Part shown: one piece after another, positions 1-51,565 of the stretch
Layout of the letters: each line of letters starts with the position of its first letter
How positions within the stretch are numbered: the first letter of the stretch is position 1
Position numbers and translations under genes: made by a program
The notes under the pieces: model-generated
Told to the model about the DNA's origin: nothing
The model's database searches: none
What the model saw: only the letters and a program-made list of their open reading frames with translations
From: Clostridia bacterium
GTDB taxonomy: Bacteria; Bacillota; Clostridia; Christensenellales; UBA1242
DNA: 51,565 nucleotides
Reading direction: 5' to 3'
Assembly (NCBI GenBank): GCA_017621525.1
Contig: JAGASX010000021.1
Location: forward strand, 1 to 51,565

Positions 1-33
1 TATATATATCTATTATATATAGGAGATGTGGAT

Positions 34-1998
34 ATGGACGAAAACAAAGACATCGCTTTAAATGAAAGCGAAGAAATAGGCAAATCTGTGAAATATGACG
101 CCGGCGACATTCAAGTTTTGGAGGGGCTGGAACCTGTACGTAAAAGACCGGGTATGTATATTGGCTCTACCGATGAGCACGGTCTGCACCACCTTGTAAC
201 CGAAGTTGTTGATAACTCTATCGACGAGGCTTTGGCTGGCTATTGCACCAAAATTGAAGTTATCATCAATTTTGACGGCTCTTGCTCGGTTGTGGATAAT
301 GGCCGTGGTATTCCAACAGGCATCATACCAAAAGAGGGCAAAAGTGCGGTTGAAGTTGTTTTAACCAAATTGCACGCCGGCGGTAAGTTTGGGGGCGAGG
401 GTTACAAAATTTCCGGTGGACTTCACGGCGTGGGTGTATCCTGCGTGAACGCCCTTTCTAAATATATGCGCGCTGATGTTTACCAAAATGGCAAGCACCA
501 CAAAATTGAATTTTCAAGAGGCAAAGCGCTTTCTTCTTTGGAAGTTGTCGGCTCAACTGAAAAACGTGGTACAACTATCACATTCCTGCCGGACGAAGAA
601 ATTTTTGAAACTGTTGAATTTAATTTTGACACAATGAAAAATCGTTTCCGTGAAATCGCTTTCCTTAACAAAGGGCTTGTAATTTCTTTGGAAGATAAGC
701 GTGAGGGGCAAGAACGCAAAGAAGTTTTTGAATTTAAGGGCGGAATTGTTGAGTTTGTTGACTATCTTAACAAAAATCGCGAAACATTGCTTTCTGCACC
801 TGTTTATTTTAATAAGTTCAATCGCAATAATGCTGGCGAACTTGAAAATGAAATTGAAGTTTGTTTTCAGTTTAATGAAGGTTACAGCGAAGTAATCAAC
901 GCATACGCAAACAACATTAACACCGAAGAGGGCGGTACGCATCTTGAAGGCTTTAAGTCTGGTCTTACAAAGGTTATAAACGACTATGCGGTAAGCAACA
1001 AACTTATTAAGGATAGTGAAAAACTTTCTGGTGAAGATTGTCGCGAAGGCATAACTGCAATTATTTCTGTTAAACTTAAAAACCCTCAATTTGAAGGACA
1101 AACAAAAACCAAACTTGGAAACAGCGAAATGAGAAATGTTGTTTACAAGGCTATGGTAAGCGAGTTTGGCGATTATCTTGAAAACCACCCAAGCGAAGCA
1201 CGCAACCTTATTATGAAAAGCATAACTGCACAGCGTGCAAGAGATGCAGCGCGCAACGCAAGAGAACTTACACGCAGAAAGAGCGTGCTTGAAAACACTA
1301 CCCTACCCGGCAAACTTGCCGATTGCAGTGAAAAAGATAGACGTTTCTGCGAAATTTACATTGTTGAGGGTGATTCTGCGGGCGGCACTGCAAAAACAGG
1401 GCGTGATAGACGCTTTCAAGCAATTTTGCCTTTGCGTGGAAAAATTTTGAACGTTGAAAAGGCAAGGCTTAATCGTATTCTTGAAAACAATGAAATTAAA
1501 TCTATGATAACCGCTTTCGGTTGTGGAATTGGCACAGAGTTTAACGAGGACAAACTTCGTTATGACAAAATCATCTGCATGACCGATGCTGACGTTGACG
1601 GAGCGCACATTCGTATTCTTCTTCTTACATTCTTCTTCCGTTTTATGCGTCCTTTAATTGAGCATGGGCACGTGTATGCAGCAAAGCCACCTCTTTATAA
1701 GGTTACAAAAAACAAACAAGATTATTACTTCTATTCTGATGAAGAACTTGAAGAATGGTATAAATCACATGGTCGCGTAGGTTGCACGCAACAGCGCTAT
1801 AAAGGTCTTGGTGAAATGAACGCCGAGCAACTTTGGGAAACAACGCTTGACCCTGAACACCGTATTCTTATTCAACTTACCATGGAGGACGCCATTGAGG
1901 CTGAAAAATACTTTAATGAACTTATGGGTGAGGATAGTGAACTCCGCCGAATTTTCATTGAACAAAATGCAAACCTTGTTGACGACCTTGACGTGTAG
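34..1998 (+). CDS. gyrB: DNA gyrase subunit B
   Basis: ATPase subunit of DNA gyrase, which with GyrA introduces negative supercoils. About 654 residues, a normal length for Gram-positive GyrB. Visible motifs in order: GHKL ATPase elements (EVVDNSIDEALAGYC, DNGRGIP, GGLHGVGVSCVNALS), then the TOPRIM region (YIVEGDSAGGTAKTGRDRR, PLRGKILNVEKA, MTDADVDGAHIRILLLT) and the C-terminal QRYKGLGEMNAEQLWETT. An in-frame GTG at 28 would lie only two bases after the AGGAG at 21-25. The ATG at 34 has an 8-base spacing and is the better start. The TAG stop at 1996-1998 overlaps the AGGAGG at 1997-2002 that serves the small leader ORF before gyrA. What lies upstream of gyrB is outside the window. Confidence 0.97.
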   Translation: MDENKDIALNESEEIGKSVKYDAGDIQVLEGLEPVRKRPGMYIGSTDEHGLHHLVTEVVDNSIDEALAGYCTKIEVIINFDGSCSVVDNGRGIPTGIIPKEGKSAVEVVLTKLHAGGKFGGEGYKISGGLHGVGVSCVNALSKYMRADVYQNGKHHKIEFSRGKALSSLEVVGSTEKRGTTITFLPDEEIFETVEFNFDTMKNRFREIAFLNKGLVISLEDKREGQERKEVFEFKGGIVEFVDYLNKNRETLLSAPVYFNKFNRNNAGELENEIEVCFQFNEGYSEVINAYANNINTEEGGTHLEGFKSGLTKVINDYAVSNKLIKDSEKLSGEDCREGITAIISVKLKNPQFEGQTKTKLGNSEMRNVVYKAMVSEFGDYLENHPSEARNLIMKSITAQRARDAARNARELTRRKSVLENTTLPGKLADCSEKDRRFCEIYIVEGDSAGGTAKTGRDRRFQAILPLRGKILNVEKARLNRILENNEIKSMITAFGCGIGTEFNEDKLRYDKIICMTDADVDGAHIRILLLTFFFRFMRPLIEHGHVYAAKPPLYKVTKNKQDYYFYSDEELEEWYKSHGRVGCTQQRYKGLGEMNAEQLWETTLDPEHRILIQLTMEDAIEAEKYFNELMGEDSELRRIFIEQNANLVDDLDV

Positions 1999-2007
1999 GA
2001 GGCAAAC

Positions 2008-2049
2008 ATGAAAATGCAAATTATTTTAAAAGAGGTGCAAAATGGATAA
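2008..2049 (+). CDS. Possible 13-codon leader peptide before gyrA
   Basis: A short ORF encoding [13 protein letters not shown] begins 5 bases after a perfect AGGAGG (1997-2002). Its TAA at 2047-2049 lies just inside gyrA, whose ATG is at 2042. The gyrA ribosome site (GAGGTG, 2032-2037) is within the small ORF, so ribosomes translating it would finish on the gyrA start and could couple the two. The strong ribosome site is seen in the sequence. A function in coupling or attenuation is inference, and the ORF could be a fortuitous remnant of an older gyrA start. Confidence 0.4.
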
Positions 2050-4576
2050 TAAAAAATCTCTTGAAGAGTTGTTTGAAAACTCTAAAATTGAAAAAGTCGA
2101 TACCGTCGACAACCTTAAAAAATCATTTATTTCTTACGCCATGGCGGTTAACGTATCGCGTGCCATTCCTGATGTACGTGATGGCTTAAAGCCTGTGCAT
2201 CGTCGTATTTTGTTTGCCATGGGCGAAATGAACAACTTTTATGACAAACCTACAAAAAAATGTGCAAGAATTGTGGGTGATGTTATGGGTAAATATCACC
2301 CTCACGGCGATAGTTCCATTTACGACGCACTTGTAAGGCTTGGACAAGATTTCTCTATCCGCTACCCTCTTGTGGACGGGCAAGGAAACTTCGGCTCGGT
2401 TGACGGCGACCCACCTGCGGCTATGCGTTATACAGAAGCACGTCTTGCCAAAATTGCTGGGCTTATGCTTGAAGATATTGATAAAAACACAGTTGACTTT
2501 CAACCAAACTTTGACAACCAAGATGAAGAGCCAAAGGTGCTTCCTGCAAAAATCCCTAACCTTTTAATAAATGGTGCTGACGGTATTGCCGTTGGTATGG
2601 CAACAAATATACCCCCTCATAACCTTACCGAGGTTTTGACAGGACTTCAAGCACTTATTGATAATCCAGACATTGACATTGATGAACTTATTCGCATTAT
2701 TCCTGCGCCAGACTTCCCAACCGGTGGTATCATCATGGGCAGAACAGCAATCAAACACGCATACAAAACCGGCCGTGGTGGCATTGTTGTGCGTGGGCGT
2801 GCTGAAATTGAAGAAATGGCAAATGGAAGAAGTAGAATTATTATCACCGAACTTCCTTATCAAGTAAACAAAGCGCAACTTATCATTCAAATTGCAGACC
2901 ATGTGAAAAACAAGCGTCTTGAAGGCATCAGCGACATTCGCGAAGAAACCGACAGAACTGGCATGAGAATTGTTATTGATATTAAGAAAGATGCCAACGC
3001 GCAAGTTGTTTTAAATTCTTTATATAAAATGACACAACTTCAAAAAAGTTCTGGTATTATATTCCTTGCTCTTGTTGGCAAAACACCAAGAATTTTGAAT
3101 TTGAAGGAAATGCTTTACTATTACCTTGAACACCAAAAAGAGGTTTTGGTACGCAAAACTCAATTTGACCTTGCAAAGGCAAAAGAGCGTGAGCACATTG
3201 TGCGTGGGCTTGTTGTTGCGCTTGCAAACATTGACGAGGTGATAAGAATTATTAAATCGGCAGATGATAGAGCCGACGCATCTGTAAAACTTACACAAAG
3301 TTTTGAACTTGATGAAACGCAAGCAAATGCAATTCTTGAAATGAAACTTTCTAAACTTACAAGTTTGGAAGTTGAAAAACTTAATCAAGAACTTGCCGAC
3401 CTTGATGCACTTATTATTGACCTTGAAGATATTTTGGCAACCCCTGCCCGCGTACTTAAAATTCTTCGTGATAACTTTGAAGATATTAAAACCAAGTTTG
3501 GTGATGCACGCAAAAGCGAAATCAGTCTTGACGCAGGTGGCATAGATATTGCCGACCTTATCACAAAGGAAGATGTGATTATTTCTATGACGCATATGGG
3601 ATATATCAAACGCATTTCAACAACAGAATATAAATCTCAAAACCGCGGTGGCGTTGGCGTAACCGCGCACAAGACCAAGGAAGAGGACTATGTTGAAAAT
3701 ATGTTTGTAACAAACACCCATGATGACCTTTTATTCTTCACAAACAAAGGGCGAGTATATTGCATTAAGGCGTACGAAGTGCCAGAAGCACAAAGAACGG
3801 CAAAAGGACGTGCAATTGTCAACCTTCTTATGCTTTCGCCAGAAGAAAAGGTTACAACAGTTATTCCTCGTAAAGATGATGCAACCGGCAACCTTATTAT
3901 GGCAACAAGACGTGGCCTTATTAAGAAAACCGCACTTTCAGAGTTTGAATCTATCCGCAAAGTGGGCAAAATTGCAATTCACCTATTGGAAGATGATGAA
4001 CTTATTGGTGTTGACGTTACAACCGGCGATGACGACATTTTGATTGCATCTCATAGTGGCAAGTCTATTCGTTTCAGCGAAAAAGATGTACGCAACATGG
4101 GACGCGACAGCCAAGGTGTACGCAGTATGAAACTTGCAGAAGATGACTTTATTGTAGACATGGCTGTTATTAAAGAAAACTCTCAAATTATCACTATTTC
4201 TTCAAACGGATATGGCAAACGCAGTGATGTAAGTGAATATCGTTTGCAAAGTCGTGGTGGCATGGGCGTTAAAGCGGGAGTATTTAATGAAAAAACCGGA
4301 CACCTTGTTGCTTTAAAACAATCTTTTGTTGATAACGACATTCTGCTTATTGCAAATAATGGCGTGATTATAAGAACACCTATTGACCAAATTTCTTCTC
4401 TTTCCCGCGTAAGTCAAGGCGTACGCGTGATGAAATTGAAAGACGGAAACTTTATTGTAGGCGTTGCACTTGTTGAAAAAGAAGAGTGTCCTGCCGAAGA
4501 AAGCCAAAATAACTTGACAGGCGAAGAAGAAACAAGTACAATCAATAACCAAATTGAAGATAGTGTACAAGAATAG
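2042..4576 (+). CDS. gyrA: DNA gyrase subunit A
   Basis: Breakage-reunion subunit of gyrase, 844 residues. The catalytic tyrosine is Y130 in RYTEARL. The quinolone-resistance region reads [10 protein letters not shown] at residues 86-95. Residues S91 and D95, equivalent to E. coli S83 and D87, are wild type. The C-terminal beta-pinwheel has a first-blade GyrA-box at 533-539 reading QNRGGVG instead of the consensus Q(R/K)RGG(R/K)G, and a second related motif QSRGGMG later. The protein ends in an acidic Glu/Asn-rich tail, as in many gyrases. Start ATG 2042 follows GAGGTG at 2032-2037. It is in an operon with gyrB, 43 bases apart. It is GyrA rather than ParC because the pinwheel is full length and the partner is an adjacent GyrB. 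Confidence 0.96.
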
Positions 4577-4613
4577 AGGGGCAATTTCAATTACCTCAAT
4601 TTTGGAGGCAAAT

Positions 4614-6677
4614 ATGGAAAACTGCGAACAAATTTATTTACAAAAAACTCTTTCATGTCTTGAAAGCAAATTAAAGGATTGCAAGGCAAGGTTATCCCTT
4701 GCCCGCAAGCACCTTAAAAAAGGCATGGCAGAGTATAACGACGAATATGGCGACCTTTCGCGAGGTGGCGATTTATCCAACGCCTTTGCACATTTGGGGG
4801 CAATTGAAGAAAATCTTCTTGACCTTGAACGTGAAGAGAGAAAAATTGCCACACAAATTAAAAGCCCCTATTTTGCACGCATCGACTTTAAGCCGAATGG
4901 CAAAAAGAAAACTCAACAAATTTATATTGGAATTGGAAATGTACTTGACGGCGAAAAATTGTATGTCGCCGACTGGCGTGCACCGGTATCCAGCATGTAT
5001 TACGATTTTAATGTTGGTGAGGCATCTTTTAAAATTGGCGAAGATGAATATCGTGGCAACATAGAACTTAAACGTCAATACAAAATTGAAAATTCTTCGC
5101 TTATATCCTATTTTGACACAGAACTTACAATCAATGATGAAATTTTACAGGATATTTTATCCAAAAATGTTTCAACAAAAATGAAACAAATTGTTTCATC
5201 TATTCAAAAAGAGCAAAACACCCTTGTACGCAATGGCAATCTTGAAAATGTTTTGGTGCAAGGTGTTGCAGGCTCTGGCAAAACGTCCATTGCTTTGCAT
5301 AGGGCGGCTTATCTGCTTTATAGATATAAAAAACAAATTAAAAGCAATGACATTTGCATAATTTCACCAAATAACATTTTTTCAAGTTATATATCCGAGG
5401 TTTTACCTCAACTTGGCGAGGACAACCTTGTTGAAACAACCTTTGCACAAATTGCAAGGGCAGAACTTAAAAAACCTATTCAGCCTCGTGAAAATATGTT
5501 GGACGAAATTGCAACAAATCCTACACAAAAGATGTTGAATGAAATTTCATATAAATCTTCTTATGAATATCTTGACGACCTGTTAAGGTTTTTGAAGGGT
5601 GCATTTATTGAAACTTACTCCCCTAAAACATTGTCATTTGTTGTAAGTGAAAATATGGTGGGAGAAAAAGAAACAATATCTTTTTCAGCAGAGCAAACCA
5701 AAGAACTTTTCTTTAAAACCTTTAAGGGCTATGACTTATACGAGCGTATAAACAAAATCGCTTGGCAGTATGCAATGTATTTTACCGAACGTAGGCACTA
5801 TAACAAAGAGCAAAACCGAGGTTTGAAAGAACGTTTTAAAAAGATTTTATACAAATTTTTACCAATACGCGATATTGAACGGGTTTTTGAAATTTTTATG
5901 GCACGCGAGGGCTTTGAAATACCAAAAGGGAAATCTGTAGCCTATATGGACAAAGGCGCCTACCTTGTGATTAAGCACTTTATTTATGGGTTTGACCATG
6001 ACTTTTCAGCAAAATATCTTATCATTGATGAAATGCAAGATTTTACCCCTGTTGATATTTACGCCTTTAAAAAGTTATGGCACTGCCCTATGATTGTTTT
6101 GGGCGATGTAAATCAATGTATTGAAAAAAATGTAACCGACGAATACCTTGGGCTTACCGCAGACTTTTTGGGTTGTAAATTGATTGAATTGAAAAAAACA
6201 TATCGTTCTACAAAACAAATTGCACTTTTCGCCAATAGACTTGTTGGGCTTAATGACATAGAATTTGTAAACAGAAATGGGCAAGAGCCTTATGTGATTG
6301 AAACAGCAGGCCAAAGCAAGGCAATTTTAAACCTTATTGAAAATGAATGTGGCGAATATGACCACATTGCAATCATTTGCAAGTGTAACAAAGAGGCTCG
6401 AGAACTTTACAAGCAACTTAAAACACTTCTTGACTGCAAACTTTTGCAAGAGCCAGAGGACTATGAACACCGAGTGTTGATTGCAACCTGCGCAACTGCA
6501 AAAGGCATAGAATTTGATGCGGTGATTGTACCGAATGCTACGCGAGAGAATTATCACAACACCATTGACAAAAACATTATATACGTTTCTGCAACAAGGG
6601 CACTTCACAAGTTGTTTTTCGTTGCAAACGACACACCTTGCCACTTCTTACAAAGTTTGGAGCATAAAAAAGTATAA
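4614..6677 (+). CDS. helD: HelD-like RNA polymerase recycling helicase
   Basis: UvrD/PcrA-superfamily 1 ATPase of the HelD type, which removes stalled or post-termination RNA polymerase from DNA. 687 residues, somewhat shorter than the roughly 770 of B. subtilis HelD. The N-terminus is a coiled-coil arm followed by the HelD-specific stretch PYFARIDF...YVADWRAPVSSMYYDF. Walker A GVAGSGKT is at 217-224, Walker B LIIDEMQDF at 469-477, then motif IV-like KTYRSTKQIALFA, motif V ATAKGIEFDAVIVP and motif VI YVSATRALHKL. The in-frame ATG at 4554 overlaps gyrA and has no ribosome site. GGAGG at 4604-4608 sits 5 bases before ATG 4614, so that start is used. It follows gyrA by 37 bases and probably shares its transcript. 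No clear terminator was found after it. Confidence 0.88.
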   Translation: MENCEQIYLQKTLSCLESKLKDCKARLSLARKHLKKGMAEYNDEYGDLSRGGDLSNAFAHLGAIEENLLDLEREERKIATQIKSPYFARIDFKPNGKKKTQQIYIGIGNVLDGEKLYVADWRAPVSSMYYDFNVGEASFKIGEDEYRGNIELKRQYKIENSSLISYFDTELTINDEILQDILSKNVSTKMKQIVSSIQKEQNTLVRNGNLENVLVQGVAGSGKTSIALHRAAYLLYRYKKQIKSNDICIISPNNIFSSYISEVLPQLGEDNLVETTFAQIARAELKKPIQPRENMLDEIATNPTQKMLNEISYKSSYEYLDDLLRFLKGAFIETYSPKTLSFVVSENMVGEKETISFSAEQTKELFFKTFKGYDLYERINKIAWQYAMYFTERRHYNKEQNRGLKERFKKILYKFLPIRDIERVFEIFMAREGFEIPKGKSVAYMDKGAYLVIKHFIYGFDHDFSAKYLIIDEMQDFTPVDIYAFKKLWHCPMIVLGDVNQCIEKNVTDEYLGLTADFLGCKLIELKKTYRSTKQIALFANRLVGLNDIEFVNRNGQEPYVIETAGQSKAILNLIENECGEYDHIAIICKCNKEARELYKQLKTLLDCKLLQEPEDYEHRVLIATCATAKGIEFDAVIVPNATRENYHNTIDKNIIYVSATRALHKLFFVANDTPCHFLQSLEHKKV

Positions 6678-7108
6678 TTATAAATTTTATGCATGAATTA
6701 TGACAAAATTTAGCAAAAAATTGTGCAAACTAACAGGTAAAATTATGCATTTTTATGAATTAAAATTTTTACAAAAATAAATTGTTTTTAAACTTCTTAA
6801 AAAAGGTGTCGAAAATGGCACCAAAAATCAATTTTGTTTGTGGAAATGTGGATAACTTGCTGTTGACAACTTAAAAAACCGGCAAAACTGACCGTTTTGC
6901 ATAAAAATAAGCAGTTATGCATAAATATTTACAAGTGGAAATGTGGATAACTTGCTGGGGATAACTTGTGGATTTCTTGCCAAAAGTGCCCCGAAACTTA
7001 CATATTTATAACCAATATGCTATGCTTTCAAGGGAGAAAGGATTAAAAATTTTTCTTCCGCAAAAAAATTATTACAATACCTAAAAATATACTTTAAAAG
7101 GAGCATTT
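6678..7108. promoter_or_regulatory. Non-coding region with DnaA-box cluster, possible oriC or DnaA-binding locus
   Basis: 431 bases without a gene between helD and hisS. Two perfect DnaA boxes (TGTGGATAA) lie at 6847-6855 and 6942-6950, followed by a one-mismatch box TGGGGATAA at 6956-6964 and a two-mismatch TGTGGATTT at 6967-6975. All have the same orientation. Three ATGCAT palindromes (6689-6694, 6745-6750, 6917-6922) and a perfect 7-bp hairpin GCAAAAC-TGACC-GTTTTGC (6882-6900) also occur. The left part (6678-6840) is very AT-rich, as a DNA unwinding element would be. Proximity to gyrBA favours an origin. Against it, gyrBA-helD point toward the boxes instead of away from them. A DnaA titration or regulatory cluster is the alternative. 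No convincing hisS promoter was fixed. Confidence 0.55.
6840..6957 (+). repeat. 23-bp direct repeat carrying DnaA boxes
   Basis: The 23 bases at 6840-6862 and 6935-6957 are identical: GTGGAAA, then the DnaA box TGTGGATAA overlapping, then CTTGCTG. They are 95 bases apart, close to nine helical turns, so both boxes would lie on the same face of the helix. The flanks are not repeated. Confidence 0.85.
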
Positions 7109-8422
7109 ATGACCGAGCAAAAACTTATTACCCCAAGAAAATTGTCGGGTTTTATGGAACTTATGCCAAACAAGCAAATTATCTTTGACAACATGGTATC
7201 AAAGATTAAAGAGGTGTATGCAAAGCACGCCTTTATGCCTCTTGACACCCCTGTGCTTGAATTAAGTGAAATTCTGCTTGCCAAAAGTGGTGGGGAAATT
7301 GACAAAGAGGTTTATCGTTTCAACAAAGGCGACACCGACATCTGCATGAGATATGACCTGACTGTGCCTCTTGCAAGATTTGTGGCTATGAACAGCGAAG
7401 TGCTTTCATTCCCTTTCAAGCGTTATCAAGTGGGCAAGGTATATCGTGGAGAGCGTGCACAAAAGGGACGTTTCCGCGAGTTTGTGCAGTGCGATGCCGA
7501 CATAATTGGTCAAGATACTCTGCCAATTTCTGCCGATGCCGAATGTCTTATTATGGTTGGTCAAATTTTTGAGGCGTTAAACTTACCTGCCCTTAATCGC
7601 ATATCCAATCGCAACATTTTGTTTGGATATTGTGAGGCACTCGGGTATGGCGAAAAAACCAAGCCAATTCTTACTATTCTTGACAAAATTGGCAAAATTG
7701 GTGAGGAAAACGCAAGGGCTGAACTTGCTTTATTGGAGGTAAGCGACGAGGACATAGATAAACTTCTTAAACTTACTTCTTTGAAAGGCTCTTTCCCTTA
7801 TGTGCTTTCTGCAATTGAAAACCTTACCGACAACCCACTTTTTGTTAAAGGCGTTACCGAACTTAAAGCAGTTTACGCCATTATGAAAGCATATGGCGTT
7901 GATGAGGATAAGATTTGTCTTGATATTTCAATCATTCGTGGGCAAGACTATTACACAGGCACCATTTTTGAGGCAATCCTGCCCGCTCACCCAGAGTTTG
8001 GAACTGTTTGCGGTGGTGGACGTTATGACAACCTTGCCGGCTATTACACACAAAAGAAACTGCCCGGTGTTGGTTTAAGCATTGGGCTTACAAGACTTTT
8101 TGACCTTCTTTCTCAAAACGGCATGCTTGAAGATGTGCCAGTAACAAATATCACCCTGCAAATTATTCCGCTGGGCGACACACTGCTTAACTGCGTTGCT
8201 TTGCAAAGTTTCTTCCAAAAAGAGATTGTTTGCGATGTGAACAATGAGGAGCGTTCTTTTAAAGCAAAAATGAAAGATGCCGGCAAAAAGCAAATTCCTT
8301 ATGTGTTGATTGTTGGTGAAAATGAAGTTGCAAGTCAAACCTATGCACTTAAAAACATGGCGACAGGCGAGCAATTTAACCTTTCAAAAGAGGACTGTTT
8401 GAAGAAAATTCTTGAAAAATAA
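7109..8422 (+). CDS. hisS: Histidyl-tRNA synthetase
   Basis: Class II aminoacyl-tRNA synthetase charging tRNA-His, 437 residues, normal length. Motif 2 is seen as YRGERAQKGRFREFVQCD, the histidine A motif as IIRGQDYYTGTIFEA, the second histidine-specific loop as CGGGRYDNL, and motif 3 as PGVGLSIGLTRL. The C-terminal anticodon-binding domain follows from about residue 340. Start ATG 7109 is preceded by AAAGGAG with a 7-base spacing. No T-box leader is visible upstream, unlike glyS in the same window. It ends in a bidirectional terminator shared with the convergent membrane-protein gene. Confidence 0.96.
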   Translation: MTEQKLITPRKLSGFMELMPNKQIIFDNMVSKIKEVYAKHAFMPLDTPVLELSEILLAKSGGEIDKEVYRFNKGDTDICMRYDLTVPLARFVAMNSEVLSFPFKRYQVGKVYRGERAQKGRFREFVQCDADIIGQDTLPISADAECLIMVGQIFEALNLPALNRISNRNILFGYCEALGYGEKTKPILTILDKIGKIGEENARAELALLEVSDEDIDKLLKLTSLKGSFPYVLSAIENLTDNPLFVKGVTELKAVYAIMKAYGVDEDKICLDISIIRGQDYYTGTIFEAILPAHPEFGTVCGGGRYDNLAGYYTQKKLPGVGLSIGLTRLFDLLSQNGMLEDVPVTNITLQIIPLGDTLLNCVALQSFFQKEIVCDVNNEERSFKAKMKDAGKKQIPYVLIVGENEVASQTYALKNMATGEQFNLSKEDCLKKILEK

Positions 8423-8426
8423 AAGA

Positions 8427-8462
8427 AAAAAAAGAGTAAGTCATAGTGATTTACTCTTTTTT
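8427..8462. terminator. Bidirectional intrinsic terminator between hisS and the convergent gene
   Basis: Stem AGAGTAAGTCA (8433-8443), loop TAG, stem TGATTTACTCT (8447-8457), flanked by an A-run on the left and a T-run on the right, so it can act on both strands. The TGA stop of the minus-strand gene (8441-8443) lies inside the hairpin. Confidence 0.85.
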
Positions 8463-9307
8463 GTACCTCTTATTATCATTATAAGTGCCATGGTGATTGC
8501 AAAGGCTATCACAACAAAGCCTGTTGTCGAAAGAATTATTCTTTTAAAAAGCGGATTGTCCTCTCCCCCAAATGTTGTAAGCATTGTTGTTTCTAATGTA
8601 AGCATTGACACGCAGGCGGAAATTAGTGTTATTGTTTTAGATGCAGAATATACCGGGCTTTGATATTTTTTATATTTTACTATATTTATTATTGCAAATG
8701 TGAAAGTAACAAAAGTATAGAAAGCCATGGCGATTGTTGTTATCATATTATGTTGAAAGGTTTTGTTTAAATACACAATAAAGAAAATAATCACAGACAA
8801 TGCCAAATTCATAAACAGCAAAAGCCAACCGCATAGTTTATATTTTTCAATCTCTTTTTTGTACTCCTCTTTTGCCTGATACCTTTTTGTATGGTTGAGA
8901 AGAAAAAATCTTATCACGGCAAGCAAAACATAATATGCAAACATTGAGAAAAACCAAAAGGACATATAGTAAAAGCCTAAAATCAGTTGGAAGATTGCAT
9001 AAGCAACATTCCAAATAAGTGAGCCGTAAAGTGAAACTTTTATTCTTAAACGGACATCTGTAAACCATTGTTTTAAATATTTATTTTCTTCTTTTAGTGT
9101 TTTAAAATAGGTGATAATTCTTGGAACCCTGAAACAGATAACAAGCAAAACATAAAATGAAAGCAAATATGAAATTATTGCCAAAATAGATTGCGGGGTT
9201 AAGTAAATTAGGGATAATACCAAAAAGGCAATAGAAATTGGCAGTAATATTAAAATTACTGCAAGATGCGGATATAACAAATTTAAGCCTATCTTTTTCC
9301 AATTCAT
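8441..9307 (-). CDS. Polytopic membrane protein of unknown function
   Basis: 288 residues, very hydrophobic. About seven or eight membrane segments are visible: two near the N-terminus, two around residues 95-140, two around 165-205, and two after 220. Between them are basic cytosolic loops such as KTLKEENKYLKQW and KRYQAKEEYKKEIEKYK. No family motif, catalytic residue or transport signature was recognised. Start ATG 9307 has AAGGGG 6 bases upstream. Its own promoter (TTGTTA, 18-bp spacer, TATAAT at 9323-9328) lies over the end of the upstream cardiolipin synthase gene, so it may be transcribed independently of it. Confidence 0.75.
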   Translation of the reverse strand: MNWKKIGLNLLYPHLAVILILLPISIAFLVLSLIYLTPQSILAIISYLLSFYVLLVICFRVPRIITYFKTLKEENKYLKQWFTDVRLRIKVSLYGSLIWNVAYAIFQLILGFYYMSFWFFSMFAYYVLLAVIRFFLLNHTKRYQAKEEYKKEIEKYKLCGWLLLFMNLALSVIIFFIVYLNKTFQHNMITTIAMAFYTFVTFTFAIINIVKYKKYQSPVYSASKTITLISACVSMLTLETTMLTTFGGEDNPLFKRIILSTTGFVVIAFAITMALIMIIRGTKKSKSL

Positions 9308-9322
9308 AAAAACCCCTTATAA

Positions 9323-9352
9323 ATTATAGCATAGGTGCGAAGATTTTAACAA
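9323..9352 (-). promoter_or_regulatory. Promoter for the membrane protein gene
   Basis: On the minus strand TTGTTA (9347-9352), 18-bp spacer, TATAAT (9323-9328). The -10 box overlaps the stop codon of the cardiolipin synthase gene. It is placed about 16 bases before the ATG at 9307. Confidence 0.5.
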
Positions 9353-10886
9353 GTGAACGAAAAATTCTGTTGAATATATTTGTTTTAAGCATTTTAGGCG
9401 TGATTTTTATTGATTTATTTATTGTGTTTAATACATCTTCTTTTAAATTTTGTATGCAATCACAATTATATAGCCAAATGCCATTTTCAAAATGATGTAC
9501 CAAACTTCTGTAATCAAGATTTATAGTGCCAATAATTGCAAAATTATCATCAGCAAGATATGTTTTTGCGTGAATAAAACCCGGTTGATATTCATAAATT
9601 TTAACGCCACATTCTATAAGTCTTTTATAAAAACTTTTTGTCATATTAAACACAATTTTTTTATCAGGTATATGTGGGACAATTATTCTTACATCAACAC
9701 CGCGAAGTGCTGCATTTTCTATGCTGGTGCAAAGTTCATTATCAATTATAAGATACGGCGTTGTAATGTAAACATATTTTGTTGCGGTTGTAAGCATACT
9801 TTGAATGATTGTTTTTCCAACGCGTCTTTGATATAAAGGTTTAGGGCCGTCGCCAAAAGGTATAACACAGCCATTTGCAGATGTGTGGCCGAGAGGATAT
9901 AAATTTTCTGGAAGATGTATTGGTCTTTTTAAATTTATACCAAAATCTATTAAAAACAGTTTTGTAAGTTCCCAAACCGCCTCGCCAACAATTTTTATTC
10001 CAACATCTTTCCAATGGCCAAACCTTTCTTTTTCATTTATATATTCATCAGCGATATTTATACCGCCGGTATAGCCTATAATGCCATCAATAACTGTGAT
10101 TTTTCTATGGTTTCTGTTGTTAAATTCATTATCTGCCTGACCTTTCATTCTTGAAAAAGGCGTTGCGTCAATTCCAAACTTTTTCAATTGTTTTGCATAA
10201 TTTCCTGACAAGGTTGACATACAACCAATATCATCAAACACCACTTTTACGTCAAGGCCTTGTTTTGCCTTTTCTTTTAAAATATCTAAAATTGAATTCC
10301 AAAACTTGCCCTCTTCAATTATAAAATATTCCAGATATATAAACTTTTTTGCCTTGCGCAAATCTTCTATCATTGATTGACAATATTCCTCCCCACTGGG
10401 AAAATATTTTTGTTGAGTGTTGCAAAAAAGGTGTGTGTCGGCTGAATTTATAAGAATTTTCGCCTGTGAATGAGCAATTGGATTTTCCTTTTCTATTTGT
10501 TTTAAAAGACCTTCATCATCTTTTTTATAAGACAAATCTTTTAAATCTTTAAGTCTTTTTGTGTATTTCTTTTTTATCTTTCGTGAGCCAAATATAAAAT
10601 ACAACATCAATCCAACAACCGGAATTATTAAAACAAATAATATCCATGGAATTTTATAATCTGGGTTATCATCGGAGGCAATAATTTTTATTATCACCGC
10701 AAAAGTTGTTATGCCAACTGCAATATAAAAATATGGTACAAAAATGCATAACGCAACCATAACGCCTATAATTGCCAAAACTTCAAATAATGTGATAGCA
10801 AAAGCAACTATATATCTTACAGGTATATAGTTTATTTCTTTTTCTTCTACAACATTTCCTTTGTTTATTTTTAATTTTCTCTTCAT
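9324..10886 (-). CDS. cls: Cardiolipin synthase (phospholipase D superfamily), first paralogue
   Basis: Membrane enzyme that condenses phosphatidylglycerol to cardiolipin. 520 residues. Two to three N-terminal hydrophobic segments (about residues 20-95, ending VGLMLYFIFGSRK) are followed by two HKD phospholipase D motifs: NHRKITVIDG with GGINIADEY, and HAKTYLADD with GTINLDYRS. The open frame extends upstream to 10979, but the ATG at 10886 follows AAAGGGG and fits the family N-terminus. The longer form would overlap the ABC permease gene. It sits 52 bases after the ABC-exporter operon, with a hairpin in the gap. A second synthase lies at 33110-34567. Confidence 0.9.
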   Translation of the reverse strand: MKRKLKINKGNVVEEKEINYIPVRYIVAFAITLFEVLAIIGVMVALCIFVPYFYIAVGITTFAVIIKIIASDDNPDYKIPWILFVLIIPVVGLMLYFIFGSRKIKKKYTKRLKDLKDLSYKKDDEGLLKQIEKENPIAHSQAKILINSADTHLFCNTQQKYFPSGEEYCQSMIEDLRKAKKFIYLEYFIIEEGKFWNSILDILKEKAKQGLDVKVVFDDIGCMSTLSGNYAKQLKKFGIDATPFSRMKGQADNEFNNRNHRKITVIDGIIGYTGGINIADEYINEKERFGHWKDVGIKIVGEAVWELTKLFLIDFGINLKRPIHLPENLYPLGHTSANGCVIPFGDGPKPLYQRRVGKTIIQSMLTTATKYVYITTPYLIIDNELCTSIENAALRGVDVRIIVPHIPDKKIVFNMTKSFYKRLIECGVKIYEYQPGFIHAKTYLADDNFAIIGTINLDYRSLVHHFENGIWLYNCDCIQNLKEDVLNTINKSIKITPKMLKTNIFNRIFRSLVKIFAPML

Positions 10887-10909
10887 TGAAAGCCCCTTTA
10901 AAGCAAAGT

Positions 10910-10932
10910 AAGCGAAGCATTTTGCCTCGCTT
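10910..10932 (-). terminator. Hairpin between ABC permease and cls
   Basis: On the minus strand the transcript can form a 10-bp stem (AAGCGAGGCA / TGCTTCGCTT, one G-U pair) with a 3-base loop. The tract after it (ACTTTGCTTT) is only moderately T-rich, so termination may be partial. Confidence 0.5.
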
Positions 10933-10938
10933 TTAAAT

Positions 10939-11742
10939 TTACACCAAATTTGTTTTGTCAAGCACCGCTTTGCTTGCAAAACCTATGCCAACGCTGAATA
11001 TTGCACTGCCCGCCAAACACAACAAAACATTTACAAATGTGCTGTTTAGTGGGGTTATGATTGGTATCATCATAAACATCAACATTCCTACACCAAATGC
11101 AATTATAAGTGATAACCATAACTTTTGTTTTGCAAATACGCTTGCCAAAATATATATTGATGAAAAAATTGCAACCAATAAAATTTTTGACAACAGGCAC
11201 ATAACCACATTTAATGCGGTTGCACCTTCTAATGCAAACGGCAGTCCTGCAACAGCGCCACCAATCATAGAGCCAATAAAGAAGGCAATTATCATGCTGG
11301 CACCTGCAACAAAGCAGGTTATTGATTTTGATACAACATAGTCATCTTTTTTACTTCTTACAGTAAATAAATTTTTTGTGTATCCACTTCTAAAATCATC
11401 GCCTACAAATATGCAAACAAATATGGAAATTATAAAAAACATCATATTTATATTGCACATACTTGTTATATCCATGCTTATGCTTTGTTTTCCGTCGCTT
11501 ACAGCACCAATTATTTGCCAAACATTTTTAAATCCTTCCATAACAGTTTCTGTACCTGTTTGAGGGTCTGTTGCAACCATTCCGTCCATCATGCTTGTCA
11601 TAACCAAAATCAGTATTGGCATAACAAGTGATATGCCCGCCATAATGTAAAAAAGGGGCGAAGTAAACATTCTTCTTAAATCTACACCCAACATACTTTT
11701 AAGTCTTTTCTTAAAAGTGTTTTTTTCAAAGTTTATAGGCAT
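10939..11742 (-). CDS. ABC-2 type exporter permease (unit 1)
   Basis: Membrane permease of an ABC exporter, 267 residues with about six hydrophobic segments. The pattern is that of the small ABC-2 / lantibiotic-immunity-like permeases: a short basic N-terminus (FKKRLKSMLGVDLRRMFTSPLFYIMAG), an early membrane span, then a soluble stretch before FRSGYTKNLFTVRSKKDDYVVSK and four more spans. It pairs with the ATPase immediately upstream: the stop of that gene is 2 bases away and the ribosome site AAGGAGGT is encoded in its last codons. It is clearly a paralogue of the permease at 12660-13481; both share DFYR/DLRR-F-(T/H)(S/T)PLFYI and DYxxSKS/T. Substrate unknown; peptides or drugs are usual for the family. 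Confidence 0.85.
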   Translation of the reverse strand: MPINFEKNTFKKRLKSMLGVDLRRMFTSPLFYIMAGISLVMPILILVMTSMMDGMVATDPQTGTETVMEGFKNVWQIIGAVSDGKQSISMDITSMCNINMMFFIISIFVCIFVGDDFRSGYTKNLFTVRSKKDDYVVSKSITCFVAGASMIIAFFIGSMIGGAVAGLPFALEGATALNVVMCLLSKILLVAIFSSIYILASVFAKQKLWLSLIIAFGVGMLMFMMIPIITPLNSTFVNVLLCLAGSAIFSVGIGFASKAVLDKTNLV

Positions 11743-11743
11743 A

Positions 11744-12649
11744 TTATTTTACCTCCTTGTTTGACATAAGGTTTATATAATATTCTTCAAGTCCTATTTT
11801 ATCGGTTTTTAATTGGTTTACGATTATATTGTTTTGATATAGGTATTCAACAACCTCTTGTGGGGTTTTTGCGTCATAAACTCTTAAACTTTCATCTTGT
11901 TCATCTATTAAAACTTTTGAATATTTTTTACTTAAAACTGCTTTTGTTTTTGCATTATCTTTTGTTTGAATTGCAACAAATGTTGGGCAACTTTTTTCAA
12001 GTTGTTCTGCCGTCATTTCTACAATCATCTTTCCACCGCGTATGATGCCATAATGAGTTGCAATTTTTTCAAGTTCTCCCAAAATGTGCGATGAAACCAA
12101 AACTGTGGTGCCAGATTTTGAAAGGCCCGTAAGAATTTCTCGCATAATTCTCATGCCGTCAGCATCAAGCCCGTTTATTGGTTCATCAAGCACCAAAAGT
12201 TTAGGGTTGCCAAGAAGTGCCATGGCGATGCCAATTCTTTGTTTCATGCCAAGAGAGCAATTTTTGTATTTATTACCTGCCGAGCCCTCCATTCTTACCA
12301 TTGTTAGCACCTTTCTAACTTCGTCTTCTCTATTTTTTATAGATAAGTTTGTTGCCTGCAACATAAGGTTGTTCCAAACGGTTAAATTTGCAAAGCAACC
12401 CGGGCTTTCGATAAGTACACCAACCTCTGCCCTAACATCTGCGTCTTTATAATCTCTGTCAAAAAGTTTAACTTGTCCACTTGTGGGATGAATAAGTCCG
12501 CAAATGATTTTTTCGGTGGTAGATTTACCACTTCCGTTTTCGCCGATAAATCCATAAATTGAGCCAACGGGAACTGTCATATTAAGTCCGGCAAGAGCCT
12601 GTTTCTCTCCAAAATTTTTTGTTAAATTTCTTATTTCAATTACATTCAT
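11744..12649 (-). CDS. ABC exporter ATP-binding protein (unit 1)
   Basis: 301-residue ATPase of the BcrA/NosF-type exporter group. Walker A is GENGSGKSTTEK, the Q-loop lies near IESPGCF, the signature is CSLGMKQRIGIAMALLG (a degenerate LSGGQ typical of this group), Walker B is LLVLDEPINGLD, and the H-loop lies in VSSHILGELEKIATHYG. The C-terminal 90 residues are a regulatory extension. Start ATG 12649 follows GGGAGGGG closely. It lies 10 bases downstream of permease 2 and is very similar along its length to the ATPase at 13483-14385, so the two units arose by tandem duplication. Confidence 0.9.
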   Translation of the reverse strand: MNVIEIRNLTKNFGEKQALAGLNMTVPVGSIYGFIGENGSGKSTTEKIICGLIHPTSGQVKLFDRDYKDADVRAEVGVLIESPGCFANLTVWNNLMLQATNLSIKNREDEVRKVLTMVRMEGSAGNKYKNCSLGMKQRIGIAMALLGNPKLLVLDEPINGLDADGMRIMREILTGLSKSGTTVLVSSHILGELEKIATHYGIIRGGKMIVEMTAEQLEKSCPTFVAIQTKDNAKTKAVLSKKYSKVLIDEQDESLRVYDAKTPQEVVEYLYQNNIIVNQLKTDKIGLEEYYINLMSNKEVK

Positions 12650-12659
12650 AGTCCCCTCC

Positions 12660-13481
12660 CTAATACACGTCGCTTTTATTTAAGATATAGGTGCCCAAAA
12701 AGCCGTAAATAACTGACCACGCAACTGAAACAACCAAGCAAACTAAAACACTGACAAAGTTGCTTGATAGGCAGGCATAAACAGAGGAGCCATACAAAAA
12801 TATATTTAAAATTGCACTGTTGCCTAAGATTGCCGCTGCACCAATGATTAAAATTCCTGTTCCAAAGAAAAATGAAGAGGCAATTGAAATCCAAAAACGT
12901 TTTCTAAAAATTATATTTAAGAAAACATAAAGGCTTGCCCAACCCAAACTCATAAACAGTTTACCCAAAAGTGCACATATCAGTGATCCGGCATTTACAG
13001 AAAATGATAGGCCTACAAAAAGACCCGCAAGAATTGTTGCCAACAAATAGGCAAGGCACATACAAGCCATTGCAAAAGCACAAACAAGGGTTTTGCTGAT
13101 TATATAATCTTGTTTTTTTGAATGGGTGGTAAATAATTGTTTAACATATCCGCTTTTATAGTCATGGCCGATAAAAATTGAAACCATTATTCCGCCAAAT
13201 ATAAACACCATATTCATATTTGCGTATTGACCGATATTTTCAATGACATAAAGTGGTTTTTCTACTGCAATTGCCTGCCAAACGTTGGTAAACAAAGCGC
13301 CCGTTTCACTGCCTTGCATACCGGTTGTACCTATAATCATGGCAGGGATTATGGCAGCAATGGCAATAAAAATGTAAAAAAGCGGTGTGTGGAATAATCG
13401 GTAGAAATCAACTGACAACATACCTTTTATTCTTTTTACAAAAGTGGAAGCATCAAATTTTAAATTGTTTGCTTTTTCCAT
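12660..13481 (-). CDS. ABC-2 type exporter permease (unit 2)
   Basis: 273 residues, about six membrane spans, partner of the ATPase directly upstream. The open frame runs on to 13577, but AGGAGGGG lies 6 bases before ATG 13481, giving MEKANNLKFDAS as N-terminus and a 1-base gap from the ATPase stop. That is typical of translational coupling. Motifs shared with permease 1 include RLFHTPLFYIFIA and DYKSGYVKQLFTTHSKKQDY. Its long version would overlap the ATPase gene by about 95 bases and is not supported. Confidence 0.85.
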   Translation of the reverse strand: MEKANNLKFDASTFVKRIKGMLSVDFYRLFHTPLFYIFIAIAAIIPAMIIGTTGMQGSETGALFTNVWQAIAVEKPLYVIENIGQYANMNMVFIFGGIMVSIFIGHDYKSGYVKQLFTTHSKKQDYIISKTLVCAFAMACMCLAYLLATILAGLFVGLSFSVNAGSLICALLGKLFMSLGWASLYVFLNIIFRKRFWISIASSFFFGTGILIIGAAAILGNSAILNIFLYGSSVYACLSSNFVSVLVCLVVSVAWSVIYGFLGTYILNKSDVY

Positions 13482-13482
13482 G

Positions 13483-14385
13483 TTATTCCCCCTCCTTTTG
13501 CGACATAAGTTGAATGTAATATTCTTCAAGCCCAACTTTGTTCTTCTTAATTTCAGCAGGAACAATATTGTTTTCAATAAGATATTTTACAATTTCATCA
13601 ACATTTTCTTCATCATAAACCCTTGCATAGCCAAATTCTTCTTTAACGTTGGCATATTTTTTCTTTAATAATGAAATTGCATCTTGAAGATTGTTTACTT
13701 TAAATGATACAAACACTCTTGCCCTTTCTTCCATTTCTTTGGCAGATAGTTCTTGCACCATTTTGCCTTGACGAATGATACCATAATGTGTGGCAATTTT
13801 TTCAAGTTCGCCAAGAATATGAGAAGAAATTAAAACGGTGCAATTATATTTTTGCGAAATATCAACTAAAATTTCTCGCATAATTCTCATGCCGTCGGTA
13901 TCAAGCCCATTGATTGGTTCATCTAAAATAAGCAAGGCAGGATTTCCAAGAAGTGCCATAGCAATTCCTACCCTTTGTTTCATGCCAAGTGAACATTTTT
14001 TAAATTTTAATTCTTTATGTTCTTCCATTCTTACAATCTTTAAAACTCGCATAATTTCTTCATCTGCATTTTTTATTCCAAGGTTTAAAGTTTGCATTTT
14101 AAGGTTTGTATATATACTTGACCCGGCAAAGCACCCTGCATTTTCAATAAGTGCACCAACGCGTGCTCTAACGCCAGCGTCTGTATAATCTTTGCCAAAC
14201 AACTTTATTGACCCAGCATCTTTAACAAGATGACCGCAAATCAATTTTTCGGTGGTTGATTTTCCGCTTCCGTTTTCGCCAATAAATCCATAAATAGAGC
14301 CAATAGGAACGGTCATATCAAGTCCATTTAAGGCATACATTCCGCGAAATGACTTTTTTAACCCTTTTATTTCAATTGCGTTCAT
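13483..14385 (-). CDS. ABC exporter ATP-binding protein (unit 2)
   Basis: 300-residue ATPase, first exporter gene of the operon. Walker A is GENGSGKSTTEK, the signature CSLGMKQRVGIAMALLG, Walker B LLILDEPINGLD, and the H-loop region ISSHILGELEKIATHYG. An ATG exists at 14403, but AAAGGAG at its own codons 2-4 lies 8 bases before ATG 14385, which gives the family-like start MNAIEIKGLKKSF. A 12-bp perfect hairpin lies 37 bases upstream. The operon order ATPase2-permease2-ATPase1-permease1, facing tetR, suggests an exporter pair controlled by that regulator. Confidence 0.9.
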   Translation of the reverse strand: MNAIEIKGLKKSFRGMYALNGLDMTVPIGSIYGFIGENGSGKSTTEKLICGHLVKDAGSIKLFGKDYTDAGVRARVGALIENAGCFAGSSIYTNLKMQTLNLGIKNADEEIMRVLKIVRMEEHKELKFKKCSLGMKQRVGIAMALLGNPALLILDEPINGLDTDGMRIMREILVDISQKYNCTVLISSHILGELEKIATHYGIIRQGKMVQELSAKEMEERARVFVSFKVNNLQDAISLLKKKYANVKEEFGYARVYDEENVDEIVKYLIENNIVPAEIKKNKVGLEEYYIQLMSQKEGE

Positions 14386-14421
14386 AAAAGTTACTCCTTT
14401 CATCGTTTTAATAATAAAAGT

Positions 14422-14452
14422 AGAAGAAGTCCTCGGTAATAGGACTTCTTCT
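14422..14452. terminator. Strong hairpin between the small charged gene and the ABC operon
   Basis: Perfect 12-bp inverted repeat AGAAGAAGTCCT (14422-14433) and AGGACTTCTTCT (14441-14452) with a 7-base loop. On the minus strand it is followed by a fairly T-rich stretch, so it may terminate or attenuate transcription before the exporter operon. Confidence 0.6.
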
Positions 14453-14488
14453 TAAATAAATTGCCTATTTAGAGTTTAAATAGATAAA

Positions 14489-14812
14489 TTATTTCTTCTT
14501 TTCAACTTTTGCAGATTCATATCTTTTGTTTGCAAGCCTAATTCTTTCGTTTGCTTCTTCAATTTGTTTCTTTTGCTGTTCTCTTATTTTTTCAGTTCTT
14601 TCCGCAGGGCTTAAATGAGCATCGTCCCAAGATTGCTTTGCTTGTGCTTTTGCCCTTTTTAATGTGTTTATACCACGATTTTCTTCAAAGTTTGCTTTTG
14701 CCTCTGCTTTTGCTGCTTTGAAGTTTGCTTTGTCAACTTCATGTTGTGCTTTTGCACTTTCTCCCATTTCTCTAAATGCCTTTTTCATAAAATTTTCTTT
14801 CTTTTCTGTCAT
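14489..14812 (-). CDS. Small charged coiled-coil protein
   Basis: 107 residues, starting MTEKKENFMKKAF. Start ATG 14812 is chosen because AAGGAG lies 7 bases upstream; an upstream in-frame start at 14836 lacks a site. Almost the whole protein is Lys/Glu/Ala-rich and predicted helical, with a heptad-like distribution (HEVDKANFKAAKAEAKANF, EEANERIRLANKRYESAK) and a central SPAERTEKIREQQ. No membrane segment, no cysteine, no recognised family. It is the first gene read from the promoter facing tetR and precedes the exporter operon, so it is probably co-regulated with it. Its function is unknown. Confidence 0.7.
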   Translation of the reverse strand: MTEKKENFMKKAFREMGESAKAQHEVDKANFKAAKAEAKANFEENRGINTLKRAKAQAKQSWDDAHLSPAERTEKIREQQKKQIEEANERIRLANKRYESAKVEKKK

Positions 14813-14855
14813 AATGTTTCTCCTTTTCTTTTTCAAGTAAGCATTATCACAACAC

Positions 14856-14938
14856 TTGACTTGTTAATAAAATTATAGTAAATTATTTGTAAGTAAACAA
14901 CTTTTATAAGTTTTTGTTTGCTACAAAAATGTTTACTT
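14856..14938. promoter_or_regulatory. Divergent promoter and probable TetR operators
   Basis: Minus-strand promoter: TTGTTT (14895-14900), 17-bp spacer, perfect TATAAT (14872-14877). Plus-strand promoter: TTGACT (14856-14861), 17-bp spacer, TAAATT (14879-14884). AAGTAAACA at 14891-14899 and its exact reverse complement TGTTTACTT at 14930-14938 form an inverted pair. A one-mismatch half site TTGTTTGCT lies between (14914-14922). The first half site covers the minus-strand -35 box, as expected for a repressor. That TetR binds here is inference. Confidence 0.6.
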
Positions 14939-14968
14939 TGTTGGAATAATGCGATTTAAGGGTGAAAA

Positions 14969-15511
14969 ATGAATATTAAAAACAATTCAAGATACAAAAT
15001 AAGCAGTCAAAAAATTGAAGATGCTTTTTTAACTTTAATTTTAAACCACAAATATGAAGATATAACAATAAGCCAAATTTGCAATCAAGCAAATATAAAT
15101 CGTAGCACATTTTATTGTCATTATGATGATATAAATGACCTTATAATTAAAATTGAAAACAAATTTGCAAAAGGCACTGCATCAATTTTTAATTATGGAA
15201 ATAGGCAAACGCACGAGGCTTTTATTGAAATGTTTACCTTTATAAAAGAAAACAAGTATTTTTATAAAGCGTTTTTGAATATTCCTTACATAACTCTTGC
15301 CGAAACCAACACAAAAAAGGAAGTTCTTAAAAATATAGAAGAAAAAACAAGCATTGATAAGGCAAGCAACATAAGTTTATTTTATCGAGCAAGTTTTTTT
15401 GGTGCAGGAATTAAAGAAATGTGCCGAATTTGGTTACAACGAGATTGCCATGAAAGTCCAGAGCAAATGGCAACTTTGTTGTTGGAAGAATATACAAATC
15501 GCGAATATTAA
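14969..15511 (+). CDS. TetR/AcrR family regulator
   Basis: 180-residue one-component repressor. The N-terminal helix-turn-helix is clear: ITISQICNQANINRSTFYCHYDDINDLI (about residues 30-60), with the characteristic RSTFYxHY. The C-terminal ligand domain is variable. It resembles the TetR subgroup with a C-terminal domain seen in DhaS-like regulators, though this is uncertain. Ribosome site AAGGGTG lies before ATG 14969. It is divergent from the small charged protein and the double ABC exporter, and palindromic half sites lie in the shared promoter region, so it probably represses that operon in response to a compound the exporters remove. Confidence 0.88.
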   Translation: MNIKNNSRYKISSQKIEDAFLTLILNHKYEDITISQICNQANINRSTFYCHYDDINDLIIKIENKFAKGTASIFNYGNRQTHEAFIEMFTFIKENKYFYKAFLNIPYITLAETNTKKEVLKNIEEKTSIDKASNISLFYRASFFGAGIKEMCRIWLQRDCHESPEQMATLLLEEYTNREY

Positions 15512-15530
15512 AAATTTGTATTCTTTTTCT

Positions 15531-15564
15531 TTGAAAAATTTTTATTTTGGAATATAATATTGTT
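15531..15564 (+). promoter_or_regulatory. uvrC promoter, implying a leaderless transcript
   Basis: TTGAAA (15531-15536), 16-bp spacer, perfect TATAAT (15553-15558), then exactly 6 bases to the ATG of uvrC. Transcription normally begins about 7 bases after the -10 box, which is the A of the start codon. No ribosome binding site is present. Confidence 0.6.
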
Positions 15565-17403
15565 ATGAATGAGCGTATTAGGGACAAACTTAAAACTTTA
15601 ACCACAAAACCCGGCGTTTATGTTATGCGCGACAAGGACGGCGTGATTATTTATGTTGGCAAAGCAAAAAATCTTAAAAATCGCGTAAGTCAGTATTTTC
15701 GCAACTCGCCAAAGCCCAGCAAGGTGCAGGCAATGGTGGATAATGTTTGCGACTTTGATTATTTTATTACCATAAGTGAAATGGACGCGCTTGCGCTTGA
15801 AAGCAATTTGATTAAAAAAGAGCAACCTTTTTACAATATTTTGCTTAAAGACGGTAAGCAATTTCCATATATTAAAATCAATTTAAAAGAGCCTTACCCT
15901 AAATTTGAAATTGTAAGGCGTGTAAAAAAAGATGGTGCAAAATATTTTGGCCCTTATTTTGCCGGGCTTGACCCTCGTGAAATTTTAAAAACAATAAATT
16001 CTGCTTTTAAAATTCGCACCTGCAACAGCAAAATCACCGACACTTCCGTCGCAAAGAGAGAATGTTTAAATTATTCACTTGGGCTTTGCTCTGCCCCTTG
16101 CACAAAGCGTTGCACGCGTGATGAATACAGGCAGGAAATTGACAAAGCAATCAACTTTTTGAATGGAAATGATGATGAAATTGAGGGTATTTTACAAGAA
16201 AAAATGGTAAAAGCCTCAGCGAATGAAAATTTTGAAAATGCAATTATCATGAGAGAGCGACTTAAAATGGTTGCAAAATTGAAAGAGCGAATTGTTGCCA
16301 ACCTGCCAAAAGATGTAAGCAAAGATGTTTTTGCTTATCATACCAATGGTTTAAGTGGTGTGGTTACAAACATGGTGGTGCGTGGTGGCAAAATTTTAGG
16401 TGTTATTTCCTACCCTTGCAGTGATTGTGAATTGGAAGAGGGGCAAACATTATTCAACTTTCTATCGCAATACTATCAAAATTTGCTGGTGCCAAGTGAG
16501 ATTATCCTTTCTCATCAAATACCATCGCAAGAACTTTTGGAAGGTTTGTGGGGCAAAAAGGTGAATTTTATATGCAATCCGCATGGTGTGAACAAAACTT
16601 TGCTTGACATGGCAAAAGAAAACGCCGTTGAGCATCTTGAAAAACACATTGAGAAATCGCAGATAAAATACAACAACACAATTGGTGCGGTGAAAGTTTT
16701 AAAGGAAAAGTTGGGCTTAAAAGAATTACCTATGCGTATGGAATGTTATGACATATCCAACATCAGTGGAACCAATAAAGTTTGCTCTATGGTTGTGTTT
16801 AAAAATGGAGAGCCAAGTAAAAAGGACTATCGAAAATTTAAAATTAAAACGGTGAAAGGGGCAAACGATTTTGCATCTTTGAAAGAGGCGTTATCACGCA
16901 GGCTGACACGTTTTATTCAGCAAAATGGTGCAAGTTTCAGCGAAAAACCAAATCTTATTGTTATTGACGGCGGTAAAGGCCAACTTTCTTCCACTTATGA
17001 AATTTTACAAGGTTTTGGGCTTGAAAATAAAATTGAAATGATAAGTTTGGCAAAGCGCATTGAAGAGGTTTTTAAGCCAAACAGTCCTATTCCTGTTATG
17101 CTTAAACCTTCATCTGCCGAACTTAAACTTTTGCAAAGATTGCGTGATGAGGCTCACAGATTTGCAATAACCTATCATAGAAATATAAGGACAAAGAAAC
17201 AAACGGTAAGCGTGCTTGACAACATTGTTGGCGTGGGCCCAAAAAAACGCGATGCCCTTTTAAAAGCATTTGGCACAAGTGAGGAAATTGCAAAGGCAAG
17301 TGCCCAACTTCTTGAAAGTGTTGAGGGCATAAACGCATCACTTGCAAGTGAAATTGTAAAGTACTTTAAAACCCACCCTTTTGAAAAAGGCATTGAAGAA
17401 TAA
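15565..17403 (+). CDS. uvrC: UvrABC excinuclease subunit C
   Basis: Nucleotide-excision repair nuclease that makes both incisions around a lesion bound by UvrB. 612 residues, normal length. The N-terminal GIY-YIG domain reads GVYVMRDKDGVIIYVGKAKN, a central UVR motif lies around MVKASANENFENAIIMRERL, the C-terminal RNase H-like domain includes MECYDISNISG, IVIDGGKGQL and RDEAHRFAITYHR, and a terminal helix-hairpin-helix pair reads VGPKKRDALLKAFG. The frame is open from 15547, but MNERIRDKLK at 15565 is the family-like start. That ATG sits 6 bases after TATAAT with no Shine-Dalgarno sequence, so translation is probably leaderless. Confidence 0.95.
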   Translation: MNERIRDKLKTLTTKPGVYVMRDKDGVIIYVGKAKNLKNRVSQYFRNSPKPSKVQAMVDNVCDFDYFITISEMDALALESNLIKKEQPFYNILLKDGKQFPYIKINLKEPYPKFEIVRRVKKDGAKYFGPYFAGLDPREILKTINSAFKIRTCNSKITDTSVAKRECLNYSLGLCSAPCTKRCTRDEYRQEIDKAINFLNGNDDEIEGILQEKMVKASANENFENAIIMRERLKMVAKLKERIVANLPKDVSKDVFAYHTNGLSGVVTNMVVRGGKILGVISYPCSDCELEEGQTLFNFLSQYYQNLLVPSEIILSHQIPSQELLEGLWGKKVNFICNPHGVNKTLLDMAKENAVEHLEKHIEKSQIKYNNTIGAVKVLKEKLGLKELPMRMECYDISNISGTNKVCSMVVFKNGEPSKKDYRKFKIKTVKGANDFASLKEALSRRLTRFIQQNGASFSEKPNLIVIDGGKGQLSSTYEILQGFGLENKIEMISLAKRIEEVFKPNSPIPVMLKPSSAELKLLQRLRDEAHRFAITYHRNIRTKKQTVSVLDNIVGVGPKKRDALLKAFGTSEEIAKASAQLLESVEGINASLASEIVKYFKTHPFEKGIEE

Positions 17404-17422
17404 AAAAATCTTTGTCAAAAGT

Positions 17423-17451
17423 TTGGTAAAAATAAAAAAAATTGATATACT
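17423..17451 (+). promoter_or_regulatory. Promoter of the dehydrogenase-tmk pair
   Basis: TTGGTA (17423-17428), 17-bp spacer, TATACT (17446-17451), followed by AGGAGG (17459-17464) and the ATG at 17470. Confidence 0.55.
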
Positions 17452-17469
17452 TTGTTTTAGGAGGATAAA

Positions 17470-18627
17470 ATGGACAAAATTAAAATGGTTCAATATGGTT
17501 GTGGAAAAATGAGCAAGTTCACAATCGGGTACGCACTTGAAAAAGGCGTTGAAGTTGTTGGTGCTTTTGACATTGACAAAAATAAAATTGGAAAGGATAT
17601 TTCCATTCTGCTTGAAAATTCAAAAGAATTGGGAGTAAAAATTCAGGACGCAAGCGAATTTGACGCTTTTTTGCAAAATAATCCTGTGGACATTGCAATT
17701 GTTACAACAACAAGCGTTTTTGCTGAAAACTATCCAATTTATGAGATTTGTGCCAAAAATGGCGTAAATGCAATTTCAACTTGCGAAGAGGCTTTTTACG
17801 CACAAAATTCCAACCCTACCCTTGCAAAGAAACTTGATGAAATTGCAAAGGAAAATGGTTGCACAATTTGCGGAAGTGGCTATCAAGATGTTTTCTGGGG
17901 CAACCTTATCAGCGTTTTGGGTGGCGCAACACACAAAATTAAAACTATTCGTGGAAAATCAAGTTACAACGTAGAGGACTATGGAATTTCTCTTGCAGAA
18001 GTTCATGGTGCTGGGCTTACTGTTGAAGAGTTTGAAAAACAAATTGCATCAGTTGACCAAATAAGCGATGAAGAGCGTCAAAAGTTGATTGACGAAGGCA
18101 ATTATATGCCAAGTTATATGTGGAATGTAAATGGTTGGCTTTGCAGTAAACTGGGGCTTACACCTGTTCGCCAGTCGCAAAAAACAGTTCCTCACATTGC
18201 AAAAGAGGATATTCACAGCACTACGCTTAACATGACAATTAAAAAAGGCGACTGCACAGGTATGAGTGCGGTTGTTACAACCGAAACTGCCGAAGGCACA
18301 ACTATTATTTCTGAATGTATTGGTAAAGTTTACGCAAGTGACGAATTTGACTGCAACGACTGGACCATTGAGGGCGAGCCTACTACCCGTGTTGTGATTG
18401 AGCGTCCTGCAACACCTGAACTTACTTGTGCATCTGTTATCAACAGAATTGTTGAGGTGCTTGTTGCCGAGCCGGGATATACAACAACCGACCAAATGCC
18501 TGAAAATATTTATAAATCACACAATCTTGACGAATACATTGAGTTTGTTGATTGTGAAGAGCATGAGTGCCATTGTGGCGAGCATGAGCATCATTGCCAC
18601 TGCGGACACTGCGACTGCGAGGAATAA
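17470..18627 (+). CDS. 2,4-diaminopentanoate dehydrogenase-like NAD(P) oxidoreductase with Cys/His-rich tail
   Basis: 385 residues. The N-terminal Rossmann fold begins KMVQYGCGKMSKFTIGYALEKGVEVVGAFDID, like dihydrodipicolinate reductase and the clostridial 2,4-diaminopentanoate dehydrogenase of ornithine fermentation. The rest (NAISTCEEAFYA, GSGYQDVFWGNLISVLGG, NGWLCSKLGL) fits that group best. The substrate is not proven, and no other ornithine-degradation gene is in the window. The last 24 residues (362-385) hold seven cysteines and seven histidines in CxC, HxC and CxxC arrangements, a likely metal-binding appendix not known to me in this family. It is preceded by its own promoter and AGGAGG. 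tmk follows 6 bases later. Confidence 0.75.
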   Translation: MDKIKMVQYGCGKMSKFTIGYALEKGVEVVGAFDIDKNKIGKDISILLENSKELGVKIQDASEFDAFLQNNPVDIAIVTTTSVFAENYPIYEICAKNGVNAISTCEEAFYAQNSNPTLAKKLDEIAKENGCTICGSGYQDVFWGNLISVLGGATHKIKTIRGKSSYNVEDYGISLAEVHGAGLTVEEFEKQIASVDQISDEERQKLIDEGNYMPSYMWNVNGWLCSKLGLTPVRQSQKTVPHIAKEDIHSTTLNMTIKKGDCTGMSAVVTTETAEGTTIISECIGKVYASDEFDCNDWTIEGEPTTRVVIERPATPELTCASVINRIVEVLVAEPGYTTTDQMPENIYKSHNLDEYIEFVDCEEHECHCGEHEHHCHCGHCDCEE

Positions 18628-18633
18628 AGATAG

Positions 18634-19263
18634 GTGAACAAAGGAAAATTTATCACTTTTGAGGGTGGCGAGGCTTGCGGAAAAACCACGCAAGTGAATA
18701 AACTTAAAGAATATATTGCATCTTTACCAAACAGCGACCGATTTCTTCTTGTAAGAGAGCCCGGTGGTACCGCTTTGGGCGAAGAATTGCGACGTCTTAT
18801 ATTGAATTATGAAACCGACAAGCCAACTGCCATGGCAGAACTTATGATGTTTTTTGCATCTCGTTGTCAACTTGTTGAAAAGGTGATTAAACCAGCGCTT
18901 GCAGAGGGCAAAATTGTGATTGCTGACAGATTTTATGACAGCACAATTGCCTATCAAGGTGAAGCAAGGGGTTTGATGAGTGCCGAAGAAATTTTAAGTT
19001 TAACAAGGCTTATCATTGGCGACTTAAAGCCAGACCTTACCTTTTATTTAAAGTTATCACCAGAGGAGGCATTTAAAAGAAAAACTAATGCCCTTCCGCT
19101 TGACAGAATTGAAAAAGAGGGAATACTTTTTCACCAAAAGGTTGCAAAAGGTTATGACTATATTGCCAATCTTGAAAGTGAACGGTTTTGCGTGATTGAC
19201 GCATCAAAGACCCCAGATGAAATTTTTGAGGTTATAAAAAGTAAAATCGAAGAGATGATGTAA
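18634..19263 (+). CDS. tmk: Thymidylate kinase
   Basis: Phosphorylates dTMP to dTDP for DNA synthesis. 209 residues, normal length. P-loop FEGGEACGKTTQ, dTMP-binding REPGGTALGEELRR, DRFYDSTIAYQG and the LID region FKRKTNALPLDRIE are visible. The start is GTG at 18634, 6 bases after the stop of the preceding dehydrogenase. The nearest ribosome site, GAGGA at 18619-18623, lies inside that gene's end with a 10-base spacing, so translational coupling is likely. A branched terminator follows directly. Confidence 0.94.
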   Translation: MNKGKFITFEGGEACGKTTQVNKLKEYIASLPNSDRFLLVREPGGTALGEELRRLILNYETDKPTAMAELMMFFASRCQLVEKVIKPALAEGKIVIADRFYDSTIAYQGEARGLMSAEEILSLTRLIIGDLKPDLTFYLKLSPEEAFKRKTNALPLDRIEKEGILFHQKVAKGYDYIANLESERFCVIDASKTPDEIFEVIKSKIEEMM

Positions 19264-19312
19264 AAAAAGTCCATGCAGGGCGAGGGTGTCCTCTGTTCGC
19301 ATGGGCTTTTTT
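19262..19312 (+). terminator. Branched intrinsic terminator of tmk
   Basis: Outer stem AAAAAAGTCCATGC pairs with GCATGGGCTTTTTT (one G-U) and encloses a 22-base loop that itself contains GAGG-GTGT-CCTC (19282-19293). A T-run ends it. The TAA of the convergent M16 gene overlaps the right side. Confidence 0.8.
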
Positions 19313-20618
19313 ATTTCTTTCTTGCCAATTTTGCAAAAGATTTATAATCAAAATCTTTATATTTTTCATCGTTTGCAACTATTGTGATATGTGGTTTTGC
19401 ATTGAAAATGGTTTTATATAGGTCATTTACCTCTTCATAAGAAATGCCCTTTCTTTTTTCAAGCAATTTTTTTCGATATTTTGTTGTGTACAACTTATTT
19501 TCACCGGTATACACGCTGTACATTATATCACTTATTCTTCCAATGCTTATAAAGTCAAAATCATATTGCAAAATGCGTTTTCTTTTATGCTTTTCAAACA
19601 TTGACCTATCTATATCTTTTGGCAGACTATCCAAAAATTCTTTATAACATTCAATAACTTTATCAAGGCAACTTTCTTGACACTCTAAATAAAATTCATT
19701 TGAAAAATAGTTTGCGATACTGCAAATGCCCATAGAGCATGAATAGCACAGATTTTTTTGTTCTCTAAAAAACTTAAAAGCATATTCATTCAGCACCATA
19801 GACAGCATATCCCCTATTGAAAATTCGCGAGGCACCTCGTACGACCAAGGAATATGTTTTAGGTTATAGAGGCAGGTAATGATAGCCTTGCCCTCTTCAA
19901 CAGCCTTTTTATAGTGAAATTTTGGAGCAAATATTGTGTTTACTTCTTTTGGCAAAAAGCCTTGTACGCTTGAAGAGCCAATTCTTGTTTCAACAAACTT
20001 ATGCATTGCATTTTTTACACGTTTTTGAGATATATTTCCGCAAACACAAACTGTAAGATTGTTTAAGGTAAGGTAGTTGTTTTTAAAATCTACCAAATCT
20101 TGCAATGTGATATTTGCAAGCGTTGTTTCAGTGCCGGCAGGACTTGTGATTGCGTTTTTGAAATGTTCATCTTTAATAATTTCAGTACGGACTGTAACAG
20201 AAAGTTCATTTGCATTTTTCTTTACGCGGGTTTTTATTTCATTTTCAATGATTTTATATTCTTTATCAAATTCCTCTTGCGTAAGTTTTATTGAACTGAA
20301 TGACTCTGTGATGAAGTCAACTGCATCTTCAAAATCTTCCTCTGTCATTCTAACAATGAAAGCCATTTCGCGGAATGACGTTCTTGCATTGAAGTATGAG
20401 AACTTTCTGCGATAACTATCACGCTGTTCTCTTGTCATTTTAGCATTTGGAAAACCGCACATGGCGTGTTCTAAAAAATGTGCAATTCCAAGTTTATTTT
20501 TACCATCATTAAATGCACCTGCATTGAAAATAAATTGAAGGTCTATGCCTTCAATTTCTTTTTGTCTGTTAAATAAAACTTTTCCGCCATGTTTAAGATT
20601 TATGACTTGTGTTTTCAT
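19311..20618 (-). CDS. M16-family zinc metallopeptidase
   Basis: 435 residues, insulinase/processing-peptidase type. The inverted zinc motif HFLEH is at residues 47-51 (LGIAHFLEHAMCG), and the downstream glutamate lies in EYKIIENEIKTR. A second, non-catalytic M16 half follows (about 200-435). M16B peptidases of Gram-positives are commonly encoded as pairs of an active and an inactive protein. Here only the active one is present. It starts 13 bases after the DUF2188-like gene, with AGAGGG before ATG 20618, and probably shares its promoter. Likely role: cytoplasmic turnover or processing of peptides; the substrate is unknown. Confidence 0.88.
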   Translation of the reverse strand: MKTQVINLKHGGKVLFNRQKEIEGIDLQFIFNAGAFNDGKNKLGIAHFLEHAMCGFPNAKMTREQRDSYRRKFSYFNARTSFREMAFIVRMTEEDFEDAVDFITESFSSIKLTQEEFDKEYKIIENEIKTRVKKNANELSVTVRTEIIKDEHFKNAITSPAGTETTLANITLQDLVDFKNNYLTLNNLTVCVCGNISQKRVKNAMHKFVETRIGSSSVQGFLPKEVNTIFAPKFHYKKAVEEGKAIITCLYNLKHIPWSYEVPREFSIGDMLSMVLNEYAFKFFREQKNLCYSCSMGICSIANYFSNEFYLECQESCLDKVIECYKEFLDSLPKDIDRSMFEKHKRKRILQYDFDFISIGRISDIMYSVYTGENKLYTTKYRKKLLEKRKGISYEEVNDLYKTIFNAKPHITIVANDEKYKDFDYKSFAKLARKK

Positions 20619-20631
20619 TTAGCCCTCTTTA

Positions 20632-21303
20632 TTATTCTGTTTTATCTGTTTTTGTGTCTGTTGATTTAAGGTTGAGGTTTGCTTTCTTTTGGAATTTCCC
20701 GTCTTTTTTGTAAACTACAAATTTTGAATCTTGAGTTTGGGAAAGTTCTTGAACGCGTGCAAGTGCTTCTTCTTTTGTTTTCTTGCTGTCGATTGTGCGT
20801 TTTGCGCCGTCTTTTTTAATTTTCCAAAGTTTTTCTTCTTTATCAAATACTACGCGATAAACGGCCTTGCGAGACTTTTCCTCTGTTTCTAAGACTGGTT
20901 GTTCTGCTGGTTTTTCTTCTGCCTTAACTTCCTTTTTTGCAGTTGTTTTTGTTGCAGTTTTTTTAGTCGCTGGTTTTGCCTCTTCTGTTTTTTCAGCAAC
21001 TGCTTTTTTAGTTGTTTTTGGGGCAGGCTTTTCTTCCTTTTTTTCTTCTACCTTAACTTCTTTTTTTACAACAACCTTTTTTACGGTAGGTTTTTTCTTT
21101 GCCTCTTCTGCCTTTTTTGCTTTCTTGGCTTCTGCCTCTGCTTTTGCCCTTTCTTCGGCTTCCTTTCTTTCCTCTTCTTCGGCAGCAAGGCGAGCCTCTT
21201 CTTCTGCCTTTGCCCTTGCCTCAGCCTCTGCTTGAAGGCGTGCTTCTTCCGCCTTTCTTTTTTCTTCTTCCTTTTTTAATTTTCTTTTCTTAAAAAAACA
21301 CAT
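20632..21303 (-). CDS. Lys/Ala/Glu-rich helical protein with C-terminal DUF2188-like domain
   Basis: 223 residues. The N-terminus (MCFFKKRKLKKEEEKRKAEE) leads into a long charged coiled coil (to about residue 75) of TolA-like composition, then a Lys/Thr/Ala-rich linker resembling histone H1-like tails (KKTATKTTAKK). From about residue 145, YRVVFDKEEKLWKIKKDG...TKEEALARVQEL...FVVYKKDGKFQKK matches the DUF2188 pattern. No membrane segment or signal peptide is evident. The basic tail could bind nucleic acid, which is inference. Start ATG 21303 has GGAGATG upstream. It heads an operon with the M16 peptidase. Confidence 0.72.
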   Translation of the reverse strand: MCFFKKRKLKKEEEKRKAEEARLQAEAEARAKAEEEARLAAEEEERKEAEERAKAEAEAKKAKKAEEAKKKPTVKKVVVKKEVKVEEKKEEKPAPKTTKKAVAEKTEEAKPATKKTATKTTAKKEVKAEEKPAEQPVLETEEKSRKAVYRVVFDKEEKLWKIKKDGAKRTIDSKKTKEEALARVQELSQTQDSKFVVYKKDGKFQKKANLNLKSTDTKTDKTE

Positions 21304-21324
21304 AATTTCATCTCCTTTTTACAA

Positions 21325-21357
21325 ATTATAACAAAAAAAGTGCCTTTTATCAAGGCA
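21325..21357 (-). promoter_or_regulatory. alr terminator overlapping the promoter of the next operon
   Basis: Minus strand. TGCCTT-GATAA-AAGGCA followed by C and seven T (21333-21357) is an intrinsic terminator for alr. The same bases supply TTGATA (21348-21353) and, after 17 bases, TATAAT (21325-21330), a good promoter for the DUF2188-like/M16 operon. Confidence 0.65.
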
Positions 21358-21417
21358 TTTTTAATACTTTTTTAAAAAACTTTTTCACCTTTTTTAATTT
21401 TTTTGAAAAACGTGGAT

Positions 21418-22449
21418 TTATTTTATTTCACGCGTTCCCCTAAACTTACATAAATTGGTAAGAACTTCATATTCTGTGCTTTCAATAAGTGGGGCAATTT
21501 GTCTGGCGTCATTAAAAATTAAAACGTCATCACCAATGTTGCATTTAATTTTGCTGACGTCTATCATAAATGCATCCATACAAATATTGCCCACGCTTTT
21601 TGCATTTTGTCCCTTTATTTTTACCTGCAATTTATTTGATAGTTTACGTGGCAAACCGTCGCCGTAACCGAGTGGAATTGTTGCAACTTTCATATCTTCT
21701 GTTGCAGTATATCCGCAAAGGTAGCCAATGTGTTCACCCTTTTTTACACTTTGAATATCCACAATTTGGCTGTGGGCTGAAAGCACTTTATTTACATTTT
21801 CATCACTATATCCATACACTTCAAAACCAACGCGAAACATATCGGCAGAAAACTGACCAAAAATACTTTTCCCACCGCCTAAGTGTTTGATTGTTTGCCA
21901 ATCTTTTGGAATAAGTGAAGAAAATTCTTTGAAAATTTGATATTGTTTTTTTGTGTATTCTTCATCTGTTGTAAGGGAAGAAAAATGGGTGTAAATTCCT
22001 GCAAGTGGAATTTCTTTTTTCTGCAAAAAGGAAATTATTTTTTTACATTCTTTAATTTCCCTTACGCCATATCTGTTCATTCCCGAGTTAATACACAGGT
22101 GCATAAGTGGTTTTTTGTCGGCGTTTTTTGTTTTTGAAATTATTTCTTTTGCATGGTCAAATGAAAAAAGTGAAAATTCAATATTTTGCTGTGTGCAAGA
22201 AAAATAATCTTGGCACCTGCCAAAGACAATTATTTTTCTGTCAGTCATTTCGCGTAGGTCAAACGCCTCATATTCATTGGACACGCCCAAATAATTTACA
22301 TTGTCGCCCAACATTTCTGTAATTTCACGACTGCCATGTCCATAAGCGTTTGCTTTTACCATAACGCAAAGTTCCGCGCCCGCTTTTTCTTTAAGGTAGT
22401 TTACGTTGTTTAAAAGATTTTCTTTATTTAATATGATTTTTGAAAACAT
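21418..22449 (-). CDS. alr: Alanine racemase
   Basis: PLP enzyme converting L- to D-alanine for peptidoglycan, 343 residues, slightly short for the family. The PLP lysine lies in VMVKANAYGHG. Other conserved stretches are LCINSGMNRYGV, YTHFSSLTTDEEY, the catalytic tyrosine segment HIGYLCGYTATEDMKVATIPLGYGDGLPR (interrupted family pattern with GY before GYGDG), and VGNICMDAFMIDVS. ATG 22449 has no ribosome site; it is preceded by TATAAAATAAT. It lies 21 bases after the 68-residue gene, so either the two are translated together or the message is leaderless. Confidence 0.93.
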   Translation of the reverse strand: MFSKIILNKENLLNNVNYLKEKAGAELCVMVKANAYGHGSREITEMLGDNVNYLGVSNEYEAFDLREMTDRKIIVFGRCQDYFSCTQQNIEFSLFSFDHAKEIISKTKNADKKPLMHLCINSGMNRYGVREIKECKKIISFLQKKEIPLAGIYTHFSSLTTDEEYTKKQYQIFKEFSSLIPKDWQTIKHLGGGKSIFGQFSADMFRVGFEVYGYSDENVNKVLSAHSQIVDIQSVKKGEHIGYLCGYTATEDMKVATIPLGYGDGLPRKLSNKLQVKIKGQNAKSVGNICMDAFMIDVSKIKCNIGDDVLIFNDARQIAPLIESTEYEVLTNLCKFRGTREIK

Positions 22450-22470
22450 ATTATTTTATATTCTTAAAAT

Positions 22471-22677
22471 TTATTTTTTGTTATTTATTTCATCAAAATT
22501 TATTATATATGGCAAATATTCCTCCCACCTATGATTACGAATTGGCATAGGGCGAGAATTTTTAAAGTACAGCACAAGTGCTGGGGATATGCCGTTGTAT
22601 TCATCAACAAATTCATATCCTATAAGTTCTCCATTTAGAAGTTTCTTTTTCACCTGTGCATGATAGTTGTAATACAT
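22471..22677 (-). CDS. Small conserved-looking protein upstream of alr
   Basis: 68 residues, beginning MYYNYHAQVKKKLLNGELIG. Start ATG 22677 is chosen because AGGAG lies 4 bases upstream; the frame is open to 22704. The sequence has a compact mixed composition (YEFVDEYNGISPALVLYF, RPMPIRNHRWEEYLPYI), no membrane segment and no cysteine, and looks like a small folded beta-rich domain. No family recognised. It lies 21 bases before alr on the same strand, so co-expression with cell-wall precursor synthesis is likely. Confidence 0.7.
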   Translation of the reverse strand: MYYNYHAQVKKKLLNGELIGYEFVDEYNGISPALVLYFKNSRPMPIRNHRWEEYLPYIINFDEINNKK

Positions 22678-22728
22678 AATTCTCCTAATAAAAATATTTT
22701 GCATAAAATGCTTTCATTTATTCTTTTT

Positions 22729-23508
22729 TCAGCCCAAGGCAACATCTAAAATCATCATAAGTGTAAAGCCAATAATAAGCCCCCACGCACCAATATTTGA
22801 TGGGTGATTTGCTTTGGTATCTGGCAAAAGTTCATCGGCAACAACAAACAGCATCGCACCAGCAGAAAATGCAAGAAGCCACGGCATAGCCGGTGAAAGA
22901 ACTCCTGCAAGCAGTATGCCAATAAGTGCCATAATTGGTTCTATAAGCCCGCTTAACATACTGTAAACAAAGGCTTTTTTGTTGCTTTTAAGTTCACTGC
23001 GAAGTGGCAGGCTTAACGCACTGCCCTCTGGAAAGTTTTGTATACCTATTCCAATTGCAAGCCAAAGGGCAGAATAAAAGGCTGTGATTTCGCCAGACAA
23101 AAAGGCATTACCAAATGCAAGTCCCACAGCAAGCCCCTCTGGAATGTTATGTAAGGTTACTGCAAGAAAAAGATTTGTATGTTTTGTTATTGTTTTTTCA
23201 GTTTTTTTACCTTTTTTTAATAAATTGGGCAGTGTTTTTGCTGTTAAAACTAAAAATCCTGCACCTAAAATAATGCCTATGGCAACAGGCAAAAAGTTTA
23301 ATTTACCAAAATTTGAAGATTGTTCCAATGCCGGCAAAATAAGCGACCACACCGACGCTGCAATCATAAGCCCTGACGCAAAACCTAAAAAAAGGCTGTG
23401 CCATTTGCCGTTTAAATCTTTTTTGAAAATAAAAACCACGCTTGAGCCCAAGGTTGTCATAAGAAATATAAATGTTATTCCAATTGCAGATATAAGATAT
23501 TTATTCAC
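22729..23508 (-). CDS. ZIP-family metal ion transporter
   Basis: 259 residues, GufA/ZupT-like zinc or other divalent-cation permease with about eight membrane spans. The two signature helices are visible: LHNIPEGLAVGLAFG (span IV) and GIGIQNFPEGSALSLPLR (span V), each with the metal-binding H/N-x-x-P-E-G pattern. A short basic loop (LLKKGKKTEKTITKHTN) stands in for the histidine-rich loop of many ZIPs. Start: GTG 23508, because AAAGGAG lies 5 bases before it. The longer frame to 23580 runs into the terminator of the upstream gene and is not supported. Confidence 0.87.
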   Translation of the reverse strand: MNKYLISAIGITFIFLMTTLGSSVVFIFKKDLNGKWHSLFLGFASGLMIAASVWSLILPALEQSSNFGKLNFLPVAIGIILGAGFLVLTAKTLPNLLKKGKKTEKTITKHTNLFLAVTLHNIPEGLAVGLAFGNAFLSGEITAFYSALWLAIGIGIQNFPEGSALSLPLRSELKSNKKAFVYSMLSGLIEPIMALIGILLAGVLSPAMPWLLAFSAGAMLFVVADELLPDTKANHPSNIGAWGLIIGFTLMMILDVALG

Positions 23509-23567
23509 ATTTTCTCCTTTGTGCATTGCCCCCAATTTCAGTATATTTGTTTGTGAGAAAAATGTGA

Positions 23568-23593
23568 AAAAATCACCCAATTGGGTGATTTTT
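23568..23593 (-). terminator. Terminator of the glycosyltransferase-acyltransferase gene
   Basis: AATCACCC-AATT-GGGTGATT (23571-23590), a perfect 20-bp palindrome, with a T-run on the minus strand immediately after and the gene's stop codon immediately before. Confidence 0.8.
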
Positions 23594-25408
23594 TTAAATG
23601 TTTGTGTTTATGCAAGGCGTGCCAACATATTCAAGTTTTTTACCATAAAATTCTTCATAGCAACCCTTCCACAATTGATAATTCTTATTTTTAAGTGCCT
23701 CAATTGCCCTCTTTTCTGAAAGAGAAAGGTCTGGATAAATTGGCTTTGATATATGAATTGTATATTCTTGAATAGGAAATCCGTCCTCACCTATTTTGTC
23801 GCTGTCCTCCATGGTGATAAAGCATGGCAAAATTGGCACAACTGCACGCACAGCAAATTTGTATGCACCATTTTTAAGTGGCTTAGGCTTGCGATAGTTC
23901 CACCACATACTTTGCTCTGGGTATACAAGCACATAATTCCCTTCCTCCAAAATTCTTTGCACGGCAGTCATAAACTTGCCCATTGTTTTTGCGTTTGAAG
24001 AAAGTGGCAGTGTGTTGCAATTGCGAAAAAGCATACCATAAAAGCCGGAAAAACTTGTATAGTTGCCCTCCCTGACAACTTTGTACATTTTTTTATTTTT
24101 TTGCAGGCTGGCATCAAATGCAACCTGCATTGCAAAACTATCGAATGGGTTGAAATGATTGCAGGTTATCACCGCCCCTCCTTTTAAATTTTGCCAATTT
24201 TCTATACCAACAATATCTTTTATAATCAATTTTTCTTCTTTTACAATTTTATTTAAAAACTTTCTTGCAAGCCCGTTTGCAAATTTCGCCTTTAATTTTG
24301 TGCGAAGTTTGCTTTGCAAATAATCAACTTCGTCAGGCATAAGTGTGCGTGCTGGCGGGTCATTTTCTACATCTTTATCAAACCAACCATTCTTTTCATA
24401 AGATTCAATCTTTTTCAATATTTGCACTCTGTCCTGTGCCTTTTTGTGGCAATCGTTTTTCACCAAGTGTACAATCTCTGCAATTCTGCGATTTTCAAGT
24501 TTTTGCGATGCCTCTTCTTTTGCAAGTGCAAGCAAATTTATTGTTTGAGTTTTTGCGCGTGTTTGTTTATATTCATCAAAATCTTGCTTGCCTTTTAAAA
24601 TTTCATAAAAATAGCCTGTATGTCGTGCATACTCCCAAAATTTTTCTCCATACATGATATTATCTGCCTGCCATGGTTTGAAAGAAAGATTGTAATGAAT
24701 AATTGCAATTTTTTTGTATTTTTTTTGTTTACCAAGGGGCATTTGGTTCCATTTCTCGTCCAGCATTTTTGTTTTTCCTAAGCAAAGTGCATTTAAATAG
24801 TCTTGGTCTTGGGCAACAGAAAATGTTACTTTATCTAAAAGGCTGACAAATTGATTTTCAAAATTTTCCTCCCTCATTTTTGCAAGGTTGAGAAGTAAAA
24901 TACCGGCGTTGAAATATTCTTTCTCGCTTTTTACGCCAATTTTGTTTTTTACATAATCAATAAATTCGCTATGTTGTGCCACCGCCATATCTGCAACACC
25001 TGCAAGCAACTTATCACCAATTTTTTGCTTATAAAGTTTTGCAATGTCGCGTAAAAGCACAATGTCGCTATCCAAATAAATGGCTTTATCATATTGCGGA
25101 AACATATTTGGAATAAACATACGAAAATATGTGCTTTTTGAATAGTAATCGCGTGTGTGCAATTTTTGTGAAAGTCCATTGATTTTGGCAGAAATATCAA
25201 CAAATTTTATTTTAATATTTTTATGGCAATATGTTTCCTTTATTTCTTCCATGTTTTCGCGTGAAATAGAATTTGCGTGCAAAATGTGAATTCTGTAAAT
25301 GAATTTTTTTGATGCGTTTTCTACAAGCGATTGCAAAGCGGTTGCAAAGTATGGAATATATTTATCATCGCAAGAGAAAAATATAGGAATTTGTGTGTTT
25401 CTTTTCAT
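23594..25408 (-). CDS. Fused GT8-type glycosyltransferase and PlsC-type acyltransferase
   Basis: 604 residues with two enzyme domains. Residues 1 to about 280 form a GT8-family (LgtC/glycogenin-like) transferase: IPIFFSCDDKYIPYFATALQSL, the metal and nucleotide-sugar DxD motif LDSD at 112-115, FNAGILLLNL, and DQDYLNALC. A helical linker (about 280-375) leads to a lysophospholipid acyltransferase domain: the HX4D catalytic motif NHFNPFD with H418 and D423, the GNYTSF and LPLSSNA region, and YPEQSMWWNYRKPKPLK. No membrane span is obvious. The enzyme could make or acylate a glycolipid at the inner membrane face; this is inference. AAAGGAG precedes ATG 25408. The gene is flanked by its own terminator. 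Confidence 0.85.
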   Translation of the reverse strand: MKRNTQIPIFFSCDDKYIPYFATALQSLVENASKKFIYRIHILHANSISRENMEEIKETYCHKNIKIKFVDISAKINGLSQKLHTRDYYSKSTYFRMFIPNMFPQYDKAIYLDSDIVLLRDIAKLYKQKIGDKLLAGVADMAVAQHSEFIDYVKNKIGVKSEKEYFNAGILLLNLAKMREENFENQFVSLLDKVTFSVAQDQDYLNALCLGKTKMLDEKWNQMPLGKQKKYKKIAIIHYNLSFKPWQADNIMYGEKFWEYARHTGYFYEILKGKQDFDEYKQTRAKTQTINLLALAKEEASQKLENRRIAEIVHLVKNDCHKKAQDRVQILKKIESYEKNGWFDKDVENDPPARTLMPDEVDYLQSKLRTKLKAKFANGLARKFLNKIVKEEKLIIKDIVGIENWQNLKGGAVITCNHFNPFDSFAMQVAFDASLQKNKKMYKVVREGNYTSFSGFYGMLFRNCNTLPLSSNAKTMGKFMTAVQRILEEGNYVLVYPEQSMWWNYRKPKPLKNGAYKFAVRAVVPILPCFITMEDSDKIGEDGFPIQEYTIHISKPIYPDLSLSEKRAIEALKNKNYQLWKGCYEEFYGKKLEYVGTPCINTNI

Positions 25409-25518
25409 TTTATTATCTCCTTTTTGAAAGCGGTTTTCTTCCGCCTTGGTTTGATTTTATAGCAAGTTTACCCAAAAAATAAAGGAAATAATCTTGAGAT
25501 TTTTCTAAACCTTTCCGA

Positions 25519-25568
25519 CCAAACTCTCACGGCGTCAATCGCCGTTCTCACAATGTGAGAATGTTTGG
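25519..25568. promoter_or_regulatory. Nested inverted repeats upstream of the XRE regulator
   Basis: ACGGCG-TCAAT-CGCCGT (25529-25545) and TTCTCAC-AAT-GTGAGAA (25545-25561) abut. An outer pair CCAAAC (25519-25524) and GTTTGG (25563-25568) encloses both, and a second CTCAC (25526-25530) can compete for GTGAG. The array lies just upstream of the -35 box, so it is more likely DNA operator than RNA structure. Confidence 0.5.
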
Positions 25569-25586
25569 TATTTATGTTAAAAACAC

Positions 25587-25622
25587 TTTACCAATTTTAC
25601 AAAGATGTTGTATAATAGATGC
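25587..25622 (+). promoter_or_regulatory. Promoter of the XRE gene, implying a leaderless transcript
   Basis: TTTACC (25587-25592), 18-bp spacer, perfect TATAAT (25611-25616), then 6 bases to the ATG at 25623. No ribosome site is present between them. Confidence 0.55.
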
Positions 25623-26273
25623 ATGGAAAAGATAAATTCAATCATCGCTTTCAATCTTACCTATCTTCGTAAAAAGGCAGGTTTAAAGCAAAGCGACATT
25701 GCAAAAAAACTTAATTACAGCGATAAAATGATTTCCAAGTGGGAAAAGGGCGACATTGTACCCAGCGTGGAAAATCTTTGTGCACTTTGCGATATTTATG
25801 GCGTTTCGCTTGACGCAATGGTAAGAAGCAAAATTGAGGACGCCGACGCAATTGAGGCAACAAACAAAAAACGTAACAAAAACAATAAGATTATTATATC
25901 TCTTTTGGCAATGTCTGTTGTATGGATTGTTGCAACTGTGTTTTTTGTGTACGCAACCCACCTAACTTCAATTACAAACGCATGGCTTGCTTTTGTTTAC
26001 GCGGTGCCCGTTTCTGCAATTGTTGCACTTGTTTTCAACTGTGTATGGGGCAAGCCCTTATTCAATTACATTTTGATAAGCATTTTTATTTGGACAATAA
26101 TAACCTGTTTTTACCTAACATTTTTAAAACACAATCTTTTTGCTTTGTATTTTATTGGTATTCCTGCACAAATTTCCGTGCTTTTATGGTCTAAATTGAA
26201 AATTAAATTCAATAAAAAAGATAAGTCCAATGTAAAAATTGAACAAATTGAAGAAAACAAAAAAGAGGAGTAA
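25623..26273 (+). CDS. XRE-type regulator with C-terminal membrane domain
   Basis: 216 residues. The N-terminal helix-turn-helix of the lambda Cro/XRE type reads NLTYLRKKAGLKQSDIAKKLNYSDKMISKWEKGDIVPSVENLCALCDIYGVSLDAM (residues about 10-70). After a Lys-rich linker come four hydrophobic segments (about 95-195) and a charged C-terminus. Such membrane-bound XRE proteins are frequent in Clostridia and Bacilli; their signals are mostly unknown. The in-frame ATG at 25605 lies across the -10 box and is rejected. ATG 25623 lies 6 bases after TATAAT with no ribosome site. Inverted repeats upstream may be an autoregulatory operator. Its stop codon directly abuts that of convergent rnhB. Confidence 0.85.
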   Translation: MEKINSIIAFNLTYLRKKAGLKQSDIAKKLNYSDKMISKWEKGDIVPSVENLCALCDIYGVSLDAMVRSKIEDADAIEATNKKRNKNNKIIISLLAMSVVWIVATVFFVYATHLTSITNAWLAFVYAVPVSAIVALVFNCVWGKPLFNYILISIFIWTIITCFYLTFLKHNLFALYFIGIPAQISVLLWSKLKIKFNKKDKSNVKIEQIEENKKEE

Positions 26274-26288
26274 TCAATCCTCTTTTTT
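26259..26288. terminator. Bidirectional terminator between the XRE gene and rnhB
   Basis: AAAAGAGGA (26261-26269) and TCCTCTTTT (26278-26286) with an 8-base loop. Both stop codons (TAA 26271-26273 and the minus-strand TGA 26274-26276) are in the loop. Confidence 0.82.
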
Positions 26289-26870
26289 TATAAAGTTTTT
26301 TATAAATGTTTGGCGATGAATTGGGCAGGCACCAAATTTCTTTAAATTATCTATATGCGTTTTTGTGCCATAACCCTTATGTTTTTCAAAATTATAGTCA
26401 GGATACTTCTCTGCCATTTGCACCATAAGTCTATCCCTATGTACCTTGGCAAGAATTGAGGCAGAGGCGATGTTGTATGAAAGAGCGTCGCCTTTTATTA
26501 TGTTTTCTTGTGGAATTTCAGTTTCTATTTTTACCGCATCTGTCAAAACAATTTCTGGTTTTACTGCAAGATTTTGAAGTGCAAGTTTCATACCTAACTT
26601 TGTTGCGTTTAAAATGTTTATATCATCAATTGTTTTTTCATCTATTTCAACAACCGAATAGGCAATTGCGGTTTGTTTGATAAGTTCTTCCAAATGTACC
26701 CTCTTTTTCTCTGACAATTTTTTGCTGTCGTTTATACCGTCAATAATCTTGTCATCATTTAGTGGCATGATAACGCAGGCGCACACAACCGGCCCAGCAA
26801 GTGGCCCTCTGCCCGCCTCATCTATGCCGGCAATAAGTTTTCCGCAATATTTATTTTCATAGTTCAGCAT
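26274..26870 (-). CDS. rnhB: Ribonuclease HII
   Basis: Removes RNA from RNA-DNA hybrids and misincorporated ribonucleotides. 198 residues. The N-terminal GIDEAGRGPLAGPVVCACV carries the catalytic Asp-Glu of the family, followed by the acidic-residue segments ELKIVLTDAV-like (VKPEIVLTDAVKIE) and SYNIASASILAKVHRDR, and the C-terminal KHKGYGTKTHIDNLKKFGACPIHRQTF. The frame extends to 26918, but AGAGG before ATG 26870 and the family N-terminus decide the start. Promoter TTGAAA-N17-TACAAT lies just upstream. Confidence 0.95.
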   Translation of the reverse strand: MLNYENKYCGKLIAGIDEAGRGPLAGPVVCACVIMPLNDDKIIDGINDSKKLSEKKRVHLEELIKQTAIAYSVVEIDEKTIDDINILNATKLGMKLALQNLAVKPEIVLTDAVKIETEIPQENIIKGDALSYNIASASILAKVHRDRLMVQMAEKYPDYNFEKHKGYGTKTHIDNLKKFGACPIHRQTFIKNFIKKED

Positions 26871-26889
26871 ACATTCCTCTTTTGCGAAT

Positions 26890-26918
26890 ATTGTAACATT
26901 TTTTAGGCTTTCTTTCAA
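26890..26918 (-). promoter_or_regulatory. rnhB promoter
   Basis: On the minus strand TTGAAA (26913-26918), 17-bp spacer, TACAAT (26890-26895). Confidence 0.6.
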
Positions 26919-26956
26919 GTTTTTGAGGATATTATAAAAATAATCATAAAATTTTA

Positions 26957-27017
26957 TTGCAAAAACAAAAAGTATATGTTATAATATTTGAGCGTTGGAA
27001 AATACATTAAGTATAAT
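26957..27017 (+). promoter_or_regulatory. Two candidate tRNA-Arg promoters
   Basis: First: TTGCAA (26957-26962), 17-bp spacer, TATAAT (26980-26985). Second: TTGAGC (26988-26993), 18-bp spacer, TATAAT (27012-27017). The second lies about 57 bases before the tRNA. Confidence 0.6.
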
Positions 27018-27073
27018 GAGCGTTGGGCAACGCGTTAAGTGTGCACTTACTTTACTTCATCACAATTTAATAT

Positions 27074-27150
27074 GCGTTCATAGCTCAGCTGGATAGAGCG
27101 TTGGTCTACGGAACCAAAGGTCTGGGGTTCGAATCCCTATGGACGCACCA
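27074..27150 (+). tRNA. tRNA-Arg (anticodon ACG)
   Basis: 77 bases with encoded CCA. Acceptor stem GCGTTCA / TGGACGC (one G-U), D-arm GCTC...GAGC, anticodon stem TTGGT / ACCAA with loop CTACGGA (27106-27112) and anticodon ACG at 27108-27110, which would be edited to inosine to read CGU/CGC/CGA. The T-arm is TGGGG-TTCGAAT-CCCTA. Two bases after the CCA a terminator hairpin begins (ACTTCAC-TTAC-GTGAAGT then a T-rich tract). The 3' end of the gene is repeated downstream (see repeat 27142-27503). GAGCGTTGG from its D/anticodon arms (27096-27104) recurs twice in its own leader. Confidence 0.97.
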
Positions 27151-27503
27151 TAACTTCACTTACGTGAAGTTTTATTATATAGTTATGGGATTCTCACCCC
27201 AAGGGGTTCGATACCTGTCGGCCCAGACCGCGTCGGGGACGCTCCCAGGCTTTGGCTACAAACAAGCGCACCGGCTTGTTTGCTTAACGCGTCGCCCCCT
27301 ATAGACGCACCATAACTTCACTTACGTGAAGTTTTATTATATAGTTATGGGATTCTCACCCCAAGGGGTTCGATACCTGTCGGCCCAGACCGCGTCGGGG
27401 ACGCTCCCAGGCTTTGGCTACAAACAAGCACACCGGCTTGTTTGCTTAACGCGTCGCCCCCTATAGACGCACCATAACTTCGCTTACGTGAAGTTTTATT
27501 ATT
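27142..27503 (+). repeat. Tandem 162-bp repeats starting with the 3' end of tRNA-Arg
   Basis: Two full units (27142-27303 and 27304-27465) and a partial third (27466 to about 27503). Each begins GACGCACCA, the last nine bases of the tRNA. With the preceding bases CCCTATAGACGCACCA matches the tRNA end CCCTATGGACGCACCA at 15 of 16. Every unit then has the same terminator hairpin (ACTTCRC-TTAC-GTGAAGT plus T-rich tract). The rest is visibly more GC-rich than the surroundings and contains a perfect hairpin CAAACAAGC / GCTTGTTTG and GCGTC-GGG-GACGC. The two full units differ by one base (G/A in the loop of the former hairpin), so the duplication is recent or maintained. The arrangement resembles the E. 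coli tyrT repeats that yield rtT RNA. No convincing protein gene lies inside. Confidence 0.9.
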
Positions 27504-27529
27504 TTATAAATAATTTAAAAGGATTTTAA

Positions 27530-28009
27530 ATGAAAAAAGCAAAGTTTGTTGGTCCTGTTTACCTTATCGCATATATTGTACCTATATTTTTAGCAATGTC
27601 TATCGTCTGCCTTGTTTTTAAAGAATATGTTGGTGCCGGTTGTTTATTTGCGCTGTTTGTTTTAACATTTGCATTGGTTGTTGGATACAGAAAAATTTTG
27701 TTTAGAAAACTTTTAATCAACAACGAAGGAATGACACTTTTTTATTGTAAAAAAGTGGTTAAAAAATTAAAATGGGAAGAAATTGCCTATGCACGAATTA
27801 GCCAACCTACAAAGTGGGTTGTTATCACCTTTTCAGACCGTCCTCTTTATTCTGGTAAGGAAAGTTGGAAAAATAATGAAATTGGAATTTCCATTTCAAC
27901 AAACTTTTCTTCTTTTAAAACATTGTTTTCTTACAAAGAGCGTATCCCGGTGGAAATTGATGGGCTTGCCAAAATGCCAGAGTATTATATTAAAAACTTA
28001 AAAAAATAA
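27530..28009 (+). CDS. Small membrane protein, possible PH-like domain
   Basis: 159 residues. Two hydrophobic segments (about residues 8-30 and 35-52) are followed by a soluble domain of alternating strands: KLLINNEGMTLFYCKKVVKKLKWEEIAYARISQPTKWVVITF. That layout (short double span, then a domain with NxxGxxxxY and WxEI) is like bacterial PH-domain membrane proteins; the match is by pattern only. AAAGGA precedes ATG 27530. It lies directly downstream of the tRNA repeats and ends in a clear terminator, so it is a single-gene unit. Function unknown. Confidence 0.75.
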   Translation: MKKAKFVGPVYLIAYIVPIFLAMSIVCLVFKEYVGAGCLFALFVLTFALVVGYRKILFRKLLINNEGMTLFYCKKVVKKLKWEEIAYARISQPTKWVVITFSDRPLYSGKESWKNNEIGISISTNFSSFKTLFSYKERIPVEIDGLAKMPEYYIKNLKK

Positions 28010-28010
28010 A

Positions 28011-28038
28011 AAATCTCCCACAATAGGGAGATTTTTTT
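28011..28038 (+). terminator. Intrinsic terminator
   Basis: AAATCTCCC (28011-28019), loop ACAATA, GGGAGATTT (28026-28034) and a T-run. The same stem sequence recurs after the phosphohexomutase gene. Confidence 0.85.
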
Positions 28039-28107
28039 GTTTTTCCCCGCCTATTATTTTATTTTTCAAAATTAGTATGTTATAATGACAATATTAAGAG
28101 GTGGTTT

Positions 28108-29526
28108 ATGAGCAAAATTAACTTTGGAACAGGCGGTTTTCGTGCCGTTATTGGCGAAGATTTTACAAAAGAGAATGTGCAACTTGTTTGCCAAGCAATT
28201 TCAAACATAATATTGAAAGAGGGCAAAAAGCGTGAGATTTGCATTGGTTATGACAACCGCTTTATGTCGGAAATTTACGCCATATGGTGTGCCGAAGTTT
28301 TTGCTGGTAATGGCGTGGAAGTTGAACTTTTTGACGAGGCAACCTCTACCCCTGTTGCAATGTACGCAAGTAAGTTGAACGGAAACGATTTTGGCATTAT
28401 GATAACCGCAAGCCATAACCCATATATTTACAATGGCATAAAAGTTTTTATTGAAGAAGGGCGTGATGCTGGTGTTGACATAACAAACTTAATTGAAAGG
28501 GAAATTGACCTTGTTAAAGAAGTGAAAACAATTGACTATAAAGAAGGCTTAACCAAAAACATAAGGCTTGCCAATTATGTAGAAAGTTATGTTGCAAACA
28601 TTGTAAACGCACTTGATTTAAAATCAGTTTCTTCCAATTTGAATGTGGTTTTTGAGGCAAAGCATGGTTCCACTGTAAATGCAACCCATTTGTTTGCGAA
28701 AAAGATTGGACTTTTAAACTACAAAATAATAAATTCAAATCGCGATGCTTTTTTCTCATTTAAAACCCCTGCGCCAACTGTTGACAACTTGCAAGAACTT
28801 AAAGACGCAGTGAATGAAAGTAACGCAAACATTGGTTTTGCCTTGGACGCAGACGGCGACAGGCTTGCTGTGATTGACGAAAAAGGTAACTATATTGATA
28901 ATAACTACATTTTGGCGATTTCTTATTATTTCCTTGTTAAATATTGTGGCAAACACGGAGGCTCAGTTAAAAATATTGCAACTTCAAATCTTCTTGACAA
29001 GGTAACCGAAAATTTGGGCTATCAGTGCGTTGAGGTGCCTGTTGGATTTAAATATGTTTCTTCGGCAATCATTGAAAACAATGCTGTTGTCGGCGGTGAA
29101 AGCAGTGGTGGTTTGGCGATTAATGGACACATTTGGGGCAAAGATAGTTTGCTTGCAATTGCAATTTGTTTAAAAGCAATGTCTATTATGGGCAAAAGTT
29201 TCAGCGAAATTTTACAAGAAGTTTTGGATTTTGCAGGCGGATATACAAAGGTTATTTTAGACAGACAATACACATTCACCATGCAACAAAAAGAATTTAT
29301 TGACGATGTTTTATTTAAACAACACAAACTGCCCTGTCATAGATTTGAAGTAGAAAAAGTTGTTTGTGAAAATTACATAAAAGTTTATTACAAAAATGGA
29401 AATTGGTCGCTTATTCGTTTTTCTGGAACAGAGCCAATCATTCGCATTTTTGCCGAGGGCGACACCTTGCAAGAGGCAACAGATATGATTGATGACTTTG
29501 AAAAATTTTTACATTTAGAAAAATAA
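28108..29526 (+). CDS. Phosphoglucomutase / phosphomannomutase family protein
   Basis: Alpha-D-phosphohexomutase, interconverting 1- and 6-phosphates of hexoses. 472 residues. The active-site phosphoserine is S102 in ITASHNPYIYNGIKV, the metal-binding loop is DADGDRLAV, the sugar-specificity loop is GGESSGGL, and the C-terminal phosphate-binding loop is RFSGTEPIIRIFAEG. Sugar specificity cannot be settled; the GESSGG loop fits glucose/mannose enzymes better than GlmM. TATAAT at 28081-28086 and AGAGGTGG before ATG 28108. It is convergent with the U32 gene and shares a bidirectional terminator with it. Confidence 0.9.
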   Translation: MSKINFGTGGFRAVIGEDFTKENVQLVCQAISNIILKEGKKREICIGYDNRFMSEIYAIWCAEVFAGNGVEVELFDEATSTPVAMYASKLNGNDFGIMITASHNPYIYNGIKVFIEEGRDAGVDITNLIEREIDLVKEVKTIDYKEGLTKNIRLANYVESYVANIVNALDLKSVSSNLNVVFEAKHGSTVNATHLFAKKIGLLNYKIINSNRDAFFSFKTPAPTVDNLQELKDAVNESNANIGFALDADGDRLAVIDEKGNYIDNNYILAISYYFLVKYCGKHGGSVKNIATSNLLDKVTENLGYQCVEVPVGFKYVSSAIIENNAVVGGESSGGLAINGHIWGKDSLLAIAICLKAMSIMGKSFSEILQEVLDFAGGYTKVILDRQYTFTMQQKEFIDDVLFKQHKLPCHRFEVEKVVCENYIKVYYKNGNWSLIRFSGTEPIIRIFAEGDTLQEATDMIDDFEKFLHLEK

Positions 29527-29553
29527 AAAATCTCCCTTTAGTGGGAGATTTTT
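29526..29553. terminator. Bidirectional terminator between the phosphohexomutase and U32 genes
   Basis: AAATCTCCC (29528-29536), loop TTTAGT, GGGAGATTT (29543-29551), with A-run and T-run flanks. The stem is identical to that at 28011-28034. Confidence 0.85.
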
Positions 29554-31714
29554 AATTGGTTATCATGTTTACATTTCCAAAATTACCATTTTGTATGGCT
29601 ATCGGCGAAGTTTCTTGTAAAATAAACTGACAACCGCCTAATTTTTTACGTATAATTGCAAATTGTTTGCCATCAAGTTTGTAAGTTGCGCCCTCTTTAT
29701 ATTTGCAATTTTGGCATGTTGAATTTAAGTTTTCTTTGAATGGGCAATGTTTGAAATGCATAAGATTTTTTTTGAAATTATTTTCAACAAACAACTGCGC
29801 ATCACTTTTTATGTTTGAAAAATTAAAATTTTCTTTACTTAAAATGATTTTATCATAACCCAAGTTTTGATAAAATTCTACCGCATAACTGTTTGCAACA
29901 TTCATATCACTTCCCACAATTGTTTTTTGTGGAGAGGTGAGCGAAAAGCAATAATAATTTGTTGCAACAACGCCTAAATTTTGTACTTTTTTATATAAAT
30001 CTTTTAATATGTTAAGCATATTTTGATTGCAAATTATTGGAAGTGAAAGGTAAATGATTTTTTGAGGATATTTATTGCAAAAATCTTCTATTTCTTTTAT
30101 GTTATATTCATTTGGATTGAAAACCAAATAATTTTGGTTATTTATATATTTTTCAAGGGTTTTTAGTGAAGAAAAATATAAAATATCTTTTTTATTACCA
30201 TTTTGATGATTTAATTTAAGTTGAAAATCAACCTCATCAATTTTTAGTTTTTCTTCATTTTTTAAGATAATTTTCTCTTTTAATTTTTGCGTCGCCTCCC
30301 GTCTTAAAGCATTTAATTGAGATTTTGCAATAAAAACATTTTCCCCATTAAAGTCAAGTGAAGTAAGAGAAAACTCTTCCCCCATTTTTGAGAGTTGATT
30401 AAAACATTCCTCCTCTGTAAGTGGGCTGGACGAAGCCTGTTGTAAAACATCGCCTTTTTGTGTGATTTCAACGTCATCTGCTTTTAATTTTAATATCGCA
30501 TTTTCGCCTGCATTGCCAATAAAGGTTGCGTGAACGCCAATTTTCTTTTTATTTGACATAATTTCTTTTTCAAATTGGCTATCCAAAATAAGGTGGGCGT
30601 CGGCGTTTGGTGGAACTTTTGTGGTTGTTGTAAAAAGGTATTGATTTGGAGATATTTGTTGCACATCTTGCACATTTAATGAACACACTTCCCTTTCTTT
30701 ATCAAAAAATTTAAGGCTATCGCCTTTGCAAAGATTGTGTGTACTTTGAATTTTTATTTCATTAAATTTTTTGCCATTTTTTACCCAAATAACCTTTCCA
30801 ATTTTTATTCCCATATGGTTTTGGGTTTTATTGTATATGATATTTTCATCATCTAAATATCCGCAGGCAAAATTTCCGCGATTGAATAATTTTTTAAGGT
30901 TTATTATATCTTCGCTTGTGAAATTAAAATTGTTGTCTATCACTTTGCGATATACATTGACAACACCGCCAACATACCCGGCGCGTCTTGCCCTGCCCTC
31001 TATTTTAAGGCTTGTAACTCCGCTTTGGGCAAGGTCTTTAATTTTTGGTAGCATACAAAAATCTTTTGTGCTTAACAAATAGCCCTCTTTTCTTCCATTT
31101 TCGCCCTCGCATGAAATTGGCAGACGGCAGAATTGTTTGCATTTCCCCCTATTACCGCTGGCGTTGGCATAAAGTGAGCACAAATAGCAATTGCCGGAAA
31201 ATGAAACGCAAAGTGCACCTTGAACAAAATATTCTATTTCCACATTTGAGTTTTCTTTTATGCGTTTTATTTCATTAAGTGGAGTTTCTCTGGCAAGCAC
31301 CACCCTTTTATATTTAAGAGGTGAAAGAAATTTGACAGCCTCTATGTTTTGAATACCCATTTGTGTGCTTGCATGAAGTTCTATATTGGGGAATTTTTTA
31401 CGCAACAAATAGGCAAGCCCTATATCTTGCACGATGAAAGCATCAACTTTTGCATCTATTGCCATGCGAACAAGGTTTAAAACTTCTTGTACTTCATCAT
31501 CACAAATTAAAGTGTTTAGGGTAACAAAAACTCGCACTCCAAAAAGGTGTGCCTTTTTTACGCTTTCACGCAAATTGTTTTGATTGAAGTTTTCTATATT
31601 CCCACGTGCATTGAAGGCGTTTAAACCAAGGTAAATGGCGTTTGCGCCGTTATTTATTGCTACGTCAAAACTTTCAGGGTTGCCGGCTGGGGCAAGGAGT
31701 TCTAATTCTTTCAT
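29552..31714 (-). CDS. Peptidase U32 family protein, RlhA-like
   Basis: 720 residues. The N-terminus MKELELLAPAGNPESFDVAI and the block GALCVSFSGNCYLCSLYAN, SGNRGKCKQFCR are the family hallmark. The E. coli relatives RlhA and TrhP hydroxylate 23S rRNA C2501 and tRNA uridine-34, so an RNA-hydroxylation role is more likely than proteolysis. The long C-terminal extension, as in RlhA, ends with a Cys-rich CPFKENLNSTCQNCKY. The frame is open to 31792, but the family start is ATG 31714. That codon lies 6 bases after a TACAAT -10 box without any ribosome site. Confidence 0.85.
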   Translation of the reverse strand: MKELELLAPAGNPESFDVAINNGANAIYLGLNAFNARGNIENFNQNNLRESVKKAHLFGVRVFVTLNTLICDDEVQEVLNLVRMAIDAKVDAFIVQDIGLAYLLRKKFPNIELHASTQMGIQNIEAVKFLSPLKYKRVVLARETPLNEIKRIKENSNVEIEYFVQGALCVSFSGNCYLCSLYANASGNRGKCKQFCRLPISCEGENGRKEGYLLSTKDFCMLPKIKDLAQSGVTSLKIEGRARRAGYVGGVVNVYRKVIDNNFNFTSEDIINLKKLFNRGNFACGYLDDENIIYNKTQNHMGIKIGKVIWVKNGKKFNEIKIQSTHNLCKGDSLKFFDKEREVCSLNVQDVQQISPNQYLFTTTTKVPPNADAHLILDSQFEKEIMSNKKKIGVHATFIGNAGENAILKLKADDVEITQKGDVLQQASSSPLTEEECFNQLSKMGEEFSLTSLDFNGENVFIAKSQLNALRREATQKLKEKIILKNEEKLKIDEVDFQLKLNHQNGNKKDILYFSSLKTLEKYINNQNYLVFNPNEYNIKEIEDFCNKYPQKIIYLSLPIICNQNMLNILKDLYKKVQNLGVVATNYYCFSLTSPQKTIVGSDMNVANSYAVEFYQNLGYDKIILSKENFNFSNIKSDAQLFVENNFKKNLMHFKHCPFKENLNSTCQNCKYKEGATYKLDGKQFAIIRKKLGGCQFILQETSPIAIQNGNFGNVNMITN

Positions 31715-31720
31715 GACATA

Positions 31721-31748
31721 ATTGTAACACAATTTGAAGTAAAAGTAA
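31721..31748 (-). promoter_or_regulatory. Promoter of the U32 gene, possibly leaderless
   Basis: Minus strand TACAAT (31721-31726), 6 bases before the ATG. The -35 match is weak (TTACTT, 31743-31748, 16-bp spacer). Confidence 0.4.
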
Positions 31749-31810
31749 TGTTTTTTGCAAAAAAGTGTTAAAAAAATATATTTGGGGCACACTATTTTAA
31801 GGAGGTACGT

Positions 31811-33073
31811 ATGAAATTTAATCCATTTTTGGAAAAACCAAAGAAACTTGAAAGCACTATTATGAGTTTAAAGTCTCTTTCACCTAAACCTTATGATAAA
31901 AATGAGGTTGACCCTTACACGCGTGTTCGTTGCATTTTGATGAATGGCACAGAATATGAGGCTGTATGGTCAAAGCACCATTTCAATAGGCACTATGGCG
32001 ACAATGACGCCCGCCGTGCAGTGGCGTTGGTACGCAGGTTGGAGCAAGAACAGCAAAAACTTATTGCATCGCTTAAACCTGCCGATGAAAATGTTTTGCA
32101 AACCACAATTGGTTATGAGCAACTTGCTGTTGACCTTACAGCCATTCTATCACGCAGACAAACAGACAAAAACATTAAAAATGCACTTGATTTTGCACTT
32201 TTAGAGGACTTTGACCACCTTTATAGATACGCAAACTTGCTTGAAACAGACATGGGCGAGCACGCTGAAAGATATGTGGGCGGTTATACCGAAATTATGC
32301 CTGCAAGACCAACTGTTGCACATCACAGACACCCTTTCGACTCTATCAAGCACCATATTGACAACAAAAAAGCAAGTCCAATAAGCAAATGTGATGTTGC
32401 AATTATCACAGCGGCAGAGCAACAAACAATGAATTACTATATGAACCTTGGTGCCTTTTATAAGCATCAAAAAGGGCGTGAAATATATAATGAAATTGCA
32501 ATGGTTGAAGAACAGCACGTAACCCATTATGGCTCGCTTATGGACCCAAATGTTACGCCTTTTGAGGACCTTTTGATGCATGAATATGTTGAATGTTATT
32601 TATATTATTCAATGATGAATGACGAAGTGGACGGCAACATAAAAGGCATTTGGGAAATGCTTTTAGAGCAAGAAATTGCCCACCTACACGAGGCAGTGAG
32701 ACTTCTTCGCACCTATGATAAAAAAGAATGGGAAGAGGTTATACCTGACGGGAATTTCCCTGAACTGCTTTCCTTTAAACCTCAAAAGGAATATATCCGC
32801 GAAATAATTGCAAAAACAATAAACAATACTACAAACCGCGAAAGTTATGCAAACATTGACAAAATGCCTGATGATGCAGACTTTTTTAGATATCAAAACA
32901 AGTTTGTGAAAAATGCAGACAAAATGCCTTCGCACATTGTAATTTGCGACCATATTAAGAAGTATGGTGAAGATTATCGTGTGCAAGATAAAGAACACCC
33001 TATCAAAAGTTTACGGGCAAGAGATGAGGACAATACACAACTTGCAAGAGTGAAAAAAGGACAAGAGAAATAA
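31811..33073 (+). CDS. Ferritin-like di-iron family protein
   Basis: 420 residues, mainly helical in the centre. Three helices carry carboxylate/histidine pairs of the ferritin-like fold: FALLEDFDHLYRYANLLE with GEHAE, AAEQQTMNYYMN with EIAMVEEQHVTHYGSL, and MHEYVECYLYYSMM with LLEQEIAHLHEAVRLL. The repeated E-x-x-H spacing supports a di-iron site. The N-terminal 90 residues (with KHHFNRHYGDNDARRAV) and the C-terminal 80 are not part of the usual ferritin core. No signal peptide. A strong AAGGAGGT precedes ATG 31811. Possible roles are oxidative-stress defence or iron handling. It is divergent from the U32 gene. Confidence 0.72.
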   Translation: MKFNPFLEKPKKLESTIMSLKSLSPKPYDKNEVDPYTRVRCILMNGTEYEAVWSKHHFNRHYGDNDARRAVALVRRLEQEQQKLIASLKPADENVLQTTIGYEQLAVDLTAILSRRQTDKNIKNALDFALLEDFDHLYRYANLLETDMGEHAERYVGGYTEIMPARPTVAHHRHPFDSIKHHIDNKKASPISKCDVAIITAAEQQTMNYYMNLGAFYKHQKGREIYNEIAMVEEQHVTHYGSLMDPNVTPFEDLLMHEYVECYLYYSMMNDEVDGNIKGIWEMLLEQEIAHLHEAVRLLRTYDKKEWEEVIPDGNFPELLSFKPQKEYIREIIAKTINNTTNRESYANIDKMPDDADFFRYQNKFVKNADKMPSHIVICDHIKKYGEDYRVQDKEHPIKSLRARDEDNTQLARVKKGQEK

Positions 33074-33100
33074 AAAAAGAGCAAAAACGCTCTTTTTTTT
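33072..33100. terminator. Bidirectional terminator
   Basis: A-run plus GAGC (33072-33082), loop AAAAAC, GCTC plus T-run (33089-33100), between two convergent genes. Confidence 0.8.
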
Positions 33101-33109
33101 GTTAGATTT

Positions 33110-34567
33110 TTAAAACAAAGATGACAAAAGTCGCATGATTGCCTGAAACATTTTTGTAATCCATCGTTTTTTCTGAAAATAAACTATACTAACCTTTTGG
33201 GAGTTTGATATATCTTCCTCAAAAATTTGTTGATGTTGTTGGTTTAATTTTTTTGAGTAAATAAGTACGGTATCTTCAAAATTTAGTGCAAATGAACGGT
33301 TGTCTGTGTTGCAAGTGCCAATTGATAATTTGTTGTCATCAACAATCATCACCTTGCTATGCAAAAAGCCATTGTATAGGTATATTTTTGCGCCCAAACT
33401 TGCAAATTCTTTTAAATATGAAAGCGTTGCCATATAAACTGTGCGTTTATCTGGAATTTTTGGTACCATAATTCTTACATCAACACCGCTTTTGATTGCT
33501 ATGCGAAGTGCCGAGAAAAACACATCGTCAGGTATGAAGTAAGGGGTTTGAATATACACCCTTTCTTTTGCATTGGTGATAAGTTTTACGTATGTTTCCT
33601 TTATTTTTTGCACATGGTCATCTGGACCCGAAGAAATAACTTGAACAATTTCATCACCCTTTATTTCAGGGCTTGGAAAATAGCCGTTTTCAAGATACAA
33701 TCTTGGTGGTGTGTTGTCATTTTTGCAATATCGCCAATCATCTAAAAAAATGTTTTGAAGGGCGTATACGCCAGAGCCCTCCATACGCAAATGTGTATCG
33801 CGCCAAGGTGTAAGGCGTTTATGATTGCCCAAATGGTCATCACGAATGTTTATACCGCCGGTGTAGCCTATTTTGCCATCAATAACCACTATTTTGCGGT
33901 GGTTGCGATAGTTTAATTTAAGATTGATAAGTCTTATATGCATGAATGGTGGAAAAAACTCGGCAACTTGTCCGCCAGCCTTTTCAAGTTTTTTGAAAAA
34001 TCGGCGTGGGGCTTTGCGAGAACCAACTGAATCGTATATAAGTTTTACGTCTATTCCCTCTTTTGCCATTTTGCAAAGCAGGGACATAATTTCCTTGCCA
34101 ACGTCATCATCTGCAAAAATATAGTATTCCATATTTATTGATTGGGTGGCATTTAAAATGTCTTGTTTAAGTGCCTCTATTTTTTCATTGCCGTTGGTGA
34201 AAATTTTTATGTCATTTCCGGGAAGTGGATAACTGCCAAAGGAATAGCCAAGGGCAACAAGGCTTGCATCTTCTTTTGAAATATCCTTTGTGCTTGCCTG
34301 TTTTATTTTGTCTATGCCTTCGATATTATGGATTATATCCCGCTCTGAAATTGACTTTTTTCTTATCATGCGTTTTACGCGAACTGAAAGTCCACTGCCA
34401 AACACCACATAGAATATAAAGCCAATGATTGGAAGAAATGTTAAGGTTGTCATCCACGCGATGATGTTTTCTGGTTTTTTCTTTTCCAGAAAAATCATAC
34501 CTAAAAGAAGGAAAAAGTTGAGTATTGCACCGCAAAAGATAACCCATCTTAAGACTTCGCCAAACAT
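33110..34567 (-). CDS. cls: Cardiolipin synthase, second paralogue
   Basis: 485 residues. Two N-terminal hydrophobic segments (VIFCGAILNFFLLLGMIFLE and the one around IIGFIFYVVFGSG) precede two HKD motifs: NHRKIVVIDGKIGYTGGIN and HSKVMIVDDNKLSIGTCN. The second motif lacks the usual GTxNxDxRS pattern only slightly (GTCNTDNRSF). The closer match to B. subtilis ClsA length makes this the more canonical of the two synthases in the window. AAAGGAGGGG precedes ATG 34567. It starts 27 bases after the giant gene's stop, with TATAAT across that stop, so it may be co-transcribed or have its own promoter. Confidence 0.92.
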   Translation of the reverse strand: MFGEVLRWVIFCGAILNFFLLLGMIFLEKKKPENIIAWMTTLTFLPIIGFIFYVVFGSGLSVRVKRMIRKKSISERDIIHNIEGIDKIKQASTKDISKEDASLVALGYSFGSYPLPGNDIKIFTNGNEKIEALKQDILNATQSINMEYYIFADDDVGKEIMSLLCKMAKEGIDVKLIYDSVGSRKAPRRFFKKLEKAGGQVAEFFPPFMHIRLINLKLNYRNHRKIVVIDGKIGYTGGINIRDDHLGNHKRLTPWRDTHLRMEGSGVYALQNIFLDDWRYCKNDNTPPRLYLENGYFPSPEIKGDEIVQVISSGPDDHVQKIKETYVKLITNAKERVYIQTPYFIPDDVFFSALRIAIKSGVDVRIMVPKIPDKRTVYMATLSYLKEFASLGAKIYLYNGFLHSKVMIVDDNKLSIGTCNTDNRSFALNFEDTVLIYSKKLNQQHQQIFEEDISNSQKVSIVYFQKKRWITKMFQAIMRLLSSLF

Positions 34568-34594
34568 CTTTTCCCCTCCTTTATTATGATTGAA

Positions 34595-37500
34595 TTATAC
34601 CCTTTTTGTACTTAAATTAAGTGTGCCAAGGTAGTAGTAACTTACGTCATCGTCTTTTGCAAGTATTCTGTTTGCACCAGAAACCGCCATGTGAAGTACA
34701 ACTTTGATATATTGGTTTTCATTAAAGTTGTTGCCCAATGTGATTGTACCGCTGTTGTTGTCAATGGTTGCACTTCCAATTGTCATACCACTGATTGTAC
34801 CGGTGGTGTTGTCAATTGAGTATTCCATTAAATCGCCCGCGTCAAGATTGTCGTTTGCAACTCTTACGCTTCCGTTTACATATTCTGCACTGCGAAGTGT
34901 GAAGGCATCACCCTTCCAATTTGCAAGCGTTACAGAACTTCCGGTTGGGTTCATTGCAAATCCAATTTCTGTGATATATTCTTGAACCATTGTGTAGTAA
35001 TATCCTGTTACTACATAATCTCTTGAAACTTGGTAACTGTAAACAGAGCCGTCTATTACGCAATTCATAATATAGTATTTTCTTACGTTGTAGTAGCCAA
35101 CTTCACCAAGAAGAGCCTGATTTTCTACATACACATAATCATTTGTTATTGCACCAATTGTAAATTGAGTGCCACTGATTGTGCCTTTTGCGTTGTCAGT
35201 TGTGATATAGAAGAATGTTGCATTGTTTGAGTATGTGATTTCCACTTCGTCGCCCGCTTGAACGTTTACGCCAAAGTATTGTGAAAGTGAAATATATGAA
35301 GTTTTTGCGTAAGGTCTGCCTGCGTTTTGAAGTGTAACAGATGCACTGCTTATTTGACTGCCAGACCTTGAAAGCGTCATCTCGAAAGTAGCAGTATTGT
35401 TTTCATCAACAAGTACTTCTATTGTATCATTGATGAATGTTGCTTTGCCGTCTGCGACATAATCGCCTTCAACTTGAACTCCGCCATCAACTTTAACGTA
35501 TGGCACTTCAAACTGCTGGGTAAGTCTTATTGCTTGTGCATCTTGTGCAATTTTTGTTGCCTCTACCTGATTGATTGCAAGTGCCCTTATAAGGTTTACA
35601 TTTACATGGCAGTCATAATATTCTGTCATGCCAGATGTGCTGTATTTAAGGGTGATAACAAGTGTGATGTCCGCTGTGTTTGTACCTGCAAATATGTCGG
35701 TGTTTGAAAGTCTTGGAACGTACCAAAGTTTGTCTGTTTGGTCAATTGGATTTCCGCCATCGTCTGTTGCAGTTTTTGTGTAAACACCACGATTTGTTAT
35801 GCCGTGGAAGAATGCTGTGCCAGATTCGGCTGTTGCAAAATCGCTTTCAGCGTTTGGTTTTGTAAGAGTTTCAAGTTCTTCGCCTGTGTCTGGGTTGTAG
35901 AATTTAATTGTGTCAATTGAAATTGTTGCAAGTTTTGGAAGAAGTAAATAATCCTTATCTGCGTCATCAAATACAACTGTTGCATCTTTTGGAGAATATC
36001 CGCCGTCTGCATTTTTAATCAAACATTCACCCTCTGCCGAATAATCTTTATTAAACAGCCAAGCCTCTATGCCTTGAATGTTGATAAGTTTTACTTCGCC
36101 GTCATTTGATGCTGGAAGTGATGGAAGAGAGTTGATATAATATGCACCATTATCCTCTTCTATTGATAATTGTTGATATTGAACGCCAATATCAAAGTAT
36201 CCGTCCTCTATAAGTGAGATTGTGCCCTCTACAACAGGTGTTCTGTCGCTTGCTTGAAGAATGAAGTACAGTTTATATACATATCCGTAAGGGTCTACGC
36301 CAGAAATCATATAGTATTGATTGCCGAAAATAACCTGTTTTACGCCTGTGAACACAGCGCTTGCCTTGCTTGCAAGTTTATAGCCTGTGCCTGTTGCACT
36401 CCACATTGTTTCATCAAGGTTTGCAGAGCCTGCAAAGAAGATTTTTTCTTCAATGTTTGTTTCATTATTGTATTCGGTTGCCTCATAGCGATAGCCAACT
36501 TCCATAGTTGTTGCAAAGTTGATTGCAGAAAGTTCTACATTTGTTGAACTTCCGTTTTTATGTTTGATTGAAAGGTATCCACCTTCGCCTGTCATAGCGA
36601 AATCGCTGAATACAAATTCGCCCGGTACAAGTGTAGGCTCTATATCTGCGACAATGCGAATGTTGTTTATATTTGAAATTGAGCCGTCATCTTCTGTTGT
36701 TGCGTTGTCTACGCTTTCACCAAATGCAACAACATAGTCTGGTAAGATTTTTACAACAACATAGAATTCTTTTGTAAAGCCACTGCTTGTGTATGTGATT
36801 TTTGTAAGTACAAAATCACCGCTGTTTTTTGCACCAAGTGCAAGAAGTGCATAGTCGCAAATGTTGCCAGATGCGTTTTCTACGCCAGCATAGAAAAGAT
36901 AAATGTTGTTTGCATCACCATTGCTTGTTTTCTTGAAACTTGTGATTGCAAGTGAACTTGTTGCAATGTATGCATCGGCAATTGCAATGCCGTTTCCGCT
37001 TGTATAGTCAAGCACTTCAAATTGAAGTGAAGTTGTGTCGGTGGCAAAATCTGATGGTGAAATCACCTTGTTGTTTGTTGGGTGATGTACACCGAAAAGG
37101 TTTGCCATACTTAAATTTTCTTTGTTTACTTCAAGTTGTAAATAGTTGATTGACTCGCTTGCCTTTTGGGCAACGTCAATATCTATGCTTGGTTTGAAGT
37201 AATATTTTACTGTAAATGTTGTGTTGGCATTGTTTGAGCCGTCTTGTCTGTCAAATGATGACATTGGGTTTACACCATAGATTGTATCAATTGTGTAAGT
37301 GCTTGAAGTGATGTTGAGGTTGTTTACGCTGTCTGCATACCAATTGTAATCTACAAGAATATCCTTGCCGTCAAGTTGACCATAAACAAGTTGTATTCTG
37401 TTTGCAAGCGAAACAACGCCGTTTTCAAACAAGTTGAGTGCAAAGTTTGTGATTGAGGCAAGTTGACCTTCAACGCTTGCGTCTGCACCAGCAATTTCTG

Positions 37501-40500
37501 TGTTTATTGTTATGCCAGAGTTGTTCTGTGCGCCCAATCCTGCATCTTCAAAGTTTGAAGTAAGGTAAGCGCCAACAAATTCATAACCTGTCATGCTGTA
37601 ACCAAGGTCATAATAAAGGTTTTTGCCTTGGTCGTTTGGTGCAAGGTAAATTGGGTATGAAGCATAGTAAGTTGCACCGTTTTTGAATACAAGATAGTAT
37701 TCATTTGAGAAGTTTGCCATTGTATCGGCAAGTTCTGCATAAACCAAACGTCCGCCTGCGAACATATCTGCTGTTGAAGTTTTGTCGATGTAAACAGTTT
37801 CATAATTTTCTGTTTCGCCGTCAACCTCACCGCTTGATACAAAGTTGCTTACAAGGTTGCGTTTGATTGTAAGTGAATTTTTAAGAATGTACACTTTGTA
37901 AATTACGCTTACTTCTTGATATGTGATTGTAAATTCTACATAAGCATCTGTGCCTGCATCGGCATACAAACCAGAATTTTGGTTGTAAGTACCGCGTTTG
38001 AATGTGATGTTGGCGTCGCTTGCAATAGCAGAATTTGTAAGGTAGTGTCCGTCAGCATACGCAAGAGATGCGTTTTGAAGATTTGATACAACAATAGTTG
38101 GTTTTTCTGCCAAAGTTGTGAAATCAACTTTACTATCATAAACACCTGCGGTTGTGCCATTTTTGATGACAAGTCGGCTGTCGCCTGTGTCATTAAAGAT
38201 TGGTGCATGGCCGAAGAAGTTTGTAAGAATGTTTGCAAAGTTTGCTCCCTCTTCAACATATTCAAATGTAAGTGAAGTATCATTTGGAATTGGGTAGTTT
38301 GAGGTAAGCATTACGCTTGGCTCTACCACCAAAGAGTATGCAATGGCAAATGATTGAGTTGCGCCTGTGTGGAAATGCAATGAAACTGTAACATTAAGTG
38401 TAAGAGTTACGCTTGATGAAACATATTTTGTTTGAATAATCCAATCGTTTGCAACTTTTGTTATGCCGTTGTATGCAGGGCTTGAAGATTCCACCGCTAT
38501 GTCAAGTGTGGTGTTGTCCGGTATAGTGCCGGTGTAAAGGTTGGCAAGTTCCAAAGTATGTTCCTCACCTGCGATTACCTTAGTGGTTGAAGTATAAGAA
38601 CTTACTGCGGTTATGCTTGTTTTAAGTGTAAATTCATGAGAGAATTTAAACACTTTGCCAGCGTTTGTGCCGTTAAATTCAATTACAAAATCAAATGTAA
38701 CTTGTTTATCTGCAATAAGTGGAGCAACTGCGATTTGTCCGTCCGTCCAATAAACAAATTCTATATCGCCTGCGGTTGGAGTTGCAGTAACTGTATATTC
38801 TGTGTTCTCTTCGCCGTCAAGATTGATTGTGAAGATGTCTGCGAACGGAACTTTTGTTCCGCCAGCAAGTTCTGCTTTTGCATATTCATCTTTTAAAGCA
38901 TAGTTTGCATTTGCTTTAAGGTCAAGAACAAGAGTTGCAAGTCCGCCCTGTTCTGTGAAAAGTGCAAAGTAAACTTTTTGGTCTGCGTCAAGGTATTCAT
39001 TAAGAACAACAGTAAATGCACCTGTAGTGCGGTTGTAGCCCTTAAATGCACCGCTTTCATCAAAGTTTTCTTCTGCAATGTAGCAGAAACCACCCTCTTT
39101 CTCTTCTTGCGACATAATGTATTGAATATTTAAAAGGTCTGGAACAATTGTGCCGGTTGAAGAAGAGCCTGCTGTGTCATTTTCGATAAGGAAAATTGAC
39201 ATTGAGTATGAACTATGGTCGCCATTATTAAGTGATACAACATATTCATCTGTTATTGTTGAAGTTCCGTCATCATCAAACCTTACAGTAAAGTTTGAAG
39301 AAGAGCCGTTAAGAATGATTGTATAGTATTGTTCACCATCAACAACTGCAAGGTCATCTATGCTTGCAGAGCCAAGGTAAGAATGTTTTACAACAATTTC
39401 AATTTTGTTTTCAACCTTTGGACGATAGTACAAAATTGAATAGTCTGCCGAGAATGAAAGTGATACCTTTTCCTCCCAAACAGCAGGGTCTGTGATTGCG
39501 TCTTCATCGCCAACTTTTACGCTGTAAATTGCGTTTTGGTATTTAAGGGTTTTAAACACCTTTTCGCAATTGTATGAAATTTCAGCCTCGCCTGCCATAA
39601 TCATAATTTGAACAGGGTTTCTGTAAGAAAGCACCTCATCAAAATATTCGGCAGAGCCAAGTTCAGCAACCGCTTCACCTATTTCATAAGTTTTGATGAT
39701 TTCGCGATTGTTATATGTGAATTTGATTGTAGTTTGAGAAGTTGCTGTGATTGAAACTTCATCAATAACATCTTCGCCAACATGTGCAAGGTAAATTTCC
39801 TTGTTTACGTTAAAGCGTTTATAACCCTCATTTAATGTTTCTTCGCTGTACAATGTGTCAAGTGCAAGTTGACCTTGAATATTTTTCTCGCTTTCAAGGT
39901 ATTCTGCATTGCCGTTGTATGCGTACACCGCATCGCCAACAATTGCGTCTGGGGTAACCTTATATAATGTATAGAAGGTTTCTTTTATGCCCACATCGCT
40001 TTTTTCAATTGTGTAGGTAAATGCAATGTAAACTGCCTCATCACCCTTTGCAAGGTGGTTGAGTGAAAGGTTGCAATATGTGTTTTGAATTGTTGTTTCT
40101 TTGATAAGATGAGAATAGTTTGCGTTTACGCTTGTATCAAACGCATAATACTTCACCGTTGGCATAAAGCCTTCCAAAATGTAAAGTCCGCCAGCAGTTG
40201 GTGTTTGGTCATAAGTGTAAGTTGAAAGAATTTGTGTAAGTTTGCCCGCTGTGATTGTGTTGTATATGCCCTCGTTAAGCAATTTTTCTGGGTTTGAAAG
40301 TGCGGTTTCAAGTTTGCGGTTAAGTTCTACTTGTTCTCCCTCATAAACAACGCTTTCGTAACCAATCATTGAAACAATCATTGGCACGTGCACGGTTGCA
40401 AGAAGTACGTTTGAATCTTTTGATGCGTAAACCTTGATTACCATATACACATTTGTGTCGTTAAGGCCGGCAAGAAGTTTGCTTTGTGAAGTGAAGTTGA

Positions 40501-43500
40501 TTGTAAGGTCGCTTACACCGCTGACTTCATAATAATCATTCATATTGATATTAAAGAAGTCGCGTTGAGATGGTTTTAAGTAGTATGTGCCAAGGAAACC
40601 AAGTTGCCATGATGCACTACCCGATACGTCAACCATCATATATTTTGTATCGCCAACAATTTGTGTTTCTGCTTTTACGCTTGCCACATCATCCGACGCA
40701 GTTTTTGATGCCATGGCGTTTGCAATTTCACGATAAATATCATCTGTTTGATAAAGTTTGATGTTTACAGGAATTTGTGAAAGCACTGTGCCTGACGCTG
40801 GCAGTGTGATTGTAAGCACCGATGAAAGTGTATCTATGTTATAGCCAAAGAAGAAATCAGAGCCTGTTTTCTTAACAACTTTGCCATTGTCATAATCGAG
40901 ATAGTCATTGAATGAATAGTTGAGGGAAAGTTCTGGAATTGTACTGCCACTGCTTTTTCTTGTAACTGAAACATAGTCATCAAGTGGTGATGAAATGTTT
41001 GTGCTTAATACATAGAATGTGCCATTTTTTGATTGAATGTTAAGGTCGCGTGTAACCGTGAAAGTTATACCATGGTTGAGTGCGTAATAGTTTGCACCCT
41101 CTGGTTGGAAGTAAACCCTGAATGTGTTTGTTTCCACGTCCCAGAAATCTACAAATTTAATTTTACCTTGTGTGAATGTTGCAATATATGCACCAGATGC
41201 TGGCAGAGTATCTGTAAGAACATATCTATCATTATTATATACAACATAATATAATGTTCCGTCCACATAAAGTGAGTTTGCAAATGTTCCGTTGTCTGTG
41301 CCTTGATTTATGTTTGCAACCTTGCTTGTAATTGTAAATTCACTTCCTGCGTATACAACGTCGCCGGCAAGTGGATAGTTTTCTGCTGAAACTGTGATGT
41401 TTGCAAGCAGGCTTAAATCAAGGTTTGTGTTTACTGCACTGATTGAGTCTGAAACAATAAATTGAAGTGTTGGAGAAAGTGCAAAATTTTTGTTGATTTT
41501 AAGTTTTGCAATAGGAGTTGCAAGTAAAACACTTCTCATATTTGAAGTTGCATAGTCGTTATTAAAGTCGATTACCGCACCGTCTTCTCCGTAAAGGGTA
41601 AGCATACCGTCAAGTCCAAAAAGGTCGGTAAGTTGTGTGTTTGAAAGTGTGCTTTCTGAAATATATTGTGGGTTGAATTTGAATGACACCCTTGTATATT
41701 CTTGAGTACCGCCACCAATATAGAATTTTACCATATTTGACAGAGTGATATAGTCATCAGCCCCGCCAACAGCACCATATTTTTGAACAGATGCTTTTGC
41801 AATATTTTCTGTTTTTGCACTTAAACTGTCATCATAAGTGTATGGAGAATCTGCATAAGCGATATGTGTTACGCCTGTTGAGATAATTGAGAATGCAATT
41901 GATTGTCCTTTATCTGCAATTGACACTTCCTTATCGTTTGAAGTGATTGTAAGGGCAACATTGTCTCCATCTTCATTTGTGTTTTTAAATGTAAATGATT
42001 TGCCGTCTGCTGAAATGCTGATGATTGAAGAATTGCCACCAGATACTACAAACGACCATTGACCAGCCAAAGTATCAGTTCTACCCTTTTGGTCTGTGAT
42101 GATAACACGGCTGTTGTTTGCACCCAAAAGTGCTTCAAGGAAAAGGCCTACGCTTGTATATTGTCTTTCGCTTCCACCAACCATAACTTTGATTGTTGCA
42201 ATAAATTCGCCGTCCGCTTGAAGTGTTTGAGATACTGTAACAGGTGTGATGCCAGCAAGAACGTTGCCAAATTCATATCCGCCCTCATCGCTTACATTGA
42301 TTGAGATTGAAAGTGGTTTGTATACGCAAACGTTTTGTTCTGCACCCAAAGAGTATTCCCATTCAAGAGTTTTGCCCTCTTGGTCATCATAAGAAAGTGC
42401 AACATAGCCAAAGTATACGCCGTTTATGCTGTCAATTTGAACGGCTGACTTAACCTTAAAGCGATATTCAAGTATTCCGTCGCCACTTTCACCGTCTACA
42501 ACAAAGTTTTCGCTGTCGATGATGAAAAGGTTTGTTATATCATTGTTTGCATTGTCAAGTATGCTTGGTGTCATGTGTCCGCGTCTGTATTCATCTTCAA
42601 ATACAGGAACAGCCTCTCTGCTTACTGCAAATTTTACGCTGAATGAAAGGTCGCTTCCTTGATTGATGCTTACTTCTCCGTTTTCGCCCGGTGTGAAGTT
42701 GTCGGTGTTAAGAATTCCAGAAGTTACAGAATCTTCATTTAAAGATTTTTCACAAGATACCCTTACGCTACCTTCGCACATAAGTACAATTTGGTAAAGG
42801 CCGTCTGCATCATATTGATATTGTCCGTTGATTGTTGCAACAGTTGCATAGTAAAGTGTAAACTCCCCTGTGCTGTAAAGTGTAAGGCTGTCGCCTTCAA
42901 GGGCAAACAATGTGAAGTTTCCGTTTTCTGTTGAGTAAACACCAGACTTATCATAGTTGTATCCCGAAGAGCCTAAAACGCTGTCGGCAAGGGTTTGATA
43001 GGCTGATTTATCTTGTGTGCCAAAGCAGGCAAAGAAAATTACATCTTGGTAAAGGTTTGTTGTTGGCACATTTGTAAGGCTTGCAAGGTCGATTGTTTGC
43101 GGAATGATTGAGCCATCTGTGTCATAGTCAAGCATAACATTGATGTCGGACATATCCGCCCATGCAAGGTCAGCCTCTGTGTGCTCTACAATATTTAAGT
43201 AAATTGGGTATGTTACTATTTCATCGCCAATTTCAAATGGAACCAATCCGTCGCCGTTGTCAACAAGCAACATGGTTTTGATTGTAAGTGATTGTGCTTT
43301 GATTGTTTCTATATCCCAGAAAGAATATCTTGGGTTTGCAACCGATGAAATTGGTTTATAGTATTTAAGACCGCCAACTTCATAATAGTCGCCACCATTT
43401 ACAGCAAGGCTGGCGTTTGCGCCTGTGGTTGCATCGGTGCCGTTATACTCAAAGGCAATTGCAATGTTTTTAAGCATACCATCAAGAAGTACGCCGTTTT

Positions 43501-44683
43501 GTGCGTTTTCTGTTTTGGTTGAATATACATCTACGCCCAAAAAGTCGCTGTTTGCATAGTAATCATACTTATTCATGAAAAGGCGAAGAGTTTGACCAAT
43601 TTTAACATCGTCAAGTGTTTGAGTTGCCCTTGAAACTGTATAGTTGCCAACATTTGCCTCTTTGATTGCAAAGTTGATGATTGCAACATCATCGGCAACA
43701 GTTTTGCCGGCAATATTTTCAAGCATACGAATATAGTAATCAACCGCTGTGCTTTCTGCGTCTAATGTTTTTTCATAGTCAAGTTGAGCGCGTGCAGTTT
43801 TGTATGTATAGCCGTCAATTTCAACATTTGATGCGCTTTCATTGCCAACGTTGAAACTGATTGTGTATTTGTCTTGGTAAATTGGAGTTAAAGTTGTGGT
43901 GTTTGCACTTTCAAAGAATGTCTTTTTTGTCCTCCAAGTGCTTGCATCTGTTCCGCTTTTATCATCGCTGAACATATATTGGCTTTTTGCTGGAATAAAT
44001 TTGCTTTGAAGTGTGAATGTTTCATTTGTAACAACTTCATCAGTTATCTGTCCGCGAGAGTTGATGATTTGTGTTTCTGTTTTATAAACAGGCACGTCAA
44101 CTGCAACTTTAAGTGAAATTGGTGATTGTTGATTGTCTTGTGATTGAGCATAGATTGTGGATATGCCACCTTTAATCCAGTCGATATACTCGCCGTTTTC
44201 ATCAAGCACATAATCTGTTGAGGTTTCAGTTTCTTTAAGGTCCTCTTTTAAAAGTTCTACTTCAAAAGACTGACCGATTGTTACAACCTGTGGTAATCTT
44301 ATTATGGTATTGGAAATATAGCCCATGGCGTCTGGGGTGTTGTAACTATCTTGTCCTACAAATGAAAGCGTAACCTTATCTTTTGTTACCCTTTCTGTTG
44401 GCGAAGTGATTTTAAGAAGAAATGTTTGTTTCTCTTCCATATTAAGTGGCTCGGTTGCCGACACTTCAAGTTGGCCATTATCAAAAAGGCTTGCGTCATA
44501 TTCAAACGCAATACTTTCTGGCATGATAACCTTTTCTTCAAAGCCCCCTGTAAGGTAAACGCCCAGCACGGTTGCGCCTGAAATAAGCGTAACACCTGCA
44601 AACACGCCCAGTGCAGAAAGCCAGCCATTTAATTTGCTTTTCTTTTCAACTTTTGTTTTTTTGTCTTTTTTTGCTTTTTTCAT
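34595..44683 (-). CDS. Giant exported or membrane-anchored protein
   Basis: About 3362 residues, one uninterrupted frame. The N-terminus is strongly basic (MKKAKKDKKTKVEKKSK), then one hydrophobic segment (about residues 20-47, GWLSALGVFAGVTLISGATVLGVYLTGG), so it is exported, either as signal peptide or as a type II anchor. The rest is beta-strand-rich, Thr/Ser/Asn/Asp/Tyr-rich with few cysteines, like stacked Ig- or cadherin-like modules. Similar strand pairs ending in a Pro/Leu-Ser-Ile turn recur (YYDCHVNVNLIRALAIN near 3028, EFYVVVKILPDYVVAF near 2646, TVKYYFKPSIDIDV near 2498, AIAYSLVVEPSVML near 2121, HEFTLKTSITAV near 2024). It ends LGTLNLSTKRV: no LPXTG, no C-terminal anchor. Start ATG 44683 has GAGGTG 6 bases upstream. 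No catalytic domain recognised. Adhesin or surface-layer role is inference. Confidence 0.85.
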   Translation of the reverse strand: MKKAKKDKKTKVEKKSKLNGWLSALGVFAGVTLISGATVLGVYLTGGFEEKVIMPESIAFEYDASLFDNGQLEVSATEPLNMEEKQTFLLKITSPTERVTKDKVTLSFVGQDSYNTPDAMGYISNTIIRLPQVVTIGQSFEVELLKEDLKETETSTDYVLDENGEYIDWIKGGISTIYAQSQDNQQSPISLKVAVDVPVYKTETQIINSRGQITDEVVTNETFTLQSKFIPAKSQYMFSDDKSGTDASTWRTKKTFFESANTTTLTPIYQDKYTISFNVGNESASNVEIDGYTYKTARAQLDYEKTLDAESTAVDYYIRMLENIAGKTVADDVAIINFAIKEANVGNYTVSRATQTLDDVKIGQTLRLFMNKYDYYANSDFLGVDVYSTKTENAQNGVLLDGMLKNIAIAFEYNGTDATTGANASLAVNGGDYYEVGGLKYYKPISSVANPRYSFWDIETIKAQSLTIKTMLLVDNGDGLVPFEIGDEIVTYPIYLNIVEHTEADLAWADMSDINVMLDYDTDGSIIPQTIDLASLTNVPTTNLYQDVIFFACFGTQDKSAYQTLADSVLGSSGYNYDKSGVYSTENGNFTLFALEGDSLTLYSTGEFTLYYATVATINGQYQYDADGLYQIVLMCEGSVRVSCEKSLNEDSVTSGILNTDNFTPGENGEVSINQGSDLSFSVKFAVSREAVPVFEDEYRRGHMTPSILDNANNDITNLFIIDSENFVVDGESGDGILEYRFKVKSAVQIDSINGVYFGYVALSYDDQEGKTLEWEYSLGAEQNVCVYKPLSISINVSDEGGYEFGNVLAGITPVTVSQTLQADGEFIATIKVMVGGSERQYTSVGLFLEALLGANNSRVIITDQKGRTDTLAGQWSFVVSGGNSSIISISADGKSFTFKNTNEDGDNVALTITSNDKEVSIADKGQSIAFSIISTGVTHIAYADSPYTYDDSLSAKTENIAKASVQKYGAVGGADDYITLSNMVKFYIGGGTQEYTRVSFKFNPQYISESTLSNTQLTDLFGLDGMLTLYGEDGAVIDFNNDYATSNMRSVLLATPIAKLKINKNFALSPTLQFIVSDSISAVNTNLDLSLLANITVSAENYPLAGDVVYAGSEFTITSKVANINQGTDNGTFANSLYVDGTLYYVVYNNDRYVLTDTLPASGAYIATFTQGKIKFVDFWDVETNTFRVYFQPEGANYYALNHGITFTVTRDLNIQSKNGTFYVLSTNISSPLDDYVSVTRKSSGSTIPELSLNYSFNDYLDYDNGKVVKKTGSDFFFGYNIDTLSSVLTITLPASGTVLSQIPVNIKLYQTDDIYREIANAMASKTASDDVASVKAETQIVGDTKYMMVDVSGSASWQLGFLGTYYLKPSQRDFFNINMNDYYEVSGVSDLTINFTSQSKLLAGLNDTNVYMVIKVYASKDSNVLLATVHVPMIVSMIGYESVVYEGEQVELNRKLETALSNPEKLLNEGIYNTITAGKLTQILSTYTYDQTPTAGGLYILEGFMPTVKYYAFDTSVNANYSHLIKETTIQNTYCNLSLNHLAKGDEAVYIAFTYTIEKSDVGIKETFYTLYKVTPDAIVGDAVYAYNGNAEYLESEKNIQGQLALDTLYSEETLNEGYKRFNVNKEIYLAHVGEDVIDEVSITATSQTTIKFTYNNREIIKTYEIGEAVAELGSAEYFDEVLSYRNPVQIMIMAGEAEISYNCEKVFKTLKYQNAIYSVKVGDEDAITDPAVWEEKVSLSFSADYSILYYRPKVENKIEIVVKHSYLGSASIDDLAVVDGEQYYTIILNGSSSNFTVRFDDDGTSTITDEYVVSLNNGDHSSYSMSIFLIENDTAGSSSTGTIVPDLLNIQYIMSQEEKEGGFCYIAEENFDESGAFKGYNRTTGAFTVVLNEYLDADQKVYFALFTEQGGLATLVLDLKANANYALKDEYAKAELAGGTKVPFADIFTINLDGEENTEYTVTATPTAGDIEFVYWTDGQIAVAPLIADKQVTFDFVIEFNGTNAGKVFKFSHEFTLKTSITAVSSYTSTTKVIAGEEHTLELANLYTGTIPDNTTLDIAVESSSPAYNGITKVANDWIIQTKYVSSSVTLTLNVTVSLHFHTGATQSFAIAYSLVVEPSVMLTSNYPIPNDTSLTFEYVEEGANFANILTNFFGHAPIFNDTGDSRLVIKNGTTAGVYDSKVDFTTLAEKPTIVVSNLQNASLAYADGHYLTNSAIASDANITFKRGTYNQNSGLYADAGTDAYVEFTITYQEVSVIYKVYILKNSLTIKRNLVSNFVSSGEVDGETENYETVYIDKTSTADMFAGGRLVYAELADTMANFSNEYYLVFKNGATYYASYPIYLAPNDQGKNLYYDLGYSMTGYEFVGAYLTSNFEDAGLGAQNNSGITINTEIAGADASVEGQLASITNFALNLFENGVVSLANRIQLVYGQLDGKDILVDYNWYADSVNNLNITSSTYTIDTIYGVNPMSSFDRQDGSNNANTTFTVKYYFKPSIDIDVAQKASESINYLQLEVNKENLSMANLFGVHHPTNNKVISPSDFATDTTSLQFEVLDYTSGNGIAIADAYIATSSLAITSFKKTSNGDANNIYLFYAGVENASGNICDYALLALGAKNSGDFVLTKITYTSSGFTKEFYVVVKILPDYVVAFGESVDNATTEDDGSISNINNIRIVADIEPTLVPGEFVFSDFAMTGEGGYLSIKHKNGSSTNVELSAINFATTMEVGYRYEATEYNNETNIEEKIFFAGSANLDETMWSATGTGYKLASKASAVFTGVKQVIFGNQYYMISGVDPYGYVYKLYFILQASDRTPVVEGTISLIEDGYFDIGVQYQQLSIEEDNGAYYINSLPSLPASNDGEVKLINIQGIEAWLFNKDYSAEGECLIKNADGGYSPKDATVVFDDADKDYLLLPKLATISIDTIKFYNPDTGEELETLTKPNAESDFATAESGTAFFHGITNRGVYTKTATDDGGNPIDQTDKLWYVPRLSNTDIFAGTNTADITLVITLKYSTSGMTEYYDCHVNVNLIRALAINQVEATKIAQDAQAIRLTQQFEVPYVKVDGGVQVEGDYVADGKATFINDTIEVLVDENNTATFEMTLSRSGSQISSASVTLQNAGRPYAKTSYISLSQYFGVNVQAGDEVEITYSNNATFFYITTDNAKGTISGTQFTIGAITNDYVYVENQALLGEVGYYNVRKYYIMNCVIDGSVYSYQVSRDYVVTGYYYTMVQEYITEIGFAMNPTGSSVTLANWKGDAFTLRSAEYVNGSVRVANDNLDAGDLMEYSIDNTTGTISGMTIGSATIDNNSGTITLGNNFNENQYIKVVLHMAVSGANRILAKDDDVSYYYLGTLNLSTKRV

Positions 44684-44962
44684 TAAAGACACCTCAACTT
44701 TAAAATAATCTAATCATATTGTAATATTTATTGTAAAAAAAGGCAAACAATTTTTGCGGTTTTTATTATTAAATATTTATTTATTATTTTTAAAAATAAC
44801 ATAAATTATTTACGCGAAAAAATATTAAAATTAAAAATAGGTAAAAAATATTAAAAAAATATTTATTTTATAAATAAAAAACCTTTTTTAATTGATTTTT
44901 AAGGGCTTTTTATTGACTTTTTATTTATTTTTTTATATACTTTTGTTTTAGAGGAGATAATA
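44684..44962. promoter_or_regulatory. AT-rich intergenic region with divergent promoters
   Basis: About 280 bases, almost only A and T in the middle. Minus strand: TTGCCT (44741-44746), 17-bp spacer, TACAAT (44718-44723), serving the giant gene with a leader of about 30 bases. Plus strand: TTGACT (44913-44918), 17-bp spacer, TATACT (44936-44941), serving the ABC-F gene. Between 44760 and 44900 only A/T tracts are seen, no gene or clear RNA structure. Confidence 0.65.
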
Positions 44963-46543
44963 ATGATACAAGCAATAAATATTTCACTTGCATTTGGCGG
45001 ACGAGTGCTTTATAAAGACGTAAACTTAAAATTCACAAAAGGCAATTGTTATGGAATTATTGGCGCAAATGGTGCCGGAAAATCAACCTTTTTAAAAATT
45101 CTTACAGGCGACATAGAGCCTAACACCGGCGAAATTTTCATCACGCCCGGCGAACGCATGAGCGTGCTTGCACAAAACCAAAACGCCTATGACAATGAAA
45201 CAGTTTTAAACACTGTTCTGCTTGGGCACAAACGCCTTATGGAAATTCAAAAAGAAAAAGATGAATTATATATGAAACCAGATTTTTCTGATGAAGACGG
45301 TATTCGCGCAGGCGAACTTGAAACAGAATTTGCAGAACTTGGTGGCTGGGAGGCTGAAAGTGAAGCAAAAAGCCTTTTGCAAAGTATGGGAATTGGCGAA
45401 GAGTTTTTTGAAACGCTTATGAGTGAACTTGACGCCAAACTTAAAGTAAAAATTCTTTTGGCGCAAGCCTTGTTTGGCAATCCTGACATTTTGGTATTGG
45501 ACGAGCCAACAAACAACCTTGACTTTCAAACAGCGCGTTGGCTTGAAGAATATTTGCTTGAATTTGAAAATACGGTGATTATTGTATCACACAACCGCCA
45601 CTTTCTTAACAAAGTTTGTACACATATTTGCGATGTCGATTATGGCAAAATAAATATGTATATTGGTAACTATGACTTTTGGTATGAATCAAGTCAACTT
45701 ATTTTAAGACAGATGAAAGACCAAAACAAAAAAGCAGAACAGCGTGCAAAAGAATTGAAAGAATTTATTGCAAGATTTTCTGCCAATGCATCAAAGTCTA
45801 AACAGGCAACAAGCCGTAAAAGAGAACTTGAAAAACTTACCCTTGAGGATATTAAGCCTTCTTCAAGAAAATACCCTTATATCAACTTTGAATACACCCA
45901 AGAAATTGGCAAAGAAGTTTTAAAAGTTGACCACCTGACAAAGGCAGGAATGTTTAAAAATTTATCTTTCAACATTGAAAAAGGGCAAAAAGTTGCATTT
46001 TTTGCAAAAAATAGCCAAATTTTAACAACTTTGTTTAATATTATTCTTGGAATTGAAAAACCAGACCATGGACAAGTGTTTGTTGGAAAAACAATAAAAA
46101 TGACAAACTTGCCACAAAATAACAATGAATATTTTGAGGGAAACACCAACTCTATTGTGGACTGGCTACGTCAATTCTCTAAAGACCAAAATGAAACTTA
46201 TATTCGCTCTTGGCTGGGCAGAATGTTGTTTACAGGTGAAGAAAACTTAAAACCTGCAAATGTGCTTTCTGGTGGTGAGCGCGTACGTTGTATGCTTGCA
46301 AAAATGATGTTAGAGCAAGGAAACCTTGTTATTCTTGACGAGCCAACCAACCACCTTGACCTTGAATCTATCACCGCCCTTAACAAAGGCATGGTAAACT
46401 TCCGTGGAAACCTGCTTTTTGCAACGCACGACCAAGAAATTATTGAAACGGTTGCTGACAGAATAATTGACATTGTTGATGAAAACAAAATTATAGATTT
46501 CACCGGCACATATCAAGAATATGTTGAAAAATATCATAAATAA
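44963..46543 (+). CDS. ykpA: ABC-F family ATPase, YkpA/YbiT-like
   Basis: 526 residues, two ABC domains without membrane spans; ribosome-associated translation factor group. Domain 1: Walker A GANGAGKST at 34-42, Walker B DILVLDEPTNNLD, but the signature is degraded to MSELDAKLKVKILLAQALFG. The linker contains SRFSANASKSKQATSRKRE-type sequence typical of YbiT/YkpA. Domain 2: the Walker A region reads VAFFAKNSQILTTL (344-357) without a P-loop lysine, while the signature VLSGGERVRCMLAKMML and Walker B LVILDEPTNHLD are intact. Domain 1 Walker A and domain 2 signature form one complete composite site; the other site is doubly degenerate. As I recall, YkpA shares this, so it is a subfamily trait. 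GAGGAG precedes ATG 44963. Confidence 0.9.
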   Translation: MIQAINISLAFGGRVLYKDVNLKFTKGNCYGIIGANGAGKSTFLKILTGDIEPNTGEIFITPGERMSVLAQNQNAYDNETVLNTVLLGHKRLMEIQKEKDELYMKPDFSDEDGIRAGELETEFAELGGWEAESEAKSLLQSMGIGEEFFETLMSELDAKLKVKILLAQALFGNPDILVLDEPTNNLDFQTARWLEEYLLEFENTVIIVSHNRHFLNKVCTHICDVDYGKINMYIGNYDFWYESSQLILRQMKDQNKKAEQRAKELKEFIARFSANASKSKQATSRKRELEKLTLEDIKPSSRKYPYINFEYTQEIGKEVLKVDHLTKAGMFKNLSFNIEKGQKVAFFAKNSQILTTLFNIILGIEKPDHGQVFVGKTIKMTNLPQNNNEYFEGNTNSIVDWLRQFSKDQNETYIRSWLGRMLFTGEENLKPANVLSGGERVRCMLAKMMLEQGNLVILDEPTNHLDLESITALNKGMVNFRGNLLFATHDQEIIETVADRIIDIVDENKIIDFTGTYQEYVEKYHK

Positions 46544-46556
46544 TTAAAAAAAACAC

Positions 46557-46593
46557 AAAAAAAGCATATTTTTTAATAAAATATGCTTTTTTT
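46557..46593. terminator. Bidirectional terminator
   Basis: 16-bp perfect stem: A-run plus GCATATTTT (46557-46572), loop TTAAT, AAAATATGC plus T-run (46578-46593). The minus-strand gene's stop lies at its right edge. Confidence 0.85.
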
Positions 46594-47128
46594 ATGTAAA
46601 AACCAAAGCCAAGTTTGTTACAGAATATATATCACGGGTTTTTAAATACTCTACACAAAGTTTAGAGCCCTTTGGTGAAAAAATCATCTCTCCCCATGGT
46701 GCTTTAAAACAAATGTTTTCCGTTACTGTAACAAACTTTTTCTCTTCCCAAACAGGTTGAAAACTTCCATTACCCAAGTTTTTGTATGTATTTTTAAACT
46801 TTTCTCCCTTAACGATATACTCCTCACCGAGAGGGTTTGTTACAATCATACATTCATCATCAATATCTTTTGGGGTAACTACTTTTTTTGTTTCGCTGAA
46901 ATAATAAACTCTGCCATTTATTACGCACCTTGGGCTTGTGTCAACAGTTTCGCCTAATATTGCCTTTCTTGCTTTTACGCAAACGTTTTTTAAGTCGAAT
47001 ATAACCTTGCCGTCTGTAACTTCATTTAAAAGTTTTTCTAAATTTTCACTGCCTATTAAATCAATTTCTTTAAATTCCACTTCAATATCATCATAATCAC
47101 CCAGCACATAAAATGTTTTTATCTGCAT
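46592..47128 (-). CDS. Hypothetical protein
   Basis: 178 residues, soluble, mixed composition, beginning MQIKTFYVLGDYDDIEVEF. Start ATG 47128 is preferred over the ATG at 47140 because GGGGGAAGAA lies directly before it. The second half contains CMIVTNPLGEEYIVKGEKFKNTY, PVWEEKKFVTVTENICFKAPWGEMIFSPKGSKL and a terminal DIYSVTNLALVFT. The layout suggests two small beta-rich parts; the last resembles conserved hypothetical proteins of gut Firmicutes. No family named. It is divergent from the glyS T-box leader and convergent with the ABC-F gene. Confidence 0.65.
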   Translation of the reverse strand: MQIKTFYVLGDYDDIEVEFKEIDLIGSENLEKLLNEVTDGKVIFDLKNVCVKARKAILGETVDTSPRCVINGRVYYFSETKKVVTPKDIDDECMIVTNPLGEEYIVKGEKFKNTYKNLGNGSFQPVWEEKKFVTVTENICFKAPWGEMIFSPKGSKLCVEYLKTRDIYSVTNLALVFT

Positions 47129-47211
47129 TTCTTCCCCCATTTATGATTTTATTAAATTTTAATAAAAATTTTCCATAAGGTCAATATATTTTTAAATTAA
47201 ATGCAAATTAC

Positions 47212-47240
47212 TTGACAAACACTTTTAATAGGTTTATAAT
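47212..47240 (+). promoter_or_regulatory. Consensus promoter of the glyS T-box leader
   Basis: TTGACA (47212-47217), 17-bp spacer, TATAAT (47235-47240), both perfect. Expected transcription start near 47247. Confidence 0.85.
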
Positions 47241-47246
47241 TTGCTT

Positions 47247-47386
47247 ATAAATGTAGACGGAATTGGCAACTCCCGAGTTTAACGCGGGTCGGCGTAAAGG
47301 CAATAATGAAGGCACTTTTTGTGCGAATTAGGGTGGAACAGCGTTTTATACACGCCCCTATGTCAATTGGCATAGAGGCGTTTTTA
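47247..47386 (+). ncRNA. T-box riboswitch with short 5' domain, glycine-specific
   Basis: The T-box sequence AGGGTGGAACAGCG is at 47330-47343; its TGGA can pair with the tRNA-Gly end TCCA. It is followed by the terminator CGCCCCTATG (47353-47362) / CATAGAGGCG (47371-47380) and a T-run. A Stem III-like hairpin GCAC-TTTTT-GTGC lies just before the T-box. Only about 85 bases separate the expected transcription start from the T-box, so Stem I must be very short: CCCG-AGTTTAACG-CGGG (47273-47289) closed by ATTG / CAAT, with a GGC glycine codon in the 3' side of the internal loop (near 47291). The position of the specifier is inferred. Confidence 0.85.
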
Positions 47387-47431
47387 TTTGTCCTTATGCT
47401 AAAAAAATTTGCTAAAAAAAGGAGAAAATTT

Positions 47432-48808
47432 ATGGAAAACAGCAAAAAAACAATGGAAAAAGTGGTAAATTTGTGTAAATCACGCGGATTTGTATTCCCT
47501 GGAAGTGAAATTTACGGCGGATTTGCCAACACTTGGGATTATGGTCCTATTGGCGTTGAACTTGAAAACAACGTGAAAAAAGCATGGTGGAAAAGATTTG
47601 TGCAAGAAAGTCCAAATACCTATGGAGTTGACGCGTCAATTCTTATGAACCCTCGCGTTTGGGAGGCAAGTGGACACGTTGCAAGTTTTGGCGACCCAAA
47701 AATGGATTGTAAATCATGCAAACAACGTTTTCGTGCAGACAATTTAATTGAGGACCATTCAAAAGGCTCAGTTTGCCCAGACACTATGACAAATGAAGAA
47801 ATGGAGGCGTACATTGCCGAGCATAATGTAAAATGTCCACGTTGCGGAAACTTTAACTGGACACCTATTCGTACCTTTAAACTTATGTTTGAAACAAGCA
47901 GAGGAACAATTGAGGGCGAAAAAGATGTTGTTTATCTTCGTCCAGAAACCTGCCAAGGCGAATATGTAAACTTCCTTAATGTTCAACGCACTGCAAGGGC
48001 AAAACTTCCTTTTGCTATTGCACAAATTGGAAAATCTTTTAGAAATGAAATTACACCTGGAAACTTCCTTTTCCGTACAATTGAATTTGAACAAATGGAA
48101 CTTCAAATGTTCTGCAAAGATGAAACTGCCGTTGATATTTACAATGGATATAAAGAAAAAGCATGGCAATTTGCAAAAGATGTTGGTTTGAATGAAGAGC
48201 GTTTACGTTTCCACGACCATGACAAACTTGCACACTATGCAAAATGTGCGTGCGACATTCAATATAACTTCCCAATCGGCTGGCAGGAACTTAACGGCGT
48301 GCACCACCGCGGAACTTGGGACTGCTCTCGTCATCAAGAATTTAGTGGCAAAAGCATGATTTACACAGACCCTGTAACAAATGAAAAAATTCTTCCAACA
48401 GTTATTGAATATTCAATTGGTGTTGGCCGTCTTACCCTTGCCCTTTTGTGTGAGGCCTACGACGAAGAAGTGCTTGAAAATGGTGAAACTCGCGTAGTTA
48501 TGCACTTCCACCCTGCAATTGCACCTTACAAAGTTGCAATACTTCCACTTCAAAAGAATTTAGGCAACAAGGCAAAAGAAGTGTTTGCATTGTTAAGCAA
48601 AGAATTTATGTGCGATTATGACGAGGCAGGTTCTATTGGTAAAAGATACCGCAGACAAGATGAAATTGGTACACCTTTCTGCGTAACAATTGACTTTGAC
48701 ACACTTGAAAATGGCACAGTAACAATTCGCGACCGCGACAGCATGGAACAAATTAGAATTGAAATTGACAAATTGGTTGAATATATTTCATCAAAAATTA
48801 AATTTTAA
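47432..48808 (+). CDS. glyS: Glycyl-tRNA synthetase, alpha2 (single-chain) type
   Basis: Class II synthetase charging tRNA-Gly, 458 residues. The sequence starts MEKVVNLCKSRGFVFPGSEIYGG after a short lead, and has the zinc-binding cysteines CKSC and CPRCGN, motif 2 at FRNEITPGNFLFRTIEFEQME, YSIGVGRL for motif 3 and a C-terminal anticodon-binding domain (APYKVAILPLQK). This is the archaeal/eukaryal-like form also used by many Gram-positives, not the alpha2beta2 GlyQS. The frame is open from 47306 inside the T-box, but AAAGGAG 7 bases before ATG 47432 decides the start. Expression is controlled by the T-box leader: uncharged tRNA-Gly should favour read-through. Confidence 0.96.
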   Translation: MENSKKTMEKVVNLCKSRGFVFPGSEIYGGFANTWDYGPIGVELENNVKKAWWKRFVQESPNTYGVDASILMNPRVWEASGHVASFGDPKMDCKSCKQRFRADNLIEDHSKGSVCPDTMTNEEMEAYIAEHNVKCPRCGNFNWTPIRTFKLMFETSRGTIEGEKDVVYLRPETCQGEYVNFLNVQRTARAKLPFAIAQIGKSFRNEITPGNFLFRTIEFEQMELQMFCKDETAVDIYNGYKEKAWQFAKDVGLNEERLRFHDHDKLAHYAKCACDIQYNFPIGWQELNGVHHRGTWDCSRHQEFSGKSMIYTDPVTNEKILPTVIEYSIGVGRLTLALLCEAYDEEVLENGETRVVMHFHPAIAPYKVAILPLQKNLGNKAKEVFALLSKEFMCDYDEAGSIGKRYRRQDEIGTPFCVTIDFDTLENGTVTIRDRDSMEQIRIEIDKLVEYISSKIKF

Positions 48809-48820
48809 TTAAAAAAAACA

Positions 48821-48850
48821 AAAAAAATCACAAAATTTTGTGATTTTTTT
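48821..48850. terminator. Bidirectional terminator between glyS and the YugP-like gene
   Basis: A-run plus ATCAC (48821-48831), AAAATTTT, GTGAT plus T-run (48840-48850): a 30-bp perfect palindrome. The minus-strand stop follows directly. Confidence 0.82.
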
Positions 48851-49563
48851 TAATCTCTGCGTGAGGCAAGAAGTAAAAATACAATTCTTAAAAAATATGC
48901 AAGGGTTACGCAAAGTGATGCAACATAGGTAAGGGCTGCAGAGTTTAAAAGGTTTGCTGTTGCGTTTTGTTCTTCCTCTGACGTGTTGCCCATAGCAAAC
49001 AACAACTTTTTCGCGCGGGTTGAAGCGTTGTATTCAACCGGAAGTGTTACAAGGCCGGCAAGCACAGATAGTCCATACAAACCGCACATGATATATATAA
49101 TTAAATTGCCGGCGGTTGAGAAAAATACAAGTTCCAATATCAAACCGATAATAATTATTGGAATAAGCATACCCGACATGAAGTTGCTTACCTTTACCAC
49201 TGTTTGACGCACCTTATATGCGCCATAATTTTCTGCATGTTGCATGGCATGGCCAAATTCATGGGCGACAATAGATTGAGCCGACAGCGATTTTGAATAA
49301 TAATTTTCCTCGCTTATGTTTATACTTCTATCCTTTGGGTTATAGTGGTCTGAAAGTTTGCCTCTGCACATTTTTATTGAAATGTTTATTCTGTTTTCGG
49401 TTGCAAGTTTTTGGGCAAGTTGCGCACCAGTAAGGTCAATGGAAGAGGGCTCTTCCTTATATGCGTCATATGTTTTAGTTACCCTGTTTTGAACAATCAG
49501 CGATGCAATAAATGCAAGCAAAATTGCAACGCCACATATACAATATCCTAAATAATAGTCCAT
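48850..49563 (-). CDS. YugP-like membrane zinc metallopeptidase, copy 1
   Basis: 237 residues. N-terminal membrane span (YCICGVAILLAFIASLIVQ), then a soluble part with the zinc motif VAHEFGHAMQH (HExxH), two central spans (about 135-190), the family block PVEYNASTRAKKLL and C-terminal spans. This is the neutral zinc metallopeptidase family of B. subtilis YugP, function unknown. AAGGGGG precedes ATG 49563. It lies 10 bases after a second, diverged copy and is co-transcribed with it. Confidence 0.88.
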   Translation of the reverse strand: MDYYLGYCICGVAILLAFIASLIVQNRVTKTYDAYKEEPSSIDLTGAQLAQKLATENRINISIKMCRGKLSDHYNPKDRSINISEENYYSKSLSAQSIVAHEFGHAMQHAENYGAYKVRQTVVKVSNFMSGMLIPIIIIGLILELVFFSTAGNLIIYIMCGLYGLSVLAGLVTLPVEYNASTRAKKLLFAMGNTSEEEQNATANLLNSAALTYVASLCVTLAYFLRIVFLLLASRRD

Positions 49564-49573
49564 ATTTGCCCCC

Positions 49574-50281
49574 TTAATTGAAAAGTTTTGTTTTGCGCGA
49601 CATTGTCGTCCAACCCAAGCAAATTTTTAAAAAGTCTGCCCAATAGGTAAGGCGAGCGTCATTTAAAAATGATTTGCATTTTTTTAAGTCATTTTCATCA
49701 AAAAATTCTTTTAAAAACTTAATTGCGTTTTTTGATGCATCTTTTTCTATGGAAATTGTGCGAAGTTTTATAATAAGAGCCAAAATGAAGATAAAAACGC
49801 CAAATGAGGCAACGGCTACGCCCCAATAAAAGAGGTTATGCCCCAAAATCATAAGCACCACACCTGCAATTATGCTTGGCGTAAGCAATGTGCCAACCAA
49901 TCTGCCGATTTTGCGTAATCTATTTAATTTTTTAAGTTTTTTGCCGGTTTTATCTTGAAATGCGTGCCCAATTTCATGAGCAATAATTGTGAATGATGCG
50001 TATGACGGATTTCTTAATGTTTGGGTTGAAAGAAAAAGTTTGCCCTTGGCGTAGCAATCTTTTGCCACTTCTGAAATTTGCACCACCTGTAATTTATTAT
50101 TGAAATACAATTTATTTAAATGAGATATAAAGGCAAGCGGGGTAAGATTGTTGTTTGGGTATTGCTTATTCACCTCTTCATATTTTTCCATAAATCTTTC
50201 GCCAGAAAAGTTTGCCACCGCAAGCAAAAAGCATAATAGTAGCAACACGCAAATTATAACTAAAACAATTCCCCACCACAT
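49574..50281 (-). CDS. YugP-like membrane zinc metallopeptidase, copy 2
   Basis: 235 residues, distant paralogue of the next gene: N-terminal span (IVLVIICVLLLLCFLLAVA), zinc motif IAHEIGHAFQD, two central spans, and the equivalent block TISIEKDASKNAIKFLKEF in place of the Asn-Ala-Ser pattern. Lys-rich linker KTGKKLKKLNRLRKIGR after the active site. Start ATG 50281 lies 9 bases after TAAAAT with no ribosome site, implying a leader of two or three bases. It follows the penicillin-binding protein gene by 48 bases. Confidence 0.82.
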   Translation of the reverse strand: MWWGIVLVIICVLLLLCFLLAVANFSGERFMEKYEEVNKQYPNNNLTPLAFISHLNKLYFNNKLQVVQISEVAKDCYAKGKLFLSTQTLRNPSYASFTIIAHEIGHAFQDKTGKKLKKLNRLRKIGRLVGTLLTPSIIAGVVLMILGHNLFYWGVAVASFGVFIFILALIIKLRTISIEKDASKNAIKFLKEFFDENDLKKCKSFLNDARLTYWADFLKICLGWTTMSRKTKLFN

Positions 50282-50290
50282 AATATAGTT

Positions 50291-50319
50291 ATTTTAACAA
50301 AAAATGTTGAAAAATACAA
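50291..50319 (-). promoter_or_regulatory. Promoter of the YugP pair
   Basis: Minus strand TTGTAT (50314-50319), 17-bp spacer, TAAAAT (50291-50296), then 9 bases to the ATG. Confidence 0.45.
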
Positions 50320-50329
50320 ATAAAATTGG

Positions 50330-51565
50330 CTATTCGCTGCAAATTTGCACAACAGTCCCCTTTTGAAGTGTTGTGCCCGCCGGCGGAAGTTGGGTTGAAA
50401 TATACCCACCGTCTCCATCAATTTCATACTGCAAGCCCGCTTGTTTTATAAGTGAAATTGCATCTGCAAGGCTTTTGCCCTCTACAAATGGCATGGTTGT
50501 ATATTCGGTGATTACGCTTGGGTCTTGTTTTTCTTCATTTAAATAATCAAAAAGTTGGCTGAATATTTGTTTTCCATAAGGGGCGGCGACAACACCACCA
50601 TAGTAAGCGCCAGCCGACGGCTCGTCAACCATTATAAACAAAATATATTGTGGGTTATCTGCCGGGTATGTGCCCACAAAAGATGAAATATATTTGCCTT
50701 GTGCGATACCGCCACCCTCTTTATATTTTTGTGCGGTACCTGTTTTTCCGCCAACATTATAGCCCTCAACAAAGGTATATTTGCCTGTTCTGTTTTCGGC
50801 AAATTCCAAAAGTTGATTTACCTGTTTTGAAGTGTTTGAAGATACAATAGAATTTTTGCTTTTTAAAGGCTTTTCATCTTTTACAAGGTGCAGGCTGTTG
50901 TAATTTCCACCATTTGCAATGCTTGACACCGCGCAAATCAGTTGCAAAGGCGTAAGGGCAATGGCGTGTCCAAAGCCCATGCGTGCAAGGTCAACATTTT
51001 TTACAAGGCTTTTTGCCATTAAAATTCCGCCCGCCTCACCACTTGCATCTATGCCTGTTTTTTGTCCCAAACCAAATTTGTTTAGGTAACTGTAAAATCT
51101 GTCTTTGCCTATTCGCAATGCCAAATCCATAAAACAGCAGTTGCATGAGTTTGCAAAAGCCTCTTTAAGTGTTTGTGAGCCATGTCCTATTGTACGCCAA
51201 CATTTTATTCTTACGCCGTCAATTATTCTATAACCAGGGCAATAAAACCTATCTTCCATGTTTGTAAGTCCCTCTTCAAGTGCCATGGCAACAGTGAGAA
51301 TTTTAAAGGTAGAGCCCGGCTCATACACATCAGTTGCAACTTTAAGTTTACTTTGTTCAAACAACGCGTTAAGGTCATCGCGAGGCACCTCGTTTAGGTT
51401 GAAACTTGGTTTGGTTGACACCGCCAAAATTTCTCCGCTGTTTATATCAGCCAAAATACCCGAAACCGATTTTGCTTTTTGCTCGGTCATAATTTGTTCA
51501 AGACTTCGCTCTACAATAAGTTGCATTTTGCTGTCAACCGAAAGTGTCAAGTCGTCGCCTGCCGT
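50330..51565 (-). CDS. Penicillin-binding protein (SpoVD/PBP2-like transpeptidase), C-terminal part
   Basis: Cell-wall transpeptidase crossing the right edge of the window, so the N-terminal anchor and dimerisation domain are not seen; the frame is open to the last base. Visible: the start of the transpeptidase domain (TAGDDLTLSVDSKMQ), the catalytic serine motif EPGSTFK (SxxK), the SxN motif NSCNCC, the KTG motif VGGKTGTAQ, then one PASTA domain (MPFVEGKSLADAISLIKQAG...GTTLQKGTVVQICSE) to the stop. One PASTA domain fits SpoVD better than PBP2B/PBP2x, which usually have two. Division or sporulation role cannot be separated here. Confidence 0.93.
   Translation of the reverse strand, partial: TAGDDLTLSVDSKMQLIVERSLEQIMTEQKAKSVSGILADINSGEILAVSTKPSFNLNEVPRDDLNALFEQSKLKVATDVYEPGSTFKILTVAMALEEGLTNMEDRFYCPGYRIIDGVRIKCWRTIGHGSQTLKEAFANSCNCCFMDLALRIGKDRFYSYLNKFGLGQKTGIDASGEAGGILMAKSLVKNVDLARMGFGHAIALTPLQLICAVSSIANGGNYNSLHLVKDEKPLKSKNSIVSSNTSKQVNQLLEFAENRTGKYTFVEGYNVGGKTGTAQKYKEGGGIAQGKYISSFVGTYPADNPQYILFIMVDEPSAGAYYGGVVAAPYGKQIFSQLFDYLNEEKQDPSVITEYTTMPFVEGKSLADAISLIKQAGLQYEIDGDGGYISTQLPPAGTTLQKGTVVQICSE

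Follow-up and report, generated by a model that had tools for sequence, protein, structure and literature searches.

The rtT repeats of Escherichia coli are little understood and have so far been regarded as belonging to the tyrT operon. In strain K-12 the tyrT repeats read GGGGAAGGATGAGAAGCTTCGACC-AA-GGTTCGA-core-ATCCTTCCCCCACCACCA, which is an antisense arm, a sense arm, a hairpin core and a tail, and in the Rfam RtT structure (RF00391) the antisense arm and the tail together form the closing helix. Elements of the MITE and BOX types are non-coding, dispersed, modular and hairpin-forming. CGTC-tagged and GTAG-tagged REP sequences are single hairpins of 20-40 bp, in which a terminal tag adjoins a stem of 8-9 bp (PMC3733652). 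Literature searches on rtT and on the repeat described below returned nothing pertinent.

The window, a stretch of 51,565 nucleotides from a Clostridia bacterium (contig JAGASX010000021.1), contains a tRNA-Arg gene followed by tandem repeats of its own 3' end. A first-pass annotation of the sequence had compared these repeats to rtT, knew of no such locus in the group, and proposed that each unit releases a small RNA by read-through and tRNA processing. The likeness to rtT held when the E. coli tyrT repeats were fetched and found to have the same order of parts, together with T-arm copies in antisense and sense orientation that the annotation had not mentioned; the locus proved not to be unique in its group, and the small RNA was not supported. 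The repeats are one local copy of a hairpin module dispersed through one order of gut bacteria, and we lean, with some reserve, toward reading them as a dispersed module, non-coding and rich in hairpins, that was duplicated in tandem at this site and behaves like a miniature mobile palindrome of REP- or MITE-like kind.

The tRNA-Arg locus

ARAGORN, the Rfam tRNA model and Tandem Repeats Finder bore out the description of a tRNA-Arg(ACG) gene followed by two 162-bp units and a partial third (period 162, 2.3 copies, 27135-27502, score 715; Table 1). If the units are taken to open, as annotated, with the last nine bases of the tRNA, GACGCACCA, the two full ones differ by a single G/A change in the hp2 loop, and when the comparison is extended upstream the tRNA tail and the unit tail agree at 15 of 16 bases (CCCTATGGACGCACCA vs CCCTATAGACGCACCA). 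Every unit contains AACTTCACTTACGTGAAGTT-TTATTAT, a hairpin resembling a terminator (-8.6 kcal/mol when folded as RNA, z -5.0), followed by the GC-rich structured segment that had also been noted, which stands out in an AT-rich region. The earlier description had missed the degenerate antisense T-arm copy and the sense arm, and that the GC-rich part is itself a conserved, dispersed module. Promoter-like sites were found 5' of the tRNA.

Table 1. Parts of the tRNA-Arg repeat locus, in window coordinates.
Feature	Position	Strand	Evidence and remarks
Intact tRNA-Arg(ACG) gene, CCA encoded	27074..27150	+	ARAGORN; Rfam tRNA 65 bits
Repeat unit 1, 162 bp, counted from the tRNA T-stem, overlapping the tRNA tail	27135..27296	+	Repeat finding, Tandem Repeats Finder
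Repeat unit 2, 162 bp, 99% identity to unit 1	27297..27458	+	Repeat finding, Tandem Repeats Finder
Partial unit 3, 44 bp, tRNA tail copy and terminator	27459..27502	+	Repeat finding
Spacer with terminator-like hairpin, stem 27152-27171	27151..27178	+	Hairpin again at 27314-27333 and 27476-27495
Antisense T-arm copy GGGATTCTCACCCC, 11/14 bases, degenerate	27187..27200	+	Again in unit 2; pattern set by relatives
Sense copy of T-arm 5' half GGGGTTCGA, upstream border of the core	27203..27211	+	Sequence and relatives
Conserved core module, copy 1	27203..27298	+	Covariance model R1, 89.8 bits
Helices of core copy 1	hp1 27230-27242; GGC 27248-27250 / GCC 27294-27296; hp2 27259-27267 / 27274-27282	+	Model R1
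Conserved core module, copy 2	27365..27460	+	Covariance model R1, 91 bits
tRNA tail copy after core 1, CCCTATAGACGCACCA, 15/16 bases	27297..27312	+	

Chance is excluded as the source of this tandem structure. Assembly error is unlikely as a general cause, because comparable tandem units occur at other tRNAs in independent assemblies (L036, L044, L050, L100, L160, L161 and L256), though on this particular contig it might still play a part.

Several other identities were considered for the locus and set aside. A 30.6-bit match to Chlorobi-1 RNA on the minus strand is absent from other copies of the module and was attributed to chance. Sequences like an R-box (GCTTAAC/GTTAAGC) are present, but the 7-bp paired R stems of an integron attC site are not. 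No Rfam match to a self-cleaving ribozyme (twister and others) was obtained; there was no phage match, and among the matches listed plasmids matched the tRNA only. On the minus strand just 5' of the tRNA (27018-27060), GGGCAACGCGTTAAG could pair with the core end CTTAACGCGTCGCCC at 14 of 15 bases; by eye this suggested a core remnant, which the R1 model did not support (E=6).

A covarying hairpin module at tRNA genes and elsewhere

The GC-rich segment of the units corresponds to a core module of about 80-95 bp with strongly covarying helices, arranged as hp0, CCAGACC or CAGGTCGC, hp1, GGCTTTGGCTA or CGCTTTGGCTA, hp2, and CTTAACGCGTCGCCC or CTTAACGCGTCGCGC. Among 116 distinct copies, 97.8% of cells in the core helices are paired, and double changes number 300, compared with 80 in shuffles and 14-42 when the partners are slid. 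A P1 closing helix was set aside as a feature common to all copies, the excess of complementarity being only modest. No family in Rfam 15 matches the module.

Close relatives share the module widely. In other genomes of the genus, BLAST recovered the GC-rich stretch without tRNA-Arg, and a covariance model built from genus copies (R1) placed the module in 47 of 112 genus genomes and, across the order, in 125 of 396 genomes and 45 of 142 genera; the genomes surveyed are mostly metagenome-assembled. In a phylum-wide sample of 398 genomes it occurred in none of the 397 besides the source genome. A pattern scan of named genomes returned, among the matches listed, nearly all gut Clostridia or Christensenella MAGs. 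Three viral contigs also bear the module; on one phage-like contig it lies between genes, just upstream of a capsid-like ORF (L286, 1381-1469), a possible route of spread.

The proposed search of relatives found the module beside many tRNAs and not tRNA-Arg alone. It occurs at dozens of tRNA genes in the genus, including tRNA-Trp, Leu, Gln, Asn, Lys, Thr and others, and 50 of 61 genus sites terminate at a tRNA edge (29 at the T-arm, 16 at the D-arm in antisense, 5 at the anticodon arm), compared with 41 of 300 CC-starting control 22-mers drawn from the same tRNA-rich loci. At these sites the intact gene stands next to a partial copy of the tRNA, and the module occupies the T-, anticodon- or D-loop of that copy. 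The order is intact tRNA, spacer, antisense arm, the arm's 5' half in sense orientation (GGTTCGA at T-arms), core, remainder of the arm with the tRNA end, and the spacer again, and the spacer terminator is present at most tRNA 3' sites. A mirror arrangement is found at the 5' sides of tRNAs, where the core lies antisense to the tRNA, in the D-loop. The antisense copy of the same arm is usually upstream of the core, and its longest match is 10.9 nt to the site's own tRNA vs 6.7 nt to other tRNAs, the own tRNA being the better match in 76 of 81 cases.

Two further structures were seen at tRNA-Arg genes. A second, unrelated core, GCGACTGCGTC ... hairpin ... CTTCTCCTTGTC, occupies the D-loop of partial tRNA-Arg copies in the same architecture (L028 of G048, L012 of G044), with weaker occurrences in G135 and G141. 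Short palindromes of antisense and sense tRNA arm without the module core lie 3' of tRNA-Arg at L004, L023 and L028.

In other genera only 37 of 145 module sites end in a tRNA edge. The core is also found as an insert in an intergenic palindrome, a repeat that measures 43 bp when empty and 121-123 bp, 80 bp longer, when filled; both states are represented at loci L145, L146, L200, L247 and L253. At one further locus three cores stand head to tail at a spacing of about 70-96 bp with no tRNA sequence between them (L246, 3627-3866).

DNA module or released RNA, and the proposed means of copying

The main rival to a mobile-like DNA module is a possible rtT-like small RNA, in which read-through and tRNA processing would free a structured regulatory RNA from each unit. 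The architecture is the same as that of rtT, which carries an sRNA annotation in E. coli; the helices are conserved and covary; promoter-like sites precede the tRNA; and 50 of 81 tRNA-linked copies are downstream of the tRNA and co-oriented with it. The other 31 lie antisense at the tRNA 5' side and cannot arise by read-through of their own tRNA. In addition, most copies outside the genus are off tRNAs, the tail copies drift from the sequence of their tRNA, and in the window a terminator stands before each unit. G-U pairs are nearly absent as well: across 143 distinct sequences there are 4 in roughly 1,100 at the first eight hp2 positions, compared with 5.3% in the tRNA stems of the same loci. 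A-C mismatches are commoner than G-U at the hp2 positions, so there is no sign of a favoured G-U intermediate on this strand. Such a pattern does not resemble the outcome of selection on an RNA helix; it speaks, short of proof, for DNA hairpins as the level at which selection or copying acts; repair or re-copying of a palindrome could be an alternative source of such pure Watson-Crick pairing. With more than a third of the tRNA-linked copies lying antisense and so few G-U pairs, the DNA module is the better reading, and we regard the released RNA as unlikely.

Copies at different targets are more alike within one genome than between genomes (permutation p=0.0014), and in one genome (G132) three sites have in common an hp2 flank, GGCTACTCACAAGC, that is absent elsewhere in the genus set. 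Across species, similarity also tends to go with the target tRNA, which indicates that vertical inheritance dominates and that movement is not frequent. We infer that the module, most likely non-autonomous, moves as DNA and is recognized as a single-stranded hairpin. Placed in the T, anticodon or D loop of a partial tRNA copy, with the intact gene alongside, it leaves the tRNA undisrupted. The partial copy usually brings an antisense and a sense arm able to pair with each other and with the tail, and the module would be copied within genomes between hairpin-forming sites by an enzyme or a replication process, arrays presumably growing afterwards by recombination between the repeated tRNA tails. 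The degenerate antisense arm of the window copy counts against this mobile reading.

Candidate enzymes were sought in the same genomes. Y1 transposase was detected in 13 of 112 genus genomes without association with the module (5 of 47 with it, 8 of 65 without), and was found neither in the source genome nor in the majority of the order's module-rich genomes; CGTC repeats likewise have no dedicated transposase (PMC3733652). Reverse transcriptase showed no association either (11 of 47 genomes with the module vs 15 of 65 without), and none of 131 pattern matches was an autonomous version, in which a gene would lie between the hairpins. Tyrosine recombinases are present in 111 of 112 genus genomes and so are uninformative as a driver.

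The same recombinases would be central if the module were a remnant or satellite of tRNA-targeting integrases and the tail copies were att sites. Integrases use the T- and anticodon loops of tRNAs and leave tail duplications, and site-specific integration in tRNA genes involves an overlap of about 7 bp common to element and tRNA at the crossover. The junction of core end and tRNA shares only about CC, too short for a tyrosine recombinase overlap; copies exist in non-tRNA palindromes; and several module-bearing genomes have a single tyrosine recombinase, which we take to be, plausibly, the housekeeping Xer. An integrase origin seems very improbable to us.

A by-product of replication would need no mobile element: nascent strands would fold back at tRNA arms and switch template, with GC-rich sequence as filler. 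An antisense arm followed by a sense arm is the expected trace of two fold-backs, and the coreless palindromes 3' of tRNA-Arg, like the second core at L028 and related places in two further genomes, agree with such a process. Yet a core that is conserved across 45 genera, with its unpaired motifs unchanged, cannot be filler, and the core is also an exact 80-bp insert in unrelated palindromes, which makes this origin a poor prospect in our judgement.

The module beside rtT, REP and MITE-like repeats

On the tyrT control the RtT model scored 133-137 bits, and in the window region it gave no match even at E 10; conversely, neither the R1 model nor blastn of the module matched tyrT. The window repeats have the RtT architecture, with a degenerate antisense arm, and no covariance match to RF00391. 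Because the cores are unrelated by sequence, we class the module as a second family of the rtT architectural kind and not as a member of RF00391. The two are alike in their succession of tRNA, spacer, antisense T-arm, sense GGTTCGA, GC-rich multi-hairpin core and tRNA tail, and in tandem units of about 160-180 bp; they differ in core sequence and hairpins. Both are also dispersed at several tRNAs. In E. coli the RtT core follows tRNA-Pro between eptB and dppA with a tRNA-Pro tail (L319, 1459-1592), and three places in the Lys/Val tRNA operon exceed the Rfam RtT threshold with tails of their own tRNAs (tRNA-Lys unit, L325, 1723-1848), so that the Rfam model places rtT at Tyr, Pro and Lys; core similarity adds Arg, where a shorter version with its own tRNA tail follows the Arg tRNAs beside yqaB (L326, about 900-1000). 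The units at tRNA-Lys, -Pro and -Arg are annotated as 'processed from tyrT transcript' though they lie outside the tyrT operon. The module is also found in antisense orientation at the 5' side of tRNAs and within palindromes away from tRNAs, neither of which was seen among the few rtT places examined.

That many tRNAs of another phylum carry an unrelated core of the same anatomy, and four E. coli tRNA families the rtT core itself, points to a recurrent class rather than an oddity of one operon. Tentatively, at least two phyla may carry a general class of hairpin modules set in the loops of tRNA copies with antisense and sense arms, rtT and the present module being two unrelated cores that one common copying mechanism has handled; such a class, if that tentative reading holds, would so far have gone unrecognised. 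Its origin and mobility could be tested in laboratory E. coli, and the comparison cautions against reading tRNA-tail repeats of this sort as locus-specific regulatory RNAs.

With REP sequences the module shares the character of short, dispersed intergenic hairpins, and differs in that it has several hairpins, contains conserved loops and prefers tRNA arms. A CGTC-tagged REP is defined by CGTC right before an 8-9 bp stem starting AT, a tail CCA and a single hairpin; the CGTC of the module lies in ACGCGTCG, after hp2, and not before such a stem. For a RAYT-moved REP, a Y1 transposase would be expected in carrier genomes, and the survey above gave neither its presence in the source genome nor an association. 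Like MITE and BOX-type elements, the module is non-coding, dispersed, modular and hairpin-forming, but it has no terminal inverted repeats of its own, and the flanking strands that pair come from the target tRNA.
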